Shown here piece after piece: positions 1-47,149 of a stretch of DNA of 47,149 nt. The translations under genes and the position numbers were made by a program. The stretch is from a virus, in IMG/VR virus record IMGVR_UViG_3300012931_000007, positions 1-47,149 of that record; one strand, written 5' to 3'. How positions within the stretch are numbered: the stretch's first letter is position 1; every line of letters begins with the position of its first letter. The notes under the pieces are model-generated. The model made no database searches. It was given only the letters and a program-made list of their open reading frames with translations, and was not told the DNA's origin.

Positions 1-82
1 ACAAAACGGCAGCGATGTTGCCGTCTCGGGCGAGGTGTTTTCTGTAGAGTTCGAGGTTCCTGTTACAGGCTGGAATACATAA
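1..82 (+). CDS. C-terminal end of the tail fibre protein (partial copy)
   Basis: This is the last 26 codons and TAA of the tail fibre gene that starts at 44994. It is present here only because the window begins inside the terminal repeat. The reading frame is open from base 1 and stops at 80-82, just as the full copy stops at 47106-47108. It should not be counted as a separate gene. It shows that the late operon runs continuously across the window ends into the lysis genes. Confidence 0.95.
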   Translation, partial: QNGSDVAVSGEVFSVEFEVPVTGWNT

Positions 83-123
83 ATTAATAGGGGGAGTATG
101 TGGAGACCGTTGATCAGTGGGCA
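1..123. repeat. Terminal direct repeat, left copy
   Basis: Bases 1-123 are identical to 47027-47149. The repeat covers the end of the tail fibre gene, its stop codon, the ribosome binding site of the next gene and its first codons. A repeat that splits a late operon inside coding sequence fits the overlap an assembler leaves on a circular or permuted genome. A true packaged direct terminal repeat remains possible. Confidence 0.95.
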
Positions 124-516
124 CGGGAGCAAATTGGGAAGATATGGGGAGAAGTCCGGGAGAACGTCGCCAAGATCATGGCTACTCTTATCGGCGTCGA
201 TGGAGAAAATGGTCTACGTTCCGATATCAAAAAGCTTTCAGAGCGCGTCGAGAATGTTGAAACTAATTTCCGTGGCTACCAAGGTCAGATTCAACACTAC
301 ATTGACGTACAGCGTAAGATAGATTGTTTTGGACTTGCTGAACTTCGAAGACGTGACGAGGTGGCAGGGAAGGAAGAAGAGAAGGAGGGGGCGGTGAAAG
401 TGGCCGAAATCAATGCAGATGCCTCAAAAAGTGTAGGAAGATGGCAAGCCAATGCTTCTTTCTTTGCGGCATTGGCCTCTTTAATAGGTATCCTTTTTAT
501 GATAGTATTCAAATAA
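100..516 (+). CDS. XhlA-like coiled-coil protein with C-terminal membrane anchor
   Basis: The 138-residue product starts at GTG 100, behind the G-rich site GGGGGAG at 90-96. Residues 20-100 are charged and helical, with a probable coiled coil (DIKKLSERVENVE). Residues 119-137 form one hydrophobic helix (FFAALASLIGILFMIVF). This layout, a soluble coiled coil followed by a C-terminal membrane segment directly upstream of an endolysin, is that of XhlA-type haemolysin accessory proteins of phage lysis cassettes. The similarity is in architecture rather than sequence, so the role is inferred. ATG 98 opens a different, short and unconvincing frame. Confidence 0.7.
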   Translation: METVDQWAREQIGKIWGEVRENVAKIMATLIGVDGENGLRSDIKKLSERVENVETNFRGYQGQIQHYIDVQRKIDCFGLAELRRRDEVAGKEEEKEGAVKVAEINADASKSVGRWQANASFFAALASLIGILFMIVFK

Positions 517-525
517 GGAGAACGT

Positions 526-1134
526 ATGAACTTGGCTTTTGATCCTGGCTTCTTCCCGAAATCCACAGTCACGACCAAGTTCGGGTGGGATGACAAAACC
601 TACCCCCGCTCTCCCCGTATCCATCATGCTGTCGATCGCGCTGGTCCCGGAGTCGTATCCGTCCCTATCGATGTAGATAGGGTGAAATGGGTCGATGAAG
701 ATGGCCTTGGATGCAGCGTGTTACGACTTCAGGGCAATGGATTTGAGCTTCGATGTCTCCATTTCATTAAGACAGAACTAAATGCTACTCTTGTCGATGC
801 GATAAAGAATTATCTTTCAGTGAAGTCTGGAGTTGTCATCGGTCCTGCGGGGAACAAGGGTTTATCGGTGGCATCGAAAGGGGGTACTGGTCGGCATGTC
901 CACTACCAACTCCTTTTAGAGCCCGGAGCCTACGACGATCAGCTTGATGCCATTCATCCTGGCTGGCTCGATAATAAGATTCCAGAATATACTGCCAAGT
1001 ATGGGAAGAAGTTTACAATAGAAATTGCGTATCGGGGTATCCTATGGATGAACGAAGTAGCCATGGAGAAGTATGATCCATGGTTCGGGAAGCGACTCTA
1101 TTGTGTTGATCCTCTTACTTTATATGGACTATAA
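526..1134 (+). CDS. Endolysin, M23-family zinc peptidase
   Basis: This 202-residue protein is the probable endolysin. It has the paired metal-binding motifs of LytM/M23 endopeptidases: HHAVD at residues 33-37 (HxxxD) and HVH at 124-126 in the context GRHVHYQ. A further histidine at 79 lies in the LRCLHF strand, where M23 enzymes carry a conserved one. M23 peptidases cut peptide cross-links in the cell wall. No signal peptide is visible, so it should need a holin. The start has a good ribosome binding site (AAGGAG about 6 bases upstream). The gene lies between an XhlA-like protein and a holin, as expected. The C-terminal 70 residues have no recognised domain and may bind the wall. Confidence 0.8.
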   Translation: MNLAFDPGFFPKSTVTTKFGWDDKTYPRSPRIHHAVDRAGPGVVSVPIDVDRVKWVDEDGLGCSVLRLQGNGFELRCLHFIKTELNATLVDAIKNYLSVKSGVVIGPAGNKGLSVASKGGTGRHVHYQLLLEPGAYDDQLDAIHPGWLDNKIPEYTAKYGKKFTIEIAYRGILWMNEVAMEKYDPWFGKRLYCVDPLTLYGL

Positions 1135-1145
1135 GGAGGTCCAGT

Positions 1146-1271
1146 ATGCCATTCAAGAGCGAAGCACAGCGTAAGTACATGTACGCGAAACATCCAAAAC
1201 TCGCTAAGGAGTTCGAGAAAAAGACTCCGAAGGGCAAAAAGCTTCCGAAGCATGTGGGGAAGAAGAAGTGA
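1146..1271 (+). CDS. Small basic phage protein
   Basis: This 41-residue, lysine-rich protein starts at ATG 1146 behind AAGGAGG. Its N-terminus, FKSEAQRKYMYAKHP, follows a pattern I know from many small phage proteins (S-x-A-Q-x-R/K-x-[FYM]) of unknown function, usually encoded among late genes. The remainder is a run of lysines, which would suit nucleic acid or membrane-surface binding. Its TGA overlaps the GTG start of the holin (GTGA), so the two are translationally coupled. Confidence 0.75.
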   Translation: MPFKSEAQRKYMYAKHPKLAKEFEKKTPKGKKLPKHVGKKK

Positions 1272-1504
1272 TTACTCCCAAAGGTCCTATTGTTGATAAT
1301 AAGATTTCGAGTCGTCTCCATGATCTTATTGTCAAACTTATCTCTGTCAAGACCATCGCCGCCCTTGTCATAACAGTTGCATATTTCCTCCTTGCGGCAA
1401 AGACAACGGTTGAGTTCGGTCTTCTTGCCACGATGTGGATGGCGGTAGTAGGCGCCCGGACCTACGAGAAAGTGAAGATGATAGTAGGAGGGAATGGTGG
1501 ATGA
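1268..1504 (+). CDS. Holin-like protein, two membrane helices
   Basis: The 78-residue protein starts at GTG 1268, overlapping the stop of the previous gene, with GGGGAAGAAG as its ribosome binding site. Two hydrophobic segments (about residues 28-44 and 47-63) are separated by a short turn, and the C-terminal tail is basic (RTYEKVKMIVGG). Size, topology and position after the endolysin fit a class II-type holin that would release the endolysin through the inner membrane. The function is inferred from context. The gene's own end carries the ribosome binding site for the next two frames. Confidence 0.65.
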   Translation: MITPKGPIVDNKISSRLHDLIVKLISVKTIAALVITVAYFLLAAKTTVEFGLLATMWMAVVGARTYEKVKMIVGGNGG

Positions 1505-1817
1505 AAAAACTATTTCTCGTCGCGTTATTGTTCTCGCTTTTGTCCTTGCCGTCCTGGTCGCAGGTTACTTTATCATCAGAAAATATGGACCTCGCTTTAT
1601 TGCCGGACTTCGATCCTTCTTTCACCTATCAAGTGAAGGGGGAAGTGCTCAACAAGTGGAAGACGCACTCAATGATGCAGCAGGAAGCATTGAAGAAGGC
1701 CGAATCACTCTCCGCAAGCTTAGAGACGAACTTGAACGGGGCCTTGCAAGCGGTAACAGCATCGCAGACATCATTCGAGACATACAAAAACAGCATCCAG
1801 GCGGAACTACTGGTTGA
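1494..1817 (+). CDS. Inner-membrane spanin-like protein (Rz-like)
   Basis: This 107-residue product has a short cytoplasmic N-terminus, one membrane helix (residues 10-28, VIVLAFVLAVLVAGYFII) and a charged helical periplasmic domain (QQVEDALNDAAGSIEEGRI). That is the layout of an i-spanin, which links to an outer-membrane partner and disrupts the envelope in the last step of lysis of Gram-negative hosts. AGGAGG at 1486-1491 is only 2 bases from ATG 1494 but 5 from GTG 1497, so GTG may be the real start. From 1501 onward the gene is read together with a second frame. Confidence 0.65.
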   Translation: MVDEKTISRRVIVLAFVLAVLVAGYFIIRKYGPRFIAGLRSFFHLSSEGGSAQQVEDALNDAAGSIEEGRITLRKLRDELERGLASGNSIADIIRDIQKQHPGGTTG

Positions 1818-1929
1818 TAAAATAATCATCGGTAGTTTTATTTTCATTTTGATTCTGGATATCATTAATGATGCAAAGTCGCCTAGCGGCTTAAGTTTTT
1901 TACCGGAGGTACAGGTATTATGGCTATGA
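1501..1929 (+). CDS. Exported coiled-coil protein with C-terminal membrane helix, overlapping the spanin-like gene
   Basis: This frame starts at ATG 1501, nine bases after the AGGAGG that also serves the spanin-like frame, and runs +1 to it. The 142-residue product opens with a textbook signal peptide (KK, then LFLVALLFSLLSL, and a likely cut after SWS). A helical region follows (about 55-105), then a membrane helix at 107-122 (IIIGSFIFILILDII). No lipobox cysteine is present, so it is not a classical Rz1 lipoprotein. The last 112 bases are used by this frame alone and reach the next gene, which supports it being real. A partner role in envelope disruption is inferred. Confidence 0.55.
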   Translation: MKKLFLVALLFSLLSLPSWSQVTLSSENMDLALLPDFDPSFTYQVKGEVLNKWKTHSMMQQEALKKAESLSASLETNLNGALQAVTASQTSFETYKNSIQAELLVDKIIIGSFIFILILDIINDAKSPSGLSFLPEVQVLWL

Positions 1930-2117
1930 CTGCGCGCAAGAAGAAGGGTCTTGGATTCATCGTAACGGGAGCTGTGACGGCTATCGTGGGCGGGGTACTC
2001 ATGGCTACTGTCTCGACTCCTGACTGGGTGAGCATTGCGCTCAATCTCATCAGCGCCGTTGCGGGGGTCGTTGGTATCGTGTTCGTGGCTCCCGATACTA
2101 CGGAGTCCTCGAGTTAA
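1920..2117 (+). CDS. Small two-helix membrane protein, possible second holin
   Basis: The 65-residue product has a basic start (TARKKKG) and two membrane helices (about 11-30 and 37-56). It starts at ATG 1920, preceded by GGAGG at 1905-1909. A second in-frame ATG at 1926 is also possible. It is the last gene of the late operon, just before the terminator. Its charge pattern and size are typical of holins and antiholins, but similar small proteins exist with other roles. Confidence 0.6.
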   Translation: MAMTARKKKGLGFIVTGAVTAIVGGVLMATVSTPDWVSIALNLISAVAGVVGIVFVAPDTTESSS

Positions 2118-2120
2118 AGG

Positions 2121-2147
2121 TAGGGGCCATAAGGCCCCTATTCTTTA
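2121..2147. terminator. Bidirectional terminator between late and early operons
   Basis: TAGGGGCC (2121-2128) pairs perfectly with GGCCCCTA (2133-2140) around an ATAA loop, and TTCTTTATT follows on the plus strand. It lies 3 bases after the stop of the last late gene and 4 bases before the stop of the last minus-strand gene, so it can serve both converging transcripts. Confidence 0.8.
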
Positions 2148-2309
2148 TTCATTATCCTTAGTAATCGGCCAGAAATCAGCACAATTCTCAAAGTCTTCTT
2201 CGATTGGATCAAAATACACCTGCCCAGTTAAATAGGGTATAGCCATATACCGATAGCATTCTAGTGCTCGTGGGCACTTTGGCTCATTACACATTGCTAT
2301 ATCAGGCAT
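2145..2309 (-). CDS. Small four-cysteine protein
   Basis: This 54-residue protein starts behind AGGAGGAAGATT, an excellent ribosome binding site. Cysteines at 7, 12, 18 and 43 (AMCNEPKCPRALECYRY) suggest one small zinc-binding unit. Short proteins with this C-x4-C-x5-C-[YF] start are familiar to me from phage genomes, without a known function. The CYRY segment resembles the cysteine tails of the proteins at 12184, 12506 and 18929 in this genome. Confidence 0.7.
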   Translation of the reverse strand: MPDIAMCNEPKCPRALECYRYMAIPYLTGQVYFDPIEEDFENCADFWPITKDNE

Positions 2310-2319
2310 AATCTTCCTC

Positions 2320-2625
2320 CTATAAGAACAATACTATCGCCAGCACTACGGGCGCTACGATTTCATTGAAGATTGCTGGGAAAGAGTTCATCCCAAACTC
2401 AACAGTATCAGCGCTCAAACCTGCCATCTTGCCTATCCATGCATATGAGTCCATCCGTTCTACGAAAAGACAGATTATTTTCATAATCCATATCGGAGAT
2501 ATAGTCTTACCAATCTTTTCTTCTTGCGGCAGGATTTTTCCTGCCTCGTCTGATAATATATCACGGCTTATTAGTTCTGATATCTTTTGCGGAGGAATCC
2601 TCCGTCGATCGATATCAGGAGTCAT
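2320..2625 (-). CDS. Unknown protein with hydrophobic C-terminus
   Basis: The 101-residue product starts at the ATG that overlaps the stop of the upstream nuclease gene (ATGA), so the two are coupled. The first 35 residues are charged. The remainder is mildly hydrophobic and ends in a strongly hydrophobic segment (APVVLAIVLFL) at the very C-terminus, suggesting a tail-anchored membrane protein. I recognise no family. Confidence 0.6.
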   Translation of the reverse strand: MTPDIDRRRIPPQKISELISRDILSDEAGKILPQEEKIGKTISPIWIMKIICLFVERMDSYAWIGKMAGLSADTVEFGMNSFPAIFNEIVAPVVLAIVLFL

Positions 2626-2996
2626 ACGATATGCTCTTTGATCCAATCAGTTATAACCCAATACGAGCCTTCTACTTTTCCATCCAAGTGCATCATGCTG
2701 TCAGCGAAAAGAGTGGTATAGAGATATCCGCCATTTTTGTTACCAAATACAACGAATAGATTCTCAAATCCATACTTTCCCTTAAAGGTATAATATAACT
2801 GCGGCTGGGATGATTCGAATGCAGTTCTAGGAGTCTTGGCTCTATCAATATCTTTTACCTCTATAAGGATTATCTTACCCTTATAAATAGAAAAAATATC
2901 TGGGAAGCCCGGTATCGATGAGTCTATATGGCTCGCATAGAATCCTGCTTTCCTTAATTCTTTTATCAATCTATATTCATACTTCTTTTCTTCCAT
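2622..2996 (-). CDS. PD-(D/E)XK nuclease, VRR-NUC/resolvase-like
   Basis: The 124-residue protein fits a small restriction-fold nuclease. An N-terminal helix has YRLIKELRKAGF, then comes PGFPDIFSIYKGKIILIEVKD, in which the aspartate of PD and the E-x-K of IEVKD form the metal site. A later strand and helix follow, with FESSQPQLYY acting as the usual Q-containing helix. VRR-NUC and archaeal-resolvase-like proteins of this size in phages process recombination or replication intermediates. The start follows AAAAGGAGAAC, directly below a strong hairpin. Confidence 0.75.
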   Translation of the reverse strand: MEEKKYEYRLIKELRKAGFYASHIDSSIPGFPDIFSIYKGKIILIEVKDIDRAKTPRTAFESSQPQLYYTFKGKYGFENLFVVFGNKNGGYLYTTLFADSMMHLDGKVEGSYWVITDWIKEHIV

Positions 2997-3011
2997 ACTG
3001 TTCTCCTTTTA

Positions 3012-3033
3012 GGCGGGGGATGAATCCCCCGCC
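3012..3033 (-). promoter_or_regulatory. GC-rich hairpin just upstream of the nuclease gene
   Basis: GGCGGGGG (3012-3019) pairs with CCCCCGCC (3026-3033) around a 6-base loop. AT pairs can extend the stem inward. On the minus strand it lies between the 54-nt repeat and the AAGGAG of the nuclease gene. No U tract follows, so it is either a partial terminator, an RNA 3'-end stabiliser for the HTH gene transcript, or a translational element for the nuclease. Confidence 0.55.
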
Positions 3034-3048
3034 ATTAACTATTACACT

Positions 3049-3102
3049 ATCCACAGGCCGGAGCCTTCGGATTAAATCTCCAGGATCATTGCCATCTCCA
3101 AT
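3049..3102 (+). repeat. 54-nt inverted repeat, stray copy of helicase coding sequence
   Basis: The plus strand here is identical over 54 bases to the coding (minus) strand of the SNF2-type helicase at 5050-5103. The stray copy overlaps the last codons and stop of the small HTH gene and continues into the spacer before the nuclease gene. The copies lie in opposite orientation about 2 kb apart, and identity ends sharply on both sides. Confidence 0.95.
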
Positions 3103-3307
3103 TAACTCTAATCCGATCCTCAATCATTTTAATCACTTTCCCTCGATACATGTAAATCTTTCGAGGACCAAAACAATAAGGACTATCTCGAAGTTCACCT
3201 TTAATCCCAAGTTGCTTTATATGATAAGCAATATTCGGCCTAGGAACTCCAAGAATATCGACAATTTCCCGTATCTCATAAAGTCTAGTCCTGTTATATT
3301 CCTTCAT
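3086..3307 (-). CDS. Small helix-turn-helix protein
   Basis: This 73-residue protein starts behind AAGGAGTAAGT. Residues 10-35 (LYEIREIVDILGVPRPNIAYHI) read as a helix-turn-helix of the MerR/excisionase or winged type, and YMYRGKVIKMIEDRI continues as a wing and helix. It could bind DNA as a small regulator of the early block. Its last five residues (NWRWQ) and stop lie inside the 54-nt inverted repeat, so the present C-terminus was probably created or altered by that duplication. Confidence 0.65.
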   Translation of the reverse strand: MKEYNRTRLYEIREIVDILGVPRPNIAYHIKQLGIKGELRDSPYCFGPRKIYMYRGKVIKMIEDRIRVNWRWQ

Positions 3308-3316
3308 ACTTACTCC

Positions 3317-4159
3317 TTAAAAAATCTGAGGTTCTTTGCTAGCATCAGTCGTTGGTCTACCACCAAAGACATTGGCTACTGGGCTAGCATATGATGGTGC
3401 TTTAGGCTCCTCGGCTTTAGGTTCATCCTCAATAGGACCAGACTCGATATGAGCCTCAACCATAGAATCGAACAGTTCCTTAACGTCCGCAGCCATGGAC
3501 TTTGGAATCCAGCCAAGCCTATTCGTATCAGAGATAGAATAATAGGAATACGGAGGATTCTCAAAATACGCAGCCTTAAGACTCCAGACTGAAGCCCAAA
3601 TCGGGGCCTGAATGCTCTCGCCATCCTTTACTACCTTGATTGCCGTAGCCTGGGTCAGAAGAGTCCGGCTCGGTTTGATATTGGTGCTTGCCATTCCAAG
3701 AAGCATCGGGCCATCTTGAAGAGCATCAAGGGAAAGCATGACGAAGTTGCGGGTATCGACATACCTATGGCCGTTGACATCAAGGGTATATGATTTGACC
3801 CGGTGAGAACCCTCGGCGTTCTCTATCTTATTCTTGAACTCAGCCGGAGTGATGGTACCGAGGAAGTTGGAATCCATTCCCTCGCCATCGTAGACCGCAA
3901 AGTTTCGATAGAACTTGAGGATGATACCGCGGAACTCGGGGCCATAAATCTTCTTGGTGGCAGGGCAGAAGAACATGCCTGGTTCAAGTCCCTCGATCCT
4001 GGCGGAAGAGTTCTTCTTTACCTGGTCAGAAGAATCCTGCGCGATCTTGAGGAACGGCAGGGTAATACAATCCCTATCGACTCCCTCAAGTCCCGTAGTT
4101 CCACCGATAAAATCTATCGGCGCGACATCGAATGAACCAGTCTTTGCAAGATCGTCCAT
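3317..4159 (-). CDS. Possible ssDNA-binding or recombination protein
   Basis: The 280-residue protein has a mixed beta core (residues 20-210) and a low-complexity acidic tail with EDEPKAEEPKAPSYASP. An ordered core followed by a disordered acidic tail, encoded beside helicase and primase genes, is typical of phage single-stranded DNA-binding proteins such as T7 gp2.5. I see no decisive OB-fold signature. The segment GLEPGMFFCPATKKIYGPEF recalls a family of phage replication-associated proteins of uncertain function. The assignment is an inference from layout and neighbours. Confidence 0.45.
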   Translation of the reverse strand: MDDLAKTGSFDVAPIDFIGGTTGLEGVDRDCITLPFLKIAQDSSDQVKKNSSARIEGLEPGMFFCPATKKIYGPEFRGIILKFYRNFAVYDGEGMDSNFLGTITPAEFKNKIENAEGSHRVKSYTLDVNGHRYVDTRNFVMLSLDALQDGPMLLGMASTNIKPSRTLLTQATAIKVVKDGESIQAPIWASVWSLKAAYFENPPYSYYSISDTNRLGWIPKSMAADVKELFDSMVEAHIESGPIEDEPKAEEPKAPSYASPVANVFGGRPTTDASKEPQIF

Positions 4160-4211
4160 ACTATTACCATCCTTCTGTTTTCTTTCGTGGTCATACGATC
4201 ACGAGACGTGA

Positions 4212-4766
4212 TTAAAATCCTCCTTTCGGCTTCTTGACATCAGCCTTACGGAATATGCTGATCTTGACCGCATCCTCAGGCGGTTCGGTCCCACCAGCAT
4301 TCAAATGATCCTTCAAGACCTTTTTCAACGTCATGCTATGGATCGAAGAATCACGAGCATAGTTGTATGCTCTATCCTGTAAGAATTGTAGAAGATCTTC
4401 ATCAACTCCGCCCTTCTCGAATGCGAAGGTATCCTTGATAATATCGCCATATCCATTCTCCTCAAGCCATGCGGCAAGTTTCGACTTATCGCCCTGCTTG
4501 GTTTCGTAGATCGTATCGATGGATACATAGGTGCCATCTTTCATCGTAGCATCCTGCAAGCCAGCTTCAGCCAGGGCACACGGGATATCCACGCGTTCAA
4601 TGGTATTCTTCTTTTCCTTGTAATACTTAACTACTTCTTCTAGTGTTTCGATCGAAGGATAGCATCCAATAAATGCGATGAGATTGTCTACTCCAGTGGG
4701 ATTACTAGGTTCTTCAAGGTGATTAAGTTGGTCAACAAAGATGGCAAGCTGTTCATTGATATTCAT
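4212..4766 (-). CDS. Conserved phage replication-module protein, function unknown
   Basis: The 184-residue protein starts behind AAGGAAGAT. Its pattern is one I have seen in replication modules of unrelated phages: DGTYVSIDTIYETK, then AAWLEENGYGDIIKDTFAF, then SIHSMTLKKVLKDHLNAG, and finally PPEDAVKISIFRKADVKKP. No enzymatic motif is visible and no function is known to me. A sigma70-like promoter lies about 43 bases upstream, so it likely heads a transcript that includes the genes at 3317 and below. Confidence 0.6.
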   Translation of the reverse strand: MNINEQLAIFVDQLNHLEEPSNPTGVDNLIAFIGCYPSIETLEEVVKYYKEKKNTIERVDIPCALAEAGLQDATMKDGTYVSIDTIYETKQGDKSKLAAWLEENGYGDIIKDTFAFEKGGVDEDLLQFLQDRAYNYARDSSIHSMTLKKVLKDHLNAGGTEPPEDAVKISIFRKADVKKPKGGF

Positions 4767-4808
4767 ATCTTCCTTCCTTTCTTGCGGCGTTCCCGCCGTC
4801 CGGCGATT

Positions 4809-4837
4809 AACATACCGCGACTTTCGAGTCTTGTCAA
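4809..4837 (-). promoter_or_regulatory. Sigma70-like promoter for the 4766-to-2145 transcript
   Basis: Read on the minus strand there is a perfect -35 TTGACA (4837-4832), a 17-base spacer and a -10 TATGTT (4814-4809). Transcription would start near 4802 and give a short leader before the gene at 4766. The -35 lies 4 bases beyond the helicase stop, so this is an internal start of the early block. The spacer contains GACT-N4-AGTC, which might be an operator. Confidence 0.6.
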
Positions 4838-4840
4838 GTG

Positions 4841-6262
4841 CTAAACGAGATTGAAAATGTCTTCGATTGTCATGTCCTGGAACTTTGCGCGGATATCTGT
4901 CTTCGCTGCAAGGAGTTCCTCGATTCTTTCATCTACCGTGCCCTTTGTTATAAGTGTCTTATATACACATACCTCCTTTTGTCCTGGCCTATGGATTCTA
5001 TCTTCCATCTGCCAATTCTGCGATGGTGATAGCACTCGAGAATAGGAATATTGGAGATGGCAATGATCCTGGAGATTTAATCCGAAGGCTCCGGCCTGTG
5101 GATTAAGGACCATGAAGCGCACCTTTCCTTCCATAAAGAGGCGCTTGCCGATGTCGCGTTCTACTACATTATCTCCAAAAAATGCAACCGTTGGGGCCAA
5201 TTTCGATAACTCACGGACAAGCATTTTGATTTCGTGTGTAAACGCTGCCGTAATAATTGCCTGTTCATCGGTGTCTTGAAGTTCAGCCAGCAGCATTTGG
5301 AGTTTGGGTGGACTATCATCAATGATCTTTGACTCTCCCTTAACATTGATAGCGCCACCAGTGATCTGTCTGAACTTAGTAAAGAGGGCGACTTTGTTGG
5401 GTACTGTAAGTACACTTTCTTCAATAAGAGCCATGAGTTGTTCTTTAAGTTCCTTGTATATCCTTCTCTGCGAATCAGACAGTTCGACATGAATCTTGAC
5501 ATGGATTTTTTCCGGTAGGTCGAGACAGTCCTTTTTGAGTGCTCGTGAGCAGTACGGACTGATTCTATCCATGAGTTCCTGCATCCGCTGGAAACCAACA
5601 ACCTTCTTGAATGTCCGTCCACCTGGTCCATAAGCATCCTCCAACAATGCGTATCGTGCTCTGAATAGGAAGTATGATTTCACGTTCCAGAATCCTGGAT
5701 GCAGAAACTCGAACTGCATATAAAGGTCAAGCGGAGTATTCGTTATTTCTGTTCCAGACAAAATCATTCTTCCTTTTGCTAGCTTGCCAGCAAGGAGAAT
5801 ATTCTTTGAACGCTTGGCATTGTAAGTTTTTATATAACTGGATTCATCGATCACCATTAGGACCAATCTTTTCTGTAGAAATGTCCTTACCCTATTGCGC
5901 ATGGCCTCCGGTAAGGACTGAAATGCTTCAACGTTTACAACATAGATCGATTTCTCTTCCGACTCGATTATCCTTCCAAATTCCTCTTCTGATTTCTTAG
6001 TTGTTCTGCCATCCCATGTGGCTATTGCATAAGGAACGTTCATATGCTTTGGTAGTTCATCATCTATCCATACCGAGCAAATAGCCTTTGGCGCAATGAT
6101 AAGAAGCGAATTATAGAACGTGGGTATTGATAAGAATGTATCGATCGTCGTCTTCGTCTTGCCGGTGCCCATTTCCATGAACAAAGCATGGAATCCATGG
6201 CGCTGGAGATTGTCTATGGCTTGAGAGATAGCTCGTTTCTGATGCTCATATGGTGTTAGCAT
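4841..6262 (-). CDS. SNF2/SF2-family DNA helicase
   Basis: The 473-residue protein has the full set of SF2 motifs. They are Walker A MGTGKTKT (31-38), motif II DESS (139-142), motif III SGTEITNTP (169-177), motif V NPQAGAFGLNLQ (387-398) and motif VI QMEDRIHRPGQ (418-428). The RIHRPGQ form marks the SNF2-like branch common in phages, where these ATPases act in replication, repair or transcription remodelling. Length is normal for the phage form, without extra domains. It overlaps the upstream gene by 7 bases and has AGGAAAACC as its ribosome binding site. Codons 387-404 are the source of the 54-nt inverted repeat found at 3049. Confidence 0.9.
   Translation of the reverse strand: MLTPYEHQKRAISQAIDNLQRHGFHALFMEMGTGKTKTTIDTFLSIPTFYNSLLIIAPKAICSVWIDDELPKHMNVPYAIATWDGRTTKKSEEEFGRIIESEEKSIYVVNVEAFQSLPEAMRNRVRTFLQKRLVLMVIDESSYIKTYNAKRSKNILLAGKLAKGRMILSGTEITNTPLDLYMQFEFLHPGFWNVKSYFLFRARYALLEDAYGPGGRTFKKVVGFQRMQELMDRISPYCSRALKKDCLDLPEKIHVKIHVELSDSQRRIYKELKEQLMALIEESVLTVPNKVALFTKFRQITGGAINVKGESKIIDDSPPKLQMLLAELQDTDEQAIITAAFTHEIKMLVRELSKLAPTVAFFGDNVVERDIGKRLFMEGKVRFMVLNPQAGAFGLNLQDHCHLQYSYSRVLSPSQNWQMEDRIHRPGQKEVCVYKTLITKGTVDERIEELLAAKTDIRAKFQDMTIEDIFNLV
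5050..5103 (-). repeat. 54-nt inverted repeat, copy within the helicase gene
   Basis: This is the original copy of the repeat at 3049-3102. It encodes the helicase motif V region (NPQAGAFGLNLQDHCHLQ). Since this is the conserved coding copy, the other is the duplicate. Both lie in minus-strand transcripts in opposite polarity, so the RNAs would be perfectly complementary here. Confidence 0.95.
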
Positions 6263-6468
6263 TCAGGTTTTCCTATAACTTGATTGCACATAGGAAGTGG
6301 AGTCCACATTACTGCGTTGAACTCACCCCGCGTCAGTATATACTGACGAGGCGGGACAAGTTCACCAAGTCCTGATACGGCCCTTCGCTTTCGCAATGAT
6401 CCAAGATTGAGGATTTTGCCTGTCTCTTCCTCGTATATCTTGGCCCATTCTTTAATCGTCTTTTTCAT
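6256..6468 (-). CDS. Small helix-turn-helix-like protein
   Basis: The 70-residue protein starts behind GGGAGGCGTATA, inside the last codons of the primase gene, and its stop overlaps the helicase start. All three are therefore translationally linked. Residues 5-30 (IKEWAKIYEEETGKILNLGSLRKRRA) look like a helix pair with a basic recognition helix. It may bind DNA and assist the primase or helicase. I do not recognise a named family. Confidence 0.6.
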   Translation of the reverse strand: MKKTIKEWAKIYEEETGKILNLGSLRKRRAVSGLGELVPPRQYILTRGEFNAVMWTPLPMCNQVIGKPEC

Positions 6469-8791
6469 TATACGCCTCCCTTGCCGCTGCTCGATCTGAT
6501 CTCTGATCTATTTGTATCCCTACGTATTGCCTTCGCCCGTTCCGCCCAGCCTCGGATGGGAATCCACGTTCCCGCATCGCCCGTCCAAAGGCTGTCTGCG
6601 TCATCTTGGATGCATATCGTTCACCGTCTTCATCTGCCCACGAAGTAAATGCCTGATATAGATCGCTTGCAGAAATTAGAATCTGATCAGGCCGACGCAT
6701 AAGAGGATCATTGCTAGCTGTTACGCATCGACTCCTAACGAATCTACCAATAATATCTTCATCTTCCCTATATTCCTGCGTCTCTTCAAGTAAGACCTTG
6801 GGAATATCAAGACCCTTTCTTCCACCGCCACTTTTTACCCATTGTCGGCATCCTTCCACCATCCAGGCCAAGATTCCTTCTCGTTCTTCCCATAATTTAC
6901 TTGATAGTTCGTAGTCTATTTTAGGTCCTTGTACTAGGTAATCAAATGGTACAAGAATTATACGGCGCCATATCCCATAGTCGCCACCAGATACTCGGGG
7001 CCGATGGTTTGTTGATATTACTATTTTCCATGAAGGATTAAATTGAAAAAACTCTCCATGTAGGAATCTTGCTACGATAACATCTCCTCCCGTCATCCCC
7101 TTTATCTTTGATTCAGCGAGTTTCTCATTCGCGTTTGTCTCAGTCGCTAGTACGAGTCTTGCCCCTCGCAGAGATGCAACATCATTAGGGATTGCTCCAG
7201 CTTGTTTCATTATGAATGTATCAGGCGGAGCTGTTCTTGAATAATCTCCCATAATTCTTGATATAAGTTCGACTAATGTAGACTTTCCATTAGCGCCATT
7301 ACCATAGAATATTGCGAATGTCTGCGCTGATACACTTCCTGTCAAAGAATATCCAAACCATCGCTGCATAAAATTAGATATATCTGGTCTACTTAAAGTA
7401 ATATCATCAAGGAACTTCATGAACTTAGGACATTCCGTATTAGGATTATAATTAGTGTTAGTCATCATAGAACACATGAGTCCTGGATTATGTTCTTTTA
7501 ATTTTCCTGTAGCAAGATCAACAACTCCATTTCTACAATTAAGGATCATTGGTTCAGCGTCAAAGTCTGTTTCATGAGCCGCAACATGAGGCTCTCGCGC
7601 GGCCAGGTCTATAAGGGCTGATATCCTTGGCCTTGATTCACAGTCCATTGCAAACTTAATAGCGTCTTTGTCTCCGCTAAGTGCCATACTTCTAATTGTT
7701 TCCTTTATCATGGGAGTTATGGCTGATTGCTCACGGTCAGACCATTTCCCGTTTCCCCATACACACCACTTTTTTTTCTCACTATTATATTTAACTATAT
7801 CTCCATATCTGTCTACGAATCTCTCAGCATTTCCCATGTCCGTAGCATTTCGTTCTTCTTGCGGCTCATCGGTTGGAGCTTCGACTCCAAGTTCAATCAA
7901 AGACAATTCTCTGGCGACTTCCAGCAAAGCCTTCGCCCTTTCTAGCCCGCCGTCTTCTGATATACAGTCTGCAATATCCCATCCCTTAAACTTATCTTTA
8001 GGTGGATCAACCATCCGCACCTTACATCCTTTGCTGGCAAGGCGGGAAGCAATATCGATCATAGCCGATACACCAACATCATCGGCGTCGGGCCAAAGAA
8101 TAATATCGGCGCCATCCAATCCATCGAGCATTACTTTTGTGGCTGATCCTGCGCCACCATGCCAGGTTGTGACGCTATACATGGAAAGACTACGTGCCGC
8201 AATAGTCTGGCATTTCTCTCCTTCAACAATCAAAACCGTCTTCGTATTATCAAATGGTATAAGCGGCCGCGCGCCGCCTAAAGAAGGCGGGAGCCCTTTG
8301 ATCCATTGTCCCCCGGTATAATACAAGGGGAATATTTCCTTCTTTCCGCCATAGTCGCGTCGCACGATGACAAACATCGGCTCTCCGTCGATGTTCTTTG
8401 AGTTGTAGACTGTTACGAAAGATGGCGTAGGATCGCTGAACGCTGGCAAGAAAGAAAATGGTTTCCAATCCGGCCGGATTGCTTCAGGGGAGGACGCCCT
8501 AGGCTCGGGTGCGCGTTCTGTATGCCCGATAATATCTCGGGCAATATCAGCGGCACTTTTTCCTTGAATCGTTGCAAGAATATCAAAAATATCTCCATTA
8601 TCTCCGGTGGCAAAGTCATAATATATTCCATCATCGCGTACAGAGAATGATCCTATATTTTTATCGGGCCGGCTTGGGTTTAGGCAATAATAATTGCGCC
8701 CATTCCAGTAGGCTCCTGGTGACTTGAAATGCTGCTCAATGAACTGTCGAGAGATATGGCCGTGCGCCTCAGAAAACAATGTATTAGCCAT
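6452..8791 (-). CDS. Primase-helicase, P4-alpha/D5 type
   Basis: This 779-residue replication protein joins a primase and a superfamily 3 helicase. The N-terminal 90 residues resemble the DNA-binding part of phage primases. Residues 186-290 hold a Toprim domain (VLIVEGEK at 186-193 and LWPDADD at 232-238). From about 320 comes the D5_N region, then the SF3 ATPase with Walker A YGNGANGKST (496-505), Walker B-like LVLATETN and the arginine finger region SGGDYGIWRRI. Phages with this protein prime and unwind at their own origin and borrow the host polymerase. That fits the absence of a DNA polymerase gene here. Its start follows AAGGACTATAT. Confidence 0.9.
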   Translation of the reverse strand: MANTLFSEAHGHISRQFIEQHFKSPGAYWNGRNYYCLNPSRPDKNIGSFSVRDDGIYYDFATGDNGDIFDILATIQGKSAADIARDIIGHTERAPEPRASSPEAIRPDWKPFSFLPAFSDPTPSFVTVYNSKNIDGEPMFVIVRRDYGGKKEIFPLYYTGGQWIKGLPPSLGGARPLIPFDNTKTVLIVEGEKCQTIAARSLSMYSVTTWHGGAGSATKVMLDGLDGADIILWPDADDVGVSAMIDIASRLASKGCKVRMVDPPKDKFKGWDIADCISEDGGLERAKALLEVARELSLIELGVEAPTDEPQEERNATDMGNAERFVDRYGDIVKYNSEKKKWCVWGNGKWSDREQSAITPMIKETIRSMALSGDKDAIKFAMDCESRPRISALIDLAAREPHVAAHETDFDAEPMILNCRNGVVDLATGKLKEHNPGLMCSMMTNTNYNPNTECPKFMKFLDDITLSRPDISNFMQRWFGYSLTGSVSAQTFAIFYGNGANGKSTLVELISRIMGDYSRTAPPDTFIMKQAGAIPNDVASLRGARLVLATETNANEKLAESKIKGMTGGDVIVARFLHGEFFQFNPSWKIVISTNHRPRVSGGDYGIWRRIILVPFDYLVQGPKIDYELSSKLWEEREGILAWMVEGCRQWVKSGGGRKGLDIPKVLLEETQEYREDEDIIGRFVRSRCVTASNDPLMRRPDQILISASDLYQAFTSWADEDGERYASKMTQTAFGRAMRERGFPSEAGRNGRRQYVGIQIDQRSDRAAAREAYNEKDD

Positions 8792-8846
8792 ATATAGTCC
8801 TTATAGTTGCAATAGTATGGAGTATATGCCAACTCCTAAAATTAAT

Positions 8847-9779
8847 CTAGTCCTTTAATTTCCCTTCAAGCGCCTTTCTGCGTAGATTTTCCACGATATC
8901 GTAAGAAATTAATATGCGCCGTGTTGATCCTACTCTCTTATAGGGCAACCTTCCACTCGCCATCCATCTTTTTATTTTGCGTTGGCTTACTCCAATTCTG
9001 ATACCCGCTGTTAGCATTGAGTATCCTTTAAGTTCATTTGCTAGGTTGTTAAGCGATTCTTTGTCGTAATATTTATATCGTCCAAATATTTGCGGCGTTA
9101 TCATCCCTATCATTGAATAGTTTCTGAATGTTTCTCTCGGAATACTAAGATACTTTGCCGCTTCATCCGTTGGATATAATCCCATGTTTAAAGCTTTTGA
9201 TCGTTGGTCTTCGGGGTTATCGCTTTTTTTTGCTACTGCCGGCTCGGTTTTCTTTCGCTCGCCTCTGAACTTTTCATGCTGTCTCTTTCGCTCATCGGAC
9301 TTTTCTTTCCTAATATCATATATTTTTTTAAATATAATATGCATATTGTTTTCGTCTACATATGTGCTACTTTTATATGTATATTTATGTATCGTTGGTA
9401 ATTGATTTAGGGCCTCGGAAATAGTTTCTCGGCTTACATGGTATTCTTTTTCTATCCTATAGATGCTTATATAATTGAATGGTATACTTGATTTTTCTAC
9501 AGCGCTAATAACGTCATCATAATTAAACCATTGACTAAATATTCCGTGATTGAAACAAGGGAATAGACCAGCCTCTATTAATGCCTCGCATATAAGCATT
9601 TTGTCATATCCTGACTCGCGCGAAAACGTTCCTACTGTTATTTTATCCTCCGCCTCATTTTTGTCATGGCTCGTGGAGTCTTTGGTAGAAAAAAGTGGAC
9701 CAGTTATGCACATATGCCGTGGACAATCCCTGTTATCCGATGGTGCTATTATCTGATCTATCTTATAGGTATCATTCAT
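8847..9779 (-). CDS. DNA-binding protein with two C-terminal HTH units
   Basis: The 310-residue protein carries helix-turn-helix units in series. One lies near residues 108-130 (RIEKEYHVSRETISEALNQ). A second lies near 203-225 (PTDEAAKYLSIPRETFRNYS). A third, excisionase-like unit lies near 257-290 (GIRIGVSQRKIKRWMASGRL followed by PYKRVGSTRRI). A highly charged linker (about 155-185) separates the N- and C-terminal parts. It could be an origin-binding or regulatory protein. Its position immediately upstream of the primase supports a replication role. The start has GGGAG eight bases upstream. Confidence 0.65.
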   Translation of the reverse strand: MNDTYKIDQIIAPSDNRDCPRHMCITGPLFSTKDSTSHDKNEAEDKITVGTFSRESGYDKMLICEALIEAGLFPCFNHGIFSQWFNYDDVISAVEKSSIPFNYISIYRIEKEYHVSRETISEALNQLPTIHKYTYKSSTYVDENNMHIIFKKIYDIRKEKSDERKRQHEKFRGERKKTEPAVAKKSDNPEDQRSKALNMGLYPTDEAAKYLSIPRETFRNYSMIGMITPQIFGRYKYYDKESLNNLANELKGYSMLTAGIRIGVSQRKIKRWMASGRLPYKRVGSTRRILISYDIVENLRRKALEGKLKD

Positions 9780-9782
9780 TCC

Positions 9783-9986
9783 TTATTCTCCCTCCCCCGC
9801 GCTCGCGGGCTTATCGTAGTCCGACATAGACCAAAGCTTGCGGTTGACAAGTTCTTCTAGTTGCCGGGTTACTCGCTTTATGCGAACCTCGTCACACTCT
9901 GGGCACCAGTAAGGATTCTTCCGGCCGGTTCCCGCAAAGGCTCCTGTTTCTCGCCCGCATCCTTCGATGCAATATCTCCGCCTCAT
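9783..9986 (-). CDS. Small zinc-ribbon protein
   Basis: The 67-residue product has two cysteine pairs, CIEGC at the N-terminus and CPEC at about residues 28-31 (YWCPECDEVR), a classic zinc ribbon. A basic helix follows (IKRVTRQLEELVNRK). It may bind nucleic acid. The start overlaps the stop of the gene above. The C-terminal ASAGEGE is encoded over a short CCCGCG-CT-CGCGGG palindrome, also seen at the end of the gene above. Confidence 0.6.
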   Translation of the reverse strand: MRRRYCIEGCGRETGAFAGTGRKNPYWCPECDEVRIKRVTRQLEELVNRKLWSMSDYDKPASAGEGE

Positions 9987-10597
9987 CCCTCCCCCTCCTC
10001 CGCGCTCGCGGACGAGGCTAAGGCGTTGGCGCGATCGGTTACAGCATCAAATATTCCTATGGCCTTGAGTTTTCCGCGCAGATCGCTTCGCCATGAGTAG
10101 CGCCGCTCTGGCTCGGATGGGGGTAAGTCGGTATAGCCGAGGAGCCAGACAAAGATGTCGAGGAGATTCGCCTCTCCGCCCGTCGGCGCGGGGCGCTCGG
10201 ACTTCTTGGTGCCAAAGAATCCCGCAACGTCGAACGCGGCGATGTCGCGGCATGAGTCGCAATCGCATTCGGGGCCGTGCTCGCCCTGAGGCTCGGAGCC
10301 CTGGATGGCGGCGCGGAGGCCCTGATCGCTCAGGTTGTGCTTTGCAATATTCGCCTGCATCCACGTCACCGCGCGTTCCGCCGCCTCGTCCCGTTCGCGC
10401 TTTAGTAACATAGCAAGGTCGCCCTGCTCAGCGTTGTAGCCTGCGGCGTATCCTTCGTCCCATTCGCGCTGGAGGGCGGATTCAGCTATCTTCATAACCT
10501 TGGCGATTGCGTCGGTGCCATAGTCCTCTATTTGGTCAATGTCGATGTCGCAGAATTGGCAGGCCAGCTCCCGCGCTCTGTCGGTTAGGGCGCTCAC
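9983..10597 (-). CDS. Hypothetical protein with internal zinc-binding cluster
   Basis: This 204-residue, GC-rich gene starts at a GTG that overlaps the stop of the small zinc-finger gene upstream (GTGA). The product is largely helical and charged (residues 30-95), carries a cysteine cluster CDCDSCRD near residue 115, then a region with LLDIFVWLLGYTDLPPSEPE. Alanine-rich low-complexity sequence ends it. No family is recognised. Codon use is far more GC-rich than that of the genes at 12.2-17.3 kb. Confidence 0.55.
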   Translation of the reverse strand: MSALTDRARELACQFCDIDIDQIEDYGTDAIAKVMKIAESALQREWDEGYAAGYNAEQGDLAMLLKRERDEAAERAVTWMQANIAKHNLSDQGLRAAIQGSEPQGEHGPECDCDSCRDIAAFDVAGFFGTKKSERPAPTGGEANLLDIFVWLLGYTDLPPSEPERRYSWRSDLRGKLKAIGIFDAVTDRANALASSASAEEGEG

Positions 10598-10758
10598 TTC
10601 TTCCTTCCTTTCTTTAGGTCAGTAGCAAGGATAATTCTTGGTTGCGGTAAACAATCGCACTCGAAGCACTGATTTTCTGCACATTTCACACAGAACCACA
10701 CACCGCAGTTACTGCACTTGTAGGTAGCGTTAGGCTTTTCACATATAGCGCATCTCAT
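10594..10758 (-). CDS. Cysteine-rich micro-protein, zinc-finger (HIT-like)
   Basis: This 54-residue gene starts at ATG 10758, behind GGAGGTATCGG. It has nine cysteines in pairs (3/6, 15/18, 23/26, 31/34/36). The spacing C-x2-C-x8-C-x2-C-x4-C-x2-C-x4-C resembles HIT- or B-box-type cross-brace zinc fingers, with a basic tail (KKGRKK). Both its start and its stop overlap neighbouring genes in ATGA/GTGA junctions, which strongly supports translation. Function is unknown; protein or RNA binding is likely for such a fold. Confidence 0.7.
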   Translation of the reverse strand: MRCAICEKPNATYKCSNCGVWFCVKCAENQCFECDCLPQPRIILATDLKKGRKK

Positions 10759-11399
10759 TCCGATACCTCCTTGTCGTCCTCGCGCATGTCTGGCCTATCA
10801 TAAGGAGTTGCCGGGCGTTCCTTGAAATTGTCATTGCGGAAATCGGTCTCGTGAAATAATTTCTTTGCTTTCTTCACCGCCTCATCGAAGGAGGCGGCGT
10901 GCACGCGTGCACCCTCGGCCATACACACGCCATTGTGATACCTGTCTAGTATCCACTCTCGGTCAGCGCTCTGCGCCGCATTAATCGCTGCGTCCTCGCG
11001 GGGGCTTGAGGCTAGGGCGGCGCGGGCTCTCCGATATCTCCCGATGGCCACGGCGTAGTCCTCAGGTATCGGCATCGAGTCGGCCATTGCATCTGCCGAT
11101 TCGATCAGCTCCCTGAGCGCCGCGTCCGCTGGGCGGGAGAGGCGGGCTCGTAGTATTTGAACAGCATCAGCCAAGACACTTGAGGGGCTGTCATCGTCTC
11201 CACCAGATCGCGCCCAATCTAGGGCTCTATCGATCTGCTCGTCGTCGAGCGCCCGCGCATTCTGTTCCGACTTGGCCTGTGGCGGGAAGTGGTCGCGGAG
11301 AATGACGGCGATTTCTCTGGTAAGTAGTCCGCGCTCTTTCCCACCACCCTTAAGCTTTATTTGTAATTCTTTCGCGATTGCATCGTAGTCGTAGTCCAT
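10755..11399 (-). CDS. Hypothetical protein, mostly helical
   Basis: The 214-residue product begins MDYDYDAIAKELQIKL and is almost entirely helical, with alanine- and arginine-rich segments in the middle (ILRARLSRPADAALRELIES). Residues 150-200 look like a separate small domain (REWILDRYHNGVCMAEG, then SFDEAVKKAKKLFHE). The gene is GC-rich and coupled to the zinc micro-protein below by an ATGA overlap. No family or function is recognised. Confidence 0.6.
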   Translation of the reverse strand: MDYDYDAIAKELQIKLKGGGKERGLLTREIAVILRDHFPPQAKSEQNARALDDEQIDRALDWARSGGDDDSPSSVLADAVQILRARLSRPADAALRELIESADAMADSMPIPEDYAVAIGRYRRARAALASSPREDAAINAAQSADREWILDRYHNGVCMAEGARVHAASFDEAVKKAKKLFHETDFRNDNFKERPATPYDRPDMREDDKEVSE

Positions 11400-11402
11400 G
11401 GA

Positions 11403-11966
11403 TTAGTCCTCCACCTTGTAACCGTAGTGAGCAAATATTTCCCTTACGCGGTCCTGCCCTCCAATCATGTAACGGCCGAACTCCTCGATCATCGCCATCG
11501 GCACCGTCTTCTCGGCGGGAGCGGAGAGGCGGGCAAGTGCGGCAAGAACATGCTGTTTATCGCGTAAGTAGATAAGCCGGCCCTTGGCTCCTTCTTCATA
11601 AACGGTAGGGACTTGCTCGATCCATAAACGTATTTGAGTAATATTCGCCTTCCGTGCGTTCTGCGACTGCGAGGCGGGGGCGGCGAGTTGCGACATGAGC
11701 ACGCGGGCTTCGGGAGTATCGGGCATCTCGAATAGTTGCCGATTCATTCCCTGATCCGCTTCGACGTAGAACACGAGGTCTCTATATTTGTTTCGTGGAA
11801 ACCATCCGAACCGATAGGCGCTCGGCCCCTCGTCGCGTTTCGCGTCGGGCAACGGATTGGGTGTAGGGCATGCACTGGAGGTATGCAATTGGTGACATAA
11901 CGGACACGCTTCGCCTCCGACGCGCAGTGAGTTGTCGTAGTCATTTAGGCGTTTCGTCTCGGGCAT
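11403..11966 (-). CDS. Hypothetical protein with N-terminal cysteine pair
   Basis: The start chosen is ATG 11966 (MPETKRLNDYDNSLRVGG), which follows GAGGAGGACTAGG. The frame is open further upstream but without a better site. The 187-residue protein carries CPLC near residue 24 and a third cysteine ten residues on, followed by a region with YRFGWFPRNKYRDLVFYVEA and a helical second half ending in GGQDRVREIFAHYGY. Function is unknown. Its first codons lie in a locally duplicated sequence shared with the end of the upstream gene. Confidence 0.55.
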   Translation of the reverse strand: MPETKRLNDYDNSLRVGGEACPLCHQLHTSSACPTPNPLPDAKRDEGPSAYRFGWFPRNKYRDLVFYVEADQGMNRQLFEMPDTPEARVLMSQLAAPASQSQNARKANITQIRLWIEQVPTVYEEGAKGRLIYLRDKQHVLAALARLSAPAEKTVPMAMIEEFGRYMIGGQDRVREIFAHYGYKVED

Positions 11967-12021
11967 CCTAGTCCTCCTCGTCTCGCAGTGAGTTGTCGTA
12001 TCAAGCGTTTTGTCTCGGGCA
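11923..12021. repeat. Imperfect tandem duplication at a gene junction
   Basis: Bases 11923-11965 and 11984-12021 share CGCAGTGAGTTGTCGTA, then TCA, then GCGTTT[C/T]GTCTCGGGCA, offset by about 61 bases with a 5-base deletion in the second copy. The first copy encodes the N-terminus of the gene ending at 11403, and the second encodes the PETKRLIRQL segment of the gene above. The duplication extended the upstream reading frame over the downstream start. Confidence 0.85.
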
Positions 12022-12172
12022 ATGGAGGTGTACGGAAACCCTGAGTACATACATTTGCTGAATTATATAGGCATGCCCAACGCTCATTTGCCTTACTACC
12101 ACATCCGGCTAAAATGTTTGTTGCTTTATCCATATTAAGAGTCCACGGAGTTTCGTCTATGCGCTTAATCAT
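11945..12172 (-). CDS. Small cysteine-containing hypothetical protein
   Basis: The start chosen is ATG 12172 (MIKRIDETPWTLN), behind GGAGG. An ATG 15 bases upstream is less well placed. The 75-residue product has a cysteine trio in GCGSKANERWACLYNSANVC that could bind one metal. Its last 25 residues (from LPETKRLIRQL) come from a local duplication of the next gene's start, so they may be non-native. Function is unknown. Confidence 0.5.
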   Translation of the reverse strand: MIKRIDETPWTLNMDKATNILAGCGSKANERWACLYNSANVCTQGFRTPPLPETKRLIRQLTARRGGLGCPRRNA

Positions 12173-12183
12173 TGAGGGCCTCC

Positions 12184-12501
12184 TCATTCCGATTCATATT
12201 CTCTATAACATGCCTGTATTTCTCTATTTTTATCATACTTATTGCATGCTCCACTATTTTTATTATAGCATGTTTCTTTATTTTTACATTTAGTATGCAA
12301 CACTATGCTATCTTCTGAATACACGTTTATATTTCCAGTATCCCACTTTATTCTATAAGGAAGTCCTGACATTTTTAATTCTATTATCGTTCCTATTGTC
12401 GGATTGCCTTTCTTGTCGCAATCTTGTTCTCCGTATACCCAATTTTCTTTATTCCTTTCTACTCTATCGCCAAGTTTATATCCAAAATAATCCATATGCA
12501 T
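12184..12501 (-). CDS. MIB/HERC2-like domain protein with cysteine tail, copy B
   Basis: The 105-residue protein has two parts. Residues 8-68 match the Mib/HERC2 fold pattern: GDRVERNKENWVYGEQD, then IGTIIEL, then YRIKWDTGNINVYSEDS. In eukaryotic E3 ligases this SH3-like domain binds short peptides. Residues 72-101 form a cysteine module (CKNKETCY, GAC, ACYREYE). It is a paralogue of the gene directly upstream, so one arose from the other by tandem duplication. The start follows GGGAG with 8 bases spacing. In the phage it may recognise a protein or peptide tag. Confidence 0.65.
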   Translation of the reverse strand: MHMDYFGYKLGDRVERNKENWVYGEQDCDKKGNPTIGTIIELKMSGLPYRIKWDTGNINVYSEDSIVLHTKCKNKETCYNKNSGACNKYDKNREIQACYREYESE

Positions 12502-12505
12502 AATA

Positions 12506-12811
12506 CTATCTCCCTATCGTTTCATATTCCTTATAACATAGCGGAGGATCAAGCATAGCCTCCGAACAAAGGTCAATAGTCGCATTATAACATGACTTCA
12601 TATATTTACATTCGCATACACCTAATAAACTTTTAGAGTCATACATATATTTTCTTCCTGTCTTCCACCGTACTGTATAAGGCAACACGCAATTCTTATC
12701 TATGGAAATTATTGTTCCCAATACTTTGGCCCCCGTGAAATTACAATCCTGGTCTCCCCAGCACCACCCATGCTCGTTTCTTCTCACTCTATCGTTCACT
12801 TTAAATACCAT
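12506..12811 (-). CDS. MIB/HERC2-like domain protein with cysteine tail, copy A
   Basis: This 101-residue protein repeats the architecture of the next gene. It has an Mib/HERC2-like domain (NDRVRRNEHGWCWGDQDC, LGTIIS, YTVRWKTGRKYMYDS) and then a cysteine module (CECKYMKSCYN, DLC, LCYKEYE). The WGDQD core is very close to the WGDQDGG signature of the eukaryotic domain. The gene is AT-rich and lies at the end of the amidoligase island, which makes recognition of a modified peptide or protein an attractive but untested idea. Confidence 0.65.
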   Translation of the reverse strand: MVFKVNDRVRRNEHGWCWGDQDCNFTGAKVLGTIISIDKNCVLPYTVRWKTGRKYMYDSKSLLGVCECKYMKSCYNATIDLCSEAMLDPPLCYKEYETIGR

Positions 12812-12821
12812 AATTTTTCTC

Positions 12822-13190
12822 CTATCTCCATTCTCTTCCCGGCAAACCTATCCACCAAAAAGGAGTATTATTCGTAAGATACTGTGATTCTCCCGACGGA
12901 TTCGATATATAATATTTTCTGCCGATTCTATAGCATATATACGTCTTCATTTCTTCTCCGTAGTTTATTGTTATTTCTTCTTTTGTTTTTCTTGTTCCTT
13001 CATTGTTTACTTGTTTTTCCCATACGCCCATAATTGGCATATATTCTGGAGGAGTCCCTTGCCCCCATTCATATATTCGGACATATTCGGTCTTTATCAT
13101 GGCCTCTGGCTCTTTATACGGAACAAGAGTTGACGCTGATAATGTGCCACAAAAAAGTAAGATATATATAATTCTTTTAATGTTTTTCAT
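12822..13190 (-). CDS. Secreted/periplasmic protein of unknown function
   Basis: The start chosen is ATG 13190, behind GGAGGTAAAG. The 122-residue protein begins with a signal peptide (MKNIKRIIYILLFCGTLSAS, cut likely near LSA-ST). If the cysteine at residue 13 were a lipobox it would be poorly placed, so a soluble periplasmic protein is more likely. The mature part is beta-rich with aromatic residues (YVRIYEWGQGTPPEY and NTPFWWIGLPGREW). It overlaps the end of the small membrane gene above by 14 bases. It could be a substrate or effector of the amidoligase module, or a surface-exclusion factor. Confidence 0.6.
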   Translation of the reverse strand: MKNIKRIIYILLFCGTLSASTLVPYKEPEAMIKTEYVRIYEWGQGTPPEYMPIMGVWEKQVNNEGTRKTKEEITINYGEEMKTYICYRIGRKYYISNPSGESQYLTNNTPFWWIGLPGREWR

Positions 13191-13320
13191 CTTTACCTCC
13201 TTTTGGCAAACTGTCATCGCGTATTCCTATCATCCTAAGTATCTCAAATACTTCTTCGATCCTAGTAAATCCGTATATCAATATTGATCCCAATATGAAG
13301 CAAATAGCGTCTCGTATCAT
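13177..13320 (-). CDS. Small membrane protein
   Basis: This 47-residue gene begins at ATG 13320 (MIRDAICFILGSILIYGF). One membrane helix (residues 5-18) is followed by an amphipathic region (TRIEEVFEILRMIG) and a charged tail containing KGGKDEKH. The bases encoding this tail also form the GGAGG ribosome binding site of the exported protein gene, so the two genes are interlocked. The ribosome binding site of this gene itself is modest (GTGAGG). Function is unknown. Confidence 0.55.
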   Translation of the reverse strand: MIRDAICFILGSILIYGFTRIEEVFEILRMIGIRDDSLPKGGKDEKH

Positions 13321-13338
13321 TTTTTTGCCTCACAAGGA

Positions 13339-13668
13339 TCATAGTTTAACCTCCCTGACCTTATCATCGTGGCTAGTTCCCCTGCTTTTCTCATGTGATG
13401 CTCCGTCAAATAATCCTCTAGCCTCTAGGCTGATATATAACTTTGTAATAAACTTCCATATATAAGATGCCTTATTTGTTTTCGGCATCTCTTTTTGTAT
13501 TGTTTCTAAGTACGCGGCACTAGGTTCTCCTAATATTCTAATATATTGTACCTTACCTCCTTCTATAAAGCATGATACAAGTTTACCATTGGTACGGCCT
13601 ACTGCAAGCATTACTGATGATGATAGATTATCATCGAAGTATACTCCGGTAAACCGCTTAATACTCAT
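13339..13668 (-). CDS. Hypothetical protein in the amidoligase island
   Basis: The start chosen is ATG 13668 (MSIKRFTGVYFDDN) behind AAAGGAAACC. ATG 13689 is an alternative. The 109-residue protein is half beta (LSSSVMLAVGRTNGKLVSCF) and half helical (YLETIQKEMPKTNKASYIWK), with a polar, probably disordered C-terminus. The start lies within the last codons of the glutamine amidotransferase gene, so the two are coupled. No family is recognised. It could be a partner of that enzyme. Confidence 0.55.
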   Translation of the reverse strand: MSIKRFTGVYFDDNLSSSVMLAVGRTNGKLVSCFIEGGKVQYIRILGEPSAAYLETIQKEMPKTNKASYIWKFITKLYISLEARGLFDGASHEKSRGTSHDDKVREVKL

Positions 13669-15031
13669 TATATCGGTTTCCTTTCGCATAGTCTAGAAGA
13701 TTTCCTTGTCTAATTCCATTCTTATTGATAGGAATAACCTTGTTTTTATTATTTCCGTTTCGCTTTGTTCGCTTATCGTTTATTGATTTATCCTTCTCCT
13801 CGCTTTTGATGCTGTCTGTTGTCTCCTGCTCCATTGATTCAATGCATTGGATCTCATTCATCATATCAAACATCATTTTTAATACTATATCATATGATCG
13901 AACCTTCCATCTATCAATCCAATAATGAGCTGAAGAATTATATATCGGTGCTATATATAAGGCTCCTGATTTTCTAAAATCCGAAGTATATCCGAACAAT
14001 ACGGAATTGTATAAAAAATCATTAGAGAATGTTTCATATGTCTTTAAGCATCCAAGGAATGTTAAAGTATCGTTTTCATGATTATATACATATATTTTAT
14101 TATATGCTCTGTTGACATATATTCCTATACTAGGATCGACTATATAAAAATCATGAAATGTTTTGTAGTCCATTCGTGTTGCGATTGTTAGTCTCATGGG
14201 TATATACCATCTAAGAAGGTCGAATCTTATTATTGCATCAAATCCTCCATCTTGCCCATTAAAGTTTTTTCTAGCAATATTTACGATAGATGCTACCTTT
14301 TTTGAATATTCATCTTTATATTTCTTTATTGAATTTGTATAATATTCTGGCTCGTAATTGTCGTATGATACTTGTGAATTTATATTTGTGCTTACTGGAA
14401 CTCTTTTTATATATGTCTTATTAGAATACATAACGCCATCACAAGTTTCAAACTCTCCCGATAGTGTCGCTATAGTCCCATCTCCATTCAGGCATAATAT
14501 CTTATTATACCCGAAGGTATGCTCTAATAGTTTCTTTATCTTTTTATTTTGTTCCCATCCACTTATGACAGATATTGGATAAAGAATATTCGATATCATT
14601 TCCATTGTATCACTTGGTCCAGTTTTTTTATCCTTGTCTTGATATGATTTTGTGCATGATCCTGCTAGTGTTCCAATGTTTAAAACTCCATTATGAACTA
14701 CTACTGAATCATATACACCATTCAATCTTTCCATTGTCTCATAATCTTCAACGAGAGGGAATGGATGGGTGTGTATAGGATTATTTTTTGATCCATGCGT
14801 TCCAATGCGGAAGTGAAATATCATTGCAGTTTTTTGAGTGTCAATAAGTGTTTCTATCTCTTCTAGCTTTGTATTAAAATCAGTAATGGTCATGAGACCT
14901 TTATGAAGATACACCTTGCCTTCATGGGCATATGCTATTCCTGCTCCATCTGGATTAGCTTCGAAGCATGCAGCAAATGTATCACGCGAAGGAATTGTAA
15001 TATCAATTGGTTTTGCGCAGATGATGCACAT
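13658..15031 (-). CDS. Class II glutamine amidotransferase-like protein
   Basis: The N-terminal half of this 457-residue protein is an Ntn-type class II amidotransferase. The second residue is cysteine (MCIICAKP), which becomes the nucleophile after methionine removal. Further motifs are NPDGAGIAYA (27-36), MIFHFRIGTHGSKNNP, the loop IHTHPF, and VVVHNGVL, the HNG motif that holds glutamine. Such domains release ammonia from glutamine and pass it to a synthetase partner. Residues 220-400 form an unknown second domain, and the tail is lysine- and asparagine-rich. Location directly after the amidoligase suggests the pair works together, as in the phage and bacterial systems described for GS-like amidoligases. 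The ribosome binding site is GGGAGG. Confidence 0.8.
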   Translation of the reverse strand: MCIICAKPIDITIPSRDTFAACFEANPDGAGIAYAHEGKVYLHKGLMTITDFNTKLEEIETLIDTQKTAMIFHFRIGTHGSKNNPIHTHPFPLVEDYETMERLNGVYDSVVVHNGVLNIGTLAGSCTKSYQDKDKKTGPSDTMEMISNILYPISVISGWEQNKKIKKLLEHTFGYNKILCLNGDGTIATLSGEFETCDGVMYSNKTYIKRVPVSTNINSQVSYDNYEPEYYTNSIKKYKDEYSKKVASIVNIARKNFNGQDGGFDAIIRFDLLRWYIPMRLTIATRMDYKTFHDFYIVDPSIGIYVNRAYNKIYVYNHENDTLTFLGCLKTYETFSNDFLYNSVLFGYTSDFRKSGALYIAPIYNSSAHYWIDRWKVRSYDIVLKMMFDMMNEIQCIESMEQETTDSIKSEEKDKSINDKRTKRNGNNKNKVIPINKNGIRQGNLLDYAKGNRYNEY

Positions 15032-15146
15032 ATTTATTCGTCCTCCCTTATTGCGGCGTACCCTTCACGTACTTTTATATCCGTATAGGAATTGAATAAA
15101 TCTTTAATTTCTTTTGTTATTATGTCTTTCTTAAATAGATCAATAT

Positions 15147-15161
15147 CTATATATATATATT
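15147..15161 (-). repeat. (TA)n microsatellite at the amidoligase stop codon
   Basis: On the minus strand the amidoligase ends AATATATATATATAG: alternating T and A run straight into the TAG. Loss of one TA unit would replace the stop and open a frame that continues about 38 codons (DIDLFKKDIITKEIKDLF and on) to a TAA at 15036-15034, two bases before the amidotransferase start. The 115 bases between the two genes hold this extension frame and the GGGAGG of the next gene, and nothing else visible. Confidence 0.7.
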
Positions 15162-17300
15162 CTGGTCTGAATTATCCACTGATATTGATCCATCATTATT
15201 GAGTTTTATTTTGCTATTATCTATCGGAATATTAGTAAGCCTTTTAAATTCATCACTGGATGATCCATATTCGACGAATGCCCACATTTCTCCTTCTTTT
15301 ATAAATTTCAATCCATATTCTTTTGTTATCATTTTTACCATCATCGAGCTGGCCATTAAAGTAATATATTTTATTATTTTGATATTGTTTTTATCTATTG
15401 ACTGGGGGATTTCGAGAGTCACCATTCTGGAGTTTTCGTCGGCTAATTGCATTATTTTTATTTTCTTTTTTCCGTCCCATCCTTCTCCAATCATCCTGGA
15501 GTTATAATCAAGTAGTTCCGTATAGCGCGCATAGTTAATTATATCAAGCCATTTCAGTTTCAAGATATCTGCAATATGTGTCTCTTTATTTATTTTTACC
15601 ATGTTATCTACGAGCTGCAAGGTGGCCCAAAATGTTATAGGATTTAATGTTCCTCGGAATATTCTAAATTCTGCCGTATTACTTCTATTCATGTTAAGCG
15701 TTCGATATCTATCAACCTCAGCGTGATCAATATACCGGAACCATTCTTCCATCATTTTTTCTATATTCCCAGTTGCAATAATCTTTGCCTGAAAAGATAT
15801 ATTAAACATTCTCTTCGCCCAGTGCATATCACTGGTTCCTTTTCGGCGTGAGAATATAAATAATTCAGGCCAAAATAATTCAGTAAGTACGCCAAGCTGG
15901 CAAAGTTTTATCTTTCTATTTTCAGATATTTCACCATAAAACGTTCTATCTATATGGACGTGTAGTCCGCATGTCTCAATATCATGTGATAGCATTCCTG
16001 ATTCCTTTGGTATCTTTAATAGGTTCTCATATCGAGTTCTATTTTCCATCATATATTTAAGCGTAGATGGATGTGTTACTTGTTCAAACCCATGCGAAAG
16101 CGATCCATCACGCTTTATAAATACATGTTTTGCTCCAACATTTTTATATATACGTTTTGCAATAGCATTAAGGTCTAAAGAACTATAGCAGTCTACCTCT
16201 AGTTCAAATCCCATAAATAAATCATCTTTTCTTTCGGACTCCCCGTGAAAGAAAAGCGATCCAGGAGAGTATGAATGGTTTGAGTTTACAAAACTCCCGC
16301 CATTACCTCTTTCGTTTAATAATGTATAATCAAATTCTGATAACACTCCGCAAAAGCAGCTATTACATATTATATCTCCTTGTTTTATGTTCTGTTTTTT
16401 AAGATGTTTGGTAAACGCGAATGGAATCATTTCCGATGGTGTATGGCCCTGAATAACTCTTTCGACCTGAGAAGGTGGTAATGTAACTCTTGTCAATGTA
16501 ACTCTTGTCGTAGAATCACTGCCATAACCTGGTCGGTATGATGGTGCAAATATCTCTGAAGGTGAAAGAGGTATGCCGTCTATATCAACACTATCCCTTT
16601 TTTGTGTTCCTTCTATTCTTTCGATAACAACATTAAGTTTTTGCATAAACGAATCAGAAACGATATGGTATTGTGTCTTATGCTCCCTGTGATTGCATTT
16701 TACTGTAACAAACTCATCCTTATGAATGGGGCATATGGAAAGCGTTGACGTATGTCCTTCTATTCTATTTATAATTACATCGTCATAATTAACTTTAGAA
16801 TAGTTATTTCCGCATAAACAACACTGACCAACCTTGTATCTTTCTGTTACGAGTGGAGACCATAAATCATTCTTAATATATATAAATGATTTGTCAAACA
16901 TTATTATTTTTCTCATTTCTGCTTCATGGCAAAAGTCGCCTGAAATTTCGCATTTATGGTACTCTTTAAGACATTCGGGACACAAAATCTTTCCTTCTGG
17001 GTTTTTTATTGCTTCTGAATATTCCTTCAGTATCAAGGTTCCACAGTGTTCACATCTCACTATATCTTTGCTTAAACATTTCTTACATACGTGTAACCAC
17101 TGTAGCACTCCTCCGGGCATATATATCTGTCTTGCATGGGTATAATTATTGTAATGACGTTTTTTGCATATTCCGCATTCTTCGGTATTCCTTTCTAGGC
17201 ATGATGGACAATAATATTTCCCAGATTCTATTTTGCTATATTCTGGTTCACCTTCGGTATGAATATGTCCGCATCCTGCACACCCTCTCTCTTTCTTCAT
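15147..17300 (-). CDS. Zinc-ribbon amidoligase (GS-like COOH-NH2 ligase family)
   Basis: Residues 355-570 of this 717-residue protein contain the amidoligase motifs in order: MGFELEVD (363-370), KRDGSLSHGFEQVTHP (396-411), CGLHVHID (444-451) and AEFRIFRGTLN (543-553). These acidic and basic residues bind Mg-ATP in the glutamine-synthetase fold and would join a carboxylate to an amine or ammonia. The N-terminal 320 residues carry many CxxC pairs (CAGC, CPSC, CGIC, CKKC, CEHC, CPEC, CLCG), several zinc ribbons or treble clefs that likely select the substrate. It heads the AT-rich island and is followed by a class II amidotransferase. It has a structured leader of about 200 bases and SD GAGGGGAG. 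Its TAG lies in a TA microsatellite. Confidence 0.85.
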   Translation of the reverse strand: MKKERGCAGCGHIHTEGEPEYSKIESGKYYCPSCLERNTEECGICKKRHYNNYTHARQIYMPGGVLQWLHVCKKCLSKDIVRCEHCGTLILKEYSEAIKNPEGKILCPECLKEYHKCEISGDFCHEAEMRKIIMFDKSFIYIKNDLWSPLVTERYKVGQCCLCGNNYSKVNYDDVIINRIEGHTSTLSICPIHKDEFVTVKCNHREHKTQYHIVSDSFMQKLNVVIERIEGTQKRDSVDIDGIPLSPSEIFAPSYRPGYGSDSTTRVTLTRVTLPPSQVERVIQGHTPSEMIPFAFTKHLKKQNIKQGDIICNSCFCGVLSEFDYTLLNERGNGGSFVNSNHSYSPGSLFFHGESERKDDLFMGFELEVDCYSSLDLNAIAKRIYKNVGAKHVFIKRDGSLSHGFEQVTHPSTLKYMMENRTRYENLLKIPKESGMLSHDIETCGLHVHIDRTFYGEISENRKIKLCQLGVLTELFWPELFIFSRRKGTSDMHWAKRMFNISFQAKIIATGNIEKMMEEWFRYIDHAEVDRYRTLNMNRSNTAEFRIFRGTLNPITFWATLQLVDNMVKINKETHIADILKLKWLDIINYARYTELLDYNSRMIGEGWDGKKKIKIMQLADENSRMVTLEIPQSIDKNNIKIIKYITLMASSMMVKMITKEYGLKFIKEGEMWAFVEYGSSSDEFKRLTNIPIDNSKIKLNNDGSISVDNSDQNIYI

Positions 17301-17332
17301 AATTCTACTCCCCTCATACTATCTCTTTCGTT

Positions 17333-17478
17333 ACGGGTCCTATAAACCCTAATCAATGGGGCGGGATTCGAACCCGCCCAGCCGCATTACTGTCAAAAAA
17401 TAATCCAGCTTTGGGGAATCCTTAAGGGTTTAATAGGACCCGTTCGGAAGCGCTACTCGCTCAGGATTTTTCGACAGT
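17333..17478 (-). ncRNA. Structured leader of the amidoligase gene with T-arm-like hairpin and possible pseudoknot
   Basis: The 210 bases upstream of the amidoligase contain no gene. ACGGGTCCTAT (17333-17343) pairs with 17433-17443, and AAACCCT (17344-17350) pairs with 17425-17431, giving 18 to 20 pairs with one-base bulges. Inside lies GGGCGGG-TTCGAAT-CCCGCCC (minus strand, 17379-17359), with the same 7-base loop as a tRNA T-arm. A third helix, 17389-17394 with 17473-17478 (extended by A/T pairs), crosses the first and would form a pseudoknot. No acceptor or anticodon arm is found, so it is not a tRNA gene. It may be a riboswitch-like leader or a tRNA-derived attachment remnant. Confidence 0.5.
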
Positions 17479-17510
17479 TCTATAGGTCCCCTACCTGGGC
17501 ATCGTCTGCC

Positions 17511-18050
17511 TTACAGGCAGAGCTGAAAGTAATCGTTGTCCATGATTTCGTAGCTTGTGACGAACGCGTCGATCTCATCGTCCGTCATGAGCTGGAAAAT
17601 CCCCTTGGCGCGAAGCACCTGGAACCCCGAGTGACGCTCATCGATGAAGCCGTTCAGCGGGCCTTCGTCGTCACAGGGACTCTGGTAGCCGCGCTTCCAG
17701 ACCTTGCCGCCGACCGTGTAGCGCTTGGCCGCAAGGTAGGCGGTCAGCGTGAACTTCCCGCTCTCCGGCACATTCTGCTCGCTCTTCACGGACAGTACGT
17801 CGAGCGTCTCGGTGCTCCGCTCGGCCAGTACGAAATCCTTACGGACTTCGGCGAGTGCCATGGCCGTTTCAGGCGACATGGCGCGGCCATCGTCGTAGAT
17901 AGCCAGCCCCGCGATGATCTTCACGTCCTCGCTGTCGAGTGCGATGTCCTTGTAGTCCGGATTGTCAGTCCTGAACTTCGTGTTCGCGGCCTTCATGTTC
18001 TTGGCCAAGGCCTTGCGCGCCTTGTCAACCTGTACGAGAGTAGGGACCAT
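17511..18050 (-). CDS. Hypothetical protein, GC-rich gene
   Basis: The start chosen is ATG 18050 (MVPTLVQVDKARKALAKN), behind TTGGAGGTACC. The frame is open for 19 more codons upstream but these run through a hairpin and lack a good site. The 179-residue protein has a helical first third, then YDDGRAMSPETAMALAEVRK, and a C-terminal half of mixed character ending in DDEIDAFVTSYEIMDNDY. Its GC-rich codons contrast strongly with the adjoining amidoligase. Function is unknown. Confidence 0.65.
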   Translation of the reverse strand: MVPTLVQVDKARKALAKNMKAANTKFRTDNPDYKDIALDSEDVKIIAGLAIYDDGRAMSPETAMALAEVRKDFVLAERSTETLDVLSVKSEQNVPESGKFTLTAYLAAKRYTVGGKVWKRGYQSPCDDEGPLNGFIDERHSGFQVLRAKGIFQLMTDDEIDAFVTSYEIMDNDYFQLCL

Positions 18051-18122
18051 AGGTACCTCCAAGTCTATACGTTCGCTTCCCATACGGGAGCGATTATTCC
18101 TAACCACTAGACTCGATCTTCC

Positions 18123-18524
18123 TTACCTGCGCTTGGTGTCGGCCCTTGCGGCGACCTTTTCGGAGGTCTTGACGGTCGGCTCGTCGTCCTCGTCCTTATC
18201 GTCGAACGTGACTACCGAGTCGAAGAGATGGTCCTTGAGCGCCGGGATGTCCTCGGCGATCTTGACGGACATGTCGAACTTGCGCCTCTCCTCGGCGATC
18301 TTCTTGATGATCGCCGGCATGTCGTCCTCCCTGGCGCTGACGAGCTGGATTTCCAGGTCCAGGACGGCCTTCTCCATGATCTCCTTTGCCCGGAGAGCCT
18401 CATCGGCCACGCGTTCGAACGAGCGCTTGATTGCCGCGAGCTGAAAGGGCCACGAGAGAGTCTTGATGGCCGACGCGCCCTTCTTCCGCAGGAAATCGAT
18501 AAGCTTCACTTCCTTCTTTGCCAT
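18123..18524 (-). CDS. Hypothetical coiled-coil protein
   Basis: The start chosen is ATG 18524 because AAGGAGA lies 6 bases upstream. ATG 18530 would touch that site. The 133-residue protein is almost entirely helical and charged (RSFERVADEALRAKEIMEKA, then AIIKKIAEERRKFDMSVKIA), consistent with a coiled coil, and ends in an acidic then basic tail (FDDKDEDDEP). No family is recognised. Confidence 0.6.
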   Translation of the reverse strand: MAKKEVKLIDFLRKKGASAIKTLSWPFQLAAIKRSFERVADEALRAKEIMEKAVLDLEIQLVSAREDDMPAIIKKIAEERRKFDMSVKIAEDIPALKDHLFDSVVTFDDKDEDDEPTVKTSEKVAARADTKRR

Positions 18525-18585
18525 GTCCATTCTCCTTGCCTGTCTTACTTTCCATGACGCATACGCGCCACGCCATGCGGTTTCT

Positions 18586-18924
18586 CTAGCTGAGCATCGC
18601 TAGAACTTCCAGATACGGGTCCTGGATCGGATCGAGGCTCGTCGAAGCGGAACTCGTGGGGCTCTTCGGAGTGTCGATCGAGAACTCCGAAAGGCTCGAT
18701 TCCTTGAACCACAGACAGGACTTTGACCCCACCCAATGGTATTCCCCCTTGTAGCTCGATGTCTGGTGCGGAGTTCCGTTGTGGCCGCCCTTGAAGCCTT
18801 CGAGAGATACGAGATACGGATGCTTGCGCCTCGACGATGAATCGTATCCTACAACCATCCCAATCCATTGTCTGCCGTCTATCATGCAATAGACGACTGA
18901 GTTGTCATTGTACTTTCTTGCCAT
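18586..18924 (-). CDS. Small protein with SH3-like beta domain
   Basis: The 112-residue protein starts behind AAGGAGGTTAATTAA. Residues 8-75 are beta-rich (VVYCMIDGRQWIGMVVGYD, PYLVSLEGFKGGHNG, YHWVGSKSCLWF), as expected of an SH3-like or Mib-like barrel. The C-terminal 35 residues are serine/proline-rich and probably disordered. A 114-residue frame on the same strand (18545-18889) overlaps it, but has no ribosome binding site and odd composition. Function is unknown. Confidence 0.6.
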   Translation of the reverse strand: MARKYNDNSVVYCMIDGRQWIGMVVGYDSSSRRKHPYLVSLEGFKGGHNGTPHQTSSYKGEYHWVGSKSCLWFKESSLSEFSIDTPKSPTSSASTSLDPIQDPYLEVLAMLS

Positions 18925-18928
18925 TTAA

Positions 18929-19444
18929 TTAACCTCCTTCCGATGGCTCTTGTTCATATTCCCTATACTTATCGCATGTTTGCAATAAGTCTTTAGGCTC
19001 TGCTACTATGATCGGATTACACTTATTGCTACTTTTTAAATAACACTGTGCGCAAACATCAGGGGAACAAATGATATACTTTATACCTATTCTTACAATA
19101 TTATTAATTCTTAATATCTTGTGCCCAAATTCATATTTTATTTCAGCTCCAGTATAATCAATTCCTTCTAAGCTTGGATTTTCAACCTTCGCTTCATACC
19201 ACGTATCATTAAATAAAAGAACTTTACTATTATCTAAAAATCCTACCACAAGGCACATATTCTTGAACCTAAGAATATTATCAACACTTACCCGGCCCTC
19301 GGGTAATACAAAATCTCCAGAACAAAGCTTTTTGTTATTTGTATATGATAACATTTTATCTTCATTTCCTATATTGCGTACCAATAACTTACCTTTGATG
19401 GTTCCTGCGCTTATTATACTTTTCCTATATCCAAGTATTTCCAT
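18929..19444 (-). CDS. Hypothetical protein with cysteine tail like the MIB/HERC2 pair
   Basis: The 171-residue, AT-rich gene encodes a beta-rich body (GKLLVRNIGN, MCLVVGFLDNSKVLLF, KILRINNIVRIGIKYIIC). It ends in a cysteine module (CAQCYLKSSNKC, then TCDKYREYEQE) very similar to the tails of the proteins at 12184 and 12506, including the CxxYxEYE ending. This shared tail suggests a common partner or location. Function is unknown. Composition matches the amidoligase island rather than its GC-rich neighbours, pointing to shared origin. Confidence 0.6.
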   Translation of the reverse strand: MEILGYRKSIISAGTIKGKLLVRNIGNEDKMLSYTNNKKLCSGDFVLPEGRVSVDNILRFKNMCLVVGFLDNSKVLLFNDTWYEAKVENPSLEGIDYTGAEIKYEFGHKILRINNIVRIGIKYIICSPDVCAQCYLKSSNKCNPIIVAEPKDLLQTCDKYREYEQEPSEGG

Positions 19445-19455
19445 TTATTCTTCTC

Positions 19456-19551
19456 CTATAATAGAGCTACAACAACCATTAATATAAAACACAACGCCAG
19501 TATCACTATTGAGCATATAAGGGCAATAGCCATTTTTATTTGTTCCTTCAT
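19456..19551 (-). CDS. Micro-protein, single membrane helix
   Basis: The 31-residue product (MKEQIKMAIALICSIV and on to VVVALL) is one membrane helix with a short charged N-terminus. The ATG overlaps the TGA of the gene above (ATGA) and has GAAGGGGAT directly upstream, so translation is likely. A longer frame beginning at 19638 has no ribosome binding site. Function is unknown. Confidence 0.55.
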   Translation of the reverse strand: MKEQIKMAIALICSIVILALCFILMVVVALL

Positions 19552-19700
19552 ATCCCCTTCTTTATCGCATAATAAAGGCGGGCAAGGTGGTAGATTATAC
19601 GCGGAAGTGTCTTTACCACCACAAATGCGGCCAGACATCCGAAGAAAATCTGGCCCGATATGTCCATGTGACTATAGCCAGGAATAAGATAGAGGTCCAT
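19548..19700 (-). CDS. Small membrane protein
   Basis: This 50-residue gene starts at ATG 19700 (MDLYLIPGYSHMDIS), behind GGAGAAAGTAACC. One membrane helix (about residues 15-30, SGQIFFGCLAAFVVVK) is followed by a basic, tyrosine-rich C-terminus (LARLYYAIKKG). It forms a coupled pair with the single-helix micro-protein below. Paired tiny membrane proteins in early phage regions can act in superinfection exclusion or lysis timing, but this is speculation. Confidence 0.6.
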   Translation of the reverse strand: MDLYLIPGYSHMDISGQIFFGCLAAFVVVKTLPRIIYHLARLYYAIKKGI

Positions 19701-19702
19701 GG

Positions 19703-19945
19703 TTACTTTCTCCTCGTGATAACAAGTCCTGCATCGGGATTGTTTATAGAGATTTTATCCTCCAAGGCCCGATATGCCTCATACCTCAGACCGTATTCCT
19801 TGGCCTGGAATATAACGCCTCTGATTCTATCTATGTCTCGAGCGGTCAAGATATCCTTTTTCAATAATTCATTTATGCTTTCGTTCAAGTCGGTCATCCG
19901 TTTTTGATAGACCTTCGGACGTGTCCCCTGTATTATGGCGCCCAT
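19703..19945 (-). CDS. Hypothetical helical protein
   Basis: The 80-residue protein starts at the ATG that directly follows the stop of the gene above. It is helical (MTDLNESINELLKKDILTAR, then DIDRIRGVIFQAKEYGLRYE) and mixed in charge, ending VITRRK. No motif or family is recognised. Confidence 0.6.
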   Translation of the reverse strand: MGAIIQGTRPKVYQKRMTDLNESINELLKKDILTARDIDRIRGVIFQAKEYGLRYEAYRALEDKISINNPDAGLVITRRK

Positions 19946-20206
19946 TTATTCGCCCCCAACGCTTAACGGGAATATGAGCCATTCAAGCGCTCGTGCATAG
20001 ACATACATCGCCATCCGGAAATGGTCTGTCGAATATTCCCCCGATTCTATCGCCCTGAATAACGCATCCGTTATAAACTCTTCTTCTCCAGCCACCGTAT
20101 GCTCGTCGGAAATAAATCGCCTTAGGGAATCAATCTGTTTCTCATCCCATTTGTATTCCCCATGGTCTAGTAGCTCATGGAGATAAACGGCAAACTTTGA
20201 AGCCAT
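19946..20206 (-). CDS. Hypothetical helical protein
   Basis: The 86-residue protein (MASKFAVYLHELLDHGEYKW) starts behind AGGGGGAATAT. It is helical and acidic, with aromatic residues near the end (MAMYVYARALEWLIFPLSVG). It is directly followed by the gene at 19703. Function is unknown. The composition would suit a small soluble inhibitor or adaptor, though nothing specific supports that. Confidence 0.6.
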   Translation of the reverse strand: MASKFAVYLHELLDHGEYKWDEKQIDSLRRFISDEHTVAGEEEFITDALFRAIESGEYSTDHFRMAMYVYARALEWLIFPLSVGGE

Positions 20207-20215
20207 ATATTCCCC

Positions 20216-20341
20216 CTACCAACCTATCATCAATAGCAGTACAATAAGAGCCACAAGAAGCGCAAGCGATGCAGCGCTTATCACGATCGATGCCGTCGTG
20301 AGCGATCGCATCTTCAGCTCCCGTAATTCCTCTTCTGTCAT
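20216..20341 (-). CDS. Micro-protein, single membrane helix
   Basis: The 41-residue gene starts at ATG 20341 (MTEEELRELKMRSLTTA), behind GGGGGAACGGG. A charged N-terminal helix is followed by one long membrane helix (about residues 17-40). It is the third single-helix micro-protein in this 0.9-kb stretch. Function is unknown. Confidence 0.6.
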   Translation of the reverse strand: MTEEELRELKMRSLTTASIVISAASLALLVALIVLLLMIGW

Positions 20342-20369
20342 TCCCGTTCCCCCTAGATAAGCATTTGAG

Positions 20370-20391
20370 AATAGGCCCCAGAAGGCCTATT
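20370..20391 (-). terminator. Hairpin between two early genes, possible terminator
   Basis: AATAGGCC (20370-20377) pairs with GGCCTATT (20384-20391) around a 6-base loop, shortly after the stop of the gene at 20409. The following minus-strand sequence (CTCAAATGCTTAT) is only mildly U-rich, so termination may be partial, or the hairpin may act in RNA processing. Confidence 0.5.
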
Positions 20392-20408
20392 CCTAAAGGC
20401 TTAAATTT

Positions 20409-20645
20409 TTATGCTATTTCCTCGGCGGCTATGTACCACCGGGCCGCATTATGGACCATGGAATCCGTAAATCTTGCCCTCGTATCCATGTCCCATCCGT
20501 TCATGTCCCGGCCGTACTCGTCCCGGAAACTTTCCACGTCCGGTTTCATCTCTTCCCACGCCTCGGGAAATTGATGCCTGTAGGCCCGGATGTACTGAAA
20601 ATATTCCAGCGCACTCTGAAAACAATCAATCGTAAACGTCTTCAT
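20409..20645 (-). CDS. Hypothetical protein with structured leader
   Basis: The 78-residue protein (MKTFTIDCFQSALEYFQYIR) is helical, acidic and rich in aromatic residues (GWDMDTRARFTDSMVHNAAR). No family is recognised. The 105 bases before its start fold into four hairpins. The last one (AGGGC-TTT-GCCCT as read on the plus strand) ends at the start codon and would hide the only G-rich ribosome binding sequence, so its translation may be regulated. Confidence 0.6.
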   Translation of the reverse strand: MKTFTIDCFQSALEYFQYIRAYRHQFPEAWEEMKPDVESFRDEYGRDMNGWDMDTRARFTDSMVHNAARWYIAAEEIA

Positions 20646-20750
20646 AGGGCTTTGCCCTCTTTCCTTGACGGCCTCTATGGCCGCAAGGAATGCGGGGGAT
20701 ATTTAGCAGGGCTTGGAAACCTGCTAGCCGCATTATGGGTCTATCGACCC
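20646..20750 (-). ncRNA. Densely structured leader of the gene at 20645
   Basis: Four hairpins fill this stretch. They are GGGTC-GATA-GACCC (20750-20737), a two-part stem made of AATGCGG/CCGCATT (20689-20695 with 20728-20734) with inner AGCAGG/CCTGCT (20705-20710 with 20720-20725), a 10-bp stem with one bulge (20663-20673 with 20679-20688), and AGGGC/GCCCT (20646-20658) touching the start codon. The order and tight packing resemble a riboswitch or a regulated mRNA leader. The class is not recognised. Confidence 0.5.
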
Positions 20751-20762
20751 GTCCTCTGCGAT

Positions 20763-20912
20763 TTATGCTACTCGAGCAATTCGCGCTATTGTGTGCCCTT
20801 TCCCGATGAGCCGTTGTACCGTGCCATTCAACTCGTACCTGCCCTGTACAATCAGCTCCTCATACGTCCTTACTAGATTCCCGGTCGCATAGATGATCTT
20901 ATAGGCCTTCAT
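20763..20912 (-). CDS. Small hypothetical protein
   Basis: The 49-residue gene starts at ATG 20912 (MKAYKIIYATGNLVRTYEEL), behind GGGGGAAGA. It reads as a beta strand, a helix and a basic end (IGKGHTIARIARV). Upstream are three 22-bp tandem repeats that could be operator sites for it. Function is unknown. Confidence 0.6.
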   Translation of the reverse strand: MKAYKIIYATGNLVRTYEELIVQGRYELNGTVQRLIGKGHTIARIARVA

Positions 20913-20927
20913 TCTTCCCCCTTTATA

Positions 20928-20993
20928 CGCACAAGATAAAATCTATATCCGTACAAGATAAAACCTATAACCGCACAAGATAAAATCTATATC
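20928..20993. repeat. Three tandem 22-bp repeats, probable operator or iteron array
   Basis: Copies lie at 20928-20949, 20950-20971 and 20972-20993 with no spacing. Copies 1 and 3 are identical, and copy 2 differs at three positions. Each contains AGAT-AAA-ATCT, a short dyad (broken in copy 2). A 22-bp period is about two helical turns, which places equivalent bases on one face of the DNA. They end 15 bases before the start codon's upstream G-rich site of the gene at 20912. Confidence 0.85.
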
Positions 20994-21023
20994 GACCGGG
21001 CTGTGGACCGGATCGCCGCATTA

Positions 21024-21091
21024 GGCGCTAGGCCCTTCGGCCGTAGCGCCCCATCTGCGACCTACGGGTGGGGGGATACCGTACCCGTAGG
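21024..21091. promoter_or_regulatory. Two strong hairpins in the non-coding spacer
   Basis: GGCGCTA-GGCC (21024-21034) pairs with GGCC-G-TAGCGCC (21039-21050), an 11-bp stem with one bulge. Then CCTACGGGT (21061-21069) pairs with ACCCGTAGG (21083-21091). On the minus strand they follow the gene at 21103 and may terminate, attenuate or process that transcript before the 22-bp repeats. Confidence 0.6.
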
Positions 21092-21102
21092 CGATGTTTG
21101 CT

Positions 21103-21336
21103 TTACTTGGCCGGCTTTGAGCCGATGCGGACGATCGAGCATGTGACCTGGTACTTATCCCCGTTGCCCATGTCGATCTTGCCGCCAGCAAAGTATCCCT
21201 CGCTCCCCGACGAGAACGCATTCCCGTTCTCGGTCAAGCGAGCTTCGGCAGTCAGGACGCCGTACTTCCCGAACCTGATCTCAAACGGCTCGTTCCTCGT
21301 GCTCTTCTTGCCCTGAACTTCGATGGCGTCTGCCAT
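21103..21336 (-). CDS. First gene of the early block, beta-rich hypothetical protein
   Basis: The start chosen is ATG 21336 (MADAIEVQGKKSTRNEPFEI), behind AAAGGATG. ATG 21345 lies inside that site. The 77-residue protein is beta-rich (RFGKYGVLTAEARL, GGKIDMGNGDKYQVTCSIVR) and may be a single small barrel. It is the gene closest to the putative origin and control region on the minus side, a place where phages often keep early regulators or host-takeover proteins. No family is recognised. Confidence 0.6.
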   Translation of the reverse strand: MADAIEVQGKKSTRNEPFEIRFGKYGVLTAEARLTENGNAFSSGSEGYFAGGKIDMGNGDKYQVTCSIVRIGSKPAK

Positions 21337-21350
21337 TTGGTACATCCTTT

Positions 21351-21402
21351 GGCTGTATTATATACAGCCTTCTTAGGGTCTTAGTCCTACACATGTAGGA
21401 CT
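21351..21402 (-). promoter_or_regulatory. Candidate early promoter with two dyads
   Basis: On the minus strand TATAAT (21362-21357) lies inside the dyad GGCTGTAT-ATA-ATACAGCC (21369-21351). A second dyad, AGTCCTACA-TG-TGTAGGACT (21402-21383), covers the -35 region. No good -35 hexamer is seen, so an activator bound at the upper dyad, or repression at the lower one, would make sense. The dyads could also be RNA hairpins of a leader. Confidence 0.5.
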
Positions 21403-21474
21403 GTCGGACCGAGCATCGCTGTTCGGCGATTTCCGGCCGGCGAGAAACCCATTGCAAACGCCGCGCCAAAAAAC

Positions 21475-21666
21475 TTATCCACAAGTTTTCCACAGGACTT
21501 ATCCACAAGGGGAAAACCTGTGCATAACTCGCGTGCCAACTCGTTTTTTATTCGCGTAATTCACGTTCTTGACAGGAAATACGCGCACGCTCGGGCAGGC
21601 GCACGCGCGTGTTCTTAAATAGAAGGCGAAAAAATCGCAAAAAAAGTTGTGCACAACTTGTCCACA
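21475..21666. other. DnaA-box cluster, probable replication origin
   Basis: Perfect DnaA boxes TTATCCACA lie at 21475-21483 and 21499-21507. TTTTCCACA lies between them at 21486-21494. TTATGCACA is found on the minus strand at 21527-21519, and TTGTCCACA at 21658-21666. A perfect GTTGTGCACAAC palindrome is at 21646-21657. Such density in a spacer without genes, beside dyad repeats and an AT-rich tract, fits an origin that recruits host DnaA. No DnaA is encoded here. Confidence 0.7.
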
Positions 21667-21818
21667 GCCCAAAAATCTCCAATCCATCGCAAATCCTGGG
21701 TGTGAAAAAAGTGGCTTGTGTGAAAATCGGCACAGCGTGGGCAAGTCGTTTTGGCAAAACGAATTGCCGGCAAAAGTGGAGATTTTGGAGTGAAAAACGG
21801 CACAGGGGCGCCGCAAAC

Positions 21819-22067
21819 TGACAAAAAATGTCGGAGTGTCGGGCTTGGCGTGACAAAAATGTCGAATGTGTCAAAGTCGAGCAGTGGCGAGGATACGCCG
21901 ACAGGTTGACACGGGGCGCGGGATTGTCTGGGTTTGAGTGTGAGTGTGACATTATGGCATAAAGTGTCATGCTGGAGTTTGACAAAATTACTGATTGTGT
22001 CAATCTTGAGTTTGACAAAATATACGAATATGTCATGCCCAGTTTGACAAAATAGTTGAAAGTGTCA
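21819..22067. repeat. Array of seven TGACA-N13-TGTCA dyads
   Basis: Seven 23-base units start at 21819, 21851, 21907, 21947, 21980, 22013 and 22045. All have TGACA, exactly 13 bases, then TGTCA (TGTCG in the first, TGTCT in the third). The last three share TTTGACAAAAT and are spaced 33 and 32 bases, about three helical turns. The fixed half-site spacing points to a dimeric DNA-binding protein, either a replication initiator (iterons) or a repressor. The protein at 8847 or another phage HTH protein could be the binder. Confidence 0.8.
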
Positions 22068-22343
22068 TGGTATTGAGGGTTTGAGGGTTTATTTGGGTAT
22101 TTATATACAGACTCGGGTTTCACGATTGTGTAGATTGTGTGTAGACTATGTGACGAATACTAAACGCTACACTTGACAAAATCCTTTACACTTGTAAAAT
22201 TGGGTGTTTTTGGTTAGGCGACACTGGTGTAGTGTAATTCTTGGTGGTAGCGATAGCTATTGCACTATTTGGGGATTGGAGGTTTTGGAGTATTGCGGGT
22301 TAGGTGAAGACATGAACTTTTGGTTCATATAAGCGGGCGTGAT

Positions 22344-22483
22344 TTCTAGATAGTTTGAGAGTTTGTACGTTTATCTGGTATTATTATTTTATATAACATA
22401 TATAATCCATATATATGTATATACATATATACCTATAAAATAAATACCCGGAAAAACTGTCGAATCTCACAAACTATCTAGAA
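22344..22483. other. AT-rich tract flanked by a 14-bp inverted repeat
   Basis: TTCTAGATAGTTTG (22344-22357) is repeated inverted as CAAACTATCTAGAA (22470-22483). The 112 bases between are very AT-rich, with TATATAACATATATAATCC and TATATATGTATATACATATA near 22393-22433. That is the look of a DNA unwinding element. A related GATAGTT/AACTATC pair follows near 22513-22540. Dyads ATGAAC/GTTCAT (22312-22328) and GTGTATGA/TCATACAC (22546-22565) bracket the block. Confidence 0.65.
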
Positions 22484-22574
22484 TCATTACCTTGTAAGCA
22501 ATAAAAGTTTCGATAGTTGCACTGTAACCCTCAAACTATCAAAAGGTGTATGATTTATCATACACTTGCATAGT

Positions 22575-22825
22575 ATGTGCGCCAAAAGCCCACAATCCCG
22601 TTCCCGCACGCCCCTAGGCCCCACAATCCTGCGTCCGCGCGCACAAGGCCCTAGCTCCCACAGCCTAGCGTCATGTGTCATGTGTGCGTGTGGCAGGGCC
22701 CGGAATCCCAGTCCCTAGGGCCCGGAATCCGGAAGGGGGGAGGGGGGGGCCTGGGTGGGGGGACTTTGGGCGCGGGGCGGGCGGGCGCTGGGGGAGCCCC
22801 TTCTCCCCTCTCTCCCCTCCCGCCC
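22575..22825. other. GC-rich spacer with direct repeats and a G-tract (quadruplex potential)
   Basis: From 22582 the sequence turns C-rich with degenerate repeats of CCCACAATCC[C/T]G. AGGGCCCGGAATCC occurs twice (22695-22708 and 22717-22730). From 22731 to 22796 the plus strand has at least eight runs of three or more Gs, followed by a pyrimidine tract to 22830. A frame at 22675-22926 exists but has low-complexity composition and no ribosome binding site. Between 22831 and 22906 I see nothing. Confidence 0.65.
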
Positions 22826-22906
22826 CCTTCATCATACTTTCCATGACGCACTATAACGCACCCGTTCTCCCTCTTCTCTCATTTTCTTCCTTGGTGCAAT
22901 TTTCTC

Positions 22907-22935
22907 TTTACATGACAACGCATTAGATATACACT
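22907..22935 (+). promoter_or_regulatory. Candidate late promoter with leaderless start
   Basis: TTTACA (22907-22912), a 17-base spacer and TACACT (22930-22935) form a weak sigma70-like promoter. Transcription would begin at about 22942, exactly the GTG of the terminase small subunit gene, which has no ribosome binding site. The match to consensus is only moderate. Confidence 0.4.
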
Positions 22936-22941
22936 TACGGC

Positions 22942-23790
22942 GTGAGTCGATTCAGAGCCCGGGACGGCGATTTGGGTCCCTACGGTCAAAGTCTTCCAGG
23001 ACTTGATGATGGAGCGCATGAGTTTCACGCCCCGGAACTGGGTGCGCCGGACGGGCTCTGTCCTTTATGCAACAACACGCAAAGTCCGTCGTATGACCGG
23101 ATGATTATTGACGATCTGCCCTTAAGTGAAGTAGCGAAAAAGATTGGATTCTCGGAAAAGGTGGTTGAGCGTCACGCGGCGTTGCACGTTTGGCCGGTAT
23201 ACATGGAAGCGTTCAAGGAGGTTTGTGGTGCCAAGTTCATGGGCGATATACCGGAAGGAGGGGAGGATGCCCTTGGGCAGCTCTCCGCGCGAGCTCTTAT
23301 CCCGCGTATCCCCGCTTTACTGGAGAAAAGAGTTGCGGAGTTATATCGACACAAGCTGCGGAGTAGAGAGGGAGGTATATCGGAACTACCTCGTGGATCG
23401 CTCGGGAGTTATGCGCTGGATGGGCAAGACGCATCTCGTCCCCTTGCGGCATGGGATGACACAAGAATCAAAGGCGAGCTAATGAAGAAGGGAGAGGAGG
23501 CACTAAATTTCTATGATGAGATGCTGGATATACGGAAGTGTGCGATCAGGATATACGATGAAGTGATGGAAGCAGGAAAGTTGAAGTACTATCCAACGGC
23601 AGTAGCGGCGATACGGGAAAGGCGGGGGATTGTAGAGACTTTAGGGAAGATGTCGCTTATAGCGAAGCAGTTGTCTGATGAGACGGAAGGGAAGAAGAAG
23701 CTATCACCGGGGATGAAATCGGTTGTGGACAGTATATTCAAGTTGCTGCCTGAAGACGAAGAGGCTGAAGACGAAGAGGCTGAAGAATGA
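22942..23790 (+). CDS. Terminase small subunit-like protein
   Basis: The 282-residue product starts at GTG 22942 and overlaps the large terminase by ATGA. A cysteine pair (CPLCNN) near residue 40 is followed by a helix-turn-helix (LPLSEVAKKIGFSEKVVERH at about 57-76), suitable for recognising the packaging site. A long helical part (170-260) would form the oligomer. The C-terminus is acidic with a perfect DNA-level repeat (EAEDEEAE). Place and layout support the small subunit. There is no clear ribosome binding site at this start, so a leaderless transcript or another start should be considered. Confidence 0.65.
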   Translation: MSRFRARDGDLGPYGQSLPGLDDGAHEFHAPELGAPDGLCPLCNNTQSPSYDRMIIDDLPLSEVAKKIGFSEKVVERHAALHVWPVYMEAFKEVCGAKFMGDIPEGGEDALGQLSARALIPRIPALLEKRVAELYRHKLRSREGGISELPRGSLGSYALDGQDASRPLAAWDDTRIKGELMKKGEEALNFYDEMLDIRKCAIRIYDEVMEAGKLKYYPTAVAAIRERRGIVETLGKMSLIAKQLSDETEGKKKLSPGMKSVVDSIFKLLPEDEEAEDEEAEE

Positions 23791-25325
23791 CTCGGGTGGA
23801 AGCGCTTGAGCAGTATAAGATACTTACGAAGGAGGCTACCGAACGTGGAGAGCTTGATTTACTCTACCGGGAACTTGCGGAGAGTGATTTATTCTTTCTT
23901 TTGGTGTTCATCCTTGGCGTTGCGCCCGCGAACAACGAGTGGGTGTATGCTCGATGCCGAGAGTTCCAGGCTGAGCCCGATGGATACTTGGATTTATGGG
24001 CACGGGAACACTGGAAATCGACGATTATCACCCTTGCGGCTGTCATTCAAGCCATATTGAACGATCAAAATATTACGGTTGCGATATTTTCCTTCAATAG
24101 GCCGATTGCGAAGGCATTTTTGCGCCAGATTAAGCAGCATTTTGAGTCAAACGAGCGATTAAAGGAGTTATTTCCTGAGATTTTTTGGTCTGATCCGTCA
24201 AAAGAGGCGCCGAAATGGTCTGAGGACGATGGAATCTGCGTAAAGCGCACGGAAATATTGAAGGAACAGACGATTGAGGCATGGGGGCTGGTTGATGGAC
24301 AGCCAACGAGTAAACATTTTAAGCTCTGCGTGTACGATGACGTAGTAGTTCCCACGTCAGTGGGCACTCCTGAGATGATTCAGAAGACGACGGAGGCTGT
24401 TTCGCTGTCGTTCAACCTGACTTCTGAGTTTGGGGGGCGCCGATGGATGATAGGGACGTTCTATCACTATGCCGACACGTATACGGTTTTAATTAGGCGT
24501 GGTGCGGCGAAGCCGAGGATATATCCAGCGACGAAAGACGGGACAGTAACTGGGGAGCCGGTGTTATGGACCCGGGAACGACTTGCCGAGAAGGTACGTG
24601 ACATGGGTCCCTATGTGTCGAGCTGCCAGCTTTTCCTTAAGCCGGTAATGGAGGGCGACGAGGTATTCAAGCTTGAATGGCTGCAATACTGGAGTCCGCG
24701 ATCTGATTCGTACTGGAAGAACATGAATCGATACATCCTTGTTGATCCGGCGAATGCGAAGCAGAAAAATTCCGACTATACGGTCATGTGGGTGTATGGA
24801 CTTGCGTCAGACAGGAACTATTATACGATTGATTTTATACGTGATAAGATGTCGATGTTTGAGCGATCGAGATGTCTTTTCAAACTTCATCAGCAATACC
24901 ATCCGATTAATGTCGGGTATGAGAAATATGGGATGCAGACGGATATTGATTATATAAAGGACCAGATGACCCGTAATCAGTATCGATTTAATATTACACC
25001 CCTTGGCGGCATCAAGTCGAAGGAAGATAGGATCAAGCGTTTGCAGCCAATTATGCAGGATGGCCGATTTTATATGCCTGAGAGGTTATTTCATACGAAC
25101 TACGAGCACGAGTCACGCGATCTTGTGCAAGACTTTATCAATGATGAATATCTGCAATTCCCCTACATGACGCACGACGACATGCTTGATTGTGCATCGC
25201 GGATTTTTGATGAGGATTTGAATACATTCTTCCCTAACGGCGGAAGCGAGGATTATCTTCCGGGCGACGAAGAGGAAGAAGATACTGGATATGCATTTGA
25301 TACGTTTGAGTATATGAGGAGCTAG
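23787..25325 (+). CDS. Terminase large subunit
   Basis: The 512-residue packaging motor has an N-terminal ATPase with a degenerate Walker A (AREHWKST at 72-79, the R-x-x-x-K-S/T form common in this branch) and Walker B CVYDD (181-185). The C-terminal RNase H-like nuclease begins at about 315 with YILVDPA and KNSDYTVMWV. Its last acidic residues lie in THDDMLDCASRIF (about 469-481). It cuts and translocates DNA into the procapsid through the portal. Length is normal. It starts within the stop of the small subunit gene, so the two are coupled. Confidence 0.9.
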   Translation: MTRVEALEQYKILTKEATERGELDLLYRELAESDLFFLLVFILGVAPANNEWVYARCREFQAEPDGYLDLWAREHWKSTIITLAAVIQAILNDQNITVAIFSFNRPIAKAFLRQIKQHFESNERLKELFPEIFWSDPSKEAPKWSEDDGICVKRTEILKEQTIEAWGLVDGQPTSKHFKLCVYDDVVVPTSVGTPEMIQKTTEAVSLSFNLTSEFGGRRWMIGTFYHYADTYTVLIRRGAAKPRIYPATKDGTVTGEPVLWTRERLAEKVRDMGPYVSSCQLFLKPVMEGDEVFKLEWLQYWSPRSDSYWKNMNRYILVDPANAKQKNSDYTVMWVYGLASDRNYYTIDFIRDKMSMFERSRCLFKLHQQYHPINVGYEKYGMQTDIDYIKDQMTRNQYRFNITPLGGIKSKEDRIKRLQPIMQDGRFYMPERLFHTNYEHESRDLVQDFINDEYLQFPYMTHDDMLDCASRIFDEDLNTFFPNGGSEDYLPGDEEEEDTGYAFDTFEYMRS

Positions 25326-25328
25326 GAT

Positions 25329-27032
25329 ATGGAAACACGTAAAGAATCAGCAGAGGATAAAAAGCTAGTATCAAACGTCCTAAATGTTTTCTCTAGGCTC
25401 AAGGAAGAGCGCCGTAGGCACGAGTCGCTTTGGGAAGAGATAACAGATTATCTATATCCATGCCGTGCGGGGTGGAATTTTGAGACGGACACTGATTCGT
25501 TCGGCGAGCTTATTTTCGATGGGACGGGTATTGCGTCACATAATAAATTAGCTGATGGGATATTTGGGTGGTTGTGCGCTCCGTCTATTGATTGGCTTGA
25601 TTTGCAGCCAATTGATTCCAAGGATCGTGACAACAAGGCTCTAATGCAGCATCTTGATTTGTGTAAGCAGCATCTCTATCGGGTGTTTGATAAATCGAAC
25701 TTCTATGATGCTATTAGTGAGGATATTCATGACTGTTCGGCTCTTGGAACCTCCGTTATGGTCATGGAGGACGAGGGAGAATATCCTACCTATATTCCGC
25801 TGCATTTAAGAGAAGTGTATATTTCCGAGAACAGGTTTGGGAAAGTTGACACGCTCTATCGTGACTTTGAGATGACGATGCGGCAGGTGGTTGATCAGTT
25901 CCCGGACGCGGTAGATGACAATTTTAAGAAGTCTGCGGCATCGAATGGAGAATCTAAAGTTAGGGTTCTTCACGCGCAATGGCCGAGGGATGTGAATATT
26001 GATTCAGAAGAGATTGACAAACCTCGAATTAAATCTGAAAAGGAATACGCTTCTGTCTACATCTTGCAGGGTACGGCGTCTGCGTCGGGAGCGGTATCAG
26101 GCGGAATACTTCTTGAGAATGGTGGGGTAGACGAGAAGCAGTTTGAGGCGTGGCGATTCTCGAAGTCTCCGGGTGAAGTATACGGTCGATCGCCTGGAAT
26201 GGATGCGATTTTCGATATTAAGATGATTAATCTTATGGCGAAGACGATGGCTGATGTGGCGCAGCTCGCAGCTCGTCCGCCTATCTCTGCCCCGGAGGCT
26301 ATGCGCGGGAAATTGCATATAAAGCCTGAAGGGATTTCATATCGGGTAAGCGAAGAGGAAATAAAGCCGATAATTACAACGCTTGCGTATCCCTATGGCA
26401 AGGAGGAAATGCAACAGAAGATTGCGGTGATCCGTGAGCATTTCAGGACTGATTACTTCATGGTCATGTCGCAGATTCAGGCTGGATCGCGACAGAGGAC
26501 GGCTACGGAGGTCATGGAACTGAAGGCCGAGGGGGCTGCTGCGCTTGGTCCTATTATTGGGCGGGTGCAAGAAGAGCGACTTGATCCGATGGTTCGTATG
26601 ACCATTGCTAATGAAGTTAAGAAGGGCAGGATGCCAAAAGCTCCTGATGGAATTGATCCTAATATCGCTATCAAGGTAGTGTATTGTGGTCCTCTTGCCC
26701 AGGCACAGAGGAAGTATCTGATGGTTCAGGGGATCAATCAGGGGCTCTCTGCCACGCTACAGTATGCTCAGGTTGATCCATTTATTGTATACAACTTTAA
26801 TTTGAATGAGGCTGGACGTGAGCTTGCTGTTTCATCGGGGCTTCCGTACAAGTTCTTGCGTGCGAAGAATGAAGCGGAGGCGCTTCAGGGCCAGGCCCGT
26901 CAGGCTCAGGCCCAGGCGGCAGAGCGCGAACAGGCTCGTCTTGATGCTCAAGCCAATGCGTCGAAGGCGGTAGCACCAGAACCGGGATCGCCATTGAGCC
27001 GAGAAATGTCTCAGAATGCGAGGGGTGAATAA
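25329..27032 (+). CDS. Portal protein (T7-like head-tail connector)
   Basis: The 567-residue protein belongs to the head-to-tail connector family of podoviruses. Characteristic segments include RRHESLWEEITDYLYPCR near the N-terminus, SFGELIFDGTGIASHNKLAD, WLCAPSIDWLDL, and the later KMINLMAKTMADVAQLAARP and SQIQAGSRQRTATEVMELK. Twelve copies would form the ring that DNA passes through. The C-terminus is rich in Q and A (QGQARQAQAQAAEREQARL), as in related portals. Ribosome binding site GGAGCTAGGAT precedes it. Confidence 0.9.
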   Translation: METRKESAEDKKLVSNVLNVFSRLKEERRRHESLWEEITDYLYPCRAGWNFETDTDSFGELIFDGTGIASHNKLADGIFGWLCAPSIDWLDLQPIDSKDRDNKALMQHLDLCKQHLYRVFDKSNFYDAISEDIHDCSALGTSVMVMEDEGEYPTYIPLHLREVYISENRFGKVDTLYRDFEMTMRQVVDQFPDAVDDNFKKSAASNGESKVRVLHAQWPRDVNIDSEEIDKPRIKSEKEYASVYILQGTASASGAVSGGILLENGGVDEKQFEAWRFSKSPGEVYGRSPGMDAIFDIKMINLMAKTMADVAQLAARPPISAPEAMRGKLHIKPEGISYRVSEEEIKPIITTLAYPYGKEEMQQKIAVIREHFRTDYFMVMSQIQAGSRQRTATEVMELKAEGAAALGPIIGRVQEERLDPMVRMTIANEVKKGRMPKAPDGIDPNIAIKVVYCGPLAQAQRKYLMVQGINQGLSATLQYAQVDPFIVYNFNLNEAGRELAVSSGLPYKFLRAKNEAEALQGQARQAQAQAAEREQARLDAQANASKAVAPEPGSPLSREMSQNARGE

Positions 27033-27284
27033 ATGACAAAGGATAAGATTGATAGGATGATGCATCTTCGACGTGTTTATGATACGCCTGATGGTCGCGA
27101 GGAGATTCTTTATCTTTTATCTGATTATGTTTTTTCGACGATTAATCTGGATGACGAGGAATCTTTGATTAGGAGAAATGATGCTTTGCGGCTTCTTTGT
27201 GAGCTTGGGGTATTGACTGACAATAATTTAGTCAAGATAGTTGACAATCTTATGGATATGGACTATATGATTAAGGAGGATTAG
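27033..27284 (+). CDS. Small hypothetical protein between portal and scaffold
   Basis: The 83-residue protein is helical and acidic (MHLRRVYDTPDGREEILYLL, DDEESLIRRNDALRLLCELG). A small protein here, just before the scaffold, is common in phages with this type of portal. Its function is not known to me. It directly abuts the genes on both sides. Confidence 0.65.
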   Translation: MTKDKIDRMMHLRRVYDTPDGREEILYLLSDYVFSTINLDDEESLIRRNDALRLLCELGVLTDNNLVKIVDNLMDMDYMIKED

Positions 27285-28034
27285 ATGGCAGAGCCTATCA
27301 AGGACCCGGCCCCCGCTGTGGAAAAACCGGCCCCGAAGGGCGATCAGACGCCTCCCGCTGAAGAGGGGAAGCAGGGTGATCTTCCAGAGCGTGCGTGGAT
27401 GCAGGACCTTCCCGAGCCCCTTCGGGCCTCGAAGACGCTTCGTAAGTTTTTGGAGAAATCTGATCTTGCGAAGTCGTATGTAGAGCTTGAGAGTAAACTT
27501 GGGCGTTCGGTCTCACTCCCTAAAGAAGGCGCTTCGGCGGAAGACTGGGGTGAGTTTTTCACCAAGATCGGCCGGCCCGGAACGGTCGAAGAGTATGAGG
27601 TACCGCCGGATAAGTTGGACCCTAAGTTTGTAGAAGACTTGCGTAAGAAGTTGCATTCTTCTGGGCTGACGAAGATGCAGTTCAAAGATACGGTTGACGT
27701 TATTGTGGGAGGGACGGAGGCTGCGAAAGCGGAAGCCGCTGCCCAACTAGAACGTAATCGTGTCGATGTTGCTGCAAAGTTGAAAGCCGAGTTTGGTAAG
27801 GATTACGAGGCGAAGATGGCCAAGGCTGAGATTGCTCTTGGCGCTCTTTTCCCCGATTCGATTCGGGCCAGACTCATTTCCGATGGCATCAAGGACGACG
27901 TGGAGTTTATGAAGGCCATGGTCGCCTATGGTGAGAAGTTCGGGAATACGCAGTTTATACGAGGGGTTCCTGCTTCTAGTGGTCCGAAGGCTGATCCGTA
28001 TGATTGGATGAGGGAAAAATACGGCGGCAAATGA
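27285..28034 (+). CDS. Capsid scaffolding protein
   Basis: The 249-residue protein sits between portal and major capsid protein. It begins with a proline-, lysine- and glutamate-rich disordered segment (1-40), then PLRASKTLRKFLEKSDLAKS, and a helical, highly charged remainder (130-235), the usual composition of scaffolds. The segment SYVELESKLGRSVSLPKEGA is typical of this scaffold family. It would guide capsid assembly and then leave. The ribosome binding site is AAGGAGG. Confidence 0.8.
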   Translation: MAEPIKDPAPAVEKPAPKGDQTPPAEEGKQGDLPERAWMQDLPEPLRASKTLRKFLEKSDLAKSYVELESKLGRSVSLPKEGASAEDWGEFFTKIGRPGTVEEYEVPPDKLDPKFVEDLRKKLHSSGLTKMQFKDTVDVIVGGTEAAKAEAAAQLERNRVDVAAKLKAEFGKDYEAKMAKAEIALGALFPDSIRARLISDGIKDDVEFMKAMVAYGEKFGNTQFIRGVPASSGPKADPYDWMREKYGGK

Positions 28035-28051
28035 GACACAAGGAGTAAAGC

Positions 28052-29101
28052 ATGGCTACGTTTGATATTGCGAGTGCATACACTCTTCCCGAGGTACTGA
28101 GGACCAAAGCGCCTGATGGCAGTCACATGTCTGCCATCGATGTTCTTTCCGGTCGGTTCCCGATCGTGGAGGAGGCTCCGTGGTTCCAGGCGAACGACGA
28201 TACCTCGCATGAGTTCCTTCGGTTCACGTCTGAGCCGACAGGGTCTCTTGTTCGTCTGAATGAGGGCGCTGCGTTTGAGGCTGTGTCCACCGTGCCGGTC
28301 AGGGAACAGATGGCCCGCATGGAATCCAACCTCAAGATCGATATTCGTATTCTGGAGCGTGCTCCTGATCCGGTCGCGTATAGGCGCGAGCGTGAAGCTG
28401 CGTATCTGCGCGGCATGATCAAGCAGTTCCACAAAATCTTCTTCGCCACCAGGGACCTTGACAATACCACCTACTATGGTGATATGGGCAAGAATCAGAA
28501 GTCCATCAATGGTCTGTCCGTCCGTTACGGCACCAAGACTACTTCGGCTTCGCTCGTCGACAACGTGCGCGCCATGGCTGTCCCTGGAGCTGTCGCCAAT
28601 GTGCAGTCCTCGATTTGGCTTATTAAGTGGGGTCAGGATGGCGTGTACTGCTTCTATCCGAAGACCGTATCCCGCACCTTACAGGTCAATGACCTTAAAG
28701 AGCAGGTGGTCTACGATGCTTCGTCCAGGCCGTTTCGCGCGGTCATGACGAACTTCGCGTGGGAGTTTGGCCTTGCGATCGCTGATGAGCGCTGTGTGCA
28801 GCGCCTCTGCAATATCGCTACTACGGTAGCCGTTGGTTCGTTCGATTCCGATACGACCGATGCTACTCAGGGCGAGAAGGCGCTTATCGACATGATCGAG
28901 CGTCTTCCTGGCGGCGATACTTCGAATTGTGCGTTCTACGCTGGTCCGGCCATTATGGCGGCTCTTCGCAAGAGGCTTAACTTGAAGGCGAACATGTTCT
29001 TCACGATGCAGGACGTATGGGGTCGTCCGCAACTCACGTTCATGGACATTCCGTTCATCCGAGTTGATTCGCTTACCCCGAACGAGGCGATCCTCAGCTA
29101 A
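28052..29101 (+). CDS. Major capsid protein
   Basis: The 349-residue product follows the scaffold and has the best ribosome binding site of the region (AAGGAG). Its N-terminal part (ASAYTLPEVLRTKAPDGSH, then SGRFPIVEEAPWFQAND) and the block WLIKWGQDGVYCFYPK belong to the coat protein family seen in BPP-1-like and related podoviruses, with a predicted HK97-type fold. Length is normal. GC content and codon use are more biased than in its neighbours, as expected of a highly expressed gene. Confidence 0.85.
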   Translation: MATFDIASAYTLPEVLRTKAPDGSHMSAIDVLSGRFPIVEEAPWFQANDDTSHEFLRFTSEPTGSLVRLNEGAAFEAVSTVPVREQMARMESNLKIDIRILERAPDPVAYRREREAAYLRGMIKQFHKIFFATRDLDNTTYYGDMGKNQKSINGLSVRYGTKTTSASLVDNVRAMAVPGAVANVQSSIWLIKWGQDGVYCFYPKTVSRTLQVNDLKEQVVYDASSRPFRAVMTNFAWEFGLAIADERCVQRLCNIATTVAVGSFDSDTTDATQGEKALIDMIERLPGGDTSNCAFYAGPAIMAALRKRLNLKANMFFTMQDVWGRPQLTFMDIPFIRVDSLTPNEAILS

Positions 29102-29125
29102 GGCTAGGACAAAAGGAGAAACGGT

Positions 29126-29539
29126 ATGATCATCGATGCCAAGTGGGTTTTTTGCGAGACTGCGACGACCACTGAGTATCTTACCCTTACTACGACCGCA
29201 ACGATTTATTCGACGGCGATCGACACTCGCAAGGTAAATAGTACCACGCTGGATAATACCGGTGAGGGCTATGCCGATGGCGGTGGGGAACTGTACCTGT
29301 ATATCAGGTGCAAGACTCTCGGACAGGCGTCTATTGAGACGTTCATTCTCCAGGATTCTCTTGACGATTCATCCTTTGCGACTATCCAGTCGTTTACGGT
29401 ATCGTCTGCGGCGAATCTTCAGGACAAGATCGTTGTCCGTGCGGTTCTACCTCCGGGACTGCGCCGGTATTTCCGCATTGGCGGCACCAATACTACGTCT
29501 GGCACCAACGTTTATGAGGCGTGGATCGCTACGTCGTAG
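29126..29539 (+). CDS. Capsid cement/decoration protein, Bbp16-like
   Basis: The 137-residue protein begins MIIDAKWVFCETATTTEYL and is beta-rich throughout (LYLYIRCKTLGQASIETFIL, RYFRIGGTNTTSGTN), as in the jelly-roll cement protein Bbp16 of Bordetella phage BPP-1. Such proteins bind the outside of the expanded shell and stabilise it. It is next to the coat gene and before a terminator, so it would be made in large amounts with it. Confidence 0.75.
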   Translation: MIIDAKWVFCETATTTEYLTLTTTATIYSTAIDTRKVNSTTLDNTGEGYADGGGELYLYIRCKTLGQASIETFILQDSLDDSSFATIQSFTVSSAANLQDKIVVRAVLPPGLRRYFRIGGTNTTSGTNVYEAWIATS

Positions 29540-29568
29540 TATGGAGAAAGACCTGCGATAGTGGGGTT

Positions 29569-29607
29569 TGGCCGCTTGGAGCGATCCTGGCGGCCATTTT
29601 TACTTTT
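29569..29607 (+). terminator. Intrinsic terminator after the capsid genes
   Basis: TGGCCGC (29569-29575) pairs with GCGGCCA (29590-29596), followed by TTTTTACTTTT. It stands between the cement protein and adaptor genes. A leaky terminator here lets capsid proteins be made in excess over tail proteins, as with the terminator after gene 10 of T7. Confidence 0.85.
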
Positions 29608-29620
29608 AAGGAGAAAATAG

Positions 29621-30505
29621 ATGGCTGCTACTACGATACCGGCGTTTGATTATCTCTATGAAATTAAAGAAGCAGACATCTGCAATCGCGCCCTTGCTCG
29701 CATTGGGTCCGATCGTATTAGAGATACAATTGAGACTACAAAGCAATGCAATGCATGTAGGGCCGTCTATGAGTTTACTCGTGACGAACTTGTTCGAATG
29801 TTTGAATGGAACTTTGCGACCCGTCATGCTGCTACTAGAGAGGATGAAGATTATGATTATGCAGTTGATGATGGACGATACGCCTTTATTGCCGATGATA
29901 GATTCGCCCTTACTGGAGTCACCGGAGACACTACCACAACTCTTACGCTACCTGGAGGAACTACGATTGTACTTGGAGATGAGTATATTGGACGAAGAGT
30001 CTCGGGTACGAACATTCGAGAGAATAGTACAATCACAGCAGTCGACGATACAACTCACACGTTAACTATTGATAGGGCGACTACCGGCGCGATCTCTAAT
30101 GTATATTGTTATATTCCTATCTTGAAAATATTGTCGATAAATTATTCATATGAATCAATGTGGGAGACTGTTGGCGGTGGTGCCATGAAGAGGATACTTA
30201 CTGAAGAGGTAAGTTCTGTTGATGATAGCGGAAACAATCTTCTTGAGATTGAATACTTACACCAGATACTTGATCCAGATGAGTTTGATCCGACATTTAC
30301 TGATGCTTTGGTTCTTAGAATAGCATCTAAAATAGCGATGATAATGACCAAGGATAGGATGATCGTGCAGAAAATTGAATCCGAGTTCTCTGCGGTTATG
30401 CAGAATGCAAGGAATGTTGCATCTCAGGAACGGCAAGTTGATGAACATGGCGATTGGTGGACAGACAGACGGGTCGGTGGCGGTCCTACTACGAGGATAT
30501 CATGA
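29621..30505 (+). CDS. Head-tail adaptor (T7 gp11-like)
   Basis: The 294-residue protein has the signature of tail tubular protein A: EADICNRALARIGSDRI, then QCNACRAVYEFTRDELVRM and FEWNFATRHA. Residues 90-165 (from DDRFALTGVTGDTTTTLTL to RATTGAISNVYCYIP) are a beta-rich insertion absent from T7 gp11. The C-terminal helices return to the family pattern (RIASKIAMIMTKDRM). It would form the ring between portal and nozzle. The start follows AAGGAGAAA. Confidence 0.8.
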   Translation: MAATTIPAFDYLYEIKEADICNRALARIGSDRIRDTIETTKQCNACRAVYEFTRDELVRMFEWNFATRHAATREDEDYDYAVDDGRYAFIADDRFALTGVTGDTTTTLTLPGGTTIVLGDEYIGRRVSGTNIRENSTITAVDDTTHTLTIDRATTGAISNVYCYIPILKILSINYSYESMWETVGGGAMKRILTEEVSSVDDSGNNLLEIEYLHQILDPDEFDPTFTDALVLRIASKIAMIMTKDRMIVQKIESEFSAVMQNARNVASQERQVDEHGDWWTDRRVGGGPTTRIS

Positions 30506-33246
30506 TTAGGCCGGTAATAACTAACTTTTCTTCTGGAGAACTGAGCCCTCGGATGGAGGGCAGGGTTGATCTGCCCATGTATTCAGGGGGAGCTCGTGAG
30601 CTTACGAACTTTGCACCTGAACGGCTTGGTGGAGTATTTAAGCGAGGAGGCTTGGAATACAAGATCAATGCTCCTGTTGACACAGGTAATGTTCGTCTTA
30701 TTCCTTGGAGCATAAGTGATACTGTCGATATTGTTCTTATTCTCTATGATAATGCTATAAAGATACTCGACGTATCTGCCGGGATAGACCCAGTATATAT
30801 GACTAATGTTGATCTTACTGATCTTACTATCACAACTCTTGATGGGTCTAGTGGGCTCGTACAATCGTATGACGAAGAAGATATATATAAAGTAAAGTAT
30901 GCACAAAATGGTTCCGAGATAACCATGGTACATCCTGGTTATCCGGCATTTTTTATTAAAGTAATTGATGTTGATACTACCAACCATACTATTGTTTTTG
31001 AATATGGCACATATCAGTTTTTTGGCAATGTTGCCTATAACAATCCTATATCTACAGAAGACGAAGGAGATACAATAGATTCAGCCGATCTTGCCGATGC
31101 CTTAAGGAATCTTGTTAGTGGAACTACGTACACATGCGATGATTCTTTTGTATATGTTGGGGCTACTCAGTATACCGTAAACAGTATATCGATAACGAGG
31201 GTTGTTAATGCAACTCAGTTGAAGATATATGAAAATAGTTATTTGCCTACGAGGACGTTGCGGTATACTTTGACCTATGATTCCACTACTTTTCCGCATA
31301 CGCTTCGATTCCCGCTCAATTTTGCGGGGCTGGCCTTTGGTTATTATTTTACAAAGAATAATGATAGCTGTATGACATCTGGAAGTACATTTATATCGAT
31401 TATTACTGAGATAAAAAATACAATTGGCTCTGAGACAAATTTTCCAATAGCAATTGACCCTACGGCAAATACGGGTATTGTTCTTGTTGGTTCTAGTGAT
31501 GTTGGTATAGGATATCTTTCGTGGGCTCCAGGATCATATACGATTGTTATAAATCACACTGGTGGAACTTTGACATTAACGTCTGACTCTCCTCAGTCGA
31601 TACAATGTTCTATAACAATAGAATCTGAGGGAGTCTCGATTAATGGAGCTAAACTTTCTGGATCAGTACTTCTTGATTCAATTGTTCCATGGATGAAGCG
31701 CGACAAAATATACCAATGTGATCAGACGATGCAACTTAATGGAGTTACTCCAATAAATGCCCAAAAGACCTTGGTTGACGGAGAAGAACAGCTTTTGCTC
31801 GCGTATCCAAATACTGATGGCGAAATTACGATTACCCGAGAAACCACTGGGCTTATTGGACAACTTGGAGTTATTATCACTCCATTCTACGATAGTGGTG
31901 ATTATCCTAGAGATGTATGCTACCATCAGGGTAGACTATGCCTTGCTGGTTCTGGAAACATGTTATATCTTTCCAAGCCCAATGACCATTCAAATTTCTG
32001 TTATTTTGAAGACATAGAGTTTGATGTTACATCGTTAAAAGATGCTGCCGATTGGGTTGATCCTCTTGTGCCTGAGACTAGAACTGATATTGACAAGACG
32101 CAACAGGTTGGTGCGTCTAGCGCTATGATGCTTGAAATTGCGACCGACGAGAACGAGGATATTCAGTGGATGGTGTCTGCTGGCGATCTTGTAATTGGGA
32201 CAAGTACTACCGAATGGGTTATGCCTGCTGATTGCAATGCGATGAATGCTCGGATGGTTCAGGTATCTCGAAGCGGATCAGCATCAATACAGGCTAGATT
32301 TATCGGTAATTCCATCATATCAATTTCGCCGTCGAGGCGCGTGGTTCGATCGTATGTGCCAGGATCGAATACGCCTCCATCTGATATCTCCGAGCATGCT
32401 GGTCATTTGTTTGGAGAGAAGATAGTTGGGTTTGATTTCAGACAAGACCCGCATCAAGAAGTATTCTTTTATCTTGAAGATGGTACGGCAGTTAGACTTG
32501 TAGCAAACAGTGAGGTTCCGGCGTGGTCTAGGATTCGAACTAGGGCTGGCGACGAAATAATAAATATTGCTGTGATTAGATCATATGATGAAGATGCCAT
32601 ATATTGTGTCGTAAGCCGAGCTATAAATGGAGTTGATCGATACTTTATAGAGCGTCTTTCGACTATGGATGAATCTTCGTTTTCAGGGCGCGGATATCTT
32701 GATAGTTCTGAGTATGTGGCTTCTACGGGATCGGGCGGGACCTTAAGTGGTTTTAGTAGATTTGGGACAGAGACCGTAAATGTAGCATTTAGGCCTTCAA
32801 CTGGAATCGAGGTTAGAGGAACTACTACCTTCACTGGAGGTGCGTCTTCTACGTATGTTGATTCTATCACTGGTCTCACAACTGCAATCCCAATTAATGC
32901 TGAGGCCTGGGTTGGTTTTGTTTATCTCGCTCGACTTGAAAGTTTTAGAATAGATTCTATTGAGACCGAAGGACTTCACAAAGGGGGCGGTGCGCTTCAC
33001 GTGCGCCTGTATTCTTCTGGAGTTTTTACTGTCAAGAGAGGCTACGAAGAAGTAGAAACTGGATATAGTTCTGTGCTCCCTGTTACTAGCCTTGGAGTCA
33101 CTATATATCCATATTCAGGAGCAATGAATATTGAACACGATGCTCCATATGGTCAAGATCAGTCTGTTGTGATAGAATCGTCTGATGATCAGCCTGTTAA
33201 TATCTTGGTAATTGTTCCTTCATATGAAGTTTCTGGTTCTCCGTAA
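30502..33246 (+). CDS. Tail nozzle protein (T7 gp12-like)
   Basis: The start chosen is ATG 30502, which overlaps the adaptor stop (ATGA) and follows GAGGATAT. An in-frame ATG at 30454 would add 16 unrelated residues. The 914-residue product opens with PVITNFSSGELSPRMEGR, GGARELTNFAPERLGGVFKR and GLEYK, the standard start of podoviral tail tubular protein B. Residues 190-400 form a large beta insertion, and the second half is typical (YPRDVCYHQGRLCLAGS, WMVSAGDLVIGTSTTEW). It would close the tail tube at its end. Confidence 0.85.
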   Translation: MIRPVITNFSSGELSPRMEGRVDLPMYSGGARELTNFAPERLGGVFKRGGLEYKINAPVDTGNVRLIPWSISDTVDIVLILYDNAIKILDVSAGIDPVYMTNVDLTDLTITTLDGSSGLVQSYDEEDIYKVKYAQNGSEITMVHPGYPAFFIKVIDVDTTNHTIVFEYGTYQFFGNVAYNNPISTEDEGDTIDSADLADALRNLVSGTTYTCDDSFVYVGATQYTVNSISITRVVNATQLKIYENSYLPTRTLRYTLTYDSTTFPHTLRFPLNFAGLAFGYYFTKNNDSCMTSGSTFISIITEIKNTIGSETNFPIAIDPTANTGIVLVGSSDVGIGYLSWAPGSYTIVINHTGGTLTLTSDSPQSIQCSITIESEGVSINGAKLSGSVLLDSIVPWMKRDKIYQCDQTMQLNGVTPINAQKTLVDGEEQLLLAYPNTDGEITITRETTGLIGQLGVIITPFYDSGDYPRDVCYHQGRLCLAGSGNMLYLSKPNDHSNFCYFEDIEFDVTSLKDAADWVDPLVPETRTDIDKTQQVGASSAMMLEIATDENEDIQWMVSAGDLVIGTSTTEWVMPADCNAMNARMVQVSRSGSASIQARFIGNSIISISPSRRVVRSYVPGSNTPPSDISEHAGHLFGEKIVGFDFRQDPHQEVFFYLEDGTAVRLVANSEVPAWSRIRTRAGDEIINIAVIRSYDEDAIYCVVSRAINGVDRYFIERLSTMDESSFSGRGYLDSSEYVASTGSGGTLSGFSRFGTETVNVAFRPSTGIEVRGTTTFTGGASSTYVDSITGLTTAIPINAEAWVGFVYLARLESFRIDSIETEGLHKGGGALHVRLYSSGVFTVKRGYEEVETGYSSVLPVTSLGVTIYPYSGAMNIEHDAPYGQDQSVVIESSDDQPVNILVIVPSYEVSGSP

Positions 33247-33257
33247 GAGGAGTAGAT

Positions 33258-34097
33258 ATGGGACCGTTGGTTATTGGAGGGATGATTGCTGGTGGTATAG
33301 CCGGTATATTATCGAACGAGGATAGAATAGAAGAACAGCGTCGCCAGAAACGAATAATTGATCTACAGAACAAGAATCTAAAACGGAAACTATATGCTAC
33401 GTCTGCTATTCTTTCTGGGGAAATGACTATTGGAGCCATGCAGGCAACAAGAGAATCAAAACAATCTGCTATTGAAGCATATCGAGCTGGTTCTGAGTCT
33501 GAGGCGAATCTTGGAAAGTCTGGAATAAAAGGCGGAACTCCGTATTATATGGTCGAGAAGTCTATCCTTGAGAATAAGGCTGCTCTTCTTGAACAGGCGG
33601 ATATTGTAAATAAGAAGTTTGGCCTTGAGACAATGCAAGGGGCCATGACGATTAATGATATCAGAGACGCGATGGCTATTAATAAAGAGCAGCAAGATCA
33701 AATAAACGAAAGGCTTGGATATCTTTCTTCGCCATTTTCTTTTATGGTCTCTGCGGCTACTGGGGTATTTTCTGGGGCCTCCATTGGAGCTAATATCCAG
33801 GAGTTTGGTGTAAAGGTAAGCGGTAATGCTCAATGGGGAGAATGGCCAATAAAATCGTCAACTACGGAGACTACGGAAGCTATGCCTATTACTTCTTTTA
33901 GTACGATACCCCAGGTAGCTCCGGCATTTGATACGTCGGCTCCTTTGCAATTTGGTGGCTCCAATATTAGTAATACTGCAAAGATTATGTCTCCGATGGT
34001 GCCGTCGATTGGTAGTTTTAACCTTGATCTTGGAAGTTATGAATCTCCATTCCAGCTTTCTGGGTCGAGAAGTGGTTTAAGATTTAATGGGTTCTAA
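33258..34097 (+). CDS. Internal virion/ejection protein (T7 gp14-like)
   Basis: The 279-residue protein opens with a glycine-rich hydrophobic stretch (IGGMIAGGIAGIL), followed by a long charged helix (RIEEQRRQKRIIDLQNKNLK) and alanine-rich helices. This is the layout of small podoviral core proteins that form a pore in the outer membrane during DNA entry. Its position right after the nozzle and before two larger core proteins matches the gp14-gp15-gp16 order of T7. Confidence 0.65.
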   Translation: MGPLVIGGMIAGGIAGILSNEDRIEEQRRQKRIIDLQNKNLKRKLYATSAILSGEMTIGAMQATRESKQSAIEAYRAGSESEANLGKSGIKGGTPYYMVEKSILENKAALLEQADIVNKKFGLETMQGAMTINDIRDAMAINKEQQDQINERLGYLSSPFSFMVSAATGVFSGASIGANIQEFGVKVSGNAQWGEWPIKSSTTETTEAMPITSFSTIPQVAPAFDTSAPLQFGGSNISNTAKIMSPMVPSIGSFNLDLGSYESPFQLSGSRSGLRFNGF

Positions 34098-34106
34098 GGA
34101 GATAAT

Positions 34107-36188
34107 ATGGCTGCGTCTGATGCTGTTGGCGATCTTGTAACTCTTTCTCAGGCGTTTGGGCAGTTTTCTAATAGTTTGCTATCTCTGTTTGATGCTCGAG
34201 TTACTGCTGAATCTAACAGGATAGCTGTTAATATCAGTAATCGGCAGACTGATTTTCTTATGGATTTTGATAGAGCTCCTGATGATCCTCGGGCTATTAA
34301 TACTCACAATTGGCAGCAGAGGCTCGATGAATATACCCAAGGCATACAGGGCGATCTTGGCAGTATTCAGTCCGAGCCTGTCCGTAACGCCGTTACTCGT
34401 ATGTATTCAAATTCCCAGAATCAGTTCCGTGTCCAAGTAGCCGACAAAATGGGCCAGAAAATGATTATGGAAACACGAGACGAGTACGCCGCGTCATTAT
34501 TTGGTGTACAAAATGGGACAGGTTCTGCCGCGCTTCGAGCTCAGAGTTATCGCTCTTTGCTTGACAGCATTCCTGATGGATACTTTTCAAGCACCGAGAA
34601 AAAGAAGTTCGAGATAGATTATCGTCAGCTCCAGGCAAAAGGATGGGTTGAGACCAATCTTTCCAGCGCATCTGATCCTACGCTTCCATTTGAGGAGGCT
34701 TCACAGAAAGGACTTGACAATACCGAAGCCACTCAGGATCAACGCAGTTTCATGCAGACCGATATCAAGGGCCGCTCTGATGCCGCAGACAAGGCAGCGG
34801 ATAGTGTTCTTAAAAACATTAGCGATCGCATCAAGGGCGGAGTGATGTCCTATGAGCAGGCCATGAATCAACTTAAGTCTACGACATCTTCTCTTCCTTG
34901 GCGGCAGACTGCTGAGGCGAAGGTTGGTCTTTTAGTTGATGATGAACTTGTTAGGCAGGCGATTTCATTTGTGACTGCATGGGAATCATTGAACCCAGAA
35001 CAGGCCGCTGATGCTAAAACTGCAAGTTATTATAGGCAGATGGTCCTTGCTCTTGGCGAAGCACATACCGAGGAAGGAAGGCTTAAAATCCAGAAACAGC
35101 TTGAAAAGATAAAGATAATGGGTGCAACTGAAGCCGATAAAAGGAGAACGGCTTTGGCTCGATATGGGAAGCTTCTTGAGGCATATCATGCTGGTCCTGC
35201 TGGAAACATGACGGGCAAGATGCTTGTAGCTGCTGTTACTCAACTTCGCGGCGATATTCCTGATGTGGTTAATAATTTTATGGATGATTTTAGGATGGGT
35301 AAGATTCAGGATAATGATGGATACATTAAAGCATTTAGGGATGTTTCTACTAATAAGACATTAATAATGAATATTAGTGGGACTTTGGGCACAAAAACTA
35401 AACTTGGGAAAGCTTTTAACAAGATAGCTACTGATAAAGACAAGGCTAAGGCAACTCTTGAATATTCAATGGTAGATGAATGTCTTATGACTATAGCTGA
35501 TGCTATGCTGGCTCAAGACACTCAGGGTCTTAAGATGAAAGAGTCCGAATTGAATGCTTTTGCTATTAAGACTGCGGTTGCTATGTCTGATGCTTCTCAA
35601 TATTGGGATATGGCGCTACTACCCAATGATGGAGAAACTAAAGACCTTGAAGAACAGTTGTATAATTTTTATAAACTTGTAGATACTGGAGCATTAAAAT
35701 CTCTTTATCAACGTGACCAATATTATAATCAGCCAGAGCCTCGTCCATTTACGCAGGTTCAAATAAATATATCTTCTTTGATAAAAAAGAAGTGTCAGGA
35801 AGGAATGGATAAAAATATACCTGAACTCCAAGGATATAATTGGAAAGACCTTACCCCTCGGATGTTTGGTTCAGAGATGTGCGTAGTTACTGGAGATGGC
35901 AAGTATGCATTTGGAGTTGATGCTGGGGAGAAGAAGGGTACGGCCGTATTGAAGCGTTACAATATAGATTATGGCCTTGATAAGAGCGAAAAGGCGAGTT
36001 ATGATGATACGGTATTTGGAGGGAAAGCGATGATTCCTCCGGCGGCTTCGACTCCTGGAATCAAGTCAAAGATAGAACCTACTTCGCCCAAGCAGACACA
36101 GAAGCAGGCAGATATTCTTAAAGGACGAGCGCCCTCTGAATTACAGGGCCAGGACTTGCTTGACTGGATGTCTGAGAACGCAGGCTAG
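34107..36188 (+). CDS. Ejection protein (T7 gp15-like)
   Basis: The 693-residue protein is almost wholly helical (SLFDARVTAESNRIAVNISN, LDEYTQGIQGDLGSIQSEPV). It lies in the second position of the three-gene core cassette, where T7 has gp15, which forms the channel across the periplasm. The C-terminus is proline- and glutamine-rich (KQTQKQADILKGRAPSELQG). Sequence similarity to T7 itself is not obvious by eye, so the role is inferred from order, size and composition. Confidence 0.6.
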   Translation: MAASDAVGDLVTLSQAFGQFSNSLLSLFDARVTAESNRIAVNISNRQTDFLMDFDRAPDDPRAINTHNWQQRLDEYTQGIQGDLGSIQSEPVRNAVTRMYSNSQNQFRVQVADKMGQKMIMETRDEYAASLFGVQNGTGSAALRAQSYRSLLDSIPDGYFSSTEKKKFEIDYRQLQAKGWVETNLSSASDPTLPFEEASQKGLDNTEATQDQRSFMQTDIKGRSDAADKAADSVLKNISDRIKGGVMSYEQAMNQLKSTTSSLPWRQTAEAKVGLLVDDELVRQAISFVTAWESLNPEQAADAKTASYYRQMVLALGEAHTEEGRLKIQKQLEKIKIMGATEADKRRTALARYGKLLEAYHAGPAGNMTGKMLVAAVTQLRGDIPDVVNNFMDDFRMGKIQDNDGYIKAFRDVSTNKTLIMNISGTLGTKTKLGKAFNKIATDKDKAKATLEYSMVDECLMTIADAMLAQDTQGLKMKESELNAFAIKTAVAMSDASQYWDMALLPNDGETKDLEEQLYNFYKLVDTGALKSLYQRDQYYNQPEPRPFTQVQINISSLIKKKCQEGMDKNIPELQGYNWKDLTPRMFGSEMCVVTGDGKYAFGVDAGEKKGTAVLKRYNIDYGLDKSEKASYDDTVFGGKAMIPPAASTPGIKSKIEPTSPKQTQKQADILKGRAPSELQGQDLLDWMSENAG

Positions 36189-36196
36189 GAGATACA

Positions 36197-39100
36197 ATGA
36201 GCGATACGGTTCTTCCGGTCAAGACTCCCGAGCAGATAGCCCAGGAAGGTCAGCCTAATCTTGTTGATGTTCTTGGGATAACAGAGACTGTTCAGAGTGT
36301 CCCCAAACTTTCTGAGAGTGATACGGGGTATCCATTTGTTGATCTAATACGGATGTCAGAAGAGCAGGCATATACCAATGCGGCTGCTCAGTCTGCTGAC
36401 CCTGTTGCTTTTATGAACCGGTACAAGGCATCGATGGCGATGCAACCGTACTATCCTCGCCTTACTGTGCATCAAATATTCAATAATTATGAGTCTCTTG
36501 CTGAAGATTATTGGGGGCGCGCGCAGGAGCCAACTGAAAGTACCATCAAGACCATGTGGGATTCATGGCAAGCTGGCGTGAATCTCTATCTCATGGGCAA
36601 GGCCGGCTTCGGTCTTTCGATATCCAAACTTGTCGAAGGGATGGGGATGAAGAAGACCGCCGACTATATGGCTGGCGGATTCGAAGAGGCTATCACTGAT
36701 CTTAAGGGCCGGATTGAGGGACTTAATGTCGATAATGTCCAGGACCCGAAGGCTATCCGTACATGGCTCAAAACGCTTGCGGGGACTGCTCCAAGCGTGT
36801 TCTTCGGTATGGGTGAGGCCGTTCTTGGTGGCGCACTTGGCAAGGCGGTTACGGCGGGTACTGGCCTGGCCAAGCAGGTCCAACTTGCGGGGGAGACAGT
36901 TACTGCGGGTCAGGTCTTAAAGACTATGGCAATATCGCAGCGAGTAGCCCAGGGCGCTACGTTCGCTCAGGGATGGGCTACGTTACAGGGTCTTGATTTC
37001 ATTGAGATGCGTGATCGTGGAATTGATGATCGTATAGCACTTCCAGTTTCAATGGTCACTGGCGCATTGAATCAGATTGTTGAGCAATCCCTCGGCTTTG
37101 AGGTTGGGGCCTCGAAGCTATTTGATAAAGTTGGTATCGTAAATCTTACCGATAAAATTGTATCGAGGATTCATGGTAAAGGTATCTTGCAGTCTGCGGC
37201 CATGAATCTTGCTAGTCGTGGAGTCATTTCTACGCTTGGTGAAACATCAGAAGAAGTCTTGCAAGCTCTTAATACGGGAGTAGGAACGCTCATCGCCCAG
37301 GAGATATCAAAAGCTATTATTGAAGATGGGACCATTCGCGATCCTGCGACTGTGGCTTCTATATCCAAAGACATAAAGGAATCATTTTTACAGACCCTTT
37401 CTACCGCATGGGTTCTTGGTGTCCCGGCTAATATCATCAGCACTGTCCACGATCAGAAGGCATTGCGTGACATGGTTTCCAGCGCGACTAGACAATCAAA
37501 GACGGCATTCACTCAGAAGATTGGCGAAGCGATGCCATTTGAAGGTGTCTCGCGTGAAGAGACTATTCGAATGGCTGAAACTATCTATGACCAAAAGATG
37601 CAGGATGAGGCCGATGTTCGTGCTGAAGTCCAAAAGGCATACGAAGCGGCCAAGGCAAAACCGACCGAAGGACAGATTGGTACGGAGAGCAGACTTGAAA
37701 CAGGAGCACTGCGCGTAGAAAGTTCTGATCTTGGCGCTAATGACGAACTTGGTGGACGCGACTATAGTTATGATGTTGCCGCTGCGCAGCTTGAAGAAGG
37801 CCAACAGAAGGCTGAAAAATATGGCCATATCGAGGTCAATGAGCAGGGTAATACACTTACTCTCTTGTCGGCTAACTTCAAGACGGAACGCGCAGGACTC
37901 ATTGATGAAGCGCTCGGCGAACTTATCGCGCAGAATCCCGGCAAACTCATCGAGATTTCCGCCAACGCCCAGGCCGATCCTTTCCTTGCTGGCGCATTCG
38001 AACGATACCAGAATATAAAATGGGCTCAGGATACTACGAAATCTGTGCCCGATGAGTCGATGAAGAATGTTCATCGTGAACAACTTATGGCCACAAGGAA
38101 GATGTCTCCTGGTCAGGCTGAAGCCACGATCGGACTTATGCAGACATTTGCTAATACGGCGAAGATGTCGTATTCTGATTTTTGGCAGCCGTTGAAAGAG
38201 ATTCGAATTGGTGCTGAGACCGAAGTAGGCGCTGGTAACATTGGCAAAATAAAGTTCTTTGATAATGGGCAAGAGGTATCTTCCGAAGGACTTAAGAAGC
38301 TGGCTCAGAGTGTCATCTATGTTTCCGAGAACGAATCGAATGCCAACGTCATAACGCATGAACTGACCCATTTTGGTCGGGTACAGATGAGTGCAATGTC
38401 TCCTGAAACCCTTAAGGGTATCGAAGAAGTATACGGAATTACCGATGGTATGTGGAAACGAGAAGATGATGAACGTCTTGCTAATGAGTTTATGTCCTTT
38501 GTAGCTCATGGCACTCTTGATGATGAGCGGAAAAAGCCATTCTTTGATCGCCTTCGAGATATTATTCGTGCGATATGGCCACATATCAAGAAACTTGCTC
38601 TTTCGCCCGAGGTTGAAAATATTTTTAAGACATGGTTTTCTGAGCCGATAACTGTAAAGGAAACTGTATCGGACCTTGACTCTCAAGCTATTACAGTATC
38701 TGAGCGGTATAATGTTACCCAAGAAGACACCAAGATAAGCAAGAATAAGACATTCTCTGATACTGATCTATTGTCAGAAGAAGGGAAAAAGATAATCGAT
38801 GACAATCTTAAGGAAATGAATCAGGATACTGGCCTTAACATGACTAAGGGCCAGATGTACGAAGGCGGCGAAGACATAAACAAGATGGCTTCGAATGACG
38901 CGAAAGACTATGATTCTGTTGAGGAATGGGTTGAGAGGGGCCTTGGATACAAGTTTGATAGCCTCAATGAATCTGACAAAGTATGGTTTAAGTCAAGATT
39001 TAATTGGGCAAAGGAGAATAAGGCTCGCCAGTACGCCAAGACAGGTGACTTCTATACAATGCTCATGTCTGGGCGGAATATGAATGATTTCTTGTATGCT

Positions 39101-42064
39101 ATTGATAGGGCTATTTCATCTGGTTCCAAGGATTACATGCAGGATACGAGGCGCGCTAAGCGAATTAGGGACGCTATATCGAAGAGTCCGACTATTGTCA
39201 AGGCGATGGATGAACTTATTCATACGGGGATAATTCCTAGCGATCTTCGCTCGAAACTCAATGCGTATGTCAAGCGCAATGAAGACCTTGTGATGTTCCT
39301 CTATGCGGAGGTATCGGGAGATGTTGATCTTGCCCAGGAAGCTCTTTCAAATCTTAAAGAGCTTCCCGAGATTAATAAGGCAGAGTTTATTCAGCGACCA
39401 GGTATGACGTTAGCCGACCAGGCTATTATATACCGGGCTATTACTGACGATAATCTGAGAGCAAAGGTAGTAAGTGGTGCGGCGACCATCGAGGACATCC
39501 TTGCTTATGAGAAGACTCTTATACGTAAAGGCAATGAGGCCATCGAAGCCCAACGGAAAAGCGATCAAGCAGTATATAGGGAGCGCCTTGCCTTGGTGCG
39601 CCTCAAGGAGCAGATGCGCAAGGAACGTAAGTATATCTTGTCGCAGCCTTCGGCGCATATAGATAATACATATCTACAGATACTTCTTTTGATGAAGCAG
39701 TATCTACGTGGTGGCCAAAAACTTGATCTGGCAAAGATGAGAGCGTTGTCTTCGGTGGTATTCAGGGAGAATCCTGGATATGCTGAAACGTTTATTGGAA
39801 TCATTGATTCAATTGGGAAAAAAGATTTTAAGAAATGGACAATTGATGAGCTTAGACAGGTCTCGACGATAATGAAGGGGCTTATAGATATCGGGCGAGT
39901 TATCTTTGATAAGAATAAATATATCCGAGATATTGAGATAAAAAAGACGAGAGAGGACCTTGAGTCTAAACTTCATGCCGGAACGGATTATCAGGAAAAT
40001 CTCAAGAAGTATAAAGGCGTTCCTGCTCCTGGGAGCACCGAAGAAGAAGAACTCGATGCTGATACATCAAAGAGAGTATTCGGTGTATCGGCAGGCCGTC
40101 CTGATGCGGTGTTCAAAGATATTGATCGTACAGGGACAATGAAGAAAATACTCTGGGAACAGGCCGAAGTCGCCAAATCAAATGAATACTCTGAACGCGA
40201 TAGGAGGACGAGAGCAGTACTTGATTTTATTAAGGAAAATGACCTTCACAAGATAATGAATGACAATATTGTTATTAAGGACATTGGGCAGGATGGAACC
40301 CCTGTATCGGTTACTCGTGGCCAACTTCTTGGGGCTCGCGCTCTTATGGGCCGTGGCGATAAGTTCAATCAAATCCAACGTGAACGATTTATTTATGGAA
40401 CTTTATTTTCTAGCGAGTACAAAGAAGGTCGTCACGAGCAGGAAATGAAGGATGTCTTCTCCGATAAAGTATCCAAGATGGAAGCTGCGTTTGATAAGCA
40501 TATCAGTGACAAACAAGAGCAACTTGTACAGATGATTCTTGATGTCTTTGATAACGCTGATGATAAGACTCGATTTATTCATGCAATGCTTGAGATATCT
40601 GGCCGAGAGATTATGATGGAGAGTTATTACTTCCCCATCAGGATGCAATCAGAACTTGCTGATCGTGAAGATAACATCGTTGATTCTATTGTAAAGGAAA
40701 ACAGTTTCTTCAAGTCTCTCCTCGCCGATGGTTTCACCTATGATCGCCGTCCCAATCTTCGTCCGAGCAGCAATAAAAGGATCGAATACGACCTTATGTC
40801 TCTCTTCCTTGGTGGCATCGAGCGGCAGGAGCACCTTATTAATATGGGTGTGTGGGCAAAGGACATGAAGTCAATTTTCACTCATGTCGAGTATTCTGCC
40901 GGCATTAATGAGGCGCTTCGAATGGTTGGCGGCACTCATATCCAGCGATATATTGGTGATTTTATTGAAGCTGCTGTTAACCCTAATGGATACAAGACGA
41001 GGGGGAATGGCGTTGAGCTAATAAAGACAATGAGAGGCAAGGTCATGAGCACTATGCTCGCTTGGCGAGTGAGCACATTCTTGGTGCAGATGGCTACGTC
41101 TCCCATGATTGGTATTGCTTATTGCCCTGGTGATTTTTTGAAGACGGTACTTAAGGCATATACATCAGGAAACCCAATCCAGTGGTATAAGAGCATTGAG
41201 GAGAAATCGGCGATTCTTAGGAATCGTCAGCTTGATCCGTTTATTGGTCGGCTTAAGGACCTATATGAGAAGGGTGCCCTGGGCAAGGGCGGGATGCTTG
41301 CCGAACTTGGATTTAGATATCTGAACTTTGCCGATCGATTCTCGTGCGCAATTGTGTGGGAATCTATATACCAAAACAACCTCAAGAAGAGTAATGAGAA
41401 TGGCGATCCTATCATGACCGACGCCGAGGCGGTACATCAAGCTGATATGGTTATCCTTCAAACTCAGCCTTCCTCGGATGATATGTTCAGGTCTCCTTTG
41501 TATCGGGATGTTGAATCATGGAAAGCTGTTCTTCTACAGTTCACTCAACCCCTGAATGTTATATGGAATCAACTTCGATATGACGTTCCCGAAGCTTTAC
41601 GAGAACGTGAACTAGGAAGATTCTTTGGCGTCATCACCTCATACGCGCTGTCTGGATTGGCAATTGGCCTCATCAAGATGATTCCTGTCGTTGGCGGCGG
41701 CGGAGGTCCGCCGGAGGGTGCTGACAAGGAAGAACTTGAGCGGTATTTCGCCAGCTATCTTTTTAGCCAATTCACCGATTCTATTCCCATCATTGGCAGC
41801 GATGTAACCGTTTTCTTGCGGCAACTCATCACGGGCGATCAGCAAATCAGGATGGGCAACAATGTTCCACTGGCTAATTATGGTATCAAACTTGCGGGTG
41901 ATATCGCTGCTCTTCTTAGGAATGGAACTGATGCAACCAGTAAGCAGTGGCATCAGATTCTTTACGATGGCGCCATTACTGCTGGTCTTATTACTGGCAG
42001 TCCGACGCTTTCGTTAAAAGAACTTATGAAAGGATTCTACGAATGGATGGACCGAGCACAATAG
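36197..42064 (+). CDS. Giant ejection protein with zinc metalloprotease motif
   Basis: At 1955 residues this is the largest gene and holds the third place of the core cassette (T7 gp16 position). The N-terminal 500 residues include hydrophobic, glycine/alanine-rich helices (GAVLGGALGKAVTAGTG-like) suited to membrane insertion. HELTH at 721-725, with E764 in LANEFMSF 39 residues on, forms a gluzincin-type zinc protease site. The remainder is long charged helix, with another hydrophobic part near the C-terminus (about 1800-1840). Such polyvalent proteins are ejected with DNA and carry effector or wall-opening domains. No transglycosylase motif is seen, so the protease may take its place. Confidence 0.7.
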   Translation: MSDTVLPVKTPEQIAQEGQPNLVDVLGITETVQSVPKLSESDTGYPFVDLIRMSEEQAYTNAAAQSADPVAFMNRYKASMAMQPYYPRLTVHQIFNNYESLAEDYWGRAQEPTESTIKTMWDSWQAGVNLYLMGKAGFGLSISKLVEGMGMKKTADYMAGGFEEAITDLKGRIEGLNVDNVQDPKAIRTWLKTLAGTAPSVFFGMGEAVLGGALGKAVTAGTGLAKQVQLAGETVTAGQVLKTMAISQRVAQGATFAQGWATLQGLDFIEMRDRGIDDRIALPVSMVTGALNQIVEQSLGFEVGASKLFDKVGIVNLTDKIVSRIHGKGILQSAAMNLASRGVISTLGETSEEVLQALNTGVGTLIAQEISKAIIEDGTIRDPATVASISKDIKESFLQTLSTAWVLGVPANIISTVHDQKALRDMVSSATRQSKTAFTQKIGEAMPFEGVSREETIRMAETIYDQKMQDEADVRAEVQKAYEAAKAKPTEGQIGTESRLETGALRVESSDLGANDELGGRDYSYDVAAAQLEEGQQKAEKYGHIEVNEQGNTLTLLSANFKTERAGLIDEALGELIAQNPGKLIEISANAQADPFLAGAFERYQNIKWAQDTTKSVPDESMKNVHREQLMATRKMSPGQAEATIGLMQTFANTAKMSYSDFWQPLKEIRIGAETEVGAGNIGKIKFFDNGQEVSSEGLKKLAQSVIYVSENESNANVITHELTHFGRVQMSAMSPETLKGIEEVYGITDGMWKREDDERLANEFMSFVAHGTLDDERKKPFFDRLRDIIRAIWPHIKKLALSPEVENIFKTWFSEPITVKETVSDLDSQAITVSERYNVTQEDTKISKNKTFSDTDLLSEEGKKIIDDNLKEMNQDTGLNMTKGQMYEGGEDINKMASNDAKDYDSVEEWVERGLGYKFDSLNESDKVWFKSRFNWAKENKARQYAKTGDFYTMLMSGRNMNDFLYAIDRAISSGSKDYMQDTRRAKRIRDAISKSPTIVKAMDELIHTGIIPSDLRSKLNAYVKRNEDLVMFLYAEVSGDVDLAQEALSNLKELPEINKAEFIQRPGMTLADQAIIYRAITDDNLRAKVVSGAATIEDILAYEKTLIRKGNEAIEAQRKSDQAVYRERLALVRLKEQMRKERKYILSQPSAHIDNTYLQILLLMKQYLRGGQKLDLAKMRALSSVVFRENPGYAETFIGIIDSIGKKDFKKWTIDELRQVSTIMKGLIDIGRVIFDKNKYIRDIEIKKTREDLESKLHAGTDYQENLKKYKGVPAPGSTEEEELDADTSKRVFGVSAGRPDAVFKDIDRTGTMKKILWEQAEVAKSNEYSERDRRTRAVLDFIKENDLHKIMNDNIVIKDIGQDGTPVSVTRGQLLGARALMGRGDKFNQIQRERFIYGTLFSSEYKEGRHEQEMKDVFSDKVSKMEAAFDKHISDKQEQLVQMILDVFDNADDKTRFIHAMLEISGREIMMESYYFPIRMQSELADREDNIVDSIVKENSFFKSLLADGFTYDRRPNLRPSSNKRIEYDLMSLFLGGIERQEHLINMGVWAKDMKSIFTHVEYSAGINEALRMVGGTHIQRYIGDFIEAAVNPNGYKTRGNGVELIKTMRGKVMSTMLAWRVSTFLVQMATSPMIGIAYCPGDFLKTVLKAYTSGNPIQWYKSIEEKSAILRNRQLDPFIGRLKDLYEKGALGKGGMLAELGFRYLNFADRFSCAIVWESIYQNNLKKSNENGDPIMTDAEAVHQADMVILQTQPSSDDMFRSPLYRDVESWKAVLLQFTQPLNVIWNQLRYDVPEALRERELGRFFGVITSYALSGLAIGLIKMIPVVGGGGGPPEGADKEELERYFASYLFSQFTDSIPIIGSDVTVFLRQLITGDQQIRMGNNVPLANYGIKLAGDIAALLRNGTDATSKQWHQILYDGAITAGLITGSPTLSLKELMKGFYEWMDRAQ

Positions 42065-42104
42065 CTTTACATTATGGAGGTAATGTGCTATATAGGAGAT
42101 AATT

Positions 42105-42563
42105 ATGGCCGGAATACGGAACAAGAATGTCATAGACGGTGATATCTATGTCTCTGGCACCGTTCACGCTGCTGGGATAAATAGTGCTGATGTCACTAAG
42201 GTCGTCACCAAGATAGCGGCAACTGATCTTGCTGTATCTCAGGTCCAAGCTCATTCGGATACGGTTGATCTTGATCTTGCCGAGTTTGAGCTTGATCTTA
42301 TTCGTGCCTCAGTCATTCTTTCTTCTTCGGTAGCATCGGTCAAGAGAAGCAGGGTTGGTGTTTATTCTCCGACGACTATTACGTTTACTAGTTCGTTACC
42401 TGATGGAACTTTGTATCCTTGTCGGTTCATTATTCGTGAATCAACTGATGGTACTTCGTTTTCAACGGTATATACTTCATCGTCTAATGAATCATCTCAT
42501 GTTCATACTCCTAGCGTTACGGCTGTTACGATTCGTTGTATGATATATCTTTACGCAGTATAA
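42105..42563 (+). CDS. Minor tail/virion protein
   Basis: The 152-residue protein begins MAGIRNKNVIDGDIYVSGTV, a beta-strand opening common in fibre-linked phage proteins. A helical middle follows (TDLAVSQVQAHSDTVDLDLA), then a beta domain (TITFTSSLPDGTLYPCRFII). The helix-then-beta order would suit a trimeric fibre segment. The ribosome binding site is AGGAGATAATT. Confidence 0.6.
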   Translation: MAGIRNKNVIDGDIYVSGTVHAAGINSADVTKVVTKIAATDLAVSQVQAHSDTVDLDLAEFELDLIRASVILSSSVASVKRSRVGVYSPTTITFTSSLPDGTLYPCRFIIRESTDGTSFSTVYTSSSNESSHVHTPSVTAVTIRCMIYLYAV

Positions 42564-42573
42564 GGAGATATAT

Positions 42574-42987
42574 ATGGCTGCATTTGTTAAGGCGCAAAAC
42601 TTTATAGAGCATCTTTGTATTGGTGGTAATGTTAACCTTAATACCGACACACTCAAAGTATTTCTTACCAATTCAACTCCGAGTGTGAGTACTACCGATG
42701 TATACGCAGACCTTACCGATTTAAGCACGGCTAATGGATATACTGCTGGTGGCGCTGATACTCTGAATGAAGCCGCTGAGTCTGGCGGTATTGTTACTGT
42801 GACTGGGACTGATATTGAATGGACTGCATCAGGTGCCATTGGGCCATTTAGGTATGCGGTTCTTTACGATGATACTACTGCATCGAAGTATATCATCGGC
42901 TGGTGGGATTATGGATTATCTTTGACTCTTGCTTCTGGTGAGAAGTTCAAGGTTGATTTTGGGGCTGCGGTTCTTACGTATGTTTGA
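42574..42987 (+). CDS. Tail-associated beta protein, conserved phage family
   Basis: The 137-residue protein is a compact beta domain. Features are FIEHLCIGGNVNLNTDTLKV at the start, DLSTANGYTAGGADTL, then DIEWTASGAIGPFRYAVLYD and IIGWWDYGLSLTLASGEKF. I know this pattern as a common small phage structural protein encoded next to tail fibres, without a defined role. Length is typical. Confidence 0.65.
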   Translation: MAAFVKAQNFIEHLCIGGNVNLNTDTLKVFLTNSTPSVSTTDVYADLTDLSTANGYTAGGADTLNEAAESGGIVTVTGTDIEWTASGAIGPFRYAVLYDDTTASKYIIGWWDYGLSLTLASGEKFKVDFGAAVLTYV

Positions 42988-43003
42988 TTTTGAGGACGCG
43001 TAG

Positions 43004-43648
43004 ATGTCTCAAATCGCGTATGCAAATAACGAGACTGGTCTCAGCGAATACTCGGGGACAAGCGGAACTGTCTCTAGAAACTCGTCGAGCCCCCTGCATG
43101 GATCATATGATCTACAACTCGATACGAATGCAGTTAATTACGCCTACTTCACGATTTCAAAAACAGATATCTATATAGGTTTTGAAATACGTATTCCTTC
43201 GATATCCGATCTTGCCCAATATTCAAGTGTGGTCGTGGCGCAGGCGTATTTTGCAAACTATACCTACGCAAACTTGTCGCTCTTTAAAAGCACCACCGGG
43301 GCAGGACACCCTAATTGCTGGGGATTCGCGGGAGCATCAACGGCATCGACTACTACCGCCGCTGGTCGCCATTGGGTAACGATGCACATCGTTTGCAATT
43401 CGGCAACGATCTCAGGTTATGATCTTTATGTCGACGGAACATTGATCAAGTCGAACTTCGCACTCGACTGGTCTGCTCGAACCTCTATTACGCGTGTCGC
43501 CGTTGGAGTTCCAACAGGGGCAACGTCCAGCACATACACGGTTAACTTCGATGAGTTGTTGATCGATGACGCAACTCGTCCGAGCGATCCAGATTCCTCT
43601 GGCAGTGCAGTTCCGAAAATAATCGCAGCCATCATGGGAGGTCGATAA
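43004..43648 (+). CDS. LamG/concanavalin-like tail protein
   Basis: The 214-residue protein resembles a laminin-G/concanavalin-like sandwich. It has a cut-off N-terminal cap (SQIAYANNETGLSEYSG), YLQLDTN-type strands, HWVTMHIVCNSATISGYDLY and VDGTLIKSNF, then FDELLIDDATRPSDPDS. Domains of this type bind sugars and are found in phage adhesins. Its stop overlaps the next start (TAATG). Confidence 0.6.
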   Translation: MSQIAYANNETGLSEYSGTSGTVSRNSSSPLHGSYDLQLDTNAVNYAYFTISKTDIYIGFEIRIPSISDLAQYSSVVVAQAYFANYTYANLSLFKSTTGAGHPNCWGFAGASTASTTTAAGRHWVTMHIVCNSATISGYDLYVDGTLIKSNFALDWSARTSITRVAVGVPTGATSSTYTVNFDELLIDDATRPSDPDSSGSAVPKIIAAIMGGR

Positions 43649-44994
43649 TGCAAAACGGTCCGATCAAGAAAGGTTCGACTGATCGTTCGGTCTATCTCTA
43701 TATCATCGATTCGACCGATGGAACGCCCGAGGATGGTGTTACGTATGCCACCTCTGGTCTTGCGCTATCGTATCGCAGGCAAGGAGCAACGTCTCAGTCA
43801 ATAACAGCAGTAACATTGGCTGATGCGTCTGCCGCGCATACTGACGGCGGCTTCGTTTATACAGGGATTCCAGGAACATATCGTCTTGACTCGCCCGATG
43901 CCGCATTCGCAACGGGAGCGCAGGATGTTTCCTTCGGCGGGGCCTGCACGGGAATGATCGTTATTCCGATTGTCATTCGACTCGTCAATTACGACCCGGA
44001 GGACGCCGTTCGGCTCGGTCTCACCGCGCTTCCTAACGCCGCGGCCGATGCTGCTGGGGGCCTTGCCATAAGCGATGCCGGAGGACTTGACCTTGACGCT
44101 GTGAATACGGCAGCACTTAGATTAACAAGTGCTCGTGCTACTTATATCGACAATTTGAACGGCATGACGGTTGCTGCCATTTCTGATGCTGTATGGGATG
44201 AAGTTATTACTGGCGCTACGCATGGAACTGCAACAAGTGCCGGAAAGAGACTATTGCAGATGTCGAGTCTATCGATTATTGATGGGACGGTTGTATCGTC
44301 TACTAGTAACACAATTGTTCTTGATGCTGCTGCGTCTTCTGTTGACGGCGCCTATGATCCCGCAATCGTAACGATTTATTCTGGAACCGGATCAGGACAG
44401 ACTCGACTTATCTTGCAGTATGTTGGTGCTACGAAGACGTGTACTATTGATCGTGATTGGAAGGTAAATCCTGATGCAACATCGCTTTATCAGATCATGG
44501 GTGATACTGGCAGAGAGCACGTCAACGAGGGGGCGGCGCAGGGAGGCGGAGCCAATACGATTACCTTGAATGCCAATGCTTCTAGCAGCGATGATGTGTA
44601 TGTTGGTCAGGTCATCTTCCTTCGCTCTGGCACAGGAGAGGACCAGGCGAAGCGCATAACGGCTTATAATGGGACGACGAAGGTCGCTACCGTTGAGAGC
44701 AACTGGACCATACAGCCTATAGCCGGGACTGGTTATTCGATGCTTCCTTCGAGCATTCTTGTATACAGCATTCTTGGTCCGGCTCTAGCTGATTATGTCC
44801 TTGATGAGGTTGTCGAAGGGTCTCTTACCTTGCGTCAGTTTCAGAGGATACTAGTATCGGTACTTGCTGGCAAGGTAAGTGGCGCTCCGACTGGACCGAT
44901 TGGCTTCCGGGATATTGCGGACACCAAGAACCGTGTTGTTGCTGCCGTTGACACTGATGGTAATAGGACGAGCATTACTCTGGATGGCGCATAA
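43648..44994 (+). CDS. Tail protein with a duplicated beta domain
   Basis: The 448-residue protein has an N-terminal domain (1-115) that I recognise as common in phage tail genes, then the linker NAAADAAGGLAISDAGGLDL and a helix. Two copies of a beta unit follow (about 208-285 and 290-365), each with a SGTG-x-x-Q core (YSGTGSGQTRLI, RSGTGEDQAKRI) and a closing W. The C-terminal part (SLTLRQFQRILVSVLAGKVS, then VDTDGNRTSI) is a known adaptor-like end. It probably links the fibre to the tail. Confidence 0.65.
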   Translation: MQNGPIKKGSTDRSVYLYIIDSTDGTPEDGVTYATSGLALSYRRQGATSQSITAVTLADASAAHTDGGFVYTGIPGTYRLDSPDAAFATGAQDVSFGGACTGMIVIPIVIRLVNYDPEDAVRLGLTALPNAAADAAGGLAISDAGGLDLDAVNTAALRLTSARATYIDNLNGMTVAAISDAVWDEVITGATHGTATSAGKRLLQMSSLSIIDGTVVSSTSNTIVLDAAASSVDGAYDPAIVTIYSGTGSGQTRLILQYVGATKTCTIDRDWKVNPDATSLYQIMGDTGREHVNEGAAQGGGANTITLNANASSSDDVYVGQVIFLRSGTGEDQAKRITAYNGTTKVATVESNWTIQPIAGTGYSMLPSSILVYSILGPALADYVLDEVVEGSLTLRQFQRILVSVLAGKVSGAPTGPIGFRDIADTKNRVVAAVDTDGNRTSITLDGA

Positions 44995-47108
44995 TGCGAT
45001 ATGGGATATCTCCTTCTGCATATTGGCCTATAGATTACTTCCCTCGCTTTACTGGTGGGACGTATACACTTAATGCAGGAGGAGGTTCCTATACTGAAAC
45101 TGTATCAGACGTAAACCTTCTTGCCTCGTTGGTATTATCTGCCAACAGTGGACACTTTATAGAGACTGGTTATTCAGTTGATCTTGATTATACTACACCT
45201 ACGCACTATGTACTTACGGCTGATCCGGGAATATATATCTACACTGGATATGATGTAGAACTGACATATGATCAATGGATATTACTTAAGTATACCGATA
45301 TTCCCGTATACAAGACTGAGAACTCTGTTCCTCTGTATTGGGGCGCTCTGACTACGGCGCCTTCGAGTGGGTACATTGTTGATGACTATTACTTCGACGC
45401 TAATACTGCTGGCTCTGGTGGCGGAATAATACGATACTATAACGGATCGTCATGGGTTGAAATGACTTCTTCCCACCCGTTATATGTTGAAGCCAATTGG
45501 AATGCGCTTTCTGATATGTGCGAATGGGCGACTGATCAAGCGACGACTATAGCAGCGGCAACGGCCATTGTACAGAAACTTGTCACGTCGGACGCGTTTA
45601 TTGAGAACCTCTACGCGCAGAACATCACGGTTCCCTCAGGCGGAAGCCAAAGGTGGTACGATGGACAAGGCGTTAACCGGACGAGCATCAGGCTTGAAGA
45701 TGGCCGCTTGGATTTCCTTGATAGCCCTGATACTACCCCTGCTACTGACGAGGTGCTCCGCGCCCGATTCGGACGGCTTGGGGTAAATGGCCCTTCTATC
45801 CTTGATGGATACATATATACTAATATAGAAAATGGTTGGTTTGATTCTGGAGCTATACCTGGGGCTTCTGATACTACATATCGTATAATAAGTGTTAAAA
45901 GAGCTAATGGCTCCATCAGGGTTGCATATAAGAAAAGTGATAACAAAATATATGAACGTACTTTTAGTACGTCTACTTTGGCGTTTGGTACTGAGACAAC
46001 TTTGGTTGATGAAGCTGTTGGAAATTTTAAGTATGGTGAAACAAAAGAAGGGGTGCTTCACTTTCTTTATGGAGATACAACTGGTACTCCTGTTTATCAT
46101 GAAATGATATATAATGACAGCACAAGTTCGTGGGGATCTTCTGCCACTATAGGAATATCAGCCTCTACATACGGATCGCCCGGGTACTTGGCCTCTTTTG
46201 ATGGGAACTTCTATCTATATTTAAATAATTCAAGCACTCTTGATGTTTATAAAACAACCTATTCTGGTGGATCATGGGGAACCCCTGTGCTTGATCTATC
46301 GAAAGACGATGATGGTTGTTTTGTTTTCGAACGTAATAATAATGAGCGATGGATGTTTCATTATGGAGATGGAGGAACGTATACCTATATAAAGAAAAGA
46401 GAATATAATTTCAGCACTAATACCTGGGGTTCTGCTGTAACCGTCAATTCGTATATGTCGTCTACTTCTATCTATGAAACAATTGATGATACTCTTCTTG
46501 TATATTGCCCTTCTGGCGGCGGAAGTGCTTATGGATACACTTATGATGATGTTAATGATGTATTTGTTTCCATAGAAACATTATCCGGCACAAAGGATTA
46601 TCCATCAATAGTCCAGTCGTCCGATGGTACTATTTATATGTTCTATATAAATAGTAGCGACCTTCCTAGTTTGAGATATAAAATAAGTTATGCCCCAATA
46701 ATGCCCCGTTTAATCGAACAGTCCTATATCCCTGCCCCTGTCGGATTCGGCACACCGAGTGATGTATCATTCTCCTGGGTGCGCATTGGGAATAAATGCA
46801 AGGTCTTAGGCCGCTTCACCCCTGGCACCACCACTGCCACTGAGGCGCGCCTACCCCTTCCTTGGGGGCTGACGATCGATTCGACCCTCGTACCGTCGAT
46901 CCGCTCATGCGGTCGCGCGCTCAGGAGCACCAGCGGGGTCTCAGGCCGGTCGGTGCTCATGTTGGGCGGCAATTCATATGTGACCTTCTCGCTTATTAAC
47001 GCAACAGGATTCGGGGCGCTCACTTCACAAAACGGCAGCGATGTTGCCGTCTCGGGCGAGGTGTTTTCTGTAGAGTTCGAGGTTCCTGTTACAGGCTGGA
47101 ATACATAA
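44994..47108 (+). CDS. Tail fibre, receptor-binding protein
   Basis: The 704-residue last tail gene has short N-terminal beta repeats (GYSVDLDYTTPTHYVLTADP, GYDVELTYD), a helical neck (AATAIVQKLVTSDAFIENLY), a beta-propeller-like part (about 265-555) with repeating Y-x-x-S-x-x-W-G units, and a C-terminal domain (565-704). That last domain, opening near FGTPSDVSFSWVRIGNKCKV and ending FEVPVTGWNT, is typical of phage fibre tips. The propeller part is AT-rich while the last 400 bases are GC-rich, suggesting a tip gained by recombination. The stop lies in the terminal repeat. Confidence 0.75.
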   Translation: MRYGISPSAYWPIDYFPRFTGGTYTLNAGGGSYTETVSDVNLLASLVLSANSGHFIETGYSVDLDYTTPTHYVLTADPGIYIYTGYDVELTYDQWILLKYTDIPVYKTENSVPLYWGALTTAPSSGYIVDDYYFDANTAGSGGGIIRYYNGSSWVEMTSSHPLYVEANWNALSDMCEWATDQATTIAAATAIVQKLVTSDAFIENLYAQNITVPSGGSQRWYDGQGVNRTSIRLEDGRLDFLDSPDTTPATDEVLRARFGRLGVNGPSILDGYIYTNIENGWFDSGAIPGASDTTYRIISVKRANGSIRVAYKKSDNKIYERTFSTSTLAFGTETTLVDEAVGNFKYGETKEGVLHFLYGDTTGTPVYHEMIYNDSTSSWGSSATIGISASTYGSPGYLASFDGNFYLYLNNSSTLDVYKTTYSGGSWGTPVLDLSKDDDGCFVFERNNNERWMFHYGDGGTYTYIKKREYNFSTNTWGSAVTVNSYMSSTSIYETIDDTLLVYCPSGGGSAYGYTYDDVNDVFVSIETLSGTKDYPSIVQSSDGTIYMFYINSSDLPSLRYKISYAPIMPRLIEQSYIPAPVGFGTPSDVSFSWVRIGNKCKVLGRFTPGTTTATEARLPLPWGLTIDSTLVPSIRSCGRALRSTSGVSGRSVLMLGGNSYVTFSLINATGFGALTSQNGSDVAVSGEVFSVEFEVPVTGWNT

Positions 47109-47149
47109 ATTAATAGGGGGAGTATGTGGAGACCGTTGATCAGTGGGCA
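47027..47149. repeat. Terminal direct repeat, right copy
   Basis: This is identical to 1-123. It holds the end of the tail fibre gene and the first eight codons of the XhlA-like gene (GTG at 47126). It should be removed when the genome is closed. Confidence 0.95.

Follow-up and report, generated by a model that had tools for sequence, protein, structure and literature searches.

What is an exact piece of a helicase gene doing, in reverse orientation, at the end of a small HTH gene? The question arises from a phage genome whose genes include a terminase large subunit, a head-tail adaptor, a major head protein and tail proteins. We analysed it as a window that covers the IMG/VR virus record in full (47,149 nt), and followed the two arms of the inverted pair, their surroundings (Table 1) and the corresponding region of a sister phage.

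The exact inverted pair and its surroundings

The original prediction of an exact 54-nt inverted copy with wholly different flanks was confirmed in both respects. Positions 3049-3102 (+) are the reverse complement of 5050-5103 over 54 of 54 nucleotides, without a mismatch when read against 5103-5050 (-), and the identity breaks off at once on either side into unrelated flanks. The placement of the copy at the end of the small HTH gene also proved correct, as this gene stops inside the copy. Its product ends with ...RIRVN followed by WRWQ*, of which the last four codons (WRWQ) and the stop codon come from the copy. It is only a guess that the gene formerly ended with the tandem stops TAA TAG, the end obtained if the copy and a few preceding bases are removed back to a shared GGAT.

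Table 1. Features at the two arms of the inverted pair and along the minus-strand gene run (window coordinates).
Feature	Position	Strand	Remarks
VRR/Hjc-like nuclease gene	2622-2996	-	downstream of the copy
GC-rich hairpin	3012-3033		GGCGGGGGATTCATCCCCCGCC on the minus strand; 9-bp stem; z -3.8
ATTAACT, first unit	3034-3040	+	7-nt direct repeat flanking the copy
Inverted copy (left arm)	3049-3102	+	minus-strand reading is antisense to the helicase mRNA
Small HTH gene	3086-3307	-	73 aa; HTH_5 E 0.0016, under the Pfam cut-off
ATTAACT, second unit	3101-3107	+	overlaps the last two bases of the copy
Pam3 gp34-like gene	3317-4159	-	upstream border of the interval in both phages
DUF7307 / Pam3 gp33-like gene	4212-4766	-	between the two arms
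SNF2-type helicase gene	4841-6262	-	473 aa, intact; lineage-specific extra codon inside the copied segment
Donor arm	5050-5103	-	helicase codons ~387-404 (motif V)
Small ORF	6256-6468	-	further gene of the minus-strand run
D5-type primase gene	6452-8791	-	further gene of the minus-strand run
HTH protein gene	8847-9779	-	further gene of the minus-strand run

Both arms lie in a run of minus-strand genes in the order HTH protein, primase, small ORF, helicase, gp33-like, gp34-like, small HTH and nuclease. A distance of 15 nt separates the left copy from the strong GC-rich hairpin, which precedes the RBS of the nuclease gene. No Rfam RNA was detected at the copy site. The 7-mer that flanks the copy on both sides would be shared by chance at a rate of ~2.5%, and the similarity of the flanks gave p ~0.02 upon shuffling. 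We also considered whether the left copy could be what is left of an older, longer helicase pseudogene and rejected this; beyond the 54 nt, one flank gives a stop and the other no helicase-like residues.

Apart from one self-palindrome (22410-22431), the pair is the only exact inverted pair of at least 20 nt in the window, and a sensitive self-comparison of the window recovered it with an E-value of 4e-21 and no other dispersed inverted pair of note. As background, 171 other phage loci (2.38 Mb) were examined for exact inverted pairs with arms more than 200 nt apart; none reached 30 nt, and one measured 29 nt. A chance origin of such a 54-nt pair in 47 kb is out of the question.

When mismatches were allowed, only one other locus, L071, had any inverted pairs. 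It carries 46-nt inverted repeats (2107-2152 and 3560-3605), 96% alike, near a repressor-like gene. We set L071 aside as a parallel case: judged by eye, one of its pairs resembles operator repeats beside the repressor-like gene, the second resembles a short hairpin-type repeat, and neither is a gene fragment.

The helicase gene as donor

The right arm lies in a gene that matches Pfam SNF2-rel_dom (3.5e-22) and PHROG 62, DNA helicase (3.4e-103). The copied part corresponds to helicase residues ~387-404 (NPQAGAFGLNLQDHCHLQ), i.e., motif V. The original prediction was right about the conserved motif but overstated its rank in calling it the most conserved of the helicase; motif VI (EDRIHRPGQ), further on in the protein, is better conserved in the alignment.

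The helicase is 54% identical to that of the sister phage, and the copied region aligns unbroken save for one extra residue. This residue, at helicase codon ~399, follows motif V (GLNLQDHCHL) and falls inside 5050-5103. The window reads QDHCHL where the sister reads QN-CHL, and the residue is absent from all 32 of the 32 aligned phage homologues. Because both arms of the pair carry the extra codon, the left arm was copied from this lineage's own helicase. The helicase is taken as the donor because the conserved motif is intact there, while the context on the HTH side is not that of a helicase. At the level of sequence, both the direction of copying, from the helicase to the left arm, and its origin within the same genome are clear. 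Since zero changes in 54 nt limit the divergence only to about 5% (rule of three), the event can be called recent, though it need not be very recent.

The gp34-nuclease interval and proposed template switching

IMG/VR was queried with the helicase, primase, gp34 and nuclease, which yielded one sister only as a near relative, IMGVR_UViG_3300028549_000475 (G001). A search of IMG/VR for the exact 54-mer found none, no closer relatives were found in species genomes, and the INPHARED phages contained neither a DNA match nor a relative of the small HTH gene. As the original prediction had suggested, we looked for the stray copy in related phages: it is absent from the sister, and also from the other helicase loci compared. 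A relative of the small HTH gene was likewise not found in the sister genome, which holds another HTH-like ORF between gp33 and gp34.

The gp34-nuclease interval of the sister (G001 13935-14228) holds a piece of the sister's own tail gene in inverted form: 14052-14152 match 22001-22101 at 87% identity over 101 nt (E 1e-28), and more pieces extend to 14210. The scrap is in frame with the nuclease and gives it an N-terminal extension. Searching all called ORFs against their own genome with tblastn revealed one non-tandem gene fragment out of place per phage, both in the gp34-nuclease interval. By chance, the two fragments would share an interval with a probability of about 0.6% if one particular arm is considered and 2.6% if every pairing of arms is counted, figures that are post hoc and based on two genomes. 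GC hairpins stand near the scrap in both phages, following it in the window and preceding it in the sister. In two gp34 loci that are more distant (L178 and L179), there are neither inverted copies nor a relative of the nuclease. The sister interval is itself altered, and a clean empty site was not found.

As an observation in its own right, the N-terminal extension of the sister nuclease derived from the inverted tail-gene fragment (G001 14010-14222, in L174) reads GAITADKIAAGAIVVGKLGAGAVERV...

We regard the left copy as a mutational scar, namely a short templated inverted insertion, with a probability of roughly 0.7. It is a reverse-complement copy of a sequence from the same genome, and the source has been kept. 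Among the explanations offered in the original prediction for the lack of divergence, a recent event is the best supported: the sister is without the copy and has a different inverted scrap in the same interval, and the window's own helicase was the donor. We read both scraps, in the window and in the sister, as templated micro-insertions produced by replication template switching at a plastic spot. In the sister, the scrap is of greater length and age and is in frame with the nuclease, and it may have another origin.

A possible course of events can be outlined. At some recent point in the history of the lineage, while DNA was being replicated or a break repaired, a 3' end within the gp34-nuclease interval would have switched template to the opposite strand of the helicase gene 2 kb away; the GC hairpin may have stalled it there. 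After copying 54 nt it would have returned, leaving in the interval an inverted fragment that came to form the last codons of the small HTH gene together with the spacer behind that gene. The interval seems to gather foreign material, the sister having its inverted tail-gene piece and the window its extra HTH gene. Template switching as the mechanism, the hairpin as the trigger and the lack of a function are what we infer from this arrangement.

Comparable events have been described elsewhere. In yeast RPA and rad27 mutants, most foldback inverted templated insertions measure 5-34 bp, and distant complex insertions have inverted overlaps with a median of 50 bp (PMC11724301). Template-switch mutation is documented in E. 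coli (quasipalindrome mutations; PMC7202029), and template-switch mutations are also reported from great apes (PMC7954356). With template switching of the FoSTeS/MMBIR type, the window shares a short exact reverse-complement copy with sharp borders, an intact source and possibly a hairpin or microhomology nearby. It differs in that 54 nt were copied over 2 kb in a phage, whereas most described local cases are shorter and closer, and in that the ancestral site from which the switch points would be read is not at hand.

It is quite improbable that the gp34-nuclease interval is a programmed or recurrent capture site for inverted fragments of the phage's own genes through hairpin-linked template switching. 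If it were, the VRR/Hjc-like nuclease would perhaps take part, and new gene ends would be made, such as the tail of the HTH protein and the N-terminal extension of the sister nuclease.

The pair is a true feature of the recorded sequence and most likely an ordinary mutational scar. If real, it represents a clear and fresh case of a phage genome that gained a short inverted templated insertion which has not yet decayed, and the sister phage hints that one interval collects such scraps. It would also illustrate that a single step can provide a phage gene with a new end and create a long complementary RNA pair. Its wider meaning is small as long as neither a function for the duplex nor a capture mechanism is demonstrated.

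Alternative readings of the inverted copy

Could the copy act as an antisense element instead? Transcribed at the end of the HTH gene, it would pair with the helicase region of an operon transcript, either its own or another, and the resulting 54-bp duplex could be cut by RNase III, which would mean less helicase late in the operon or separation of the mRNA segments. No clear terminator separates the two arms, which belong to one minus-strand gene run, and they would share one transcript only if this run is an operon. The duplex energy is -110.8 kcal/mol, and the minimum-energy fold of the 2.16-kb minus-strand transcript keeps 54 of 54 pairs and is ~60 kcal/mol more stable than when the copy is shuffled. 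These energies do not indicate selection or function, because any exact inverted copy folds in this way. Moreover, the target lies within the coding region, away from ribosome-binding sites, and translating ribosomes would open the duplex. The arrangement has in common with cis-encoded antisense RNA the perfect complementarity to an mRNA; unlike such an RNA, the copy lies 2 kb downstream in the same gene run rather than opposite its target, with no promoter or conservation shown. The sister phage and the other helicase loci compared are without the copy. None of the relatives examined shares the inverted pair in which selection for complementarity, another option of the original prediction, would show, and the pairing is not conserved across them. 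There is no evidence that the copy does anything, and an antisense role is without comparative support. We consider this reading unlikely.

It is also rather doubtful that the copy is an artefact, in which a chimeric amplification product or a low-coverage path would have placed a reversed helicase piece in the contig. Amplification chimeras are known to be mostly inverted, joining segments less than 10 kb apart via 2-21 nt of complementarity (PMC1855051), and the inverted joining over a short range recalls the two arms of the window. MDA inversion chimeras, however, show one junction and an intervening deletion (PMC1855051), whereas the window has two junctions with continuous flanks and an undeleted source; two junctions would be needed here in one short stretch, with the normal path missing. 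A comparable scrap also occupies this interval in the sister, whose sequence is a record of its own, and its 13% divergence is something no artefact gives.

An assembly fault induced by the repeat, another option raised in the original prediction, is unlikely for a further reason. The ends of the contig overlap exactly over 123 nt, which suggests a final k of 123, and a repeat shorter than k, such as that of 54 nt, does not tangle an assembly. The helicase frame and the gene order across the right copy also agree with the sister. A common JGI MEGAHIT setting goes up to a k of 123. The end overlap itself (1-123 and 47027-47149) is probably a k-mer overlap that the assembler left on a circular contig, not a natural terminal repeat.

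There is very little to be said for the copy having arrived together with the small HTH gene in a recombined module from a close relative and not by a separate event here. The HTH gene does lie within this plastic interval, and no relative of it was found in the sister genome, but the copy matches the window's own helicase exactly, including the extra codon, and a very near source would be needed.

Finally, an invertible segment, in which recombination between the arms would flip 3103-5049 as a switch and which the original prediction had suggested for the 2-kb segment, is barely credible: 54-nt inverted arms can in principle recombine, but the inversion would shorten the helicase to 421 aa, give it an unrelated tail, take away motif VI and turn gp33, gp34 and the HTH gene against their operon, the two orientations do not both give working genes, and no recombinase was recognised among the genes scanned, a part of the gene set.

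Several other features of the window lie apart from the inverted pair. Two Twister-P5 ribozymes score above the Rfam gathering score at 20996-21059 and 20707-20760 (-), ~240 nt apart, in a region with several palindromes. A quasi-palindrome at 22344-22483 (146 aligned columns, 77% self-complementary), which includes the exact 22-nt palindrome 22410-22431, lies just before the structural genes and is perhaps an origin or a regulatory site. On the minus strand, at 13658-17300, a weak glutamine-amidotransferase-like ORF (457 aa) adjoins an amidoligase-like ORF (717 aa; PHROG 16683, weak Amidoligase_2), and the two may form a modification pair. Also on the minus strand, 12184-12811 encodes tandem paralogous small proteins that are 37% identical and have weak Pfam MIB_HERC2 matches.
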